43,559 nt of DNA from Chthoniobacterales bacterium. Lineage in GTDB: Bacteria; Verrucomicrobiota; Verrucomicrobiia; Chthoniobacterales; UBA6821. The position numbers were made by a program, and so were the translations under genes. The stretch spans positions 1 to 43,559 of the forward strand of contig JAIEQF010000017.1 in NCBI GenBank assembly GCA_019747895.1. Reading direction: 5' to 3'. Under the pieces are notes generated by a model, which was given only the letters and a program-made list of their open reading frames with translations, was not told the DNA's origin and searched no databases. This document shows, one piece after another, positions 1 through 43,559 of this stretch. How positions within the stretch are numbered: position 1 is the first letter of the stretch; every line of letters starts with the position of its first letter.

Positions 1-254
1 GGCAAGCCCTTAACAAACACCTTCACTTTTTCGCTCTTTCCTAAGAGCTACCGGTCACATGCCCTTATAGTAAATAAGACATAGGGGTCAGTCCTGCCTT
101 TTGTAACATTTACAACAATAAATTCCCAAATGTTACAAAAGGCAGGACTGACCCCTATGTCCCTATGTCCCTATGTCCCCAGGCGAACGTCTGAAAAAGA
201 AAGTAGCTTCTTCTGAATATATCGCTGCGTTTCTATCTTCTTTTTCTGAATGAA
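1..254. other. Non-coding left edge of the window
   Basis: I see no gene here. The stretch holds a perfect 34-bp hairpin (positions 78-161, listed separately), followed by a short tandem array in which the 8-mer CCCTATGT is repeated about three times between 153 and 178. The rest is AT-rich spacer. It lies downstream of the leftward HIT gene, so the hairpin could also act as a transcription barrier for that gene, but it has no following T-run. Confidence 0.6.
78..161. repeat. GGGGTCAG palindromic element, copy 1 (perfect 34-bp stem)
   Basis: Positions 78-111 and 128-161 are exact reverse complements (34 bp) around a 16-nt loop. Each arm carries ATAGGGGTCAG near its outer end. A second element at 30227-30320 has the same outer motif and the same arm length but a different inner arm, and a half copy lies at 43504-43533. 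Palindromes of this look are often non-autonomous elements moved in trans by a transposase such as a REP-associated tyrosine transposase. No such gene is in the window, so the mobilising enzyme is unknown. Confidence 0.85.
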
Positions 255-770
255 CTAATCTTTCTGCTCTTCCAATGTCTTTTGATAAGCAACCAACCGT
301 TCGTAGAGCGGGGTCAGACCTTCTGGAATGATGCGGGTTCCAGTCAAAAGCGGCATAAAATTTTGATCATCGTGCCATCTCGGGACGATATGGAGATGAA
401 GATGCTCGCTCACACCAGCTCCTGCAGCAGAGCCGAGGTTGAGGCCAACATTAAATCCTTGAGCGCGGACTACACCTCGCAGGAGCTCTTGAGCGTGCAA
501 GGTGATGTTCCAGAGATCGAGGACTTCCGCTTCCGAGAGCTCGCTCATATCAGCTCGTTTCTGATAAGGCACAGCCATGAGATGACCCACAGCATACGGA
601 TATTTGTTCATGATCAAGAAAGCATTTTTCCGCCGTGTTACTACCAAGTGAGCGGCATCATCGGAAGTCTGTGCTGCATCGAGCAGAAAATCTTTTGTAG
701 GCTGCTTTCCGTTTTCAAAATATTCAACACGCCATGGAGACCAGAGCGTTTCAAGATGGTTTGCAATCAT
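255..770 (-). CDS. HIT family nucleotide-binding hydrolase/transferase
   Basis: This is a 171-aa protein of the histidine-triad superfamily, whose members hydrolyse or transfer nucleotidyl groups (Ap4A phosphorylase/hydrolase-like). The triad HLHLH lies at residues 123-127, followed by IVPRW. The N-terminal LWSPWR at residues 9-14 resembles Ap4A-phosphorylase-like members. The CxxC zinc pair seen near the N terminus of some relatives is absent. The frame stays open upstream to 851, but I start at the ATG at 770 because the extra 27 residues are hydrophobic and are encoded partly by the repeat array in the lpxB spacer. It is the last gene of a leftward run leuS-lpxI-oxidoreductase-lpxB-HIT. 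The substrate cannot be read from the sequence. Confidence 0.85.
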   Translation of the reverse strand: MIANHLETLWSPWRVEYFENGKQPTKDFLLDAAQTSDDAAHLVVTRRKNAFLIMNKYPYAVGHLMAVPYQKRADMSELSEAEVLDLWNITLHAQELLRGVVRAQGFNVGLNLGSAAGAGVSEHLHLHIVPRWHDDQNFMPLLTGTRIIPEGLTPLYERLVAYQKTLEEQKD

Positions 771-834
771 AGGAAAAAAGCTAAAGGGAATTAACAGCAA
801 AGAACACAAAAACTGAAAGAAAAGAAGAAGAGAA

Positions 835-914
835 TTAACCACAAAGAACACAAAGAACGCAAAGAAAAAAATCCGACTCTTTCTTTGTGCTCTTTGCGTT
901 CTTTGCGGTTAAAT
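835..914. repeat. Mirrored period-9 array (CACAAAGAA family) between lpxB and the HIT gene
   Basis: The left block (835-871) is a run of CACAAAGAA-type 9-mers beginning TTAACCACAAAG. The right block (880-914) is its near reverse complement, ending TTTGCGGTTAA. The two blocks can fold into one hairpin with a loop of only a few bases. The right block overlaps the TAA stop codon of lpxB (909-911), so the repeat supplies the end of the gene. Sister copies are at 3164-3368, 7709-7920, 27075-27240 and 34395-34605. Confidence 0.85.
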
Positions 915-2159
915 GTTTTTCAATACTTCAGCGATTGTCGCCGCCGCCCTTTCGTAGGCTCCTTCCGAGCGCAGGGTTGCAGCAACAGCCATAACCTCTC
1001 TCGACAGTTGTAGTGCCGCATCCTGATGTTTTAAAAAATGAGATACCTCCTGAGCGAGGGCTTGAGGTGTGGCAGCTCCTTGAAGAAATTCTTTAACCAC
1101 GGGACGTCCTGCAAGAATGTTGACGATTCCGAGATAGGGGACTTTGATGAGCGCACGAGCAACGATGGCGGTGAGGGGTGTTGCTTTGTAAACGAGAGCA
1201 TATGGAAGGCCCAGTGCTGCTGCTTCAAGGGTGGCCGTTCCAGAGCAGACGAGTCCAAAAGTCGCCCGCTGCATGAGACAATGAGCCTGACCCATGGTGA
1301 TCGTGATTGGAACTCCAATCTTTGCTGCCATGGCCTTCATTTCCTGAGCATGTAGTGCTGTTGCTGCTGCTGCTTCACAACGGATGGCGGAGTTTTCTGC
1401 GATGACACGTTTCGCTGCTGCTGCCATCACCGGAAAAATGTGATGTACTTCACGTGAGCGACTGCCAGGAAAAAGACCAAGCAAGCGCTCTTCCCGTTCT
1501 AGTTTCGGTTGCAGCGCCATCAACTTTTCAACCAACGGATGTCCTAAAAAACTGGTTGCTAGACCAGAGGCCTCATAAACTTTTTCTTCAAAAGGAAAAA
1601 TGCAGATCATCAAATCCAGATTGCGAGCCATTTCGGGGATGCGACGTCGATTCCAAGCCCAGACTTGAGGGCTAATGTATTTAATAATTTTGATCGGCAG
1701 TTTGCGGCGTCGAATCGCTTTGGCTAAACGAAGATTGAATCCAGCATAATCAATGAGGATGATTGCTTCCGGTTTTTCGTGTTCCAGTTGCTTTAAGAGT
1801 GAAGAAAACTTTTTGCGAAAGTAGCCATATTTTTTGATGACATCCCAGAGGCCTAAGACAGCGGACTCATCAATCCAATTGTCCATGTTCATCGCTTTGC
1901 GATGAGAGTTTGTAGTTGGTAGTTCGTAGTTGTGATTGCTAGATAGTGATAATTTGTGATCGGAAATATTTTGTTGATTTTGAAATCCTTCAGCCTCCAG
2001 TCTCCAGCCTCCAGCCTGATGCTGCTGCGTAGCAGCAAGCATCTTGGGTCCACCTAGTCCTAAAAAAATGATATCAGAAATTTTTTTCTGCAGCTCCTGC
2101 ATGAGAGCTGCTCCATGCGTATCTCCGCTAGCTTCACCAGCAACAAGTGCTATTTTCAT
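909..2159 (-). CDS. lpxB: Lipid-A-disaccharide synthase LpxB
   Basis: LpxB is a GT-B glycosyltransferase that joins UDP-2,3-diacylglucosamine to lipid X, forming the lipid A disaccharide on the inner face of the inner membrane. Visible family signatures are the N-terminal AGEASGDTHG (residues 8-17), LGLGGPKM, IDYAGFN, ISPQVWAW, LGHPL, the nucleotide-binding LFPGSR, and CSGTATLE near residue 315. At 416 aa it is longer than the roughly 380-aa norm. The excess is a low-complexity stretch at residues 45-90 that no LpxB should need; it is encoded by interspersed repeats and sits between GGPKM and the DESAVLGLWDV helix. Reading frame and downstream motifs are intact, so the gene is probably functional. 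The upstream neighbours lpxI and a Gfo/Idh oxidoreductase point to a lipid A operon. Confidence 0.96.
   Translation of the reverse strand: MKIALVAGEASGDTHGAALMQELQKKISDIIFLGLGGPKMLAATQQHQAGGWRLEAEGFQNQQNISDHKLSLSSNHNYELPTTNSHRKAMNMDNWIDESAVLGLWDVIKKYGYFRKKFSSLLKQLEHEKPEAIILIDYAGFNLRLAKAIRRRKLPIKIIKYISPQVWAWNRRRIPEMARNLDLMICIFPFEEKVYEASGLATSFLGHPLVEKLMALQPKLEREERLLGLFPGSRSREVHHIFPVMAAAAKRVIAENSAIRCEAAAATALHAQEMKAMAAKIGVPITITMGQAHCLMQRATFGLVCSGTATLEAAALGLPYALVYKATPLTAIVARALIKVPYLGIVNILAGRPVVKEFLQGAATPQALAQEVSHFLKHQDAALQLSREVMAVAATLRSEGAYERAAATIAEVLKNI
1890..2027 (-). repeat. In-frame repeat insertion inside lpxB
   Basis: About 138 nt within lpxB (residues 45-90) consist of two repeat arrays of different families joined by AT-rich DNA. 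One is a period-7 CTCCAGC block at about 1986-2016. The other is a period-7 block of the CTACGAA type at about 1907-1938. The same CTACGAA family recurs at 2189-2212, just upstream of lpxB in the spacer to the oxidoreductase gene. The insertion keeps the frame and adds low-complexity residues (for example GGWRLEAEG and NYELPTTN). Confidence 0.8.
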
Positions 2160-2202
2160 AATTGAGAATAAATTTCCAATGCAATTTTCTACGAACTACC
2201 AA

Positions 2203-3144
2203 CTACGAACTGGGATGGTGGGCTTTATTATTCTCTTCAATTTTGCGAGTGATCTTTAAAGCGAGATCTAAAGCGGCAGCAGCCTCGTAGCCGTTGACAC
2301 GCGGCTGGCTTCCTAGGCGAGCACAGTCAACGAAGGCAGCTAGCTCGCGTTGGAGCGGTTCACCCTTGATCACATGGACACGATTTTTTTTGATCTCTTT
2401 TCCATTCAAGCGAAGCATGTAGCCATTCTGTTTTTGATAATTGAGGGAGAGGTAAGCATCTTCTTGAAAGATTCGAATCTTTCGGACTTTGTCGCGGCTA
2501 ATGCGACTGGCTGTTAAGTTAGCAACGCATCCATTTTCAAAATGAATTCGCACATTGGCAATGTCTTCTCCGCGGCTCAGGACAGCGATTCCAACAGGAT
2601 CAATGCTCTTGACAGGAGAGCGAACGAGGTGCAAGACGATTTCTAAATCGTGAATCATCAGATCGAGCACTACGCCAATATCGATGCTGCGATTCGGATA
2701 AGGTGAGAGCCGTGTCACTTCCAAGAAGCGAGGATTCTTGAGCTGTTTTTCCAATGCTTCCAGAGCAGGGTTGAAACGCTCGACATGGCCCACTTGAAGG
2801 ACGCAGTGATGCTTGTGAGCAAGCGCCGCCAATTGCTGGGCTCCTTCGGTTGTGTCGGCGAGTGGTTTTTCAATGAGAAGATGTTTTCCTTGTTGTAATA
2901 AAAAAGAACCGACCTCGAAATGAGATTCTGTCGGCGTCGCAACTGTGGCTGCATCGACGAGTTCAGAAAACTCTTCTAGAGAATGGCAAGCAACGCCGCC
3001 ATATTTTGCAGCGGCCTTCTGAGCAGCTTGTTTATTGGCATCAAGAATGGCAACGAGTTCGCAGTTCGGAAGCTCGGAGTAAATGCGGGCATGGTTGATG
3101 CCGATATGGCCTACGCCGATGACACCGGCTTTAATTAGTTTCAT
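2203..3144 (-). CDS. Gfo/Idh/MocA family oxidoreductase, lipid A cluster
   Basis: This 313-aa NAD(P)-dependent sugar dehydrogenase-like protein has the Rossmann motif GVGHIG at residues 10-15, the family EKP motif at 92-94 (IEKPLAD), and DLMIHD around 170, where the catalytic D/H region lies in this family. It sits between lpxI and lpxB. In organisms that make 2,3-diamino-glucose lipid A, a Gfo/Idh enzyme (GnnA) oxidises UDP-GlcNAc at C3 before transamination by GnnB. GnnA-like activity is therefore a reasonable guess, but no gnnB is in the window and the residues do not prove the substrate. The 3' end lies against the CTACGAA repeat block (2189-2212). Confidence 0.85.
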   Translation of the reverse strand: MKLIKAGVIGVGHIGINHARIYSELPNCELVAILDANKQAAQKAAAKYGGVACHSLEEFSELVDAATVATPTESHFEVGSFLLQQGKHLLIEKPLADTTEGAQQLAALAHKHHCVLQVGHVERFNPALEALEKQLKNPRFLEVTRLSPYPNRSIDIGVVLDLMIHDLEIVLHLVRSPVKSIDPVGIAVLSRGEDIANVRIHFENGCVANLTASRISRDKVRKIRIFQEDAYLSLNYQKQNGYMLRLNGKEIKKNRVHVIKGEPLQRELAAFVDCARLGSQPRVNGYEAAAALDLALKITRKIEENNKAHHPSS

Positions 3145-3163
3145 GGGCTAAGAATAAATAAAA

Positions 3164-3368
3164 TTAACCACAAAGAATATAAAAATAATTAACCGCAAGG
3201 AACGCAAGGAGCGCAAAGAAAAAACCTGACGGCGATTTGTTTTCTCAAATTTATAGACTGGAATGACTATCCCAATGAATACAAAGCATCAGGTAATGAA
3301 GTTTCTTCCTTCAATTTTTTTATTTCTTTTTTTGCGCTCCTTGCGTTCTTTGCGGTTAATTCTCTTCT
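3164..3368. repeat. Mirrored CACAAAGAA/CGCAAGGAA arrays between lpxI and the oxidoreductase gene
   Basis: The left block (about 3164-3222) contains two units, one starting TTAACCACAAAG and one starting TTAACCGCAAGG, with period-9 repeats. The right block (about 3322-3368) is the reverse complement of the second unit and ends GCGGTTAATTCTCTTC, about five bases before the lpxI stop codon. Roughly 100 nt of AT-rich DNA separates the arms. No gene is visible in the spacer. Confidence 0.8.
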
Positions 3369-3373
3369 TGGTT

Positions 3374-4228
3374 TTACCCAACTCCCCAAAGCGTGACGCC
3401 AAGCTGTTCGGCGAGCGCGAGTAGTTTTTCTTTTTCTAGCAGCAACGTGCAACCAGTCTCCAATGCGATGATGCTGATGCCGGCAGCTGCAGCTGTTTCA
3501 AGGGTCTTTGTTCCAATGACAGGAACATCAAATCGCATGTCTTGGTTGGGCTTGGAAACTTTCACCATGCAGGCATCGCAGCGACCGAGCATTCCTCCAC
3601 GCTTAATCGTCTCATCGGTTCCTTCAAACCCTTCGACGGCAAGCACCGTTCCGTTTTTAACAATAACGGTTTGACCGATATCGAGTCGGCTTACTTCTTT
3701 GGCAATGCGATGACCAAATTCAATATTTTCTAAAGCGCGTTTGCGCAGCTTGGGACCAGCGATCCAGCCTGAGGTCACGAGGCTCTCTTCCAAAAAAGTG
3801 GTGGCTGGTAACAGTGCGACGCCAGCTTTTTCAAGCTCGCAAGCCAGTGTTGAAAAAAGTGATTCCGCATTCCTCTCTTTGAGGGTAGCGAGAAGAACGA
3901 GTGCTTTGAGGTCAGGACGAAGATCAAAGAGATTTTTGGGAGCGATTTGTCCGGCCATAATGCCATGCGATGCTTCACTTTTGCGAGCAGCACTGAGTAG
4001 CTTTCCAACTTGCCCTACCCGCATCCAAATCATTTCATCTGCTTCGTCAGCGAGGAGAGGATCGGTCTCTCCTTCAAAAGCAGCCACAACAATTTTTTTG
4101 ACGCCAGCAGCTCGAGCGCCACGTGCAATCAGGAAAGGATAGGTGCCGTTGCCAGCGATGAGGAAAAGGCTGGAGGCTGAAGGCTGAAGGCTGGAGGCTG
4201 AAGGCTGAAGGCTGAAGGCTGATTTCAT
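3374..4228 (-). CDS. lpxI: UDP-2,3-diacylglucosamine pyrophosphatase LpxI
   Basis: LpxI (formerly DUF1009) splits UDP-2,3-diacylglucosamine into lipid X and UMP, the step before LpxB. It replaces the unrelated LpxH in many bacteria. Recognisable features are LFLIAGNGTYPFLIARGAR after residue 20 (the family's IAGxGxLP start), GKLLSAARKSEASHGIMAGQ, the LARLD-type region (SRLDIGQTVIVKNGTVLAVEG) and the end FDVPVIGTKTLETAAAAG followed by ALETG. The start chosen is the ATG at 4228, seven bases after the leuS stop; an upstream in-frame extension to 4303 would overlap leuS. Residues 4-20 read SLQPSAS twice, because a period-7 CTTCAGC array (4172-4222) lies between the start codon and the first strand. 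The total of 284 aa is close to normal. Confidence 0.93.
   Translation of the reverse strand: MKSAFSLQPSASSLQPSASSLFLIAGNGTYPFLIARGARAAGVKKIVVAAFEGETDPLLADEADEMIWMRVGQVGKLLSAARKSEASHGIMAGQIAPKNLFDLRPDLKALVLLATLKERNAESLFSTLACELEKAGVALLPATTFLEESLVTSGWIAGPKLRKRALENIEFGHRIAKEVSRLDIGQTVIVKNGTVLAVEGFEGTDETIKRGGMLGRCDACMVKVSKPNQDMRFDVPVIGTKTLETAAAAGISIIALETGCTLLLEKEKLLALAEQLGVTLWGVG
4172..4222 (-). repeat. Period-7 CTTCAGC array coding for the LpxI N terminus
   Basis: Seven consecutive 7-mers of the type GGCTGAA/GGCTGGA (plus strand) fall within the first 20 codons of lpxI and encode SLQPSAS repeats. The same heptamer family flanks the murF-mraY spacer (36011-36228) and the LysM-ftsW spacer (40028-40150). 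Confidence 0.85.
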
Positions 4229-4235
4229 TCGAGAA

Positions 4236-6740
4236 TTAGTTCGCAACAATGTTGACGAGCTTTTTAGGAACGACGATGATTTTTTGAATCTTCTTTCCCT
4301 CAAGATGAGGTTGGAGTGAAGGATCGTTCAGCGCTTCTTGTTCAACGGTTTCTTTTGTTGCCGTTGTTGACAGAGTAAGACGTCCGCGGACTTTTCCATT
4401 CACTTGAAGAACGTAGGTTGTCTCTTCGAGGAGTAAATATTCTTCGTTCCACTTAGGCCATGTTGCTTGAGAAGCTGAAATTCCTATTTTTTGAAGGGAA
4501 GGAAAATGATTGCTCAACTGCATCCACAATTCTTCCGCAAGGTGAGGCGCGAAGGGGCTCAGCAAGCGCAACACGATATGAAGAGCTTCTAGCGGGCATG
4601 GCTTCGCTGCGGTAAACTCATTGACAAAAACCATCATTTGAGCGATCGCTGTGTTGAACGAAAGTGCCTCGATGTCATGAGTCACTTTTTTAATCGTGGC
4701 ATGCACGACTTTTTGTTGAGCTGGGGTGAGTGGAATATCAGCGATGTTGCTAGAAACACTCCAATGATGTGTTGTTGCATCTTGTTGCATTCCTAAACGC
4801 CAGACGCGAGCAAGGAATCTATAAATCCCTTCAACACCGGTGGTGCTCCACGGTTTTCCATGTTCCAGAGGGCCCATGAACATTTCGTAGAGACGCAAGG
4901 CATCAGCGCCATACTGCGCAATCACTTCTCCTGGGCTGACAACATTGCCGCGGCTCTTGGACATTTTTTGTCCGTCGCTTCCTGCAATCATCCCTTGATT
5001 GACGAGGCGCTGAAAGGGTTCGCAGGTGGTGAGGTGTCCCAAATCAAAAAGGGCTTTGTGCCAGAAGCGAGCGTAGAGCAAGTGGAGGACCGCATGTTCG
5101 GTGCCGCCGACGTAGAGATCGACATTTTTCCAATAAGTCTCCGCATCTTTGCCAATAAAAGATTTTTTGTTATGAGGATCGCAGAACCGCAAATAGTACC
5201 AGCAGGAGCCAGCCCACTGCGGCATGGTGTTCAATTCACGAACTGCATTTTCCGAATAGCGGACCCACTCTTTGGCCTTGGCTAGTGGCGGTTCTGCGGT
5301 TCCTGTAGGACGGAAGTCTTCCATCTCCGGAGGCTCCACAGGAAGTTCGTGTTCGGAAAGGCCACGATGCTTTCCATTTTCCCAAACAATAGGAAACGGT
5401 TCCCCCCAATAGCGCTGGCGCGAAAAGAGCCAGTCACGAAGCTTGTATTGAATCTTACGACGGCCGCAGGAATGCTCCTCTAGCCAGTTGATGATTTTAT
5501 TTTTGCCTTCGGCTGCTGTTGCTCCATTGATGAGAGGAGAGTTAATGGCAACGTCGTTTTCGATAACAGTGCGTATTGGAAGATCAAACTGCTCCGCAAA
5601 TTCTTTGTCACGCTCATCGTGAGAAGGAACAGCCATGATGGCTCCGGTGCCATAGCTCATGAGGACATAGTCGGCGGCCCAGATAGGAAGGGCTTCGCCG
5701 TTGATCGGGTTGATGGCCTCAATGCCGAGGGGAATGCCTGTTTTTGTTTTGGCTAAATCGGTGCGCTCAAGATCGCTTTTTGCATTGCAGCTCTTGCGGT
5801 AGTCAGCAAGGGCTTCTGAGGCTATTCCGAGTTCATCAAGTAACGGGTGCTCTGGAGCTAAGACAACGTAGGTAGCTCCGTACAATGTGTCAGGGCGAGT
5901 TGTGAAAACCGTGATTGTTTTTTCTGACTGATCTTTAATTTTAAAAATGACCTCAGCTCCTTCGCTACGTCCAATCCAGTTGCGTTGGAGTTGCTTGATG
6001 GAATCAGGCCAATTGACTTTTTCCAGATCTTCGATCAAACGATCCGCAAGTGTTGTGATGCGAAACATCCATTGGCGCATAGGACGACGCTCGACAGGAA
6101 ATCCGCCAACTTCACTTTTTCCATCAACGACTTCTTCGTTAGCCAAGACAGTTCCTAGTTCCTGGCACCAATTGACGGGAATGTCAGCCACGTAGGCGAG
6201 TCTCACAGAATCAGGGTCCTGGCCTGTATACGTTGAGAGCGATTCTATTTTTTGTGTCGCTGGATTAAACCAAGCGCTATAGAGCTGTAAAAAAATCCAT
6301 TGCGTCCATTTGAAATATTCAGGATCAGTCGTGCTGACTTCACGAGACCAATCGTAGCTGAAGCCGAGCTGCTGTAGCTGAGCACGAAAATTGGCGACGT
6401 TTTTTTGCGTTGTGGCCCGAGGATGTTGTCCTGTTTTGATGGCGTACTGTTCTGCCGGAAGGCCAAAGGCGTCCCATCCCATTGGATGAAGAACGTTAGC
6501 GCCCTTTAAGCGATGGTAGCGCGAGAGAATATCGGTGGCCGTATATCCAACCAGGTGCCCGACGTGAAGACCTTCGCCGCTTGGGTAGGGGAACATGTCC
6601 AGGATGTACTGCTTTTTTTGAGCAGGATCAAAATCAGAATCGCCAGGATTTTTAGCGCGAAAGGCATTCGAGCTCAGCCAATGGTGTTGCCAGCGGGGTT
6701 CAAATTCGGGAAAGGGGTAGGAATGCTGAGTTGTGGACAT
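4236..6740 (-). CDS. leuS: Leucyl-tRNA synthetase
   Basis: This class I aminoacyl-tRNA synthetase charges tRNA-Leu in the cytoplasm. The 834-aa protein has the HIGH-type motif HVGH in PSGEGLHVGH near residue 57, an editing (CP1) domain containing TTRPDTLYGATYVVLAPEHP, the zinc/CP region with LRDWLFSRQRYWGEPFP, the KMSKS loop (GQKMSKSRGNVV), an anticodon-binding helical domain and a C-terminal LQVNGKVRG domain. I start at the ATG at 6740 (MSTTQHSYPF). The frame is open ten codons further up, but those codons are spacer repeat (period-7 ACTCGTTA family). The stop is seven bases before lpxI, so the two are likely cotranscribed. Confidence 0.97.
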   Translation of the reverse strand: MSTTQHSYPFPEFEPRWQHHWLSSNAFRAKNPGDSDFDPAQKKQYILDMFPYPSGEGLHVGHLVGYTATDILSRYHRLKGANVLHPMGWDAFGLPAEQYAIKTGQHPRATTQKNVANFRAQLQQLGFSYDWSREVSTTDPEYFKWTQWIFLQLYSAWFNPATQKIESLSTYTGQDPDSVRLAYVADIPVNWCQELGTVLANEEVVDGKSEVGGFPVERRPMRQWMFRITTLADRLIEDLEKVNWPDSIKQLQRNWIGRSEGAEVIFKIKDQSEKTITVFTTRPDTLYGATYVVLAPEHPLLDELGIASEALADYRKSCNAKSDLERTDLAKTKTGIPLGIEAINPINGEALPIWAADYVLMSYGTGAIMAVPSHDERDKEFAEQFDLPIRTVIENDVAINSPLINGATAAEGKNKIINWLEEHSCGRRKIQYKLRDWLFSRQRYWGEPFPIVWENGKHRGLSEHELPVEPPEMEDFRPTGTAEPPLAKAKEWVRYSENAVRELNTMPQWAGSCWYYLRFCDPHNKKSFIGKDAETYWKNVDLYVGGTEHAVLHLLYARFWHKALFDLGHLTTCEPFQRLVNQGMIAGSDGQKMSKSRGNVVSPGEVIAQYGADALRLYEMFMGPLEHGKPWSTTGVEGIYRFLARVWRLGMQQDATTHHWSVSSNIADIPLTPAQQKVVHATIKKVTHDIEALSFNTAIAQMMVFVNEFTAAKPCPLEALHIVLRLLSPFAPHLAEELWMQLSNHFPSLQKIGISASQATWPKWNEEYLLLEETTYVLQVNGKVRGRLTLSTTATKETVEQEALNDPSLQPHLEGKKIQKIIVVPKKLVNIVAN

Positions 6741-6819
6741 GGGGGAAGATTGTAACGAGTAAAGAGTCAAGGGTGAAGAGTATTTTCAAAACCTCAGTAA
6801 ATGAGAATTGTGAAATTAA

Positions 6820-7641
6820 TACTCAATTGCGGCTGGAATGTTGATTCTCATTCAAAGTTTTGAAACAACGATGCACTGTTGGATTGATACGACCTTTCAA
6901 GCTGATCTCTACATCAGCAATGCTGATTATCAAGGGACCTCTCTGGAGCATCAACTCTCTCCTCAAATCCGGCAGAAGATTGCTCATCATCCAGCTGTTG
7001 CGGATATTCAGGTGATTGCGTCACGTGCTATTACGTTACATGAGTTGCCTACGATGATTAGCGGCATTGATGTCGATTTTCTAAAACACCATCACAACAT
7101 TCTCTGGAAACAAAAACCCCTTAACGATGATTTTTTTGATCAGGAAAAAAATAGCCACCTTGTTCTCGCAAGTGAAAGTTTTTTAGAGCGCTTTCAACGA
7201 CATCGTGGAGATCATGTGATCATCCCAATTCCATCTGGAAATCAAGAGATGATGATTGCTGGAGTCTTTTCTGAATATGGTAATGAACGAGGATCGCTTT
7301 TTTTAGATCGACATTATTTTACCAACTATTTTCAGGATAATGTAGCAACAGTTTTAATTGTTCTCCTGAAACCTGGTGTTGATGCCGAAAACTTAAAGCT
7401 GGAGCTTTCCTCTCGATTCCCCGGCCTCACCATTTTGACCAATAAAAATCTACGTGAAGAAATCCTCCGTGTTTTTCATCAGACTTTTTCCATCACCCAT
7501 GCTTTAGAACTGATTGGAAATAAAGGCCTGAGCTATTGGGAAGGCGCTTGTCGAGTTCTTGATTGTAACAATCACGAAGTTGGCTCTGCTTTCCTAGAGT
7601 TAACTGGCTATGATGCTGGTTTTCGGAAAAATTTTTGTTAG
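6820..7641 (+). pseudogene. Deletion-fused remnant: FtsX-type ABC permease joined to an AttH/CrtC-like lipocalin end
   Basis: The frame opens after a stop at 6817 and has an ATG at 6838. Residues 1-226 from that ATG look like the extracytoplasmic (MacB-like) part of an FtsX-family ABC permease: a transmembrane end, then FQADLYIS, a long soluble domain and FHQTFSITHALELI, which normally leads into the next transmembrane helix. After about 7515 the sequence jumps to YWEGACRVLDC...AFLELTGYD, which resembles the C terminus of AttH/CrtC lipocalin-like proteins. In several bacteria a permease gene is followed directly by an attH-type gene, so one internal deletion could have joined them. Both the permease N terminus and its later helices are missing. 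It is the only rightward reading frame in this part of the window and lies among repeats. Confidence 0.7.
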
Positions 7642-7708
7642 TAAAAAATGCTCTAGTAGCAGTGTTAATGAGCATTTTCACTAAAGTTGTAGCCATTTTT
7701 AGATAAGA

Positions 7709-7920
7709 GAAGAAAAAGAAATTAGCCACCAAGAACACAAAGAAATCAAAGAAAAACAAGTAGATGATATTTTTTTGAAAAAGAAGCTGCTGCTTTATTT
7801 GACTGCACTTTTTGCTGATGCTTATAAGCATCAGGAGGGAAAAGATATTCAAAAGAAAAATAAATTTCCCTTCATTCCCTCTTTGATTTCTTTGTGTCCT
7901 TTGTGGCCATTCTCTTCTTT
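7709..7920. repeat. Mirrored CACAAAGAA array in the 318-bp spacer after the pseudogene
   Basis: This accounts for most of the gene-free stretch 7642-7959. The left arm (7709-7752) and right arm (about 7880-7920) are near-perfect reverse complements about 40 bp long with few mismatches, starting AGAAGAAAAAG and ending CATTCTCTTCT. The loop of about 125 nt contains no convincing gene. Confidence 0.85.
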
Positions 7921-7959
7921 GGCTTATGCTCTTGCGGCTATAACTTTATTTAACATTCT

Positions 7960-8754
7960 CTAGCGGGCTTGAAGCTTCCCTAATCCTCCATCCACACCCA
8001 ACACCTGACCGGTAATCCAAGATTGAAGAGGATCTAGAAACCAAGTGATTGCCGATGCTAACTCAGTAGGCTCTCCAATACGGCCAAGCGGATGCATTGC
8101 TGCTGATTTTTTTAGGACGGCTTCGTTCTCCGTGAATTTTTGAGTTAATCCAGTACGGACCAACCCTGGTGCTACACAATTAACACGGATATGATAAGGA
8201 GCATAGGTAGAAGCTGCGGCAAGAGCCATGCCTTCAATGCCAGCCTTAGCAGCAGCAATAGCTTCATGATTCATGAGGCCACGTTGCGCTGCTACTGAGG
8301 AACAAAAAACAATACTTCCTCCTTCGGGTTGCTTCATCATCGCCCGAACAGAAGGACGCAAAAGGTAAAATGCTGTTTTTAGATTTAAAGATAATGTCTC
8401 TTCAAATTCTTCATCGCTGATTAAATGGGCTGGTTTGAGAAGAATGGATCCAGCGCAATTTACCATTCCATCAAGACGACCAAACTCCTTGAGGATAGAA
8501 TCAAAAAAGGAAATAACAGCACTACTGTCGGAGGCATCTAGCGTAGCAATCTTAAGTCGTCCAGTTTCGCTCTTAAAAGGAGCAAGCGTCGATTCTAATT
8601 TATCCTCATGGCGAGCAGCAGCAATAACATCCCATCCCTTTGAAAGAAGTGATGCTACAACAGCAGAGCCAATACCACCTGACGCGCCAATAACCAAGGC
8701 TACTTGCCGATGGGGGTCATTGTTATTCGGCATTGGCGAAGGAAGTCTTTCCAT
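7960..8754 (-). CDS. Short-chain dehydrogenase/reductase family protein
   Basis: This is a 264-aa classical-size SDR. It has the cofactor motif GASGGIG at residues 23-29, NCAG (about 99-102) and the catalytic-serine region FCSSVAAQRG, and ends with WITGQVLGVDGG, typical of the family. The usual YxxxK is altered: the sequence reads HEAIAAAKAG, so the lysine is present but the tyrosine position is isoleucine. The NHEAIAAAK form looks like a recognisable SDR subfamily rather than random decay, but normal catalysis is uncertain. It starts five bases after the stop of the upstream exported thioredoxin-fold gene, so the two are probably cotranscribed. The substrate is unknown. Confidence 0.85.
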   Translation of the reverse strand: MERLPSPMPNNNDPHRQVALVIGASGGIGSAVVASLLSKGWDVIAAARHEDKLESTLAPFKSETGRLKIATLDASDSSAVISFFDSILKEFGRLDGMVNCAGSILLKPAHLISDEEFEETLSLNLKTAFYLLRPSVRAMMKQPEGGSIVFCSSVAAQRGLMNHEAIAAAKAGIEGMALAAASTYAPYHIRVNCVAPGLVRTGLTQKFTENEAVLKKSAAMHPLGRIGEPTELASAITWFLDPLQSWITGQVLGVDGGLGKLQAR

Positions 8755-8759
8755 AAAGC

Positions 8760-9296
8760 TTAGGATTTAGTGTTGAGGAGGTTTAAAATTACTTGAGCTT
8801 TATCTTTAGTGTAATCACCTGAGGCTTTTCCGAGAATAATTCCATTTTTATCAACAACTAATATCGCAATATGTTTTGCTGAAGGAAGGTTCAGTTCCTT
8901 TAAAAAAGAAGATCGATTCGTATAGATTGTCCAAACATGAGCTCGAAGTGTTTCTTCGGTAATGCCTCGTCTCATTCCGTGATCAATCCAGGGAGCAACT
9001 AGCTTCCAGGGATTTTGCAAAAGAGGAATTTCAAGCCAGGTTATTTTATTTTCAGGAGAGCGAAGATTCAAATGATCAATCCAAGAGTTTACAGAGTCTT
9101 GCTGTTGTCGCTCAAAGGCAACCAAGAGGAGGGTTTTCTTATCCTTTAAATCATGAGGCAAGACCCAGCTTTTACCATTGAGATCATGAGCATGAAGTAA
9201 AGGGATTTTTACTTCCTGAGATAACATGGAAAAAGCACTAAAACAAAAAAGTAAAAAAAGAGCACTTGTTGAGTAGAAAAGAGGATGAAATTTCAT
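8760..9296 (-). CDS. Exported thioredoxin-fold protein without CxxC (ATP10-like)
   Basis: This 178-aa protein has an N-terminal hydrophobic segment (residues 5-26, LFYSTSALFLLFCFSAFSML) that looks like a signal peptide or anchor. The rest has the layout of a thioredoxin fold: HDLNGKSWVLPHDLKDKKTLLLVAF near the front and a final HIAILVVDKNGIILGKASGDY hairpin followed by a helix. No CxxC pair is present. The pattern recalls ATP10/YtfJ-like exported proteins of unknown role; this is a weak resemblance and no function is assigned. It is followed closely by the SDR gene. Confidence 0.65.
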   Translation of the reverse strand: MKFHPLFYSTSALFLLFCFSAFSMLSQEVKIPLLHAHDLNGKSWVLPHDLKDKKTLLLVAFERQQQDSVNSWIDHLNLRSPENKITWLEIPLLQNPWKLVAPWIDHGMRRGITEETLRAHVWTIYTNRSSFLKELNLPSAKHIAILVVDKNGIILGKASGDYTKDKAQVILNLLNTKS

Positions 9297-9331
9297 TTTT
9301 AAAAGTTAGTCTATAGCTTATTCAAAGAAAT

Positions 9332-9497
9332 TATAGTCAAATTACTTAGAAATTACAGGGAAGAACGCAGGAATTTTTAGAAAAGGCCAGGCCGAAGACC
9401 GAGCGCTATCTAAACGATAACGTGACGGGATGAGAACGCAGCCTTTTCCTAAAAAGGACAAGTCAATTGCTTGTAAGCTCTAAGTAATTTGACTATA
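9332..9497. mobile_element. 166-bp MITE-like element with TA-ended inverted repeats, copy 1
   Basis: Both ends carry TATAGTCAAATTACTTAGA as a 19-bp exact terminal inverted repeat (9332-9350 and 9479-9497). The length is 166 bp, the same as the relative at 22119-22284. On the minus strand the interior carries the core TGCGTT...CACGTTATC...GATAGCG...CTCGGTCTTCGGCCT, bounded by arms TTTTTAGGAAAAGGC and GCCTTTTCTAAAAA that pair with one bulge. No reading frame of note is present. TA-bounded ends suggest insertion by a Tc1/IS630-type transposase acting in trans (inference). It lies between two divergent genes (the thioredoxin-fold gene and rdgB) and may carry or displace their promoters. Confidence 0.85.
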
Positions 9498-9519
9498 TAT
9501 CACTAAATTAACCAAACCA

Positions 9520-10119
9520 ATGAATGAACTAATGCCGCTTTTTCTCGCCACGCGCAATCGTCATAAGACTCATGAAATTCAAACCATGCTCGGTGAAGGC
9601 GTCGTCGTGCGTGATGCCACCGAGCTTCCAGAGCTTCCCGAAATTGAGGAGACGGGAATCACTTTTGAAGCCAATGCTCGCTTGAAGGCCGAAGGAATTT
9701 CGGAACATATTTCTGGTTTGGTTTTGGCCGATGATTCCGGCTTGGAAGTCGATGCGCTCGATGGTGAGCCTGGAATTTACTCAGCACGTTATGCTGGACC
9801 AGGCTGCACGGATTTGCAAAATACTGAACTTGTTTTAGAAAAAATGAAGGACCTCCCTTCAGAGCAACGTGCTGCGCGATTCCGTTGTGTGCTTGCTGTG
9901 GCTCGTGATGGCAAAACGATTGCCACGTTTGATGGCACGGTTGAAGGAAGGCTCACAACCGAGATCACGGGAGGTGGAGGATTTGGTTACGATCCGATTT
10001 TTATTCCTGAAGGCTACGAAAAAAGTTTTGGAGAACTTCCGAGCGAACTCAAAAATTCGATGAGCCATCGGGGGCGCGCACTCGAGCAGTTTCGCGCTTG
10101 GTGGGAGATGAAAAAATAA
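9520..10119 (+). CDS. rdgB: dITP/XTP pyrophosphatase (RdgB/HAM1 family)
   Basis: It removes non-canonical purine nucleotides (dITP, XTP, ITP) from the pool by hydrolysis to the monophosphate and pyrophosphate. The 199-aa length fits the family. Signatures are FLATRNRHKTHEI at residues 8-20 (the substrate loop), LADDSGLEVDALDGEPG with the catalytic acidic residues, SARYAG, GGGGFGYDPIF and the final MSHRGRAL. It has its own rightward direction between two leftward blocks. A second in-frame ATG five codons in (MPLFLATRN) is an equally possible start. Confidence 0.95.
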   Translation: MNELMPLFLATRNRHKTHEIQTMLGEGVVVRDATELPELPEIEETGITFEANARLKAEGISEHISGLVLADDSGLEVDALDGEPGIYSARYAGPGCTDLQNTELVLEKMKDLPSEQRAARFRCVLAVARDGKTIATFDGTVEGRLTTEITGGGGFGYDPIFIPEGYEKSFGELPSELKNSMSHRGRALEQFRAWWEMKK

Positions 10120-10122
10120 TTC

Positions 10123-10176
10123 ACCACAAAGAGCACAAAGAGCACAAAGAGCACAAAGAGCACAAAGAACGCAAAG
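10123..10176. repeat. Direct period-9 array CACAAAGAG
   Basis: Five or six tandem copies of the 9-mer CACAAAGAG/CACAAAGAA/CGCAAAGAA immediately follow rdgB, introduced by TTCACCACAAAG. Unlike most members of the family, no clear mirrored arm is seen before prfB. Confidence 0.85.
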
Positions 10177-10236
10177 AAAGAAATAAAAAAATTGATTGTC
10201 AGTTAGCGCTCCTGCTCGTGTTTCAAGACAGGCTTA

Positions 10237-11338
10237 TTAATTTCTCAACTTCGCTTCAATAAACGTATCAATATCCCCATCCATCACGCCTTGGACATCG
10301 CTTGTCTGAACATCAGTGCGGTGGTCTTTGACCATTTGATAAGGTTGAAAAACGTAAGAACGTATTTGACTTCCCCAGGCAATTTCTCCTTTTTCACCAT
10401 ATTGGCGATCAAGCTCAGCCCGTTTTTTGTCAGCTTCAATCTGATAAATTTTTGCTTTCAACATTTTGAGAGCTAGATTGCGATTCTTGAGTTGGCTCCG
10501 TTCCGCTTGGCAAGCCACAACGACGCCTGTTGGAACGTGAGTCATGCGAACAGCTGTTTCGACTTTGTTGACGTTTTGTCCTCCTTTGCCTCCCGCGCGA
10601 TAGGTATCAACATTGATATCTTTTTCATCAATTTCAATGGGTGCATCCTCAATGTCAGGAACAACATCAATGCTAGCAAATGATGTATGGCGTCGTTTTG
10701 CTGAATCAAAAGGAGAGATGCGCACGAGGCGATGAACTCCTCGTTCGGTTTGAAGATAGCCAAAGGCATACTCACCTTTGACAAGGAGTGTGATTGATTT
10801 GATGCCGGCCTCTTCTCCTTCTTGAACATCAATGATGCTCGAAGCATAGCCAGAGCGCTCCATCCAGCGTTGATACATACGCAAAAGCATCTCGGCCCAA
10901 TCGCATGATTCAGTGCCGCCCGCTCCAGCATGAATCGTTAAAAAGGCATCGGACTTATCAAATTCTCCGCTGAGCAATTGGCGAATTTCAAATTTTTCTA
11001 GATCCGAAGTCAGCGCTGTAAACTCGGCAGTCACTTCTTGAAATGCCACTGTTTGTTGTTCTGGTGATGTTTCTTCTTCCACCATCGATTGCAAAATAGA
11101 AAGATCACCAAGACGCTGTTCCAATGAGGATAGCGGGCCTAAGATGGCTTTCAATTGAGAAACGCGTTCGACATCTTTTTGAGCGCTTTCACGATGATCC
11201 CAAAAAGTTGGTTCCGTCATCCGTGCTTCAATCCCAGCGAGTTCTGTTGTTAGTGCGGGAGCGTCAAAGAAACCTCCGCAGGGCGCCAAGGCGCTCCGTT
11301 AATGCGGAGGTGTCGATTATTGTTAGATCGGTAGACAT
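10237..11338 (-). CDS. prfB: Peptide chain release factor 2, with programmed +1 frameshift
   Basis: RF2 ends translation at UGA and UAA codons. The gene starts at the ATG at 11338 ([10 protein letters not shown]). Codons 1-24 are followed by an in-frame TGA at 11266-11264; a +1 slip on CTT TGA C continues as DAPALTTEL and gives a 366-aa protein, close to the 365 aa of E. coli RF2. The codon-recognition tripeptide SPF is at about residues 208-210 and the catalytic GGQ at about 252-254 ([12 protein letters not shown]). The slip site CGG AGG TTT CTT TGA C is the classical RF2 arrangement, with a Shine-Dalgarno-like CGGAGG just upstream. Regulation is therefore by RF2 level: low RF2 slows UGA reading and favours the shift. 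Annotating only the main frame would miss the first 24 codons. Confidence 0.97.
11263..11280 (-). promoter_or_regulatory. prfB autoregulatory +1 frameshift site
   Basis: On the minus strand the order is TGCGGAGGTTTCTTTGAC: an SD-like CGGAGG, a TTT spacer codon, the slippery CTT, the TGA stop (codon 25) and a following C. This matches the known RF2 recoding signal in E. coli (AGG GGG TAT CTT TGA C). It is notable because hardly any start codon in the window has an SD sequence, while this internal one is strong. Confidence 0.95.
11272..11311 (-). other. Inverted repeat sequestering the frameshift SD of prfB
   Basis: In the mRNA, ACCTCCGCA (11311-11303) is the exact reverse complement of TGCGGAGGT (11280-11272), which contains the SD-like element of the frameshift site. 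Between them GCGCC TT GGCGC can form an inner stem. The upstream arm imitates the anti-SD tail of 16S rRNA, so folding would compete with the ribosome for the stimulatory SD. The coding constraint of codons 10-22 could produce part of this by chance. Confidence 0.6.
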
Positions 11339-11382
11339 AGAAAAGTTAATTTATAGAGATGCTGGAACGAGAGAGAAGAGAT

Positions 11383-11573
11383 TCACAGGGATGGAAGCGA
11401 TGGAAGGAATAAAGACAAAAAGAATAACCACTAAAATCGTTAAATGTCGCTAAAAAACTTGTTTCCGCGAAAGCGGAAATACATTGCTACCATTTTTTTT
11501 GTGTTATTTCGCGTGTTTCGCGGTTTTAAAATTTCCTCACATCCCTTCCATCGCTTTCATCCCTGTGAATTAT
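11383..11573. repeat. Mirrored GATGGAAGC array with GNRA hairpin upstream of prfB
   Basis: Positions 11383-11410 (TTCACAGGGATGGAAGCGATGG...) and 11539-11573 are approximate reverse complements, each with period-9 GATGGAAGC units, flanking about 130 nt. Inside lies a perfect 7-bp hairpin TTTCCGC GAAA GCGGAAA (11462-11479) with a GAAA tetraloop. The spacer lies between the FtsB-like gene (3' end at 11570, overlapped by the right arm) and prfB. No gene is visible in it. Confidence 0.75.
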
Positions 11574-11914
11574 TTTCTTGCAGCATTTCGCGATGGGCCT
11601 AAACGAAAGATCGTTTCATTAGGCTTCATCAAGTCAAGGCGATCGCGTGCGATGAGTTCCAAATAATCTTTATCATGTTGCAATAAGTAGAGCTCTTGCT
11701 CGCGATGAGACCCTTGATTTTTGAGGGCATCTAATTCTTCATGCTCTTTTTGTAGTGTTTGACGCATGTGCGAAAGTTTTTTCCATTCTGGATAGAATGT
11801 CATGAGCGCTAGAGCCAAGGTTCCACAAACGATGAGTAAGATCAAAAACCGATTCAGCAACGGAAGTAAGACCGTATCTCGACGAGCTGATCTACGTGGA
11901 GCGTGGCTAGGCAT
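11570..11914 (-). CDS. FtsB/DivIC-like septum formation initiator
   Basis: This is a 114-aa bitopic membrane protein of the FtsB/DivIC type, which links FtsL and FtsQ in the divisome. After a basic N terminus (MPSHAPRRSARRD) there is one transmembrane helix (about residues 19-39, LNRFLILLIVCGTLALALMTF), a coiled coil (about 45-80) and the conserved C-terminal YLELIARDRLDLMKPNETIFRL. The last motif matches the family ending in which a (D/E)-x-x-A-R-x-x-L-x-x-x-x-P-x-E pattern recurs. The frame extends 11 codons upstream into a TAACGAGT repeat, so I prefer the ATG at 11914. It follows enolase in the leftward direction, the common eno-ftsB pairing. Confidence 0.85.
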   Translation of the reverse strand: MPSHAPRRSARRDTVLLPLLNRFLILLIVCGTLALALMTFYPEWKKLSHMRQTLQKEHEELDALKNQGSHREQELYLLQHDKDYLELIARDRLDLMKPNETIFRLGPSRNAARK

Positions 11915-12058
11915 GAGCGAGTAAAAGAGTAACGAGTTCTGAGGCAATATCTTAAGAGAGTAATTTTTCTTTAGAAGATATCCTGTTAAAATATAAATTT
12001 TGGAAAACTGATTTTACTTTCGATCTAAAAATACTCGTTACCCGTTACTCGCCACTCG

Positions 12059-13493
<1,435 letters not shown>

Positions 13494-13496
13494 ATT

Positions 13497-15347
13497 TTAC
13501 GAAATGAAATCAGTGAAGGCTTCAATTTTTTCAATCGTCATGTCGCGCTCTCCTTGCTCGCTAGGAAGCGAGAGTTTTTCTCCACAACGATGACCTAACA
13601 ATGCTTGGCCCATGGCAGCTTGGTAAGAGATCCAACCCTTTTCAGGAGTGCTGTCCCAGGCTCCTAAGATGGAGTAAGTTTCTTGTTTTCCTTGAGGAGC
13701 TTGGAGTGTCACAACGGTTCCAATGGAAACAACGGAGGTATCGGGATTTTCAAAGTTTGTTCCTCTTGCTTGATTAAGCATTTGTTCTAATTCTGCTTTT
13801 TGACGGAGTAGAACACCTTGTTGTTCTTTTGCTGCTTTGAATTCGAAGTTCTCGCGCAGATCACCATAGGAACGAGCAGTAGAAATATCTTTCGTGTTTT
13901 GAGGGATCAGTTTGGTGACGAGGTTTTCGTATTCATTCTTGCGACGTTCTAAACTTGTCCAAGAAACAATTAAGGTCTCTTCACGAGCTGTAGAGCTTTC
14001 TTTCGAAGCATCGTTCATGACAACCGTCTCCAGTTCAGGGTGAAGTTTCAGAATGCGTGCTAGGAGCGATCGGCGATCAAGGTCACCCAAGGCAGGAGAG
14101 GCGGTGATCTTGCGAACAGCCTGACGAGCTGTTTCAAGATCGCTATTGTGGAACAGATCAGCAATGAGTTGACGATCTTTAAACAACAATTCATGCAAGC
14201 GAGCGCCTCGCTTAGCCTCGCTGTGAATGTCACGTTCCAAGGCAGAGAGGATGGCTGCAAAAAGTTCTGGGTTGATTAATTCAGGGAAGGCTTGATCTCT
14301 TTGTTCACAAATCCATTTTAAAAAATCAGAACTGATGGAACGTTCACTAATAGCGCGGATGGTGAAGGTCAAAAAGGCTTCGCGAGCTTGTTGACTTTCA
14401 AAAAGGTAAAAAATTTCTCCCACCAGACGTGATTCAGCATGACGAAGGAGGTGCTGAGCCTGTATCTGCCAACGCTCTTGGAAGGCTTCAGGAAAGGCAG
14501 CTAAGACGCGGCGATATTTGGCCACAGGAAGTTCTTTGAAAATTTCTGTTAACTTCCCTGAAGCTTCTTTTAACAAAGTTACGATCGACAAGGCGGAATT
14601 TTTTTCCGTTGAAGAAGGATGATGTTTGAGAACTTCATCGCGAGCCAAGAGCAGTTCGAGCGCTTTAGGTGCATGCATGCGACCGCTTCGCTTAGCAGCT
14701 TCTTCAATCTCATGGGCAAGTTGGTGCAATAGGTCAGTTTCTTGTTTAAAATTAGAGACCAGTTTAAGGAGAGCATCAAGGCTCGCTACTTGTTCTTTAG
14801 GATGACGTGCCGTGCGGAATTGCTCTAAAAGGCGCTCGTGCGTTGGAACGTTCAATTCTTGTAATTCAAAAGGCGATGTCTTTTTAGCAGGAATAATAAA
14901 ATGACCATCTGCTTTAAGTTTCTTTTTAGTACCATCAAACCATTTTTTAAAATCGGCTGCTGAAAAAACATCAGGCACAAAATCAGCGGTAATTTCATCA
15001 GAGGTTGCTTTTCCTTCATGGCTTTGAAGGAGCGATCGCATGAGAGCAACAGGATTTTCTTGGGCTTCTTGACGTAGCGCTGCTGGATCAGCAGCAATGC
15101 GGGCTAAGATGTGATCCGCTGGAATGTGTTCCAACGTTTCTGCCGCATACTGAAGCTGCATGGGGTGATTTTTTTTTGTTTTAAAATGGATCAAGACTTG
15201 ATCTGTCAAAGGTCGCCATTCAGCGATCTGCCCGAATCCCCAACTGCGGTGTTTGCAATAGGTGCCAGGGGTGAGGAGGGAAAGTTTTTCAGCAGCCTCT
15301 TGAGTGATTTTGCCAGCTTCGATGCATTGGTTCAGTTCGTCGGTCAT
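13497..15347 (-). CDS. GreA/GreB-family transcript cleavage factor with a long N-terminal domain
   Basis: The last 150 residues (about 465-616) are a GreA module: a coiled-coil finger with the acidic tip GDLRENFEF (D496, E499 fit the catalytic pair that coordinates Mg in the RNA polymerase secondary channel), AAKEQQ, then a C-terminal FKBP-like domain (GTVVTLQAP ... SYQAAMGQALLGHRCGEKL). Typical GreA is about 160 aa; here a 460-aa mostly helical N-terminal part precedes it. Chlamydial GreA is also unusually long (over 700 aa), so this is an expected PVC trait. It probably rescues backtracked RNA polymerase; the N-terminal part has no known role visible to me. The gene is followed by enolase in the leftward direction. 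Confidence 0.88.
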   Translation of the reverse strand: MTDELNQCIEAGKITQEAAEKLSLLTPGTYCKHRSWGFGQIAEWRPLTDQVLIHFKTKKNHPMQLQYAAETLEHIPADHILARIAADPAALRQEAQENPVALMRSLLQSHEGKATSDEITADFVPDVFSAADFKKWFDGTKKKLKADGHFIIPAKKTSPFELQELNVPTHERLLEQFRTARHPKEQVASLDALLKLVSNFKQETDLLHQLAHEIEEAAKRSGRMHAPKALELLLARDEVLKHHPSSTEKNSALSIVTLLKEASGKLTEIFKELPVAKYRRVLAAFPEAFQERWQIQAQHLLRHAESRLVGEIFYLFESQQAREAFLTFTIRAISERSISSDFLKWICEQRDQAFPELINPELFAAILSALERDIHSEAKRGARLHELLFKDRQLIADLFHNSDLETARQAVRKITASPALGDLDRRSLLARILKLHPELETVVMNDASKESSTAREETLIVSWTSLERRKNEYENLVTKLIPQNTKDISTARSYGDLRENFEFKAAKEQQGVLLRQKAELEQMLNQARGTNFENPDTSVVSIGTVVTLQAPQGKQETYSILGAWDSTPEKGWISYQAAMGQALLGHRCGEKLSLPSEQGERDMTIEKIEAFTDFIS

Positions 15348-15396
15348 AAGGTGAAGAGTAACGGGTAATGGGTGACGAGTAAAGAGTAACGAGATA

Positions 15397-16353
15397 CTAA
15401 TAGTGTTCTATTAATTTCAACGCCTGTTCCATGGCGAGAAAACCGAAGTGACCTTGCTTGACTTCGTGGTAGGACGATCCGCGCCATGTTTCGCACAATT
15501 GTCGCAAGTAGCGAGGTGGAGAAACGGAATCGTAAGTGGCTCCGATGATGGCGATCTTTTTTGGATCACAGAGCGGCTCTGCCGCTAGCGGTGCGGTGAG
15601 ATGAGCGTGATGATCAAGATGTGCTGCGGTGATACCGCGTCGGCGAAGGAGTTGTCCAATGACTAAAGCAATGGGGCTTTCAAAAGTTGTGTAACCAATA
15701 TCAACGATAGGTTGTAAGAGGATGGCTGCTTCGACTGGTTCAACCGAAAGGAGCAACGCCGCAACCCAAGCTCCGTAGCTTGTCCCTAGGATCATCATTT
15801 TTTCTGAGCCTTGAGCACGAGTCCAATGAATGAGTTGACGAATTTCTCGAACAGATTGACGCAATGTTTCTCCATTACGAACAAGATCAGCTGTGATGGT
15901 GAGCGCTCCTGAGGCATAGCCAGCGGGCGTGCGAGCGTAGTGAAAAGGGAGGTAGGGAAATAAAACATTCCAACCTTGTGCATTCAGACGGGCTGCAATC
16001 TTACGATAGCCTTGGTTGCCTGCTGACATGAGAGCGTGCAGGATGATGAGGGTTTTTTGAGGAGAAGATTTTTTTATTGCAGGAAAGAAAAGAGCTTGAG
16101 CGCGATGATTCTCAGCATGAGCTGACAGAGAAGGGCTCTTCCACTCGATGGTCTCTTGCGAAAATGACATTTCTTCCATCGGGCCCACATCAAAAAATTG
16201 AGTGCGATCAAGGGCGCTCGATTCTTCAAGATAGGCTTCAAGAAGCGCTTGAGTTGTGGCTTCCTTGCGCAGTTTCCATTGAATCCAATTCATCATGACA
16301 CACATGATGGCGTCCATGGATTTGTATTTTAGTGATGGAAACATAAGAAACAA
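15397..16353 (-). CDS. Alpha/beta-hydrolase fold protein
   Basis: This 318-aa protein has a serine-hydrolase layout: the oxyanion/first strand region LIILHALMSAGNQGY (about 102-116), the nucleophile elbow GTSYG with Ser192, a later aspartate in GATYDSVSP (D275) and the histidine in QGHFG (H302). The first 80 residues are unrelated to the fold and include an odd early segment MCVMMNWIQWKLRK. The true start could be the ATG at about residue 13. The substrate is unknown. It precedes the GreA-like gene in the leftward direction, separated by a TAACGAG repeat block, so cotranscription is possible. Confidence 0.75.
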   Translation of the reverse strand: MFLMFPSLKYKSMDAIMCVMMNWIQWKLRKEATTQALLEAYLEESSALDRTQFFDVGPMEEMSFSQETIEWKSPSLSAHAENHRAQALFFPAIKKSSPQKTLIILHALMSAGNQGYRKIAARLNAQGWNVLFPYLPFHYARTPAGYASGALTITADLVRNGETLRQSVREIRQLIHWTRAQGSEKMMILGTSYGAWVAALLLSVEPVEAAILLQPIVDIGYTTFESPIALVIGQLLRRRGITAAHLDHHAHLTAPLAAEPLCDPKKIAIIGATYDSVSPPRYLRQLCETWRGSSYHEVKQGHFGFLAMEQALKLIEHY

Positions 16354-16356
16354 TTA

Positions 16357-16586
16357 GAGGGTGTGATCAATTAAGCGTGCCTTTGTTTTAACACAGAAAA
16401 TAGAATATTGAATTTTTAGAGTGAGCGTCGTTACACCCTCGATGTCATTCCCGCGTCCGTGGAAATGACAGAAGTGGAGCTATAGTAAAATTAGTAGCGT
16501 TGTTCTTTTATTGATGATTTTTTATAGCTTTTTATTGATGATAGGTCCCAGTACTAGACGTCATTCCAATGTCCGCTAGAATGACG
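16357..16586. repeat. Cluster of small hairpins between plsC and the hydrolase gene
   Basis: This 250-bp spacer (16354-16602) holds three separate inverted repeats. GAGGGTGT/ACACCCTC lies at 16357-16364 and 16433-16440. TGTCATTCC...GGAAATGACA lies at 16443-16470, and CGTCATTC...GAATGACG at 16559-16586. The last two belong to the widespread TCATTCC-type short palindromes of bacterial spacers. A direct TTATTGATGAT repeat is also present (about 16509 and 16531). No gene is visible. Confidence 0.75.
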
Positions 16587-16602
16587 ATAGTTTGTTGTTT
16601 AA

Positions 16603-17298
16603 TTATTTTTCTCTACTTCTCTCCTTTGCAGTTTTAGGAAGATCGTCGTGGCTCAATTGAAAGCGTTCACGAAGTTCTTGTTGCAGTGCAGGAAAAATGT
16701 CTGCTAATTTTTTTTGAAAGCAATGGAGTACTTCCTCGCGATTGGTTGCATCCAGCGTCGGAGGAATAATCGCTTTTCCAACAATGATCCAGAGAGGAGT
16801 GCGGCGGAACCAAGTATGTTTGACATAAAGCCGATCGGTGCCCAGCACAACGCAGGGAATCACGGGTGCTTGATTAAGAAAACTAAAACTTGCTAGACCT
16901 GGCTTCATCGGCGCTTGCTCTAGGATGGAAGCCGCTCCAGAGCGAATGCCTCCTTCAGGAAAAATGCCAAGTGCTCGTCCTGAAGCAAGAGAGAGCCTCA
17001 TTTTTTTTAAAGCATGACGATTGCTGGCTGCTTTTTTCCCAAAGCGATCGATGGGAATGACGCGGAGCCACGAAAAAAAGCGAGCGCTCCAAGGATGCTT
17101 AAAGAGCTCATTCATGCCGAGCCAATCGAGAGCGCGTGGAAAAAAAGCGCTGAGCAGCGGCGGATCAAAATGACTGATATGATTGCTGGCCATGATGAAG
17201 GAACCTTTCTTGGGCGGCGCTTCAAGAATGACCACATGAACGCGACAAAAAAGTCGAAAAATTCCTCGGGCTACAAGACTACAGCAAGTGTAGCACAT
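16603..17298 (-). CDS. 1-acyl-sn-glycerol-3-phosphate acyltransferase (PlsC family)
   Basis: It transfers an acyl chain to lysophosphatidic acid, giving phosphatidic acid at the inner membrane. The 231-aa protein shows the catalytic NHxxxxD motif NHISHFD at residues 39-45 and the glycerol-phosphate-binding FPEGGIRS at 113-120, plus a hydrophobic N terminus (ARGIFRLFCRVHVVIL). Its start lies six bases after the alanine dehydrogenase stop, so the two are almost certainly one operon. The specific acceptor is inferred from the family. Confidence 0.88.
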   Translation of the reverse strand: MCYTCCSLVARGIFRLFCRVHVVILEAPPKKGSFIMASNHISHFDPPLLSAFFPRALDWLGMNELFKHPWSARFFSWLRVIPIDRFGKKAASNRHALKKMRLSLASGRALGIFPEGGIRSGAASILEQAPMKPGLASFSFLNQAPVIPCVVLGTDRLYVKHTWFRRTPLWIIVGKAIIPPTLDATNREEVLHCFQKKLADIFPALQQELRERFQLSHDDLPKTAKERSREK

Positions 17299-17304
17299 TT
17301 TATG

Positions 17305-18414
17305 TTATGCCAGCGAGGGAGGCGCATAAGGCAACTGATGAGCGCTGGCGACTGCTTGATAAGTAATCTTTCCTTCGCAAACATTCAAACCATTCCTTAA
17401 ATGTTCATCATCGAGGAGTGCCTGCTTCCATCCCTTGTTAGCCAGTGCTAGCGTAAATGGGAGTGTTGCATTGTTGAGAGCAAAAGTTGAAGTCCGTGCG
17501 ACGGCACCTGGCATATTCGCAACGCAATACATAATGACGCCATCAATAGTAAATGTTGGATTAGCATGAGTCGTTGCCTTTGCCCCTTCGACACAGCCTC
17601 CTTGGTCAATCGCGACATCAACGATGACTGAACCGGGTTTCATTTTTGAAATCATCTCTCGTGTGACGAGGCGTGGAGCTGCTCCACCAGGAACTAAGAC
17701 GGCTCCAACAACAAGGTCGGCCTTGACGATGTGCTCTTCGATAGCATCGAGCGTCGCATAAATCGTGTGAAGGGAAGGACCAAATTGGAGATCAAGTTCT
17801 TTGAGGCGATCGAGTGATTTATCAATGACGGTGACGTGTGCTTCTAAGCCCATCGCCATGCGAGCGGCGTTGGTACCTACGACTCCACCTCCCAAAATCA
17901 CAACGCGTCCTGAGGTTACTCCAGGAACACCACTCAACAAAACACCACTGCCACCTTGTGCTTTTTCTAAACAATGAGCGCCTGCTTGAATCGACATGCG
18001 TCCTGCAACTTCACTCATCGGGGCCAACAAAGGAAGGCCTCCGCGGCGGTCGGTGACAGTTTCGTAAGCAATAGCAATACAGCCCGAGTTCATGAGGGCT
18101 TTTGTTTGCTCTAAATCTGGAGCGAGGTGAAGATAGGTGAACAAAATCTGTCCTGGACGCAGCATCAAACATTCATTGGGCTGCGGCTCTTTGACTTTTA
18201 CGATCATTTCTGCTTTCGCAAAAATTTCTTCTGCTGTTGAGAGGATCTGCGCTCCGGCTTTGACATAATCAGCATCATGAATGCCAACTCCGGAGCCTGC
18301 GTTTTTTTCGACAAGAACAGAATGTCCGTGAAAAACCAGCTCTCTAACAGAGCTTGTGGTGAGGCCAACGCGATATTCGTGATTTTTGATTTCTTTGGGA
18401 ACGCCGATGATCAT
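17305..18414 (-). CDS. ald: Alanine dehydrogenase
   Basis: It oxidatively deaminates L-alanine to pyruvate with NAD (or runs in reverse, assimilating ammonia). At 369 aa it has the expected length. It opens with [20 protein letters not shown], which carries the substrate Arg; then comes [10 protein letters not shown] with the Lys, the His of YLHLAPD, and the nucleotide-binding [16 protein letters not shown] (about 170-185). DVAIDQGGC and the C-terminal [28 protein letters not shown] are characteristic of Ald. It leads the operon with the PlsC acyltransferase. L-alanine is also a peptidoglycan precursor, but no direct link can be shown here. Confidence 0.95.
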
Positions 18415-18541
18415 GGTGGAGAAGTTTGGTGGTGGTTGTTTTTGTTTAAAAAGTTGGGAAGATTGTAGATGGTTATTGCGGAAGAGGCGAGTAATTTAAC
18501 TTAAGATTTCGGTGCTAGAATGCTATTTTTAAAATCTAAAC

Positions 18542-20275
18542 TCATACGATTTCGATCAAACCAGGAATAGCAACATCACTATTTTCTTTGATGGGAATAA
18601 ATTGAGAGGCTTTTTCTTTGGCTTCTTTAATTTGATCTGCGCTCAGTTGCGGCAAGATGTTTCTGATATTAGCTTCTATGGTCTGTTTAATATAAGGAGT
18701 TGTTTCTTGGGGCTCTGCTAGTAGATACCATGTGTAAGCTTCAACGAAATCTTTAGGAACGCCATTTCCAATAAAGTAAGCGTAGCCAAGAGCATTTTGT
18801 GCAGCAGGATTTCCATGGAGCGCTCCGCAACGAAACCATTGAATGGCTTCTGCAGGGTCTTTCTTGACGCCCATTCCATCCAGATAGCAAATGCCGTAGC
18901 GAAAATAAGCTTGAGGAAGTCCTTTATCTACGGCTTTTCGAACCCACTCTGCTCCTTCAGTAAATTTTTTTTCTGATAAAAGAATTTCTCCAAATAGTAA
19001 TTCAGATTCTGGTATTCCTTGTTCAGCGGCTTTTTCGTAGAAAGCAATAGCGAGGTCTTTATTTTTTTCTATATATTTTCCGCTGCCGAGAAATCCAGCT
19101 AGGTAATGCTGAGCATATCCATATCCGGCATCAGCAGATTTTTTAAGAAGTTGCATTCCCTCATCGATCGAAGCAGCGTCTGTTTTTTTAAGAAGATAAT
19201 AAGCGAGATTAAATTGTGCTTGTCGATCATTTTGTGCCGCCGCTTTTTTGTACCATGTCAGTGCCGTTTCATGATTTCGAGGGGTTCCGAGACCTTGATC
19301 ATAGGCAAGAGCCAATAAAAACTGAGACTCTTTAACATCATGTTCAGCAGCTTTTTTATTCCAATAGAATGCTTGTTGATGATTGATGCGAATGCCAGCT
19401 CCATAAAAATTACAAAATCCCATTCGCTCCTCTGCGGGAGGGTAGCCTTGATTCGCTGAGAGTAAAAACCACTTCATGGCTTCTAATTGCGAGCACGGAA
19501 CACCATTGCCGAGCCAGAGTGCAATCCCATAATTAAATTGAGCGCTAGGAGAACCTAGTTCAGCACTATCATGAAATAAAGAAACCGCTTTATTCATGTC
19601 CTTTGTTACCCCATCGCCAGAGAGATAACGAAAGGCAAGTATTTCTAACGCTTGTGGGTTTTTATAAAGCGCCGATTTTTCAAGCCAGTTTGTGGCTTCA
19701 GCTGGATTTTTTTCTGTGCCAGTGCCATTCGAGTAACATGTCGATACGTAGTATTCAGCTAAGGCATCACTTTGTTGAGCTGCTTTGAGGAAGAGGGCAA
19801 AGGCAGTCTTGGGATCGCTCTGTTGTAAAAAACAACCTTGAGCTAGCAGAGTAATTGGTTTGTTAGAAAAAGCAGCTTGTCGATAAAGCAGGGCCGCTTG
19901 ATCTTTATTTTTAGGAGCAATGAAGCCCTCTAAATACCAATTAGCCAATGTCACTTGAGCTTCTGGTAATCCTTGTTGAGCAACTTCGGTTAATAAAGAA
20001 AAAGCTTTTTTATCATTTTTTGGAAACCCTCTTCCCAGTGCATAGCACATTGCGAGTTGGTACTGAACAAAGAGCTTTCTTTCTGCAGGGGAAGGATTGG
20101 GGTATTCGTGAAGGTAGTTTGTTGGGGAGAGAGGATCGTATTTTTTTAGAAAAGCAGCTTGGCTGAGTTGAGCATAACTATTGGATTTCTTAACATCAGG
20201 ATGTTTTGCAAAAGCTGCATCGAGATGAAAGGTGATAGCAACAAGAACAGAAGTGAGAACCACAACTTTTCTCAT
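18542..20275 (-). CDS. Exported Sel1-like repeat protein
   Basis: The 577-aa protein starts at the ATG at 20275 (MRKVVVLTSVLVAITF), with a signal peptide cleaved near AFA-KHPD. The rest is an array of about a dozen Sel1-like (TPR-type) repeats of 36 residues with the A-x-x-x-L-G-x-x-Y-x-x-G-x-G core, for example AMCYALGRGFPKNDKKAFSL, YGIALWLGNGVP, YGICYLDGMGVKKDPAEAI and LGYAYFIGNGVPKD. Such solenoids mediate protein contacts in the envelope or periplasm; the partner is unknown. It is the last gene of a leftward group with the anchored protein, small membrane protein and Yip1-like gene, with only five bases between it and its upstream neighbour. Confidence 0.92.
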   Translation of the reverse strand: MRKVVVLTSVLVAITFHLDAAFAKHPDVKKSNSYAQLSQAAFLKKYDPLSPTNYLHEYPNPSPAERKLFVQYQLAMCYALGRGFPKNDKKAFSLLTEVAQQGLPEAQVTLANWYLEGFIAPKNKDQAALLYRQAAFSNKPITLLAQGCFLQQSDPKTAFALFLKAAQQSDALAEYYVSTCYSNGTGTEKNPAEATNWLEKSALYKNPQALEILAFRYLSGDGVTKDMNKAVSLFHDSAELGSPSAQFNYGIALWLGNGVPCSQLEAMKWFLLSANQGYPPAEERMGFCNFYGAGIRINHQQAFYWNKKAAEHDVKESQFLLALAYDQGLGTPRNHETALTWYKKAAAQNDRQAQFNLAYYLLKKTDAASIDEGMQLLKKSADAGYGYAQHYLAGFLGSGKYIEKNKDLAIAFYEKAAEQGIPESELLFGEILLSEKKFTEGAEWVRKAVDKGLPQAYFRYGICYLDGMGVKKDPAEAIQWFRCGALHGNPAAQNALGYAYFIGNGVPKDFVEAYTWYLLAEPQETTPYIKQTIEANIRNILPQLSADQIKEAKEKASQFIPIKENSDVAIPGLIEIV

Positions 20276-20280
20276 ACTGG

Positions 20281-20949
20281 TCAATCCATAGAATCAGAAC
20301 CATGCTCATTTCTTTTTCTCATGGATCCATTGTAATAAACAAGCCCTCCAATAAGAAGTAATGCTGGAATGGTGAACAAGGCTAAAAAGTCGTTCATTTT
20401 CAAGCCAAGTGTATAGCCAGTTGTGGTTGTCTCAGGAGGTAATGAATTGATCTTCGCTGGTGATAATAAGCGAAAACTATTGATGATAGACAGGACTTCG
20501 GGATCTTGAGCGTTATACTCTTCACATTTTATACCGTAAAAATAGTCGCCGGCAGATGTAAAATAATTAAGGCAAGAAATATTATTTTCAGTAGCAGTAA
20601 AAGAGACGAACGGGATGTCTGCAATAACAGTCGGTTGTTCTTTTGAGATTTTCCATCCTCCCTTGACGAGTCCTGATTTCCACCCATTTTTAAAATTAGC
20701 TATTCCTGAGGAAATATTATTGGGTGACAGATTAGTTGGAATTTTAAAAACAACTACAAGTACAGTCTTAGTGTTATCATTGTTCCGTGCTGCAAGTGCA
20801 TGTTCTGGCTGGGTGGGATTAAGCAGGATCCAGTCATCAGGAAGTTCAATAGAAAAATTCAAATTAGAAAAAACTAATGGCTTTGCGCCGAGCGAGGAAA
20901 TCGTGGCTGCAATCGCTGTTAATGCGATGAGGGAAAGTAATTTTCTCAT
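20281..20949 (-). CDS. Exported, C-terminally anchored protein of unknown function
   Basis: This 222-aa protein has a signal peptide (MRKLLSLIALTAIAATISSLGA). A soluble domain of about 150 aa follows, beginning FSNLNFSIELPDDWILLNP, which resembles the strand start of DcrB/PsbP-type domains. A transmembrane helix lies near residues 187-206 (FLALFTIPALLLIGGLVYY), with a basic tail RKRNE after it. This arrangement places the domain outside the cytoplasm, held by the inner membrane. Function is not recognised. Confidence 0.7.
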   Translation of the reverse strand: MRKLLSLIALTAIAATISSLGAKPLVFSNLNFSIELPDDWILLNPTQPEHALAARNNDNTKTVLVVVFKIPTNLSPNNISSGIANFKNGWKSGLVKGGWKISKEQPTVIADIPFVSFTATENNISCLNYFTSAGDYFYGIKCEEYNAQDPEVLSIINSFRLLSPAKINSLPPETTTTGYTLGLKMNDFLALFTIPALLLIGGLVYYNGSMRKRNEHGSDSMD

Positions 20950-20955
20950 AGAAGT

Positions 20956-21282
20956 TCAACCATTGCTTTGTTGCAAGTGGAGTTGAATAGCAGAGTAGAT
21001 GATGTAAAGAACGGGAGGGGCTGCTAGTATTAAAGTGCCGATGCAATTAATGCTGCTTCCGCTCCTTTTGATTAGCGCAACGAGAGACATAACAATGCAG
21101 ATTGGAAAAAGAATCCAATAAGATAGCACGAAGAAAAGTCCCATGATCGATCCGATTGATTGGGTTAGAGCAGGAGAGAGAAATGGACGAATAAAAAGTC
21201 CAATAGAATTTATGATCCAAATTGAAGATGCAATAGAGAGGCTCCAAATACCAAGTCTTGATTCATGAGAATGAGCAGTCAT
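20956..21282 (-). CDS. Small multi-pass membrane protein
   Basis: A 108-aa hydrophobic protein starts at the ATG at 21282 (MTAHSHESRLG). The frame is open for 30 codons further up, but that part reads like AT-rich spacer translation. Three predicted membrane segments are visible: IASSIWIINSIGLFI, SIMGLFFVLSYWILFPICIV with MSLVAL, and LILAAPPVLYIIYSAIQL. Function is not recognised. It lies between the Yip1-like gene and the anchored exported protein, with six bases to the latter. Confidence 0.65.
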   Translation of the reverse strand: MTAHSHESRLGIWSLSIASSIWIINSIGLFIRPFLSPALTQSIGSIMGLFFVLSYWILFPICIVMSLVALIKRSGSSINCIGTLILAAPPVLYIIYSAIQLHLQQSNG

Positions 21283-21317
21283 AAGGGAGTATTTAACATA
21301 ATAACAGAACGATAAAA

Positions 21318-22064
21318 TTAATTTATCGGATAAAAATATTTTTTTGCACTTATTATTAAAATAAAAATACATCCAGTAATAATGAGGAGAAAGAAAGCCG
21401 TCAGAATAGAGAGCAATGTTTTCAAAGTAGAAAGACGATGAACATTTTTTAGTCCAATAAAGATAAAACAGAACCCAATAAAGGGTATTGCCAATTGAAC
21501 TACCTTCGCTGTTTTTTCTGTAATAATTGCTAAATCATGTTGAGTCGACATTGATATCATAAGAGTCAGAATAAAAATTACAGGAACGCTCAAGGCTCCA
21601 TGAATATAACAAAGGACTCGAAAAGTAGCGCCAAATGGTTTGTTGGCACTTTTAATGATCTTAAGACCAAGATGAAACAAGGCTGAAGAAGTAAAGGCGA
21701 TGATAGTGCAAGAGATAAGGAAAAATAGAGTTTGAAGGAAACAAGCTCCCGTGAGAGCAAGGGCAGGATGTCTTTGATATGTTTCGGCAACATGGGGCCC
21801 TAAAAGAAGAGGGTTGTTTAAAACCTGAGGTAGTTGAGAAAGAAATCGTGTAATAAAAAGCGTGCTGGCGAGAAGCAAGTAAAAGAACAACGGAGAAAAA
21901 ATGGATCCAGTTGTTTTTAAGTTCGAGAAAGTTTTTTTAGGAAAAAACAATACTGAGTAGACCGTTTGAAAAAGCGCTGGGAAAAAACCAATTTCGGAGC
22001 GTTGTTCCCAAGCCGGTTCATCTGGAGTTGCTGCAGGAAGGTGAGGGAGATTTTCTATGTTCAT
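21318..22064 (-). CDS. Yip1-domain-like membrane protein
   Basis: This 248-aa protein has a soluble N terminus (PAATPDEPAWEQRSEIGFFPALFQTVYSVLFFPKKTFSNL) followed by about five membrane helices. The FFPKKTF segment before the first helix is typical of bacterial YIP1-family proteins, whose role is unclear. It heads a leftward group of four envelope genes. The MITE at 22119-22284 lies 55 bases upstream and may influence its expression. Confidence 0.75.
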   Translation of the reverse strand: MNIENLPHLPAATPDEPAWEQRSEIGFFPALFQTVYSVLFFPKKTFSNLKTTGSIFSPLFFYLLLASTLFITRFLSQLPQVLNNPLLLGPHVAETYQRHPALALTGACFLQTLFFLISCTIIAFTSSALFHLGLKIIKSANKPFGATFRVLCYIHGALSVPVIFILTLMISMSTQHDLAIITEKTAKVVQLAIPFIGFCFIFIGLKNVHRLSTLKTLLSILTAFFLLIITGCIFILIISAKKYFYPIN

Positions 22065-22118
22065 AATTTAAAAAGGGGGCATCGTTGAAAAAAGGAGCGA
22101 TTTAGAATGGCGTTAAGT

Positions 22119-22284
22119 TATAGTGTATTAAATCGATAATGGCAGGTCATAAGCTTGCTCTTTTTCCTTAGGACTGTATTCGCAGATCTTACGTTATCTT
22201 AGGATAGCGTCTCGATCTTTGGCCTTGTCCTAAGAAAAAATTTCTGCGCTTCTAACGCGCCCCTCTCAATTTAATACACTATAA
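22119..22284. mobile_element. 166-bp MITE-like element, copy 2 (divergent arms, same core)
   Basis: The terminal repeats are TATAGTGTATTAAAT (22119-22133) and its complement at the right end (ATTTAATACACTATA, 22270-22284). Only TATAGT is shared with copy 1, yet length (166 bp) and core are conserved: ACGTTATC, GATAGCG, TCTCGATCTTTGGCCT. Its inner arms TTTTTCCTTAGGAC and GTCCTAAGAAAAA differ from copy 1 but still pair. It fills part of the 520-bp gene-free region 22065-22584. Confidence 0.85.
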
Positions 22285-22537
22285 TGCGAGTTAAAGACGA
22301 AAATTAAAATTAAGAATGCCTCTCCTAAAAACGCTTTATTTGACCTGCAATGGGCCTCTGTTAGGTGGGGTGCTATGGTCATAGCGGCCTGTTGAAAAAC
22401 CTTGATTTTAGTGAATCATCTAGAGAATCAGGATTTTGCCAATAATATTTCTCTCCTGCCGAAGAAGGGTTCCCGCAGTTTTCTCTGTAGCAGCAGTGCT
22501 GAATTTGGCCAAAAAAGATGAAAATAGTCGGAAAAAG
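22285..22537. other. Gene-free spacer, possible degenerate insertion remnant
   Basis: About 250 nt without a reading frame I would defend. The string GGCCTGTTGAAAAACC near 22388 recalls the ends seen in some insertion sequences, and the stretch from 22400 to 22520 could be decayed transposon DNA, but there is no transposase fragment to prove it. Confidence 0.3.
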
Positions 22538-22582
22538 GAGTTCCTAGGGCCTCTTCTGGAAGCATCACCTTTCCTAGAACTC
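22538..22582 (-). terminator. Hairpin just after the uracil-DNA glycosylase gene
   Basis: GAGTTCCTAGG (22538-22548) pairs with CCTAGAACTC (22573-22582) with one bulge, three bases beyond the glycosylase stop codon on the minus strand. A run CTTTTTCC follows on the minus strand. It is a plausible intrinsic terminator, but the loop of about 24 nt is long. Confidence 0.45.
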
Positions 22583-22584
22583 TT

Positions 22585-23415
22585 CTACTTAGTCAAAAAA
22601 TAACCACGCTGCTTTTTGCTGATCGGTCTTCCCAATTTTTCCATGACGAGGAGCATATCTTCCCAGACTTTTCTTTTTTCGGTGAGGGAAGGAGAGTAAA
22701 GAAGGTAAGCAGGATGATACGTTACCATGGTGGGAATGCCTTGAAAGTCGAACCAGTTCCCTCGTGCATCGCGCATCGGAATAGCTTTTCCGAGCAGGCC
22801 TTCAAGAGCCGTAGCGCCAAGAGCAACGAGGACGCGTGGTTTGATTAGATCGATTTGTTGTTGAAGCCATGGGAGACAAGTTGTCATTTCTTCCAGCTTG
22901 GGTTTGCGATTGCCAGGAGTATTGGGTGGCATATTGGGTCGGCACTTGAGGACATTGCCAATAAAAATATCTTCGCGTTGATATTCCATCGCGTTGATAA
23001 TTTTTGTTAACATTTGTCCTGCTCGTCCCACGAAAGGCTCACCGAGGAGATCTTCTTTTTCGCCCGGCGCTTCTCCCACAAACATCAGCTCGGCAAATGG
23101 GTTGCCAACACCGAAGACGACTTGAGTGCGACTCGCGACAAGATTAGGGCAGCGTGTGCAGGCGAGGGCTTGTTCGCGTAATGCAGCTAATTTTTTAATG
23201 CGATCCTCGGAGAAATCTTCAATGCGAGAGGATAGCGGAGTTCCTGTGGGTTTCGCTGGCTCTTTAGTTTTTGGTTCTTTTGCTTTTTTTAACAAGCCTT
23301 GGAGGCTCTTACGAGAAGCCTTGGGCCGTGGTGAAAGGTTGTCATTCATTTTGCGCAAGAGCGGCTCGACCTGAGCGAGTGCTTGTTGTAGAGAGGGTGA
23401 TTTTTTAGTAGGCAT
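22585..23415 (-). CDS. Uracil-DNA glycosylase, family 4 type with Fe-S cluster
   Basis: It removes uracil from DNA, starting base-excision repair. The 276-aa protein starts at the ATG at 23415 ([10 protein letters not shown]); a 20-codon upstream extension would overlap the RluD gene. After an 80-residue lysine/proline-rich linker comes the catalytic domain: cysteines C86 and C89 (ACTRCP), the motif [20 protein letters not shown] at 114-133, NVLKC with C158, C180 in MTTCLP, and the second motif TYHPAYLL. Four cysteines in this order fit a 4Fe-4S cluster. The gap between the third and fourth Cys (21 residues) is longer than in the Thermus enzyme. The RluD gene is 26 bases upstream. Confidence 0.92.
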
Positions 23416-23441
23416 GAAAGGAAGTGGTATTAGCAGATGCT

Positions 23442-24380
23442 TTATTTTGCGCTTTGAATTTTTATCGGCTTCCACGGAACCAAGGAAAACTCTTCCGGCA
23501 GCGGAGCTTCAACGATGATATTCTTGCCAGTTTTTGGATGAGGGAATTGAAGTTTCCAAGCATGAAGGAGGTGTCGTTGCCAGTGATCGCGCTTTCCATA
23601 AAGCGGATCGCCGACAACGGGGTGTCCTAGTTGTTGAAGGTGAACACGAATTTGATGCATCCGTCCTGTGTGAGGAGAACAGGCGAGAAGACCATGGGTG
23701 GCTGTGGTAGCGAGCACTTCATAGTCAGTCGTGGCATCACGTCCTAGGGGCGGACGTCGGACCGTCATTTTAAGGCGTTGAACGGGGTGCCTGCCAATGG
23801 GAAGAGCAATAGTTCCTCTTTTTTGTCGAGGAGATCCTATTGTGATCGCAAGGTAAGTTTTGATCATTTTTCTTTCTGAAAAAAGTTGAGAGAGGGCAGC
23901 ATGGATCACATCGTTTTTGGCAACGACAATGCATCCACTCGTTTCTTTGTCCAAACGATGAACAATTCCGGGACGATAAGATTGGTCTGCCGAAAGATGC
24001 GTAAAGCGATATAATAACGCATTGACCAGCGTTCCTTCTTCATGGTCTGTGCCAACATGAACGACCATACCTGCTGGTTTGTTAATCACGAGGAGGTCTT
24101 CATCTTCATAGATAATTTCTAATGGAATATCTTCGGCGAAGGCTTTGGCAAGAGGCTTAGGAGGTGGTTCTGCAAGAGTGAAAAGATCTCCAGCTTTGAC
24201 TTCATCTCGAGCGCGGACGGGAGCTCCTGCTAAAGTTATATGACCTTCCTTGATGAAGCCTTGTATTTTAGAACGAGAATAATTTGGCAGGTGTTCTACC
24301 AAAAAAAGATCAACTCGTTTTTTGCGGTCAGCAGGAGTGGCGAGAATAGTTTGAGTAGAGGGATGAGTTTCTTTGTGCAT
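23442..24380 (-). CDS. Ribosomal large-subunit pseudouridine synthase, RluD/RluA family
   Basis: It isomerises uridines to pseudouridine in 23S rRNA. The 312-aa protein starts at the ATG at 24380 (MHKETHPSTQ); a TTG 13 codons upstream is less likely. An N-terminal S4 domain (RVDLFLVEHLPNYSRSKIQGFIKEGHITLAG, RARDEVKAGD) precedes the catalytic domain, with the aspartate in GIVHRLDKETSGCIVVAKN. HTGRMHQIRVHLQQLGHPVVGDPLYG is diagnostic for the RluA family. S4 plus this order fits RluD, but the exact target sites cannot be read. It lies divergent from rplI. Confidence 0.92.
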   Translation of the reverse strand: MHKETHPSTQTILATPADRKKRVDLFLVEHLPNYSRSKIQGFIKEGHITLAGAPVRARDEVKAGDLFTLAEPPPKPLAKAFAEDIPLEIIYEDEDLLVINKPAGMVVHVGTDHEEGTLVNALLYRFTHLSADQSYRPGIVHRLDKETSGCIVVAKNDVIHAALSQLFSERKMIKTYLAITIGSPRQKRGTIALPIGRHPVQRLKMTVRRPPLGRDATTDYEVLATTATHGLLACSPHTGRMHQIRVHLQQLGHPVVGDPLYGKRDHWQRHLLHAWKLQFPHPKTGKNIIVEAPLPEEFSLVPWKPIKIQSAK

Positions 24381-24412
24381 TGAAAAATCTATCAAATAGA
24401 CCAGGAAGGGAG

Positions 24413-24442
24413 TTGACAAGTAGGATATTGAACAATTACCAT
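24413..24442 (+). promoter_or_regulatory. Probable sigma-70 promoter for rplI
   Basis: TTGACA (24413-24418) is followed 18 bases later by TACCAT (24437-24442; four of six match TATAAT), 35 bases before the rplI ATG. It is the only well-formed pair in the 96-bp divergent gap. The rluD start is 33 bases upstream of it. Confidence 0.55.
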
Positions 24443-24476
24443 ATTCGTCCCTTCTTTTTAAATATTACCTCATTTT

Positions 24477-24989
24477 ATGGCAACTCAAGTTATCCTCACG
24501 GAAGCAATTTCCTCACTCGGCGCTGAAGCTGATATCGTTAAAGTTCGTCCTGGCTACGCCCGCAATTTTCTTATCCCTCATGGCAAAGCATTGGAGGTAA
24601 ATCCTGTTTCCTTGCGGAAGGTGAATCAATTGAAAGCTAAGCGTGCTGAGCGTGAAGCTCGCGAGTTAAATGAAGCAGAGGGCCTCGCTTCTAAGATTAA
24701 CAAATTGCGTCTCACGATGAAACTTGAGACAGGCATGGCAGGCAAGGCATTTGGTTCTATTACTGCTGCTGACCTGATGGAGTTGATGCTTGCGGAACTA
24801 GAAGGAATCGAACTTCCACGTCACGCTATCATTTTAGAGCGCCCTATCAAAGAGAGTGGCAAAAAAACAATTCAAGTTCGTCTTCATCCTGAAGTGACAG
24901 CAACGCTTCATGTAACTATTGCAGCAGATCCTAAAGCAGGTGCTGGAGAAGAAGTTGTTGTTGAGGAAGACGTCGAAGAGATCGAGTAG
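24477..24989 (+). CDS. rplI: 50S ribosomal protein L9
   Basis: L9 binds domain V of 23S rRNA at the base of the L1 stalk and helps hold the frame. The 170-aa protein has the N-terminal motif GAEADIVKVRPGYARNFLIP (about 16-35), the connecting helix NQLKAKRAEREARELNEAEGLA, and a C-terminal domain with MAGKAFGSITAADL and KESGKKTIQVRLHPEV. The acidic tail (VVVEEDVEEIE) makes it longer than the typical 148 aa. It is followed by dnaB, the common L9-dnaB neighbourhood, though rpsF, ssb and rpsR are not beside it here. Confidence 0.97.
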   Translation: MATQVILTEAISSLGAEADIVKVRPGYARNFLIPHGKALEVNPVSLRKVNQLKAKRAEREARELNEAEGLASKINKLRLTMKLETGMAGKAFGSITAADLMELMLAELEGIELPRHAIILERPIKESGKKTIQVRLHPEVTATLHVTIAADPKAGAGEEVVVEEDVEEIE

Positions 24990-25178
24990 CTTCAACTGCT
25001 GCGAAGCGGCACAGAGCTGAGCGATGAGTTTAAGTGACTAGTTTAAGTTTCGAGTTTTGCTGCAAGCAAAAAATCTTGAAAAGACTTTTCTTCAATTTCG
25101 ACTTCGGCTTCCGCGAAATCTCAGAAGATTTTCTTCAACTTCAACTTTTAACTTCAACTGCTGCGAAGCAGCTTTAGT
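24990..25178. repeat. Mirrored spacer repeats with TGCTGCGAAGC palindromes before dnaB
   Basis: The spacer opens with CTTCAACTGCTGCGAAGCGG and closes with the near copy ending in CTGCTGCGAAGCAGC just before the dnaB start. Period-6 CTTCAA blocks occur near 25130-25158, and GAAAAGACTTTTC forms a small palindrome at 25077-25089. GCTGCGAAGCAGC is itself self-complementary, and near copies occur at 37569-37581, 26623 and 2025. Confidence 0.6.
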
Positions 25179-26624
25179 ATGACTAGTAATCCCAAAAAAA
25201 CCTCTTCTGTTGCTAAGAGCGAAAAGCAGGGAGAAGAAAAAAATGCTTTTGTTGCTAAAAAGCAACTTCCTGAAGCTCATCGGGCTTTGCCGGCGAGTTT
25301 GGATGCAGAAATGGGAGTGCTTTGCTCCATTTTGCTATCACCTCGTGATTGCTTAACACTCTGCATTGAGAAGATTGATGAATTTCATTTTCATCAACCG
25401 GCGCACGGAACGATCTACAACACGCTCGTTCAACTTTGGAAAGATTCTAAACCGATTGACTTAGTAACCGTGACCCAAGCGTTAGCGGATCACAAATTGC
25501 TCGATTCTGTTGGAGGTCCGGCGGCACTAGCCCGCTTAATCCAATTTATTCCGACAGCAACGAACGTTGAATATTATTTGGATATCATGTGTGAGAAATA
25601 TCTTCTCCGAAGCATGATTTCTGTCTGCACAAAGTCGGCAGCACGGTGCTACGAAGATCAAAGTGATGTCAAAAATCTGGTTGATGATATCGAGAGCCAG
25701 ATTTTTCAAATAAGTGAATCGCGCGTCAGTAATGTTTTGCCAGAAATTAAAGACCAAGTTTTGCATGCGATCGATGCGATCGAGGGAATGCATAAAAACA
25801 AAGGGGCGCTGACAGGACTTTCTACCGGATTTGCTTTGCTTGATCAAATGACAGATGGATTGCATCCAAGTGAAATGGTTGTCATTGCGGCTCGTCCTTC
25901 CATGGGAAAGACAGCAATTGCGATGAATATTGCAGAACATATTGCTGTTGATCAAAACAAAGCGGTTGGTATTTTTAGCTTAGAAATGAGTTCTCAACAG
26001 CTTGTCCAGCGGATGCTCTGTTCTCGTGCCAAAGTTGATCTTAAGAAAGTGCGTGATGGTTTCATGGGCAATCGTGATATGAAAAATCTTTCTAGGGCAG
26101 CTGATGCTTTATCAAAAAGCAAAATTTATATCGATGATACAGCAGGCCTCAGTGTTTTGGAATTGCGTGCCAAGGCGCGTCGATTGAAAGACCGGCATGA
26201 TTTGAGTCTGATCGTAATTGATTATTTACAGCTCTTGCGTTCCATGACCCGTCGTGCTCAAGATAACCGCCAAATTGAAATCGCTGAAATTTCAGCAGGT
26301 ATCAAAGCGTTGGCTAAAGAACTTTCTATTCCAGTCATTGTCTTGGCACAGCTCAATCGTGAATCTGAAAAACGAAGCGATGGAAAGCCACGTATTTCCG
26401 ATCTCCGTGAGTCAGGTTCGATTGAACAAGATGCCGATGTCGTTGGACTGCTCTATCGTTCTGCTTATTTTGAAAAAGATGATGCAGCGCGCAGCGAAAA
26501 AGAGGGAGAGGCAGAACTCATCATCGCGAAACAACGTAATGGTCCGACGGGTGAAATTCCATTAACGTTCCTCAAAGAATACACTCGCTTTGAGACGCGG
26601 GATTATCGGCCGGAAGAGGCGTAG
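25179..26624 (+). CDS. dnaB: Replicative DNA helicase DnaB
   Basis: It is the hexameric 5'-3' helicase that unwinds DNA ahead of the replisome. The 481-aa protein has an N-terminal domain beginning around residue 36 (LPASLDAEMGVLCSILLSP), a linker, and a RecA-type domain with Walker A ARPSMGKT at 238-245 and Walker B LIVIDYLQLLR. VLAQLNRESEKRSDGKPRISDLRESGSIEQDADVV is also diagnostic. No intein or insertion is seen. The first 35 residues are charged and variable. The start is the ATG at 25179, directly after the TGCTGCGAAGCAGC repeat; there is no Shine-Dalgarno sequence. Confidence 0.97.
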   Translation: MTSNPKKTSSVAKSEKQGEEKNAFVAKKQLPEAHRALPASLDAEMGVLCSILLSPRDCLTLCIEKIDEFHFHQPAHGTIYNTLVQLWKDSKPIDLVTVTQALADHKLLDSVGGPAALARLIQFIPTATNVEYYLDIMCEKYLLRSMISVCTKSAARCYEDQSDVKNLVDDIESQIFQISESRVSNVLPEIKDQVLHAIDAIEGMHKNKGALTGLSTGFALLDQMTDGLHPSEMVVIAARPSMGKTAIAMNIAEHIAVDQNKAVGIFSLEMSSQQLVQRMLCSRAKVDLKKVRDGFMGNRDMKNLSRAADALSKSKIYIDDTAGLSVLELRAKARRLKDRHDLSLIVIDYLQLLRSMTRRAQDNRQIEIAEISAGIKALAKELSIPVIVLAQLNRESEKRSDGKPRISDLRESGSIEQDADVVGLLYRSAYFEKDDAARSEKEGEAELIIAKQRNGPTGEIPLTFLKEYTRFETRDYRPEEA

Positions 26625-26635
26625 TGCTGCGCAGC

Positions 26636-26800
26636 AGCACACGAGTAAAGGATAAAGAGTAGCTGGCGCAAATTGATGAGATGTCACTTGCTAGGCTTTG
26701 TTTTTTTGAAGCGACACTCTTTCAGAATGATGATTTCGAAAATCTGATTTTATTCCGATCTTAAAAAGACTCATTACCCATTACTCATTACCCTTTACTT
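26636..26800. repeat. Mirrored period-7 TAACGAG-type arrays in the dnaB-tatA spacer
   Basis: The short left block (about 26636-26660) has AGTAAAGGATAAAGAGTA. The right block (about 26770-26800) is a run of 7-mers ACTCATT/ACCCATT ending at the tatA stop codon. The dnaB end itself carries TGCTGCGCAGCAGCA (26622-26636), a palindrome. The two genes converge, so these structures could stop transcription from both sides. Confidence 0.7.
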
Positions 26801-27065
26801 CAGGTGTAGCCGGTAGAGCTGGTGTAGCCTGAAAGGGCTTCTTCTCAGGCGGTTCCTGAATTTTAGGCAGCGGTGGGAGTTCGCAAATCGCGCGATGAAA
26901 CTCTTCTTTTGCTTTTTGAAACTCACTGAAGATCTGGGCAAGTCCTCGTGCTAACGATGGAAGTTTTTTAGGACCAAAAAGAACCAACGCTAAGATGCCG
27001 ATAAAAAGCCATTCCGGGGCTGCAGGCAATCCAAAGGCGAGGAAGAATGAGCTTGAGAAATTCAT
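26781..27065 (-). CDS. Twin-arginine translocation protein TatA/TatE-type
   Basis: This 94-aa protein forms, with TatC, the pore that exports folded proteins with RR signal peptides. The N-terminal membrane segment WLFIGILALVLF is followed by the hinge FGPKKLPSLARGLAQIFSEFQKAKEEF, the amphipathic helix of the family, and a variable proline-rich tail (QATPALPATPEV). The FGPKKLP hinge is typical of the TatA/TatB class; TatA is preferred because of the short tail. No tatC lies in the window. The gene runs leftward and converges on dnaB, apart from the rest of the right half. Confidence 0.88.
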   Translation of the reverse strand: MNFSSSFFLAFGLPAAPEWLFIGILALVLFGPKKLPSLARGLAQIFSEFQKAKEEFHRAICELPPLPKIQEPPEKKPFQATPALPATPEVKGNE

Positions 27066-27074
27066 TAAGAAAAA

Positions 27075-27240
27075 TTAACCACAAAGAACGCAAAGAAAGA
27101 AATGCAAAAAATTTTAAAGATGAAACTTCGATAATTAATGTTTTGTGCTTATTAGTATGATAGCCAAACTTTAAATTTGAGAAAGCAAGTCACTGCCAGG
27201 TTTTTCCTCTGCGCTCTTTGCGGTTAATTTTCTTTGCAGC
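27075..27240. repeat. Mirrored period-9 arrays upstream of tatA
   Basis: The left block (27075-27104, AATTAACCACAAAGAACGC...) and right block (27208-27238, TCTGCGCTCTTTGCGG...) are reverse complements of the CACAAAGAA/CGCAAAGAG family. They bound about 100 nt with no visible gene, between tatA and the SUMF1-like gene. Confidence 0.75.
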
Positions 27241-27247
27241 TAAATTT

Positions 27248-28354
27248 TTACTGCGCAGGTGCAGCGATACGGAAGCCTACAAACTCGTAACCGATAGCAG
27301 GATTGGCTGTGATGCAGGTCGTTCTTTTCAATTCATCATTCTGTTGTTTTTTCCAAGAACCACCGCGAATCACACGAGTGCCAGCGTAGCCTGGATCAGA
27401 GACCCATTGAAAAAGATTTCCGCCCATGTCAAAAGTTCCGTAAGGTCCAGGTGATTTTCTAAAAGCTCCTACGGTTGTTAGGAAGGGGGCTTTCCCTCCA
27501 TTGGAATATTGATAGTTCCAGTGCGAAAAGAGGCTGTTGCTATTATCAGCGTTGCTTGCAATAAAAAAATTAGCTGCGTTAGCAAGTCCGTTGTTTTGAT
27601 TTGTAGGAGCAGTGTCGCTTTTTGTCGGATAGTCCCAATAGTCAGCTGTTCCAGTGCGTTTGTAATAGGCGGCCTTGTACCATTGGTCTTCGGTTGGGAG
27701 AAAAAATTTGGCTCCATCACTAAGTTTGCAATAATCGCTTTTAGCAACTGTGGCTGTTCCATTCTCGTCCTTCATGGCGCCGTTCAATGCATACGCACCC
27801 GTTTCTGTTGTTGTTGCATCTTCATTGCCGATGAGTTGACCGTTGTGCATCCAGTTACAAAAACGAGCTGCAGCAAACCAACTCACATAGGCAATAGGAA
27901 GATCGCTCGCAGCCATCTTAGTGGAATAAGTGAAGGAACCATCAGCCTCTCTTGTACGACTGATCGAGGCTACGTTGGGATTGGAATTCATTTTATCGTT
28001 GTAGAGAGCATAGGGATCACTCTTGCTAGCAACGGCATTGAGGAATTGGCAATACTCTGATGCCTTAACGTCATAAGTTCCCATTTGAAAATTTTGCGCC
28101 ACAGCACCGCGTCCTGCGCTGAGAGGATTAGTGTCGGCAGGATTAGCAGCGTCTGTTACAGGAACGAGAGCAAGTTTGAGAAGACCGGCGGACTTCGCTT
28201 TTTTTTGAGCAGCGGTTACATAGTTTGGAATTGTGATGACACAGTCTGAGTCTGACTTGAAGAAAGATGGTGAAGAAGGGAGTGTTTGTGCGTGAGTAGT
28301 TGTAGAAATAATGGTTGAAACAAATAGGGAGAGGAATAAGCAAAGAGATTTCAT
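27248..28354 (-). CDS. Exported SUMF1/FGE-type domain protein
   Basis: The 368-aa protein starts with a signal peptide (MKSLCLFLSLFVSTIISTTTHA). It then carries a formylglycine-generating-enzyme-type domain: GTYDVKASEYCQFLNAVA (about 94-111), DLPIAYVSWFAAARFCNWM, FFLPTEDQWYKAAYYKR, TFDMGGNLFQWVSD and RVIRGGSWKK, then GFRIA at the end. True FGE enzymes modify sulfatases with a Cys pair; this one keeps the C-type-lectin-like fold signatures, but I cannot confirm the catalytic cysteines, and many family members have other roles. No sulfatase gene is nearby. It is the only exported enzyme-like gene in this part, on the minus strand between tatA and mraZ. Confidence 0.85.
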   Translation of the reverse strand: MKSLCLFLSLFVSTIISTTTHAQTLPSSPSFFKSDSDCVITIPNYVTAAQKKAKSAGLLKLALVPVTDAANPADTNPLSAGRGAVAQNFQMGTYDVKASEYCQFLNAVASKSDPYALYNDKMNSNPNVASISRTREADGSFTYSTKMAASDLPIAYVSWFAAARFCNWMHNGQLIGNEDATTTETGAYALNGAMKDENGTATVAKSDYCKLSDGAKFFLPTEDQWYKAAYYKRTGTADYWDYPTKSDTAPTNQNNGLANAANFFIASNADNSNSLFSHWNYQYSNGGKAPFLTTVGAFRKSPGPYGTFDMGGNLFQWVSDPGYAGTRVIRGGSWKKQQNDELKRTTCITANPAIGYEFVGFRIAAPAQ

Positions 28355-28481
28355 AATAGAAAAGAGGTGGGGTGCTGCAGGAAATCTACCTCTCCTTTAC
28401 TCAATTTCAAGTTCTTATTCTACTTAATTAATTTGGTTGCTTCTATTGCAACTCGCTCGCTCTCGCGAGGCTCGCCCTAAG

Positions 28482-28499
28482 GACTGCCTGACGGCAGTC
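28482..28499. other. Perfect hairpin in the spacer before mraZ
   Basis: GACTGCC TGAC GGCAGTC forms a 7-bp stem with a 4-nt loop. It lies in a GC-rich patch (about 28446-28520) in the 292-bp divergent gap between the SUMF1-like gene and mraZ. It lacks a T-run, so a terminator role is not supported. The remaining bases of this gap are AT-rich with no gene. Confidence 0.5.
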
Positions 28500-28583
28500 G
28501 ATCCATCGGCTGCAACGCCGCACGTATTCTGTGAATTTTTTAATTAGTTAACCCATTTTCTTATTGACGTTTTATTGAAATGG

Positions 28584-28617
28584 TGGGAAAAAGTGGGGCT
28601 AAGTGGAGCGAAATGGT
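28584..28617 (+). promoter_or_regulatory. MraZ operator: four boxes spaced 10 bp
   Basis: TGGG at 28584, TGGG at 28594, TGGA at 28604 and TGGT at 28614 follow each other at exact 10-bp intervals, the TGGGN5 direct-repeat pattern bound by MraZ in E. coli. They lie 30-63 bp upstream of the mraZ ATG at 28647. Binding there would let MraZ repress its own division cluster. TTGACG at 28564 could be a -35 element, but no good -10 is seen. Confidence 0.8.
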
Positions 28618-28646
28618 TGATTATTCCATTTGCTTCTTTTTCGATC

Positions 28647-29093
28647 ATGACTGCACCCTCATCTATCATTTACGCTGGAACGTTCGAACGGGCGATTGAT
28701 GCTAAGCATCGCGTTACAATTCCTGCTGCTTGGTTGGGAAAGGGGAACAATGAATTTCATGCGATTCCGAATCCTGTTGGAGAATGCCTTATCGTGATGC
28801 CTCCCGCAGAATTCAATGAAATCGAAGCGCGTATTCAACAGAGCTCTGCTACGCCAGCTGAGAGGCGCAAAGCGATTCGACAATTTTACAGTCAAGCACG
28901 CTCGGTCACTGCCGATGCGCAAGGACGAATTCTTTTTTCTGACGAACAATGTTCTGCTTTAAAGCTGACTGGCAACATCGTGCTCGTAGGAGGCCGGAGT
29001 CGTTTTGAAATTTGGAATGCAAAACGGTGGGCTGCTGTTGCTGAAGAAGAGCACACTTCCTTCCACAAGGTAGCCAATCTCATTGGACTGTAA
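28647..29093 (+). CDS. mraZ: Transcriptional regulator MraZ
   Basis: MraZ is a ring-forming DNA-binding protein with two SpoVT/AbrB-like halves that represses the division and cell-wall cluster. The 148-aa protein begins MTAPSSIIYAGTFERAIDAKHRVTIPAAW (first half, with DAKHRVTIP) and has the second half at RSVTADAQGRILFSDEQCSALKL. I start at the ATG at 28647; the frame extends 24 codons upstream across the MraZ boxes, which should be outside the protein. The stop overlaps the rsmH start by one base (TAATG), so the two are translationally linked. Confidence 0.93.
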   Translation: MTAPSSIIYAGTFERAIDAKHRVTIPAAWLGKGNNEFHAIPNPVGECLIVMPPAEFNEIEARIQQSSATPAERRKAIRQFYSQARSVTADAQGRILFSDEQCSALKLTGNIVLVGGRSRFEIWNAKRWAAVAEEEHTSFHKVANLIGL

Positions 29094-30208
29094 TGAACCT
29101 CACGTATCCCTCATCACTTTTTTCTCCTGCTTTCAGCATTGCTCTTGCTGAGACATGGGATCACCTTGCTGCGCGACTTCATCGTAAAATGGCTCTTGCT
29201 GCTTCGGGTACATGTCCTGAAAAAAAGCAAAAAACTTTTTCCGAAATTGATCGTCGAGAAAATTTCTCTAGCCTCCAGCCTCCAGCCTCCAGCCTTCAAC
29301 CTTTCTCGCACCAGGCAGTTCTTGCTGAAGAGGTCGTTGCTTTTTTAAAACCACAACCAGGAAAAATTTTCTTCGATGGAACATTAGGAGGGGGAGGGCA
29401 TGCAGAACTCTTGCTTCAAGCTGGTGCTCGTGTGGTCGCTTGTGATCGCGATCCTGCAGCGCTTGCTCATGCAAAAAAGAAGCTCGCTGCTTTTGGAGAT
29501 CGGTTTGTTTGCTTTGAATCAAATTACGCCGAAGCACCATTTCATCTTGTTGCAATGGGCATCTCCCAAGTCGATGGCATCTTGCTCGATTTGGGAGTCT
29601 CTTCACACCAGATTGACACTCCGGAACGTGGTTTCTCTTTTCAAAAAGAAGGGCCACTTGATATGCGGATGGGCCGCTCCGGTAGGACTGCTGCTGACAT
29701 TGTTAATACAGCAGACTTGGCAGAGTTGGTAAAAATATTTCGAGAGTATGGTGAAGAACCACGTGCATTGACCTTTGCAACACGCATTATTCGTGAGCGC
29801 CATCATCAGTCTATCACAACAACGTTGCAACTCGCTTCTCTCTTGGCGCAAGGGATGCGTCCTGGGCCACGTCATCCAGCAACAAAAGTTTTTCAAGCGC
29901 TTCGCATCGCCGTTAATGAAGAAATCAACTCGCTAGAATCAGCTCTGCCACAGCTTGCTGACATGCTGGCCTCGCAGGGTCGTTTTGCTGTCATCACGTT
30001 TCATTCACTAGAAGATCGGATCGTAAAACGTTTTTTTAAAAAGCATGCCGTAGCAGAAATTGATAATCCAACGTGGAGTGCTCCCAAACCTAATCCAGAA
30101 CAGCTGTTCCATCCTTCTCTACCTCATTCCGTTGTTGCTGACGCTGCTGAACTCGCCAATAACCGTCGTGCGCGAAGTGCAAGATTGCGCATGGCTGAAA
30201 AACTTTAA
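29093..30208 (+). CDS. rsmH: 16S rRNA m4C1402 methyltransferase RsmH (MraW)
   Basis: It methylates N4 of C1402 in 16S rRNA. The recognisable domain starts near residue 72 (HQAVLAEEVVAFL) and has the SAM motif FDGTLGGGGHAELLL at 94-108. VDGILLDLGVSSHQID, PERGFSFQKEGPLDMRM, FQALRIAVNEEINSLE and AVITFHSLEDRIVKRFF are family signatures. The first 71 residues are an extension with no family match; residues 59-69 (SSLQPPASSLQ) are coded by a CTCCAGC heptamer array. A later start is not excluded, but the one-base overlap with mraZ favours 29093. Total 371 aa against a usual 310. Confidence 0.95.
   Translation: MNLTYPSSLFSPAFSIALAETWDHLAARLHRKMALAASGTCPEKKQKTFSEIDRRENFSSLQPPASSLQPFSHQAVLAEEVVAFLKPQPGKIFFDGTLGGGGHAELLLQAGARVVACDRDPAALAHAKKKLAAFGDRFVCFESNYAEAPFHLVAMGISQVDGILLDLGVSSHQIDTPERGFSFQKEGPLDMRMGRSGRTAADIVNTADLAELVKIFREYGEEPRALTFATRIIRERHHQSITTTLQLASLLAQGMRPGPRHPATKVFQALRIAVNEEINSLESALPQLADMLASQGRFAVITFHSLEDRIVKRFFKKHAVAEIDNPTWSAPKPNPEQLFHPSLPHSVVADAAELANNRRARSARLRMAEKL
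29270..29305 (+). repeat. CTCCAGC heptamer array within rsmH
   Basis: CTCCAGC and CCTTCAAC-type 7-mers run in frame from about 29270 to 29305 and encode SLQPPASSLQP just before the methyltransferase core. They belong to the same family as the array in lpxB (1986-2016). Confidence 0.8.
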
Positions 30209-30226
30209 CAATTTAAAATAGAATTT

Positions 30227-30320
30227 AAAATAGGGGTCAGGCTTCAAATTTCAAATTTTAACAAAACTAAAATTCTCTTTGACTGCTAAAATTTGAAATT
30301 TGAAGCCTGACCCCTATTTT
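30227..30320. repeat. GGGGTCAG palindromic element, copy 2 (perfect 34-bp stem)
   Basis: Positions 30227-30260 and 30287-30320 are exact reverse complements around a 26-nt loop. The outer motif ATAGGGGTCAG matches copy 1 (78-161), but the inner arm (GCTTCAAATTTCAAATTTTA) differs, and each copy keeps a fully paired stem. It separates rsmH from ftsL and could weaken or stop transcription through the cluster. Confidence 0.9.
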
Positions 30321-30433
30321 GACTAAAAAACTTTAACATCAACCCCCACTTATGAAAAAAATAAGCTTCACCCTCTGGTTAATAAGTCGCAAAGCGGCTT
30401 GCAGGCTCAATTCCATCTTTCAATCCAAAAAAA

Positions 30434-30814
30434 ATGTCGAGCTTTCGTAACACGCATCAGCACAATCGTAAAAAAGCCAACAATGGCATTGAGGTGCCTC
30501 TGCTGACGCAGTGGCTCATTCTCTTTTTTGTGCTGGGTTTGAGCGGTCTCTTTTTTGTTTATTTAAAAAATCAACAGCATGCGATTGGTAAGCAAACACG
30601 CATCATCGAGGAGCAACTCGTGGGAGCACGTGCTCACAATGATGCTTTGATTGCAAAAATCACGGGACTCACTTCTCGCGGAGCATTGCAGCATAAGTTG
30701 GATGAGAAATGCCTCGATCTTGTTCCCATTCGTGAAACAGCCATCGCGAGGATTAGTGTACCCTCTTCGTTGGAGCAGAGTCGAGATGTGATGCGCACAG
30801 CTGCGTTGAGATAG
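30434..30814 (+). CDS. ftsL: FtsL-like cell division protein
   Basis: This 126-aa bitopic protein lies between rsmH and the class B penicillin-binding protein gene, the place of ftsL in division clusters. A basic N terminus precedes one membrane helix (about residues 24-44, LLTQWLILFFVLGLSGLFFVY), then a coiled coil (QQHAIGKQTRIIEEQLVGARAHNDALIAKI) and the C-terminal part LTSRGALQHKLDEKCLDLVPIRETAI. Sequence identity is weak, as is usual for FtsL; the call rests on position, size and topology. FtsL bridges FtsB, FtsQ and FtsI at the septum. Confidence 0.8.
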   Translation: MSSFRNTHQHNRKKANNGIEVPLLTQWLILFFVLGLSGLFFVYLKNQQHAIGKQTRIIEEQLVGARAHNDALIAKITGLTSRGALQHKLDEKCLDLVPIRETAIARISVPSSLEQSRDVMRTAALR

Positions 30815-30824
30815 TCAATCCCAT

Positions 30825-30923
30825 AGTTTGAGTATTAGAAGTTTGAGTTTGAGTTCAATAGGCGCTTCGCGCTTTGTTAGATAAAGCGAAGCCTAGATAA
30901 CTCAAACTACAGTACTCAAACTT
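30825..30923. repeat. Mirrored AGTTTGA arrays between ftsL and ftsI
   Basis: The left block (30825-30855) repeats AGTTTGA and the right block (30898-30923) repeats the complement TCAAACT. Between them GGCGCTTCGCGCTTT and AAAGCGAAGCC (30861-30893) form a second hairpin. The result is a nested palindrome in the 168-bp spacer. Confidence 0.75.
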
Positions 30924-30982
30924 GCAATGAGACAGCATGCAGGGCAGAACAAACCTGAAATTTTTTAGCACTTTTATTTACC

Positions 30983-32872
30983 ATGTTTAGAAATACCAGC
31001 AATCGCATTGGCTTTGTCTGTTTTTTGCTGGCGTCTCTTTTTACCTTTTTTGCTTTTCGACTAGTTGATCTTCAGGTTGGTGGGCATGAAAAATTTTTAA
31101 AGCTGGCAGCTGAAAAACACGGTTTTAAACAGCCGATTTTTGCACAGCGTGGTGCCATTTATGATCGTCATGGAGAATCGCTCGCAGTGAATGTTCCCGT
31201 GCGAACCGTGACAGCTGATGGAACGCGCATCAAAGATCCTGCTGCTGTCGCTCATATTGCGGCTCCTTTTCTCGGGATGAAAGAATCGGAGTTAGCCGCC
31301 AAACTTTCAACGAAGCGACCTTATGTTGTCATTCAGAATGGCGTTTCAGAATTAGATGCCACAGCCATGATGAATGCTTTGGAAGCAGCCAAACTTCAAG
31401 GGCTCTATCTTCAAGAAGGAGCTCAGCGTGTTTATCCTAATGGGAAAATGCTTTGTCACGTTTTGGGATTTGTCGATCATAACGGGCATGGTGTGGATGG
31501 CGTTGAAAAGGTCTTTGATCAAGCGCTTGCTGGTCATAATGGTTATCGTCATGTTGAGCATGATCGCAAAGGAGTCGAAATTGTTCTTTATCGCGGGCAA
31601 GAGCAGCCAGCCGAAAATGGAAAAAATATTACGCTCACGATTGACATGGGACTTCAGGCAATTGTTGAAAAAGAACTCGATAATGCGATGGCCACCTACC
31701 ATCCGGCTGGTGCCACTGCCATTTTAATAGATCCCGGCACGGGTGAGGTTTTAGCGATGGCGAGTCGTCCCAACTATGATCCGAATCATTTTAACGACGC
31801 CACTCCTGAGCAGATGAGGAATCGTGCGATCACGGACATGTATGAACCAGGCTCTGTCTTCAAGATTGTTGCTGCCTCTGGTGCGATTAATGAAGGAATC
31901 GTTACAGAAAACACGCCGATTTTTTGTGAGTACGGGCACTTTCTCTACGGCGGAAAAGTGTTGAAGGAGGCCAGTCATGAAGCCTTCGGTGATATTCCTG
32001 TTAGGGATGTCCTGGTGCACTCTTCCAACATTGGTGCTGCTAAAATTGCACTCAAGATGGGAGATGATAAATATTATGAATATGTGAGGCGTTTTGGTTT
32101 TGGTGAAAAAACAAAAATTCAACTTCCTGGAGAAATTTCTGGCCTCGTGAACCCTCCTTCGCGTTGGGATAAATTGACGCTGACACGTATGGCGATGGGT
32201 CAATCGGTTGCTGCGACGCCCATTCAAGTAGTCATGGCGATGAGCGCGATTGCTAATAGAGGAAAATTAATGATGCCGCAATTAGTTTGTAAGAACCTGT
32301 CTCCACAGTCTACTGATGCTGCGAATTGCGGCGTCGGTTCGGTGCTCGCGTCATCGAGTATGAACGATACACTCAGCCGCTGTGCGCCGAATGCTCCTAA
32401 CACTTCATCAGCCTCAGCGACTTTGAAGACAGGTTCTAAAAATTCTGAAGGATGTATTTCATCAGGATCTGCTGTACGTCGCGAAGTTGTTTCTTCAGCT
32501 GTTGCGGAGATGATCAATGGTGCCTTGAGTGATGTTGTCAGTAAGCGAGGCACTGCGATTCAAGCTAAGGTTGAGGGATACACTGTTGCTGGAAAAACAG
32601 GAACCGCTCAAAAAATAAATCCTCATGGCGGTTATTTAAATGATCGCTATATTGTTTCTTTTGCTGGTTATCTTCCTGCTGAAAATCCTCGTTTAGCTGC
32701 ACTGGTTGTTGTCGATGATGCACATGTTGCTAGCAGTGCTAATTACGGTGGTTTGGTGGCAGCTCCTGTCTTTTCAAAAATAGGAGAAGCTTCCGCTCGC
32801 TACTTGGACTTGCCGATGAGCCCTAGTGAAGCAGGTTGCAGGTTACAGGATACAGGTTGCAGCTCAAAGTAA
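30983..32872 (+). CDS. ftsI: Septal penicillin-binding protein 3 (FtsI), class B transpeptidase
   Basis: It cross-links septal peptidoglycan. The 629-aa protein has an N-terminal membrane anchor (FVCFLLASLFTFFAFRLVDLQ), a dimerisation domain with AQRGAIYDRHGESLAVN (about 53-69) and a transpeptidase domain. The catalytic motifs are SVFK (S291-K294), SSN (347-349) and KTG (538-540). Residues about 437-485 (AANCGVGSVLASSS and neighbours) are an in-frame palindromic insertion that replaces the usual short linker before the strand leading to KTG; no catalytic residue is lost. The C-terminal tail GCRLQDTGCSSK is encoded by a period-7 CAGGTTA repeat. Neighbours ftsL and murE confirm its role. Confidence 0.96.
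   Translation: MFRNTSNRIGFVCFLLASLFTFFAFRLVDLQVGGHEKFLKLAAEKHGFKQPIFAQRGAIYDRHGESLAVNVPVRTVTADGTRIKDPAAVAHIAAPFLGMKESELAAKLSTKRPYVVIQNGVSELDATAMMNALEAAKLQGLYLQEGAQRVYPNGKMLCHVLGFVDHNGHGVDGVEKVFDQALAGHNGYRHVEHDRKGVEIVLYRGQEQPAENGKNITLTIDMGLQAIVEKELDNAMATYHPAGATAILIDPGTGEVLAMASRPNYDPNHFNDATPEQMRNRAITDMYEPGSVFKIVAASGAINEGIVTENTPIFCEYGHFLYGGKVLKEASHEAFGDIPVRDVLVHSSNIGAAKIALKMGDDKYYEYVRRFGFGEKTKIQLPGEISGLVNPPSRWDKLTLTRMAMGQSVAATPIQVVMAMSAIANRGKLMMPQLVCKNLSPQSTDAANCGVGSVLASSSMNDTLSRCAPNAPNTSSASATLKTGSKNSEGCISSGSAVRREVVSSAVAEMINGALSDVVSKRGTAIQAKVEGYTVAGKTGTAQKINPHGGYLNDRYIVSFAGYLPAENPRLAALVVVDDAHVASSANYGGLVAAPVFSKIGEASARYLDLPMSPSEAGCRLQDTGCSSK
32292..32437. repeat. CTGATGCGG palindromic element, copy inside ftsI
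   Basis: The outer arms AGAACCTGTCT (32292-32302) and AGACAGGTTCT (32427-32437) pair exactly. Further in, CTGATGCTG pairs with the complementary region near 32405-32418. The core (about 32334-32384) matches the elements at 37357-37490 and 43348-43482: CGGTGCTCGCGTCATCGAG, then ATACACTCAGCCGCTGTGCG. The insertion stays in the reading frame of ftsI. Confidence 0.88.
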
Positions 32873-32911
32873 GGCCTTCGGCAGAATAAAAAATTTAATT
32901 TTAAAAATTTC

Positions 32912-34396
32912 ATGAAACTCGAACAACTCCTCAACTCAACTCAGATTCTTTCTATCGAAGGGGCCGTCACTTCTCTCGCAGAAATTGAAATCACTCAACT
33001 CTGCTACGATTCTCGTCAGGTCACACCAGGCGCTCTTTTTTTTGCACTGCCTGGGGAGCGCGCCAAGGGAACTGCTTTTGTCCAAAATGCCATCGAGCTC
33101 GGAGCCGCTGCAGTAGTCGCTGAGGAGGCGATTCCTGGAATTGCTATTCCAGTCATTCTTGTTCGGCAGGCACGTCGTACGATGGGAGAGATGGCAGCTT
33201 GTTTTTATCAATATCCAAGTCATTACCTGTCTGTTTGTGGTGTTACTGGGACCAATGGAAAAACGACGACGACCTTTCTCGTCCGCCATCTTTGTGAAGC
33301 CAGCGGACGACGCTCTGGCCTGATTGGAACAGTTCATTCTATTTTACCAGGCGTGATTGAGGAAGCATCCCGCACGACGCCTGAATCAATCGACCTTCAA
33401 GAGATGATGCAGAGGATGAGTGAAGGAGGATTCAAAGCTGTTGCCCTGGAAGCTTCTAGTCATGCCATCGTTCAAGAGCGGCTGTGTGGAACAGAGTTTG
33501 ATGTGGCTATTTTTACCAATCTTACGCAAGACCATCTCGATTTTCATGGCTCGATGGAGGCTTACTTTGATGCTAAGACACTCTTGTTTAAAAATCTTGC
33601 TCTGCAACATGAAAAAAGAGGCAAGGCTGTAATCAATATTGATGATCGCTATGGACGTCTCTTGCTTGATCGTCTTCCTGATCAGCTTTCCGTGACAACG
33701 TATGGGCAATCAGTTCATGCTGACTTCCGTGCTTCTGATATTCGGTTTGCCGCAACAGGAACACAATTTTCTCTGCACGCGCGAGGGAGAAGTTATCTAG
33801 TTCGTTCTCCTCTCGTGGGATTGTTTAATGTTTATAATGCGTTAGGGGCTCTCGCTTCGGCAACGGCAATGGGATTAGAATTGCGACGAGCCGTGAAAGC
33901 TTTGGAAACGGCTCCTCAAGTGCCAGGGCGCTTGGAGCGACTGCCAGGCAAACAACCATTTCAAGTTTATGTCGATTACGCTCATACGCCTGATGCTTTA
34001 GAAAATGTTTTGCAAACAGTGCATCAGCTCAAGAAAGGACGCTTGATTGTTGTTTTTGGATGTGGCGGTGATCGTGATCGTGCCAAGCGGCCTTTGATGG
34101 CTTCTGCCGCAGAGCGCTATGGAGATGAAATTATTGTGACCACCGATAATCCTCGTACAGAAGATCCGTGGGCGATTATTGCTGATGTGGAAAAAGGATT
34201 TCAAAGCAAGCGTTATGATTCCATCTGTGATCGGGAAGAGGCTATTTATGAGGCAATCCGACGTGCTGAGCCACAGGATATCGTTGTGATTGCTGGTAAA
34301 GGACACGAAAACTACCAGGAAGTTCACGGAGTGAAGAATCCGTTTGATGACCTTACCGTTGCAAAACAGGCCCTCCGAAATAGAATGCAGGAATAG
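32912..34396 (+). CDS. murE: UDP-MurNAc-L-Ala-D-Glu:meso-DAP ligase MurE
   Basis: It adds the third residue of the peptidoglycan stem in the cytoplasm. The 494-aa protein has an N-terminal UDP-binding part (LCYDSRQVTPGALFFALPG), the ATP loop GTNGKTTT at 113-120, NLTQDHLDFHG, YNALGALASA, and the C-terminal VDYAHTPDALENVLQ. The DNPR motif (residues 412-415, in TTDNPRTEDP) is the signature for meso-diaminopimelate, so the cell wall is of the mDAP type rather than lysine. It follows ftsI by 39 bases. Confidence 0.97.
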   Translation: MKLEQLLNSTQILSIEGAVTSLAEIEITQLCYDSRQVTPGALFFALPGERAKGTAFVQNAIELGAAAVVAEEAIPGIAIPVILVRQARRTMGEMAACFYQYPSHYLSVCGVTGTNGKTTTTFLVRHLCEASGRRSGLIGTVHSILPGVIEEASRTTPESIDLQEMMQRMSEGGFKAVALEASSHAIVQERLCGTEFDVAIFTNLTQDHLDFHGSMEAYFDAKTLLFKNLALQHEKRGKAVINIDDRYGRLLLDRLPDQLSVTTYGQSVHADFRASDIRFAATGTQFSLHARGRSYLVRSPLVGLFNVYNALGALASATAMGLELRRAVKALETAPQVPGRLERLPGKQPFQVYVDYAHTPDALENVLQTVHQLKKGRLIVVFGCGGDRDRAKRPLMASAAERYGDEIIVTTDNPRTEDPWAIIADVEKGFQSKRYDSICDREEAIYEAIRRAEPQDIVVIAGKGHENYQEVHGVKNPFDDLTVAKQALRNRMQE

Positions 34397-34605
34397 CCAC
34401 AAAAGAACACAAAGGGCACAAAAAAAGACTTTCATAAAATTAAATTTATTTTATCTAATCCCACCAACTCTGCACTGGGCTACCTATAAGCAGCCTTTCA
34501 GATAGTGTCATCATAATAAAAAGAGACACCCTTTTATAAAAAACTTATCACAGTAAATTTTTCTTTCTTTTGCGTTCTTTGTGTTCTTTTGTGGCTATTC
34601 TCTTC
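34395..34605. repeat. Mirrored CACAAAAGA/CACAAAG arrays between murE and murF
   Basis: The left block (34395-34426, TAGCCACAAAAGAACAC...) and right block (34560-34605) are reverse complements of the CACAAAGAA family with a CACAAAAGA variant. The murE stop TAG lies in the left block. A further ACAAAG-type unit follows up to about 34640. The 250-bp spacer carries no gene. Confidence 0.8.
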
Positions 34606-34646
34606 TTTCTTTTCTGCTTTGTGTTCTTTGCGATTAATTAATTCTT

Positions 34647-36032
34647 ATGAATCCTCAACCTCTCTCTCAAATTGCTACCTGGTCGGGCGCCCAGCTGCAG
34701 GGCGGCGATTCGAGTGCGATGGTGCATGGTTTTTCAAAAGATACGCGAACCATTCAATCAGGAGATCTTTATGTCGCACTGAAAGGAGAGAGTTTTGATG
34801 GAAATGATTTTATCGCGCAAGCTGCTGTTGCTGGAGCTGTGGGGGCGTTATACGACGGAAAAACTCCAGAAGGATTGCCGGCGTCGTTTGGTTTGCTTCA
34901 TGTAAAAGACGCGCATCAAGCATTGCAACAATTAGCTGCAGCTTGGAGAAAAGAACTTTCATGTCGCGTCGTGATGATTACCGGGAGTAGTGGTAAAACA
35001 ACGACAAAAGATTTTACCGCCGCAGTTTTGCAATCTGCTCGACGTGTTACAGCGACTCAAGGAAACTACAATAACAATATTGGCTTGCCTCTCTCGATGT
35101 TAAGGGCTTCTAGCGCTGATGAAGTGGCGATTTGGGAAATTGGAATGAATCATCGTGGAGAAATTGCTCCACTAGCAGCTTTAGGAAAACCAGATGTAGC
35201 GATTATCACCAATATTGGAACAGCACACATTGGTTTTTTAGGATCTCGCGAAATGATCGCAGAAGAAAAAGGAGATTTGTTCGCAGCTCTCTCAAGTAGT
35301 GGTTTGGCTATTTTACCAGCGAGTGATGATTTTTCTGAAGTGCTTGTCAAAAGAACTTCGGCTCGTGTCATGCGAGTTGGTATAGAATGCGGCGATCTCC
35401 AGGCTTGTTCTCTTGTTGAAACTGCCTCTGGCACTCATTTTGAAATTCATTACGAAGGATCTTCGTATCCTGCCTTTTTGTCAGTGATTGGAAGACATAT
35501 GGTGATGAATGCACTCTTAGCACTTGCTGCTGGGCTGGCATGTGGAGTGACATTGGAACAGGGGATTGCAGCGTTGGCTCAGGTGAAAGCTTCGAAAAGT
35601 CGTCTCTCACTTTCAGAGCATTGCGGAATCCGTCTCATTGATGATAGCTACAATGCCAACCCAGATTCAATGGAGGCGGCACTTGCATCGATGGCCAGTC
35701 TTCCGTGTGGAGGACGCCGTATTGCTGTCTTAGGCCGGATGGGAGAGATGGGTTCTTATGCAGAGCAAGGATATCAGCGTGTTGGTAAGGCAGCGGCTCC
35801 TCTCGATCTTCTTATCACAGTCGATTCAGAGACAGCGAGCATGGCTCAAGCGGCTCGCGATGCGGGAGTGAGAGAGGTTCATGAAGTTCTTAACAATAAC
35901 GAAGCTTCGCAATTATTGTTATCGCTTGTTAAGTCGGGTGATCTCGTTTTAATCAAAGGAAGCTCCATCGCCAAGATGAAAGAAGTTGTGGAAGCGCTAA
36001 CGCGCTTCATGAGGCTGAAGGCTGAAGACTAA
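34647..36032 (+). CDS. murF: UDP-MurNAc-tripeptide:D-Ala-D-Ala ligase MurF
   Basis: It attaches D-alanyl-D-alanine, finishing the cytoplasmic UDP-MurNAc-pentapeptide. The 461-aa protein has the N-terminal substrate domain (SKDTRTIQSGDLYVALKGESFDGN), the ATP loop GSSGKTTTK at 113-121, NYNNNIGLPLSML, EIGMNHRGEI, and the third-domain motif DDSYNANPDSMEAAL. The C terminus (RFMRLKAED) runs into the CTTCAGC heptamer array, which provides the last residues and the TAA stop. Between it and mraY lies a mirrored array. Confidence 0.97.
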   Translation: MNPQPLSQIATWSGAQLQGGDSSAMVHGFSKDTRTIQSGDLYVALKGESFDGNDFIAQAAVAGAVGALYDGKTPEGLPASFGLLHVKDAHQALQQLAAAWRKELSCRVVMITGSSGKTTTKDFTAAVLQSARRVTATQGNYNNNIGLPLSMLRASSADEVAIWEIGMNHRGEIAPLAALGKPDVAIITNIGTAHIGFLGSREMIAEEKGDLFAALSSSGLAILPASDDFSEVLVKRTSARVMRVGIECGDLQACSLVETASGTHFEIHYEGSSYPAFLSVIGRHMVMNALLALAAGLACGVTLEQGIAALAQVKASKSRLSLSEHCGIRLIDDSYNANPDSMEAALASMASLPCGGRRIAVLGRMGEMGSYAEQGYQRVGKAAAPLDLLITVDSETASMAQAARDAGVREVHEVLNNNEASQLLLSLVKSGDLVLIKGSSIAKMKEVVEALTRFMRLKAED

Positions 36033-36228
36033 AGGCTGAAGGCAGAAAAAACCTCAACTAGCTTCCTTATAAACTATAAGCAGCAAAAAATAATACTTTC
36101 ATCTAAATTAACCGACTATAATTTTCTATTGAATGCAAAAGAACGCATCTTAAATTTAAGAACATTCTTCAAGTAATATGGCTTTTAGTCTTCAACCTTC
36201 AGCCTTCAGCCCTTAGCCTTCAGCCTTT
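36011..36228. repeat. Mirrored CTTCAGC arrays between murF and mraY
   Basis: The left block (36011-36045) is the heptamer AGGCTGA in tandem, and the right block (36188-36228) its complement CTTCAGC ending directly at the mraY start codon. About 140 nt of AT-rich DNA lies between, without a gene. The right block takes the place of a ribosome binding site. Confidence 0.85.
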
Positions 36229-36232
36229 TTTT

Positions 36233-37354
36233 ATGCTCTATTATTTATTTCAACTCACCGATCTTTGGCACGGCACAGCTATGGCAAAAACTTTTCATGT
36301 CTTCCAATATATTTCGTTTCGTGCCATGGGAGCAGGATTGACGGCATTTTTAATTTCTCTTTTTTTCGGGAAAAAAGTCATCGTGCGTCTCATTCAATTA
36401 AAAATTGGTCAGCCGATTCGCAGTGCTGAAGAGGTCCATCGGCTCAATGAACTTCATGGGAGTAAGCAGGGAACGCCAACAATGGGAGGGATTCTTCTCA
36501 TTGGTTCGGTGCTGCTCTCCAGTCTCCTCTGGGCTAGGCCTACGAATCCTTTAGTCTGGATTTTGCTCTTCACGGCAACTTATTTGGGAGCGCTCGGTTT
36601 TTATGATGACTATCTTAAAGTGACACAAAAAAAATCGGCAGGGATTAAGAGTCGTCACAAATTTGGATTGCAATGTCTCTTGGCTCTTATGGTGACACTC
36701 TTCTTTTTTCTCACGCCTTCTTTATCTGCGCAGGCTCGAGAAGTTTATTTTCCGTTTTTAAAAGGCCCTATTATCACCCATCTTGGTGTCTTCTCCGCTT
36801 TTATTTTTTATCTTTTTATTATCGTTGGTACTTCCAACGCTGTTAATATTACGGATGGCCTTGATGGCCTTGCTGCAGGCTGCACGGTGATGGCAGCAGT
36901 GACTTATGCGGTCTTCACTTATGTTGCCGGCAATTTGAAAATTGCGACCTATCTTCAAATTCCCCACAATCCTTTTTCGGGAGAGCTTGCTGTCGTGAGT
37001 ATGGCTCTAGCAGGGGCTTCGTTAGGATTTCTTTGGTGGAATTGTTATCCAGCGCGTGTCTTTATGGGAGACACAGGATCACTTCCTATTGGTGGCATTC
37101 TCGGCGTCTTAGCGATCAGTTGTAAGCAAGAATTTTCGCTTGTGATCGTAGGTGGTGTTTTTGTTTGTGAAATCGTTTCTGTGATTTTGCAGGTTGCCAG
37201 TTTTAAATTAACCGGACGTCGTATTTTTAAAATGTCACCCATCCATCATCATTTTGAATTGAGCGGATGGCAAGAATCAACCGTCACTGTTCGCTTTTGG
37301 ATTATGGCGATTATGTTTGGGATTATAGGCCTAGCCACTCTAAAAATGAGGTAA
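36233..37354 (+). CDS. mraY: Phospho-MurNAc-pentapeptide transferase MraY
   Basis: It transfers phospho-MurNAc-pentapeptide to undecaprenyl phosphate, making lipid I at the inner membrane. The 373-aa protein has about ten membrane helices. Signatures: the early cytoplasmic loop KQGTPTMGG, YDDYLKVTQKKSAG with the catalytic aspartates, NAVNITDGLDGLAAG, FMGDTGSLPIGG and MSPIHHHFELSGWQE. These include the HHH loop and the metal-binding Asp residues. It follows murF by a 200-bp repeat spacer and is followed by the copy at 37357-37490. Confidence 0.97.
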   Translation: MLYYLFQLTDLWHGTAMAKTFHVFQYISFRAMGAGLTAFLISLFFGKKVIVRLIQLKIGQPIRSAEEVHRLNELHGSKQGTPTMGGILLIGSVLLSSLLWARPTNPLVWILLFTATYLGALGFYDDYLKVTQKKSAGIKSRHKFGLQCLLALMVTLFFFLTPSLSAQAREVYFPFLKGPIITHLGVFSAFIFYLFIIVGTSNAVNITDGLDGLAAGCTVMAAVTYAVFTYVAGNLKIATYLQIPHNPFSGELAVVSMALAGASLGFLWWNCYPARVFMGDTGSLPIGGILGVLAISCKQEFSLVIVGGVFVCEIVSVILQVASFKLTGRRIFKMSPIHHHFELSGWQESTVTVRFWIMAIMFGIIGLATLKMR

Positions 37355-37356
37355 AC

Positions 37357-37490
37357 TACGTTGTAAATTCTACTGAGGCGGCGAACTACGGCGTCACTCC
37401 GGTGCTCGTCGCTTCACGTATTAATATACGCTCAGCGCCTGTGCTCCGAGGTTCCTTGTATTTCATCCGTCTCAACGAATTTCCAACGCA
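37357..37490. repeat. CTGATGCGG palindromic element, copy after mraY
   Basis: It is bounded by TACGTTGTAAATTC on the left and the complement of TGCGTTGGAAATTC on the right. Inner arms CTGAGGCGG and the imperfect complement near 37465-37475 follow. The core contains CCGGTGCTCGTCGCTTCACG and the palindrome CGTATTAATATACG. Its length (134 bp) is close to the copy at 43348-43482. It directly follows the mraY stop (37352-37354). Confidence 0.85.
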
Positions 37491-37610
37491 GTTTATACTG
37501 TTTCTAACATAAATTTTTCTGTACTTTGCAGCCTGTTTTTAAACCCTTCAACCCTTAAACCTTTCAATAGCTGCGAAGCAGCGCTCAACATTTTTGTGTA
37601 ATAAAAAGCC

Positions 37611-38990
37611 ATGAATTATAGCGGCAAAAAAATTCTTATTCTCGGACTCGGTCGAAGTGGTCTTGCTGCAACACGTTTGTTGCAGCAGGTAGGGGCGATT
37701 GTGACCGTGGCTGATAGTGGCAATAGTGAAGCTCTCCAGCAACGTGCGGAGATGTTGAGAGGAGAGGGGGTCAGGGTTTTTCTTGGTGAAGAATCTCTTT
37801 CTTTTTCCCTGCAACCTGCAACCTGTAACCTGCAATCTGTTCGTTACGACCGCGCGATCTTGAGTCCCGGCATTGAACCAACCTCTCCGCTTGTTCAGCA
37901 AGTCATTGCCTGTGGAGTTCCTCTCGTGGGCGAACTAGAATTGGCTTACGACTTTTGCAAATGCCCGATTGTTGCCATTACCGGAACAAATGGAAAAACA
38001 ACAACGACTGAATTGACCGTGGCAGCCTTGCTGGGAGCGGGATTGAAGACGATGGCATGTGGCAACATCGGACTTCCTTTTTCTGAAGCTGTTGTAAAAA
38101 GCGCTGAACTTGATGTGATCGTCATTGAGGTCAGTTCTTTTCAATTGGAAACAACAGATCGCTTTCATGCGCACGTTGCTGTCTGGCTCAACTTGAGTCC
38201 TAACCATCTCGATCGCTATGCCAGTCTTGCCGAATATCGAGAGGCCAAGCTCAGAATTTTTAGGAATCAACAATCCAATGATATTATTGTTGTTCCCAAA
38301 AATTTTGATAACGAAGGATTGCCTTCGTTGATTGCAAAGAAAATGACTTTTAGTTCGCTCGATGCGAGTGCTGATTTTTTCTTTGATGGTGAATCCATTT
38401 CTTATCGTCGCGAAACTCTCTTGGAAATGATTCAGACAAAGCTTCGCGGGGCTCATAATGCTGAAAACATGATGGCAGCTCTTGCTGTTGGGGTGGCTCT
38501 GAATGTGGTGCCTCAAAAAATGGTGAATGCCATTTCTCAATATCGTTCTCTGCCTCACCGCTGTGAAGTCGTGATGGAACAAGAAGGAGTTCTTTGGATC
38601 AATGATTCTAAATCGACCACCTTAGATGCGATGGAAAAGGCCCTTCAATCCATTGAGAAAAAACGACGCATTATTCTCATTGCTGGCGGCAAAAATAAAG
38701 GGTCCTCTTTCTCTTCTATTTTGCCGTTGGTCCAAGAGCGCGTGAAAGAAGCCATCTTGCTAGGTGAAATGAAAGGCTCGATTGCTGAGTCGTGGCATGG
38801 TGTTGTCTCTCACCAAGTGCATTCCATGGAAGAGGCAGTGCAGGTTGCCGCTGCCCATGCAGAGCCAAAAGATGTCGTTCTTCTCTCGCCAGGAACCTCT
38901 TCTTATGATATGTTTAAGAACTATGAAGAGCGTGGAAATCAATTTAAAAAAGCCGTTCTACAACTTATACCTTTCACGAATGATTTTTAG
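37611..38990 (+). CDS. murD: UDP-MurNAc-L-Ala:D-Glu ligase MurD
   Basis: It adds D-glutamate to UDP-MurNAc-L-Ala. The 459-aa protein has an N-terminal Rossmann domain with LGLGRSGLAATRLL, SPGIEPTSPL, GELELAYDF, the ATP loop GTNGKTTTT at 125-133, EVSSFQLE, NLSPNHLDRY and the C-terminal NDSKSTTLDAMEKAL and LLSPGTSSYDMFKNYEERGNQF. Residues about 64-77 (SFSLQPATCNLQSV) are encoded by a CCTGTAACC-type array placed within the first domain between a helix and RAILSPG. The stop codon lies within the left arm of the element at 38984-39110. Confidence 0.96.
   Translation: MNYSGKKILILGLGRSGLAATRLLQQVGAIVTVADSGNSEALQQRAEMLRGEGVRVFLGEESLSFSLQPATCNLQSVRYDRAILSPGIEPTSPLVQQVIACGVPLVGELELAYDFCKCPIVAITGTNGKTTTTELTVAALLGAGLKTMACGNIGLPFSEAVVKSAELDVIVIEVSSFQLETTDRFHAHVAVWLNLSPNHLDRYASLAEYREAKLRIFRNQQSNDIIVVPKNFDNEGLPSLIAKKMTFSSLDASADFFFDGESISYRRETLLEMIQTKLRGAHNAENMMAALAVGVALNVVPQKMVNAISQYRSLPHRCEVVMEQEGVLWINDSKSTTLDAMEKALQSIEKKRRIILIAGGKNKGSSFSSILPLVQERVKEAILLGEMKGSIAESWHGVVSHQVHSMEEAVQVAAAHAEPKDVVLLSPGTSSYDMFKNYEERGNQFKKAVLQLIPFTNDF
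37800..37841 (+). repeat. CCTGTAACC-type heptamer array within murD
   Basis: A run of CCTGCAA/CCTGTAA 7-mers (37807-37838) lies in frame in murD and codes for LQPATCNLQ. The same family forms the ftsI tail (32838-32862) and the mirrored pair around the ftsW-ABC spacer (41334-41372 and 41466-41504). Confidence 0.8.
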
Positions 38991-39110
38991 GAATTTCTAC
39001 TTGTTTCTTTTTCCTCTAGCTGCGTTGTCCTCGCTGACGTTATGTACGCATAGCGCTGCACTCGGTCGCCTTGCCAGAGAAAAAACCTCCAGCGCATAAA
39101 TTTCCTAAAA
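38984..39110. mobile_element. Short relative of the 166-bp MITE (conserved core, own arms)
   Basis: Ends TTTTTAGGAATTT (38984-38996) and AAATTTCCTAAAA (39098-39110) pair with one bulge. The inner arms TTTTTCCTCTAGC and GCCAGAGAAAAAA pair. The core CTGCGTTGTCCTCGCTGACG, TTATGTACGCATAGCGCT and CTCGGTCGCCTTGCC matches the cores of the elements at 9332-9497 (minus strand) and 22119-22284 at ACGTTAT, ATAGCG, CTCG and CCT. The murD stop codon is inside the left arm. It fills most of the 197-bp spacer before the LysM gene. Confidence 0.82.
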
Positions 39111-39187
39111 CTCATCCGCAAAAGGTATATAAAAAAGTAAATCTCTCACTTCCTAATTTAAATTTTTACCATTAACTCAACTAGTCC

Positions 39188-40003
39188 ATGAAATCCTCCT
39201 CGCGTCAACGCCGTATTCGTCCATTAAAAGCAAAAGCTGCCACTGCTGATTCTGCCGCAGAATTTGATAACTATGGAGCAGAACCGAATATGAAACTCTC
39301 GCATGCTTTCATGGTTGTTTTAGCCTTGCACGTGGTTGCTGTAGGAGGTCTCTTTGCTTTTAATAAAGTCAAAGCTGGTCATTCTAAAGTTTCTGAAAAA
39401 TTACAAACCGAAGTTGCAGCTGGTCAAGCTGCTGTGACCTCAGAAGAAGCAACGCCTCTTGTCCCAGCTCCAGTTCATGAAATGGCACAAGAAGTAAAAA
39501 AAGAGGTAGCAAAAGTTGCTGAAGTTCCTGCAGCTCCATCCAAGCCACAAGAACAGGTGATTCCTATTGCACCAAAAAAAATGCTGTCACAAAGTGGGCA
39601 GCATCCCCGCGAAGGAGGGGATCCATCTAGCGTTGCTCCAACAACGTCAGCTTTGACAGCAACGAAGAGTGCTTTTCTGGCTACCAAAACAGCAGCAACA
39701 TCAACCGCTCCAACAACAGTTGCTCCAGTTGCTTCGTCTTCAGCCGTTGCCGCTGTAGCAAACATGGCGAGTTCAACAGCAGTGGCAGCAGCTCCTGCTC
39801 CTCAGCCAGCCGCTGTTGAAGCTGTGGCTTCCACCGAATATACGATTGTCAAAGGAGATAATCCTTACAAAATTGCAAAACGGTTTCACGTTTCTTATGA
39901 TCAGTTGATCAAGTTTAATAATATCAGCGATCCACGAAAAATGCAGATCGGGCAGAAAATTCGGATTCCAAGTAAAGCTCCTAAAGCAGCTGGTCAAGGT
40001 TGA
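39188..40003 (+). CDS. LysM-domain envelope protein (NlpD position)
   Basis: This 271-aa protein has one membrane segment (about residues 38-58, SHAFMVVLALHVVAVGGLFAF). A long Ala/Pro/Thr-rich linker follows, and a C-terminal LysM domain sits at 217-261 (YTIVKGDNPYKIAKRFHVSYDQLIKFNNI..QIGQKIRIP) that binds peptidoglycan. It lies between murD and ftsW, where Chlamydia has its nlpD-like gene, so a role in septal wall hydrolysis or scaffolding is a sound guess; no peptidase domain is present. Residues about 136-148 (GQHPREGGDPSS) are the translation of a short REP-like palindrome inserted in the linker. Confidence 0.88.
   Translation: MKSSSRQRRIRPLKAKAATADSAAEFDNYGAEPNMKLSHAFMVVLALHVVAVGGLFAFNKVKAGHSKVSEKLQTEVAAGQAAVTSEEATPLVPAPVHEMAQEVKKEVAKVAEVPAAPSKPQEQVIPIAPKKMLSQSGQHPREGGDPSSVAPTTSALTATKSAFLATKTAATSTAPTTVAPVASSSAVAAVANMASSTAVAAAPAPQPAAVEAVASTEYTIVKGDNPYKIAKRFHVSYDQLIKFNNISDPRKMQIGQKIRIPSKAPKAAGQG
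39590..39636 (+). repeat. REP-like palindrome in frame within the LysM gene
   Basis: CATCCCCGCG AAGGA GGGGATC forms an imperfect hairpin, the same style as CCCGCG..CGGGGATC short palindromes common in bacterial spacers. Here it codes for HPREGGDP, a peptide commonly produced when such elements enter a gene. Confidence 0.7.
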
Positions 40004-40027
40004 GAAGACATTTTTACAGATGGAATA

Positions 40028-40150
40028 AGGCTGAAGGTTGAAGGCTAAAAGGTTATAATTACCTGAAATCAAAGATGCGACTTTTTGAATTCTATGCTTG
40101 TTATGTTATTTTTTAATATGATTCCTTCAGCCCTTAGCCTTTAGCCTCTC
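40028..40150. repeat. Mirrored CTTCAGC-type arrays between the LysM gene and ftsW
   Basis: The left block (about 40028-40051, AGGCTGAAGGTTGAAGGCTA) and right block (about 40122-40150, CCTTCAGCCCTTAGCC and following) are reverse complements. The right block ends seven bases before the ftsW ATG. There is no gene in the spacer. Confidence 0.8.
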
Positions 40151-40154
40151 CTTC

Positions 40155-41303
40155 ATGCAACGTCATTCTATCTACCTCTTGCTCCTTTCGGTGGTTGGCC
40201 TGATTGCTTTGGGAATAGTGATGCTTTTTAGCACCAGTGCTTTTGCTCAAGATAGTCATGGCGATATTTATTATTTTGTAAAACGGCAACTCTTCTGGCT
40301 TGGCATCGGATTAATCCTTTGTGTTGGAGCTGCTGTAGTTGATTATCATTGGTGGCGGCGCACTTGGCCTATCTGGCTTGGTGTGTCAGTAATTTTACTG
40401 ATGCTTTGTTTTGTTCCTCACATAGGAATGCGCCTTAATGGCTCTTCGCGGTGGCTCAATTTGCGTGTTGCTGCTTTTCAACCGAGTGAAATTGGAAAAT
40501 TGGCATCTGTTTTTTTCCTTGCATGGTGGTTTTCCCGAGAAGAGGTAAAAGGTAGTGGTAATTTTTTGCAAACAATGGTGATCCCTCTTGCTGTCCTGGC
40601 GTTGCCGCTAGCCTTGATTGCTGCGGAAGTTGATCTCGGGACAACGGCACTCATTGGAACGATGGCATTGGCCCTCATGTTTGTGGGGGGAGCACGTCTC
40701 CTCTATCTTGTTCCGATGTTAGGAGCGGGCTTTGCGGGTCTCATCGGTCTTATCTACCTCATTCCGGAACGTGCTGCACGCATGATGACCTTCTTGCATC
40801 CAGAGTCAGACAAGCTTGGCAAAGGATTACAACAGTGGCAGGCCCTGATTGCTTTTGGATCGGGTGGGATTGAAGGCCTTGGGCTGGGCGAGGGGCGGCA
40901 GAAAATGCTTTACCTGCCTTACGCGCACACCGATTTTATTTTTCCGATGATTGGTGAAGAGTTGGGGTTGCGAGCAACATGGGCCGTGATATTTTGCTAT
41001 GTACTCATTTTGCTTTCAGGAGGATTGATTGCCGCTAATGCACGCGATCGATTTGGAAAACTTTTAGCATTAGGATTAGTTTTTTTGATTTCCTTACAAG
41101 CAATCGTCAATATTGGGATGACGATTTCACTCTTGCCAAATAAGGGGATGCCACTCCCATTTATCAGCTATGGTGGCACCGACCTTGCCGTCTGCCTTTT
41201 TATGATTGGCATTCTTGTTAATATTCATCGTGGAGGAATTCCTCTTGTTGTTCCGGAAGAGCGTGCCACAATCCTTAACTCACGTGCACTGCCGAGGGTG
41301 TAA
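40155..41303 (+). CDS. ftsW: Septal peptidoglycan polymerase FtsW
   Basis: This SEDS-family glycosyltransferase polymerises lipid II at the septum together with FtsI. The 382-aa protein has about ten membrane helices. Family signatures: LLLLSVVGLIALGIVMLFSTSA, GSSRWLNLRVAAFQPSEIGKL (the hallmark loop), AAEVDLGTTAL, LPYAHTDFIFPMIGEELGL and the final LPLPFISYGGTDL-type loop (here MPLPFISYGGTDLAV). The last two carry the conserved residues of the active site. It is the last division gene of this cluster; murG and murC, which often follow, are absent because an ABC-F gene comes next. Confidence 0.96.
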   Translation: MQRHSIYLLLLSVVGLIALGIVMLFSTSAFAQDSHGDIYYFVKRQLFWLGIGLILCVGAAVVDYHWWRRTWPIWLGVSVILLMLCFVPHIGMRLNGSSRWLNLRVAAFQPSEIGKLASVFFLAWWFSREEVKGSGNFLQTMVIPLAVLALPLALIAAEVDLGTTALIGTMALALMFVGGARLLYLVPMLGAGFAGLIGLIYLIPERAARMMTFLHPESDKLGKGLQQWQALIAFGSGGIEGLGLGEGRQKMLYLPYAHTDFIFPMIGEELGLRATWAVIFCYVLILLSGGLIAANARDRFGKLLALGLVFLISLQAIVNIGMTISLLPNKGMPLPFISYGGTDLAVCLFMIGILVNIHRGGIPLVVPEERATILNSRALPRV

Positions 41304-41333
41304 CGCTTATCCAAACATACGTTTGGACAAGCT

Positions 41334-41504
41334 CAGGTTGCAGGATTACAGGTTTACAGGGAACAGGTGAAGCATCGCCTTCGGCAAGAAGAAAAAAGAT
41401 CTCGATATAAAAAATTAATCTTGAAGAAAATGCTATTTTTGTTCGTTTCTTTTTTTCGGCCTGATTTTTACCTGTTACCTGTAACCTGTTACCTGTAACC
41501 TTAG
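41334..41504. repeat. Mirrored CCTGTAACC arrays between ftsW and the ABC-F gene
   Basis: The left block (41334-41372) is CAGGTTG/CAGGATT-type 7-mers, and the right block (41466-41504) is CCTGTTA/CCTGTAA 7-mers, its complement. About 90 nt of AT-rich DNA lies between. No gene is seen in this 241-bp gap. Confidence 0.85.
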
Positions 41505-41545
41505 AGCTTTTCGAAAAGTCATTTTTCGGAATGCTCTAGATTACC

Positions 41546-43357
41546 ATGCCCCTCTTTCAACTTTATCAAGTAACACTTGCTTATGGCTCCTTGCCTCTTC
41601 TCGATCACGCCGATCTTCAAATAGAACCTGGTGAACGGATCTGTCTTGTCGGACGTAATGGAACTGGAAAGACAAGCCTCATGCGGCTGATGACGGGAGA
41701 AGAGACTCCGAGCGATGGAGAAATTTTCCGTGCTCCAGGAACCGTTGTGACTTACCTCAGTCAAGAAATTCCAGAAAACATTACTGGATCTGTCATGGAT
41801 GTGATCCAGTCAGGATTGCCTTTAAATGGACATGAAGAGCAGTGGGAGAGCGATGTTCGTCTCGAAGCTTTGGCAGAGACGATGAATCTTCCTGCTGAGG
41901 CAGCCTTCACTTCTCTCTCCGGAGGATTAAAACGTCGCGTGCTGTTAGCCCGTGCTCTTGCAGGAAAACCTGATCTCCTTCTGCTCGATGAACCGACCAA
42001 CCATCTGGATCTTGAGACGATCATTTGGCTGGAGGAATTTTTGTTAACAACTTCGATCACACTTTTCTTCGTCACGCACGATCGCGCATTTTTGAAAAAA
42101 TTAGCAACCCGCATTGTCGAATTAGATCGTGGACGTCTGACGAGTTGGAATTGTGATTATCAAACTTATTTGGAACGCAAAGCTGCTTCTCTTCATGCGG
42201 AAGAAAAAGAGTGGGCTGCTTTTGACAAGAAGCTAGCTCAAGAAGAAGTCTGGATACGGCAAGGTGTGAGGGCACGAAGAACCAGAAACGAAGGGCGTGT
42301 TCGGGTGCTCGAACAGCTGCGACACGAGCGAGGAGAGCGTCGTGAACGCGAAGGAAAAGCAAAGATTTCACTGCAAACAGGAAATCTCTCAGGTCAAAAA
42401 GTGATCGAAGCAAAAGAGGTCAGTTTCCATTATGATGACAAACCGATTGTTCAAAATTTAACAACGACCATTTGGCGCGGCGACAAGATTGGGATCATTG
42501 GTGCCAATGGAACAGGTAAGACGACGCTGCTCAAACTGTTGCTTGGAGAATTAGCTCCGACTTCTGGCTCGGTGCATCTTGGAACAAAACTCGAAGTTGT
42601 TTATTTCGATCAGCTGCGAGGGAAGATTGATGGAGAAAAAAGCGTAGCTGCCAATGTTGCTGGCGATGCTGATACAGTGCTCTTTCAAGGACGAGCACGT
42701 CATATTCATAGCTACCTCGAAGATTTTCTATTTCATCGTGATCGGATTCGCATGCAAGCCAAAATGCTCTCAGGAGGAGAGCGCAATCGACTTCTCTTGG
42801 CTAAACTTTTTCTTCAACCTGCAAATCTTCTCGTCATGGATGAACCGACGAATGATCTTGATGCTGAAACCATGGAGCTGCTAGAGGAATTGGTGTTGGA
42901 GTATCAAGGAACACTCATCCTTGTCTCTCACGATCGCGCTTTTTTAAATAGTGTCGTGACGAGCACCCTTGTTTTTGAAGGCGAAGGAAAAATTGGTGAA
43001 TATTGTGGTGGTTATGATGATTGGATGGCGAAGCGATCGCATCCAAAAATTTTCACTCCAAAAGTTGACCCTGCTCCAACGATCGCTCGTATTGAAAAAA
43101 AATCAGAACGTTCATTGCGTCCTGCTACCATGCTCAAGCGCGAGCAACGCGAACTTGAAGAACTGCCTCCGCTCATCGAGCAGTGGGAGAAGGAGAAAGA
43201 ATTGCTTTCAGTGCAGCTTTGCGATCCTGAACTCTATCGAGGAGAAGCAAAAAAATTCTCCGAGATTCAAGCTCAGCTCCACACTCTTGAAGAGCAGATC
43301 GCAAAGAGCTATCGCCGATGGGAGGAGCTCGAAGAGAAGCGGGCTAGTGCATTGTAA
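41546..43357 (+). CDS. ABC-F family ATPase (Uup type)
   Basis: This soluble protein with two ATPase domains binds the ribosome or DNA/ribosome intermediates; it is not a transporter. Of 603 aa, the first domain has Walker A GRNGTGKT at 36-43, signature LSGGLKRRVLLARAL and Walker B LLLLDEPTNHLD. The second has GANGTGKT at 319-326, LSGGERNRLLLAKLF and LVMDEPTNDLDAETM. The linker between them is charged and helical (EEKEWAAFDKKLAQEEVWIRQGVRARRTRNEGRVRVLE), as in Uup. A C-terminal coiled coil (about 520-600) also fits Uup. The stop codon lies in the palindromic element that follows. Confidence 0.93.
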   Translation: MPLFQLYQVTLAYGSLPLLDHADLQIEPGERICLVGRNGTGKTSLMRLMTGEETPSDGEIFRAPGTVVTYLSQEIPENITGSVMDVIQSGLPLNGHEEQWESDVRLEALAETMNLPAEAAFTSLSGGLKRRVLLARALAGKPDLLLLDEPTNHLDLETIIWLEEFLLTTSITLFFVTHDRAFLKKLATRIVELDRGRLTSWNCDYQTYLERKAASLHAEEKEWAAFDKKLAQEEVWIRQGVRARRTRNEGRVRVLEQLRHERGERREREGKAKISLQTGNLSGQKVIEAKEVSFHYDDKPIVQNLTTTIWRGDKIGIIGANGTGKTTLLKLLLGELAPTSGSVHLGTKLEVVYFDQLRGKIDGEKSVAANVAGDADTVLFQGRARHIHSYLEDFLFHRDRIRMQAKMLSGGERNRLLLAKLFLQPANLLVMDEPTNDLDAETMELLEELVLEYQGTLILVSHDRAFLNSVVTSTLVFEGEGKIGEYCGGYDDWMAKRSHPKIFTPKVDPAPTIARIEKKSERSLRPATMLKREQRELEELPPLIEQWEKEKELLSVQLCDPELYRGEAKKFSEIQAQLHTLEEQIAKSYRRWEELEEKRASAL

Positions 43358-43482
43358 ATTCTACTGATGCGGCGAAGAGCTGTGTCGCGTCGGTGCTCGC
43401 GTCATCGAGTATGAGATATACACTCAGCCGCTGTGCGCTGCCGCTCCTTGCTCTTCATCCGCATCAGCGAATTTCTAACGCA
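43348..43482. repeat. CTGATGCGG palindromic element, copy after the ABC-F gene
   Basis: The left end TGCATTGTAAATTC and the right end (reverse complement of TGCGTTAGAAATTC) flank CTGATGCGG/CCGCATCAG arms. Core: GGTGCTCGCGTCATCGAGTA and ATACACTCAGCCGCTGTGCG, matching the copy inside ftsI almost base for base. The left end provides the TAA stop of the ABC-F gene (43355-43357). Confidence 0.88.
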
Positions 43483-43503
43483 CTAGCTAACTTTTGTCAG
43501 CCT

Positions 43504-43533
43504 GGGGGTCAGTCCTCTCTTTTGTAACATTTA
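43504..43533. repeat. Half copy of the GGGGTCAG element, broken by a MITE
   Basis: GGGGTCAGTCCTCTCTTTTG and then TAACATTTA follow the left arm of copy 1 (positions 84-112) closely. At the point where copy 1 continues into its loop, the sequence changes to TATAGTCAAATTACTT, the end of a MITE. The right arm is beyond the MITE, past the end of the window. Confidence 0.75.
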
Positions 43534-43559
43534 TAGTCAAATTACTTAGAACTTACAAG
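43532..43559. mobile_element. Start of a third TA-ended MITE (cut by window end)
   Basis: The final 28 bases match the complement of the right end of the element at 9332-9497 with one mismatch: TATAGTCAAATTACTTAGA then ACTTACAAG against GCTTACAAG. The rest lies outside the window. Confidence 0.8.

Follow-up and report, generated by a model that had tools for sequence, protein, structure and literature searches.

Analyses of the prfB (RF2) gene in a Chthoniobacterales genome (assembly GCA_019747895.1) indicated that the internal Shine-Dalgarno sequence (SD) of its +1 frameshift site forms part of the 3' strand of a predicted hairpin, and that this hairpin is almost certainly an RNA structure under selection in a large part of the Chthoniobacterales. 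We base this assignment on the synonymous-site conservation, covariation and excess stability of the fold among the prfB genes of relatives. The RF2 frameshift is the textbook bacterial case of +1 shifting, and its cis signals (the SD, CUUU and UGAC) are usually taken as the full set. With the SD inside a conserved hairpin, the frameshift signal of some lineages would have a second RNA layer, which probably represents an unreported level of control on this well-known system.

The prfB Frameshift Cassette and Its Hairpin

The window, as we refer to the whole 43,559-nt stretch of DNA analysed, has its closest named relatives in the Spartobacteria/Chthoniobacterales of the Verrucomicrobiota. Its prfB gene (10237..11338, minus strand) begins with an ORF1 of 24 residues that runs from the ATG at 11338 to an in-frame TGA (11266-11264). 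The rest of the coding sequence is in the +1 frame, with its stop at 10237, and the product matches Pfam RF-1. The shift site reads CGG AGG TTT CTT TGA C. Within it the slippery sequence CTTTGA (11264..11269, minus strand), with CTT as the P-site codon, UGA as the A-site codon and C as the next base, was invariant among the prfB genes of relatives. The stimulatory SD, GGAGG (11273..11277, minus strand), lies 3 nt 5' of CTT, at the distance established for +1 frameshifting (PMC5009743). The window prfB has the +1 cassette, with ORF1 ending in CTT-TGA-C, the SD 3 nt upstream and RF2 in the +1 frame. Below, position 0 is the C of CTT (11269) and upstream positions are negative.

The 5' arm of the hairpin, ACCTCCGCA (11303..11311, minus strand; positions -42..-34), spans prfB codons 10-12, ACC TCC GCA (Thr-Ser-Ala), and the 3' arm, TGCGGAGGT (11272..11280, minus strand; positions -11..-3), contains the frameshift SD. 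The initial annotation had reported an ACCTCC-type arm 22 nt upstream of the SD strand and pairing perfectly with it, and our analysis confirmed that the two arms are perfect complements at that distance. In addition, the 22-nt loop between them folds, through an inner (apical) stem-loop (11281..11297, minus strand) whose pairs covary among relatives, so that the whole is predicted to form a single 40-nt SD-sequestering hairpin (11272..11311, minus strand; positions -42 to -3). The 44-mer at 11270-11313 had a predicted folding energy of -24.2 kcal/mol, compared to -12.6 kcal/mol for dinucleotide shuffles (z -4.9), and none of 200 shuffles equalled it. The pattern ACCTCC-N20..34-GGAGGT, which is palindromic and was therefore counted once per strand, occurred at a single place in the 2.06 Mb assembly, the window prfB, whereas the reversed control pattern occurred twice per strand.

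The 5' arm was also said to be the hexamer of the 16S rRNA anti-SD. The window's own assembly lacks a 16S gene and the comparison rests on genomes of the same genus, in which the 16S 3' end is GGATCACCTCCTTTCT (CACCTCC). As judged from these genomes the arm does match the anti-SD hexamer exactly, because the 16S genes of two of them (L276 and L277) end in CACCTCCTTTCT, a tail to which the prfB SD is complementary.

Several repeats were observed around the gene. Between prfB and the next gene is an inverted repeat (11381-11570) with 30-nt arms that are 93% complementary and 130 nt apart; it starts ~40 bp upstream of the prfB start codon and resembles a dispersed MITE-like element, its end motif CATCGCTTYCATCCCTGTGAA having 20 copies in the genome and the control none. 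A second dispersed repeat, TACTCGTTACCCGTTACTCGCCACTCGTTACT, occurs at 12032-12065, 13336-13368 and 13455-13486, on both sides of the enolase gene and in direct and inverted orientation. Just 3' of prfB, at 10116-10186, a 9-bp tandem repeat (CACAAAGAG, ~6 copies) adjoins the end of an rdgB-like ORF.

Conservation of the Upstream Arm

The prfB starts compared were gathered from the genus, family, order and class of the window genome, with a few from the phylum, and most came from metagenome-assembled genomes. The hairpin group was defined as 53 distinct Chthoniobacterales prfB genes with Thr, Ala or Pro followed by Ser at the arm. In all of these the arm, CCTCY, was invariant at synonymous sites: codon -14 was always NCC (ACC in 33, GCC in 18 and CCC in 2), and codon -13 was always TCY (TCC in 45 and TCT in 8), with the TCT variant keeping its pairing with G. 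The remaining codons, outside the SD and slippery site, showed synonymous variation. Among 47 fourfold-degenerate control columns from the same genes the commonest base had a median frequency of 51% and a maximum of 85%, and none was uniform. Parsimony on a tree of RF2 itself gave no change at the third base of codon -14, as opposed to 6-25 changes (median 17) in the 47 control columns; the third base of codon -13 had changed four times, always between C and T. Codon-usage likelihoods were 1e-16.7 for NCC and 1e-21.8 for TCY, although these ignore kinship and the parsimony count is the safer measure. The window genome is AT-rich and ACC accounts for just 2 of the 21 Thr codons in the main prfB frame. 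The initial annotation had staked its reading on the upstream arm being conserved in relatives, and strict retention of the arm, with a wobble base of codon -14 that never changed in 53 genes, is what was found.

Selection on the Whole Hairpin

The segment from -45 to -1 of each gene was folded and compared to synonymous variants drawn from the gene's own codon usage. The hairpin group had a mean z of -3.08 in this resampling, with 96% of genes at p<=0.1, and with the arm codons held fixed the mean z was still -2.48 (89% at p<=0.1). By comparison, the 62 other genes of the Chthoniobacterales set, which lack the arm, had a mean z of -0.11.

RNAalifold recovered just six outer pairs, because the register of the inner stem shifts from family to family (GCCGA/TCGGC, ACTGA/TCAGT, GCGTC/GACGC and GGCC/GGCC); a single fixed inner-stem register was accordingly rejected, and the stem was assessed with chimeras and alternative registers instead. 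Chimeras with the 5' half taken from one gene and the 3' half from an unlike gene folded at -18.1 kcal/mol, more weakly than the native halves (-23.7 kcal/mol), and the native fold was the better one in 92% of cases, compared to 54% and 53% in two control groups. A fixed-register count on the alignment found 75.9% of cells paired, against 35-44% in slid registers, and a covariation score of 0.190, against 0.132, with none of 500 shuffles reaching the observed score; two alternative inner-stem registers scored worse. The CCTCC:GGAGG pairs were the invariant part of the hairpin.

The same data bear on whether the pairing could be a by-product of a conserved ORF1 peptide (D-T/A-S-A/G-L..RL..LRRF) or of codon choice. 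As a peptide sequence, the D-T/A-S motif is indeed conserved in the hairpin group. However, synonymous sites are frozen exactly at the pairing positions, resampling that preserves the peptide destroys the fold, the two halves of the hairpin covary across families, and a distant family, f90 (see below), builds the same arm from other residues in another reading frame. We consider a peptide or codon constraint scarcely credible as the source of the pairing, and as a candidate explanation it was ruled out by the synonymous resampling and the control columns. Chance pairing of the arms was likewise ruled out, by the shuffles, control columns, synonymous resampling, genome uniqueness and parsimony counts.

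Distribution in Other Lineages

Among the genes compared the hairpin is confined to certain lineages; it is missing from many relatives whose SD and slippery site are the same. The main hairpin genes grouped in one large block of the RF2 tree, with a smaller group separate and f90, a family on a distant branch of the class, far away. Hairpins in f90, such as GACCTCCGCCAACGTCACACGGCGTTGCGGAGGT (-23 kcal/mol), have their arm at about -35..-30 and in another reading frame (Leu-Arg/Gln/His codons). The CTCC arm was present in 7 of 9 sampled members and the family mean z was -1.67. A second, independent origin of an SD-sequestering prfB hairpin in f90 is likely from these comparisons. Carriers in f90 include L232, L257, L258 and L218 (prfB positions -35..-3). 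The arm is missing from one genus of the family, g220, in which one member carries a weakened SD (ACGAGG). In a sister clade with Asp-Ala-Glu codons, a hairpin suggested by eye (TCGCG..CGCGA) had no clear excess of stability by resampling.

The prfB of E. coli K-12 (L272) has a weak predicted fold of like outline, in which CCUC pairs with GGGG around an inner stem, at -12.6 kcal/mol and z -1.2; z ranged from -1.2 to -1.7 in this species and closely related enterobacteria. Where published E. coli reporters carried upstream mutations, these may have altered the weak fold. In Acinetobacter, Mitsuaria and the sampled Bacilli, fold z-scores revealed nothing clear in prfB, and a hairpin general beyond the Verrucomicrobiota was not upheld by E. 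coli and 13 other prfB sites from outside that phylum. A search of viral contigs for RF2 produced no useful set.

Possible Roles of the Hairpin

To interpret the hairpin, we considered what would happen at the shift site. Once CUU occupies the P site, the mRNA 5' of about -15 lies outside the ribosome. A ribosome translating ORF1 would open the hairpin, and by the time CUU and UGA fill the P and A sites, the 5' arm and the top of the stem would be past the mRNA exit and free to re-pair, with the SD strand in the exit channel where 16S rRNA normally binds it. If RF2 is scarce and the pause long, the hairpin could zip toward the ribosome and contest the SD with the anti-SD, and zipping would draw the mRNA out in the 5' direction, so that the CUU-bound tRNA slips forward (+1) to UUU and RF2 is made. 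In ribosome-free mRNA the same hairpin would cover the SD.

Predicted energies are consistent with such a contest. The exposed segment alone (-45..-16) folds at a mean of -5.6 kcal/mol (window, -6.6), and the hairpin completed with the SD strand at a mean of -23.5 kcal/mol (window, -23.9), and because the gain on completion exceeds the predicted SD:anti-SD duplex (-10.7 kcal/mol), a refolding hairpin should be able to compete with 16S for the SD. These energies disregard the walls of the ribosome, however, and zipping fully to -3 may sterically need movement. Other points also speak against pulling: in the artificial system of PMC6321510 the hairpin was weaker than the SD duplex, whereas here the bases are shared and displacement could weaken shifting, and the many relatives with identical SD and slippery site manage without the hairpin. 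In our judgement the chances are about even that the hairpin re-forms behind a ribosome positioned at the shift site and pulls the mRNA in favor of the +1 slip.

The main rival to pulling is a refined form of the masking idea of the initial annotation, in which the strong internal SD is hidden by the hairpin while the prfB mRNA carries few or no ribosomes. The hairpin could thereby prevent free 30S subunits from binding at a false start, GGAGG-UUUCU-UUG, and/or, on refolding, strip the SD from 16S, which would damp the shift and lower RF2. The SD was base-paired with upstream sequence in 53/53 predicted folds, the CCTCC:GGAGG pairs are the invariant portion, the energy gain of the hairpin exceeds the SD:anti-SD energy, and the UUG is at start-codon distance from the SD. 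Relatives with an identical SD and UUG nevertheless lack the hairpin, the UUG frame of the window closes within a few codons, and the stability, mostly -20 to -28 kcal/mol, has been selected past the arm and is more than hiding a 5-nt SD would need. We regard masking as rather unlikely to be the role. Of the original proposal, a selected element with predicted SD sequestration in ribosome-free mRNA stands; the element is more than two arms, as the inner stem is also selected.

Masking ahead of the ribosome alone cannot decide the shift, because, as the initial annotation had said, the ribosome melts the hairpin; to mask the SD when the shift is decided, the hairpin would have to refold behind the ribosome. 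The sign of the effect may be opposite to that of the masking suggested there, since refolding stimulates +1 shifting elsewhere (PMC12661321; PMC6321510). A function in frameshifting is what we infer for the hairpin, and the comparative data are compatible with both damping and stimulation.

An effect on transcription was also considered, in which the hairpin and the U-rich UUUCUUU form a pause or weak attenuator for RNA polymerase, such that the first ribosome catches up at the frameshift site. U-rich DNA does lie directly 3' of the hairpin, and a lead comes from E. coli, in which NusG suppresses a polymerase pause located shortly before the prfB stop codon (PMC10268239). On the other hand, the slippery site imposes a U run in all species, and f90 and some Chthoniobacterales hairpins are followed by UAUCUUU, a poorer U tract. 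The terminator d-score was negative in 96% of hairpin genes and positive in 4%. We consider a transcriptional role improbable. An intrinsic terminator or attenuator at the hairpin was rejected, as the window d-score of -6.9 is below threshold and a terminator scan of the window marked only another site. Some other RNA-level role (mRNA stability or RNase processing, protein binding, temperature sensing) appears quite improbable to us, as two separate lineages both have the 3' boundary fixed at the SD and slippery site, which points to frameshifting.

Returning to refolding and pulling, we tentatively propose a two-state switch as one possible form of it, in which 16S and the in-cis mimic share the SD strand, refolding during the UGA pause pulls the mRNA, and the gain of RF2 autoregulation is set in this way; such a switch would have evolved probably twice in the Verrucomicrobiota. 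If this speculation is correct, it would be, to our knowledge, the first natural bacterial example of an upstream hairpin that stimulates +1 frameshifting. The hairpin may account for differences in shift efficiency between species, and it offers natural material for the mRNA-pulling model, as the inner stem can be altered with the SD and (largely) the protein unchanged.

Comparison with Known Systems

The window prfB shares with E. coli-type +1 autoregulation the in-frame UGAC, the CUUUGA, the SD 3 nt upstream and RF2 in the +1 frame. It differs in that a conserved 40-nt hairpin here uses the SD as its 3' strand, whereas the predicted E. coli fold is weak. The initial annotation had suspected a layer foreign to the E. 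coli case, and the lineage-specific hairpin, unlike the textbook cassette, agrees with this. The text of a survey of 12,753 genomes (PMC12421855) contains neither "secondary structure" nor "hairpin", and its sole "stem-loop" is in a dnaX reference. Our literature searches of open-licence papers found no report of the prfB hairpin, although an older description is possible.

Leader hairpins that sequester an SD, with riboswitch or thermosensor logic, likewise pair it with an anti-SD-like arm. Their SD serves initiation, whereas the one here is intragenic and serves frameshifting; Rfam covariance models had no matches to the hairpin up to E 5, and hence no known ligand family was indicated. At take-off in T4 gene 60, the uppermost pairs of the 5' stem-loop form beyond the mRNA exit, and zippering was proposed to push the ribosome forward (PMC5009743), although that stem-loop serves a long translational bypass and the prfB site a 1-nt shift.

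An artificial hairpin upstream of CUUUGA gave ~60% of the +1 stimulation of the SD in a 70S system, only without RF2 (PMC6321510). Like the prfB hairpin it is stable and adjoins the E site of the identical shift site, where, in E. coli 70S extracts, it mimics the SD duplex; it was designed and replaced the SD, whereas the prfB hairpin is natural and shares bases with it. In yeast ABP140, +1 shifting is raised from 40 to 60% by a conserved stem-loop upstream of the site, an effect abolished by one added spacer codon; the authors explained the stimulation by mRNA pulling, a mode they expected in other organisms (PMC12661321). The likeness to prfB is considerable, as each has a natural stem-loop that is conserved, covaries and lies within coding sequence, shortly before a CUU +1 site that allows P-site re-pairing, and the matched substitutions and reduced synonymous change expected of a stem-loop of this kind were found in the prfB hairpin. 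The predicted prfB pairs also reach -3 or -4, within the close spacing of upstream pulling stem-loops. ABP140 differs in involving 80S ribosomes, a base 6 nt upstream and no SD, whereas the prfB hairpin would act on 70S ribosomes, has its base 2-3 nt 5' of the CUU slippery codon and overlaps the SD, and its stimulation is putative. By analogy with these systems, the prfB hairpin is a natural bacterial candidate for the mRNA-pulling mode.
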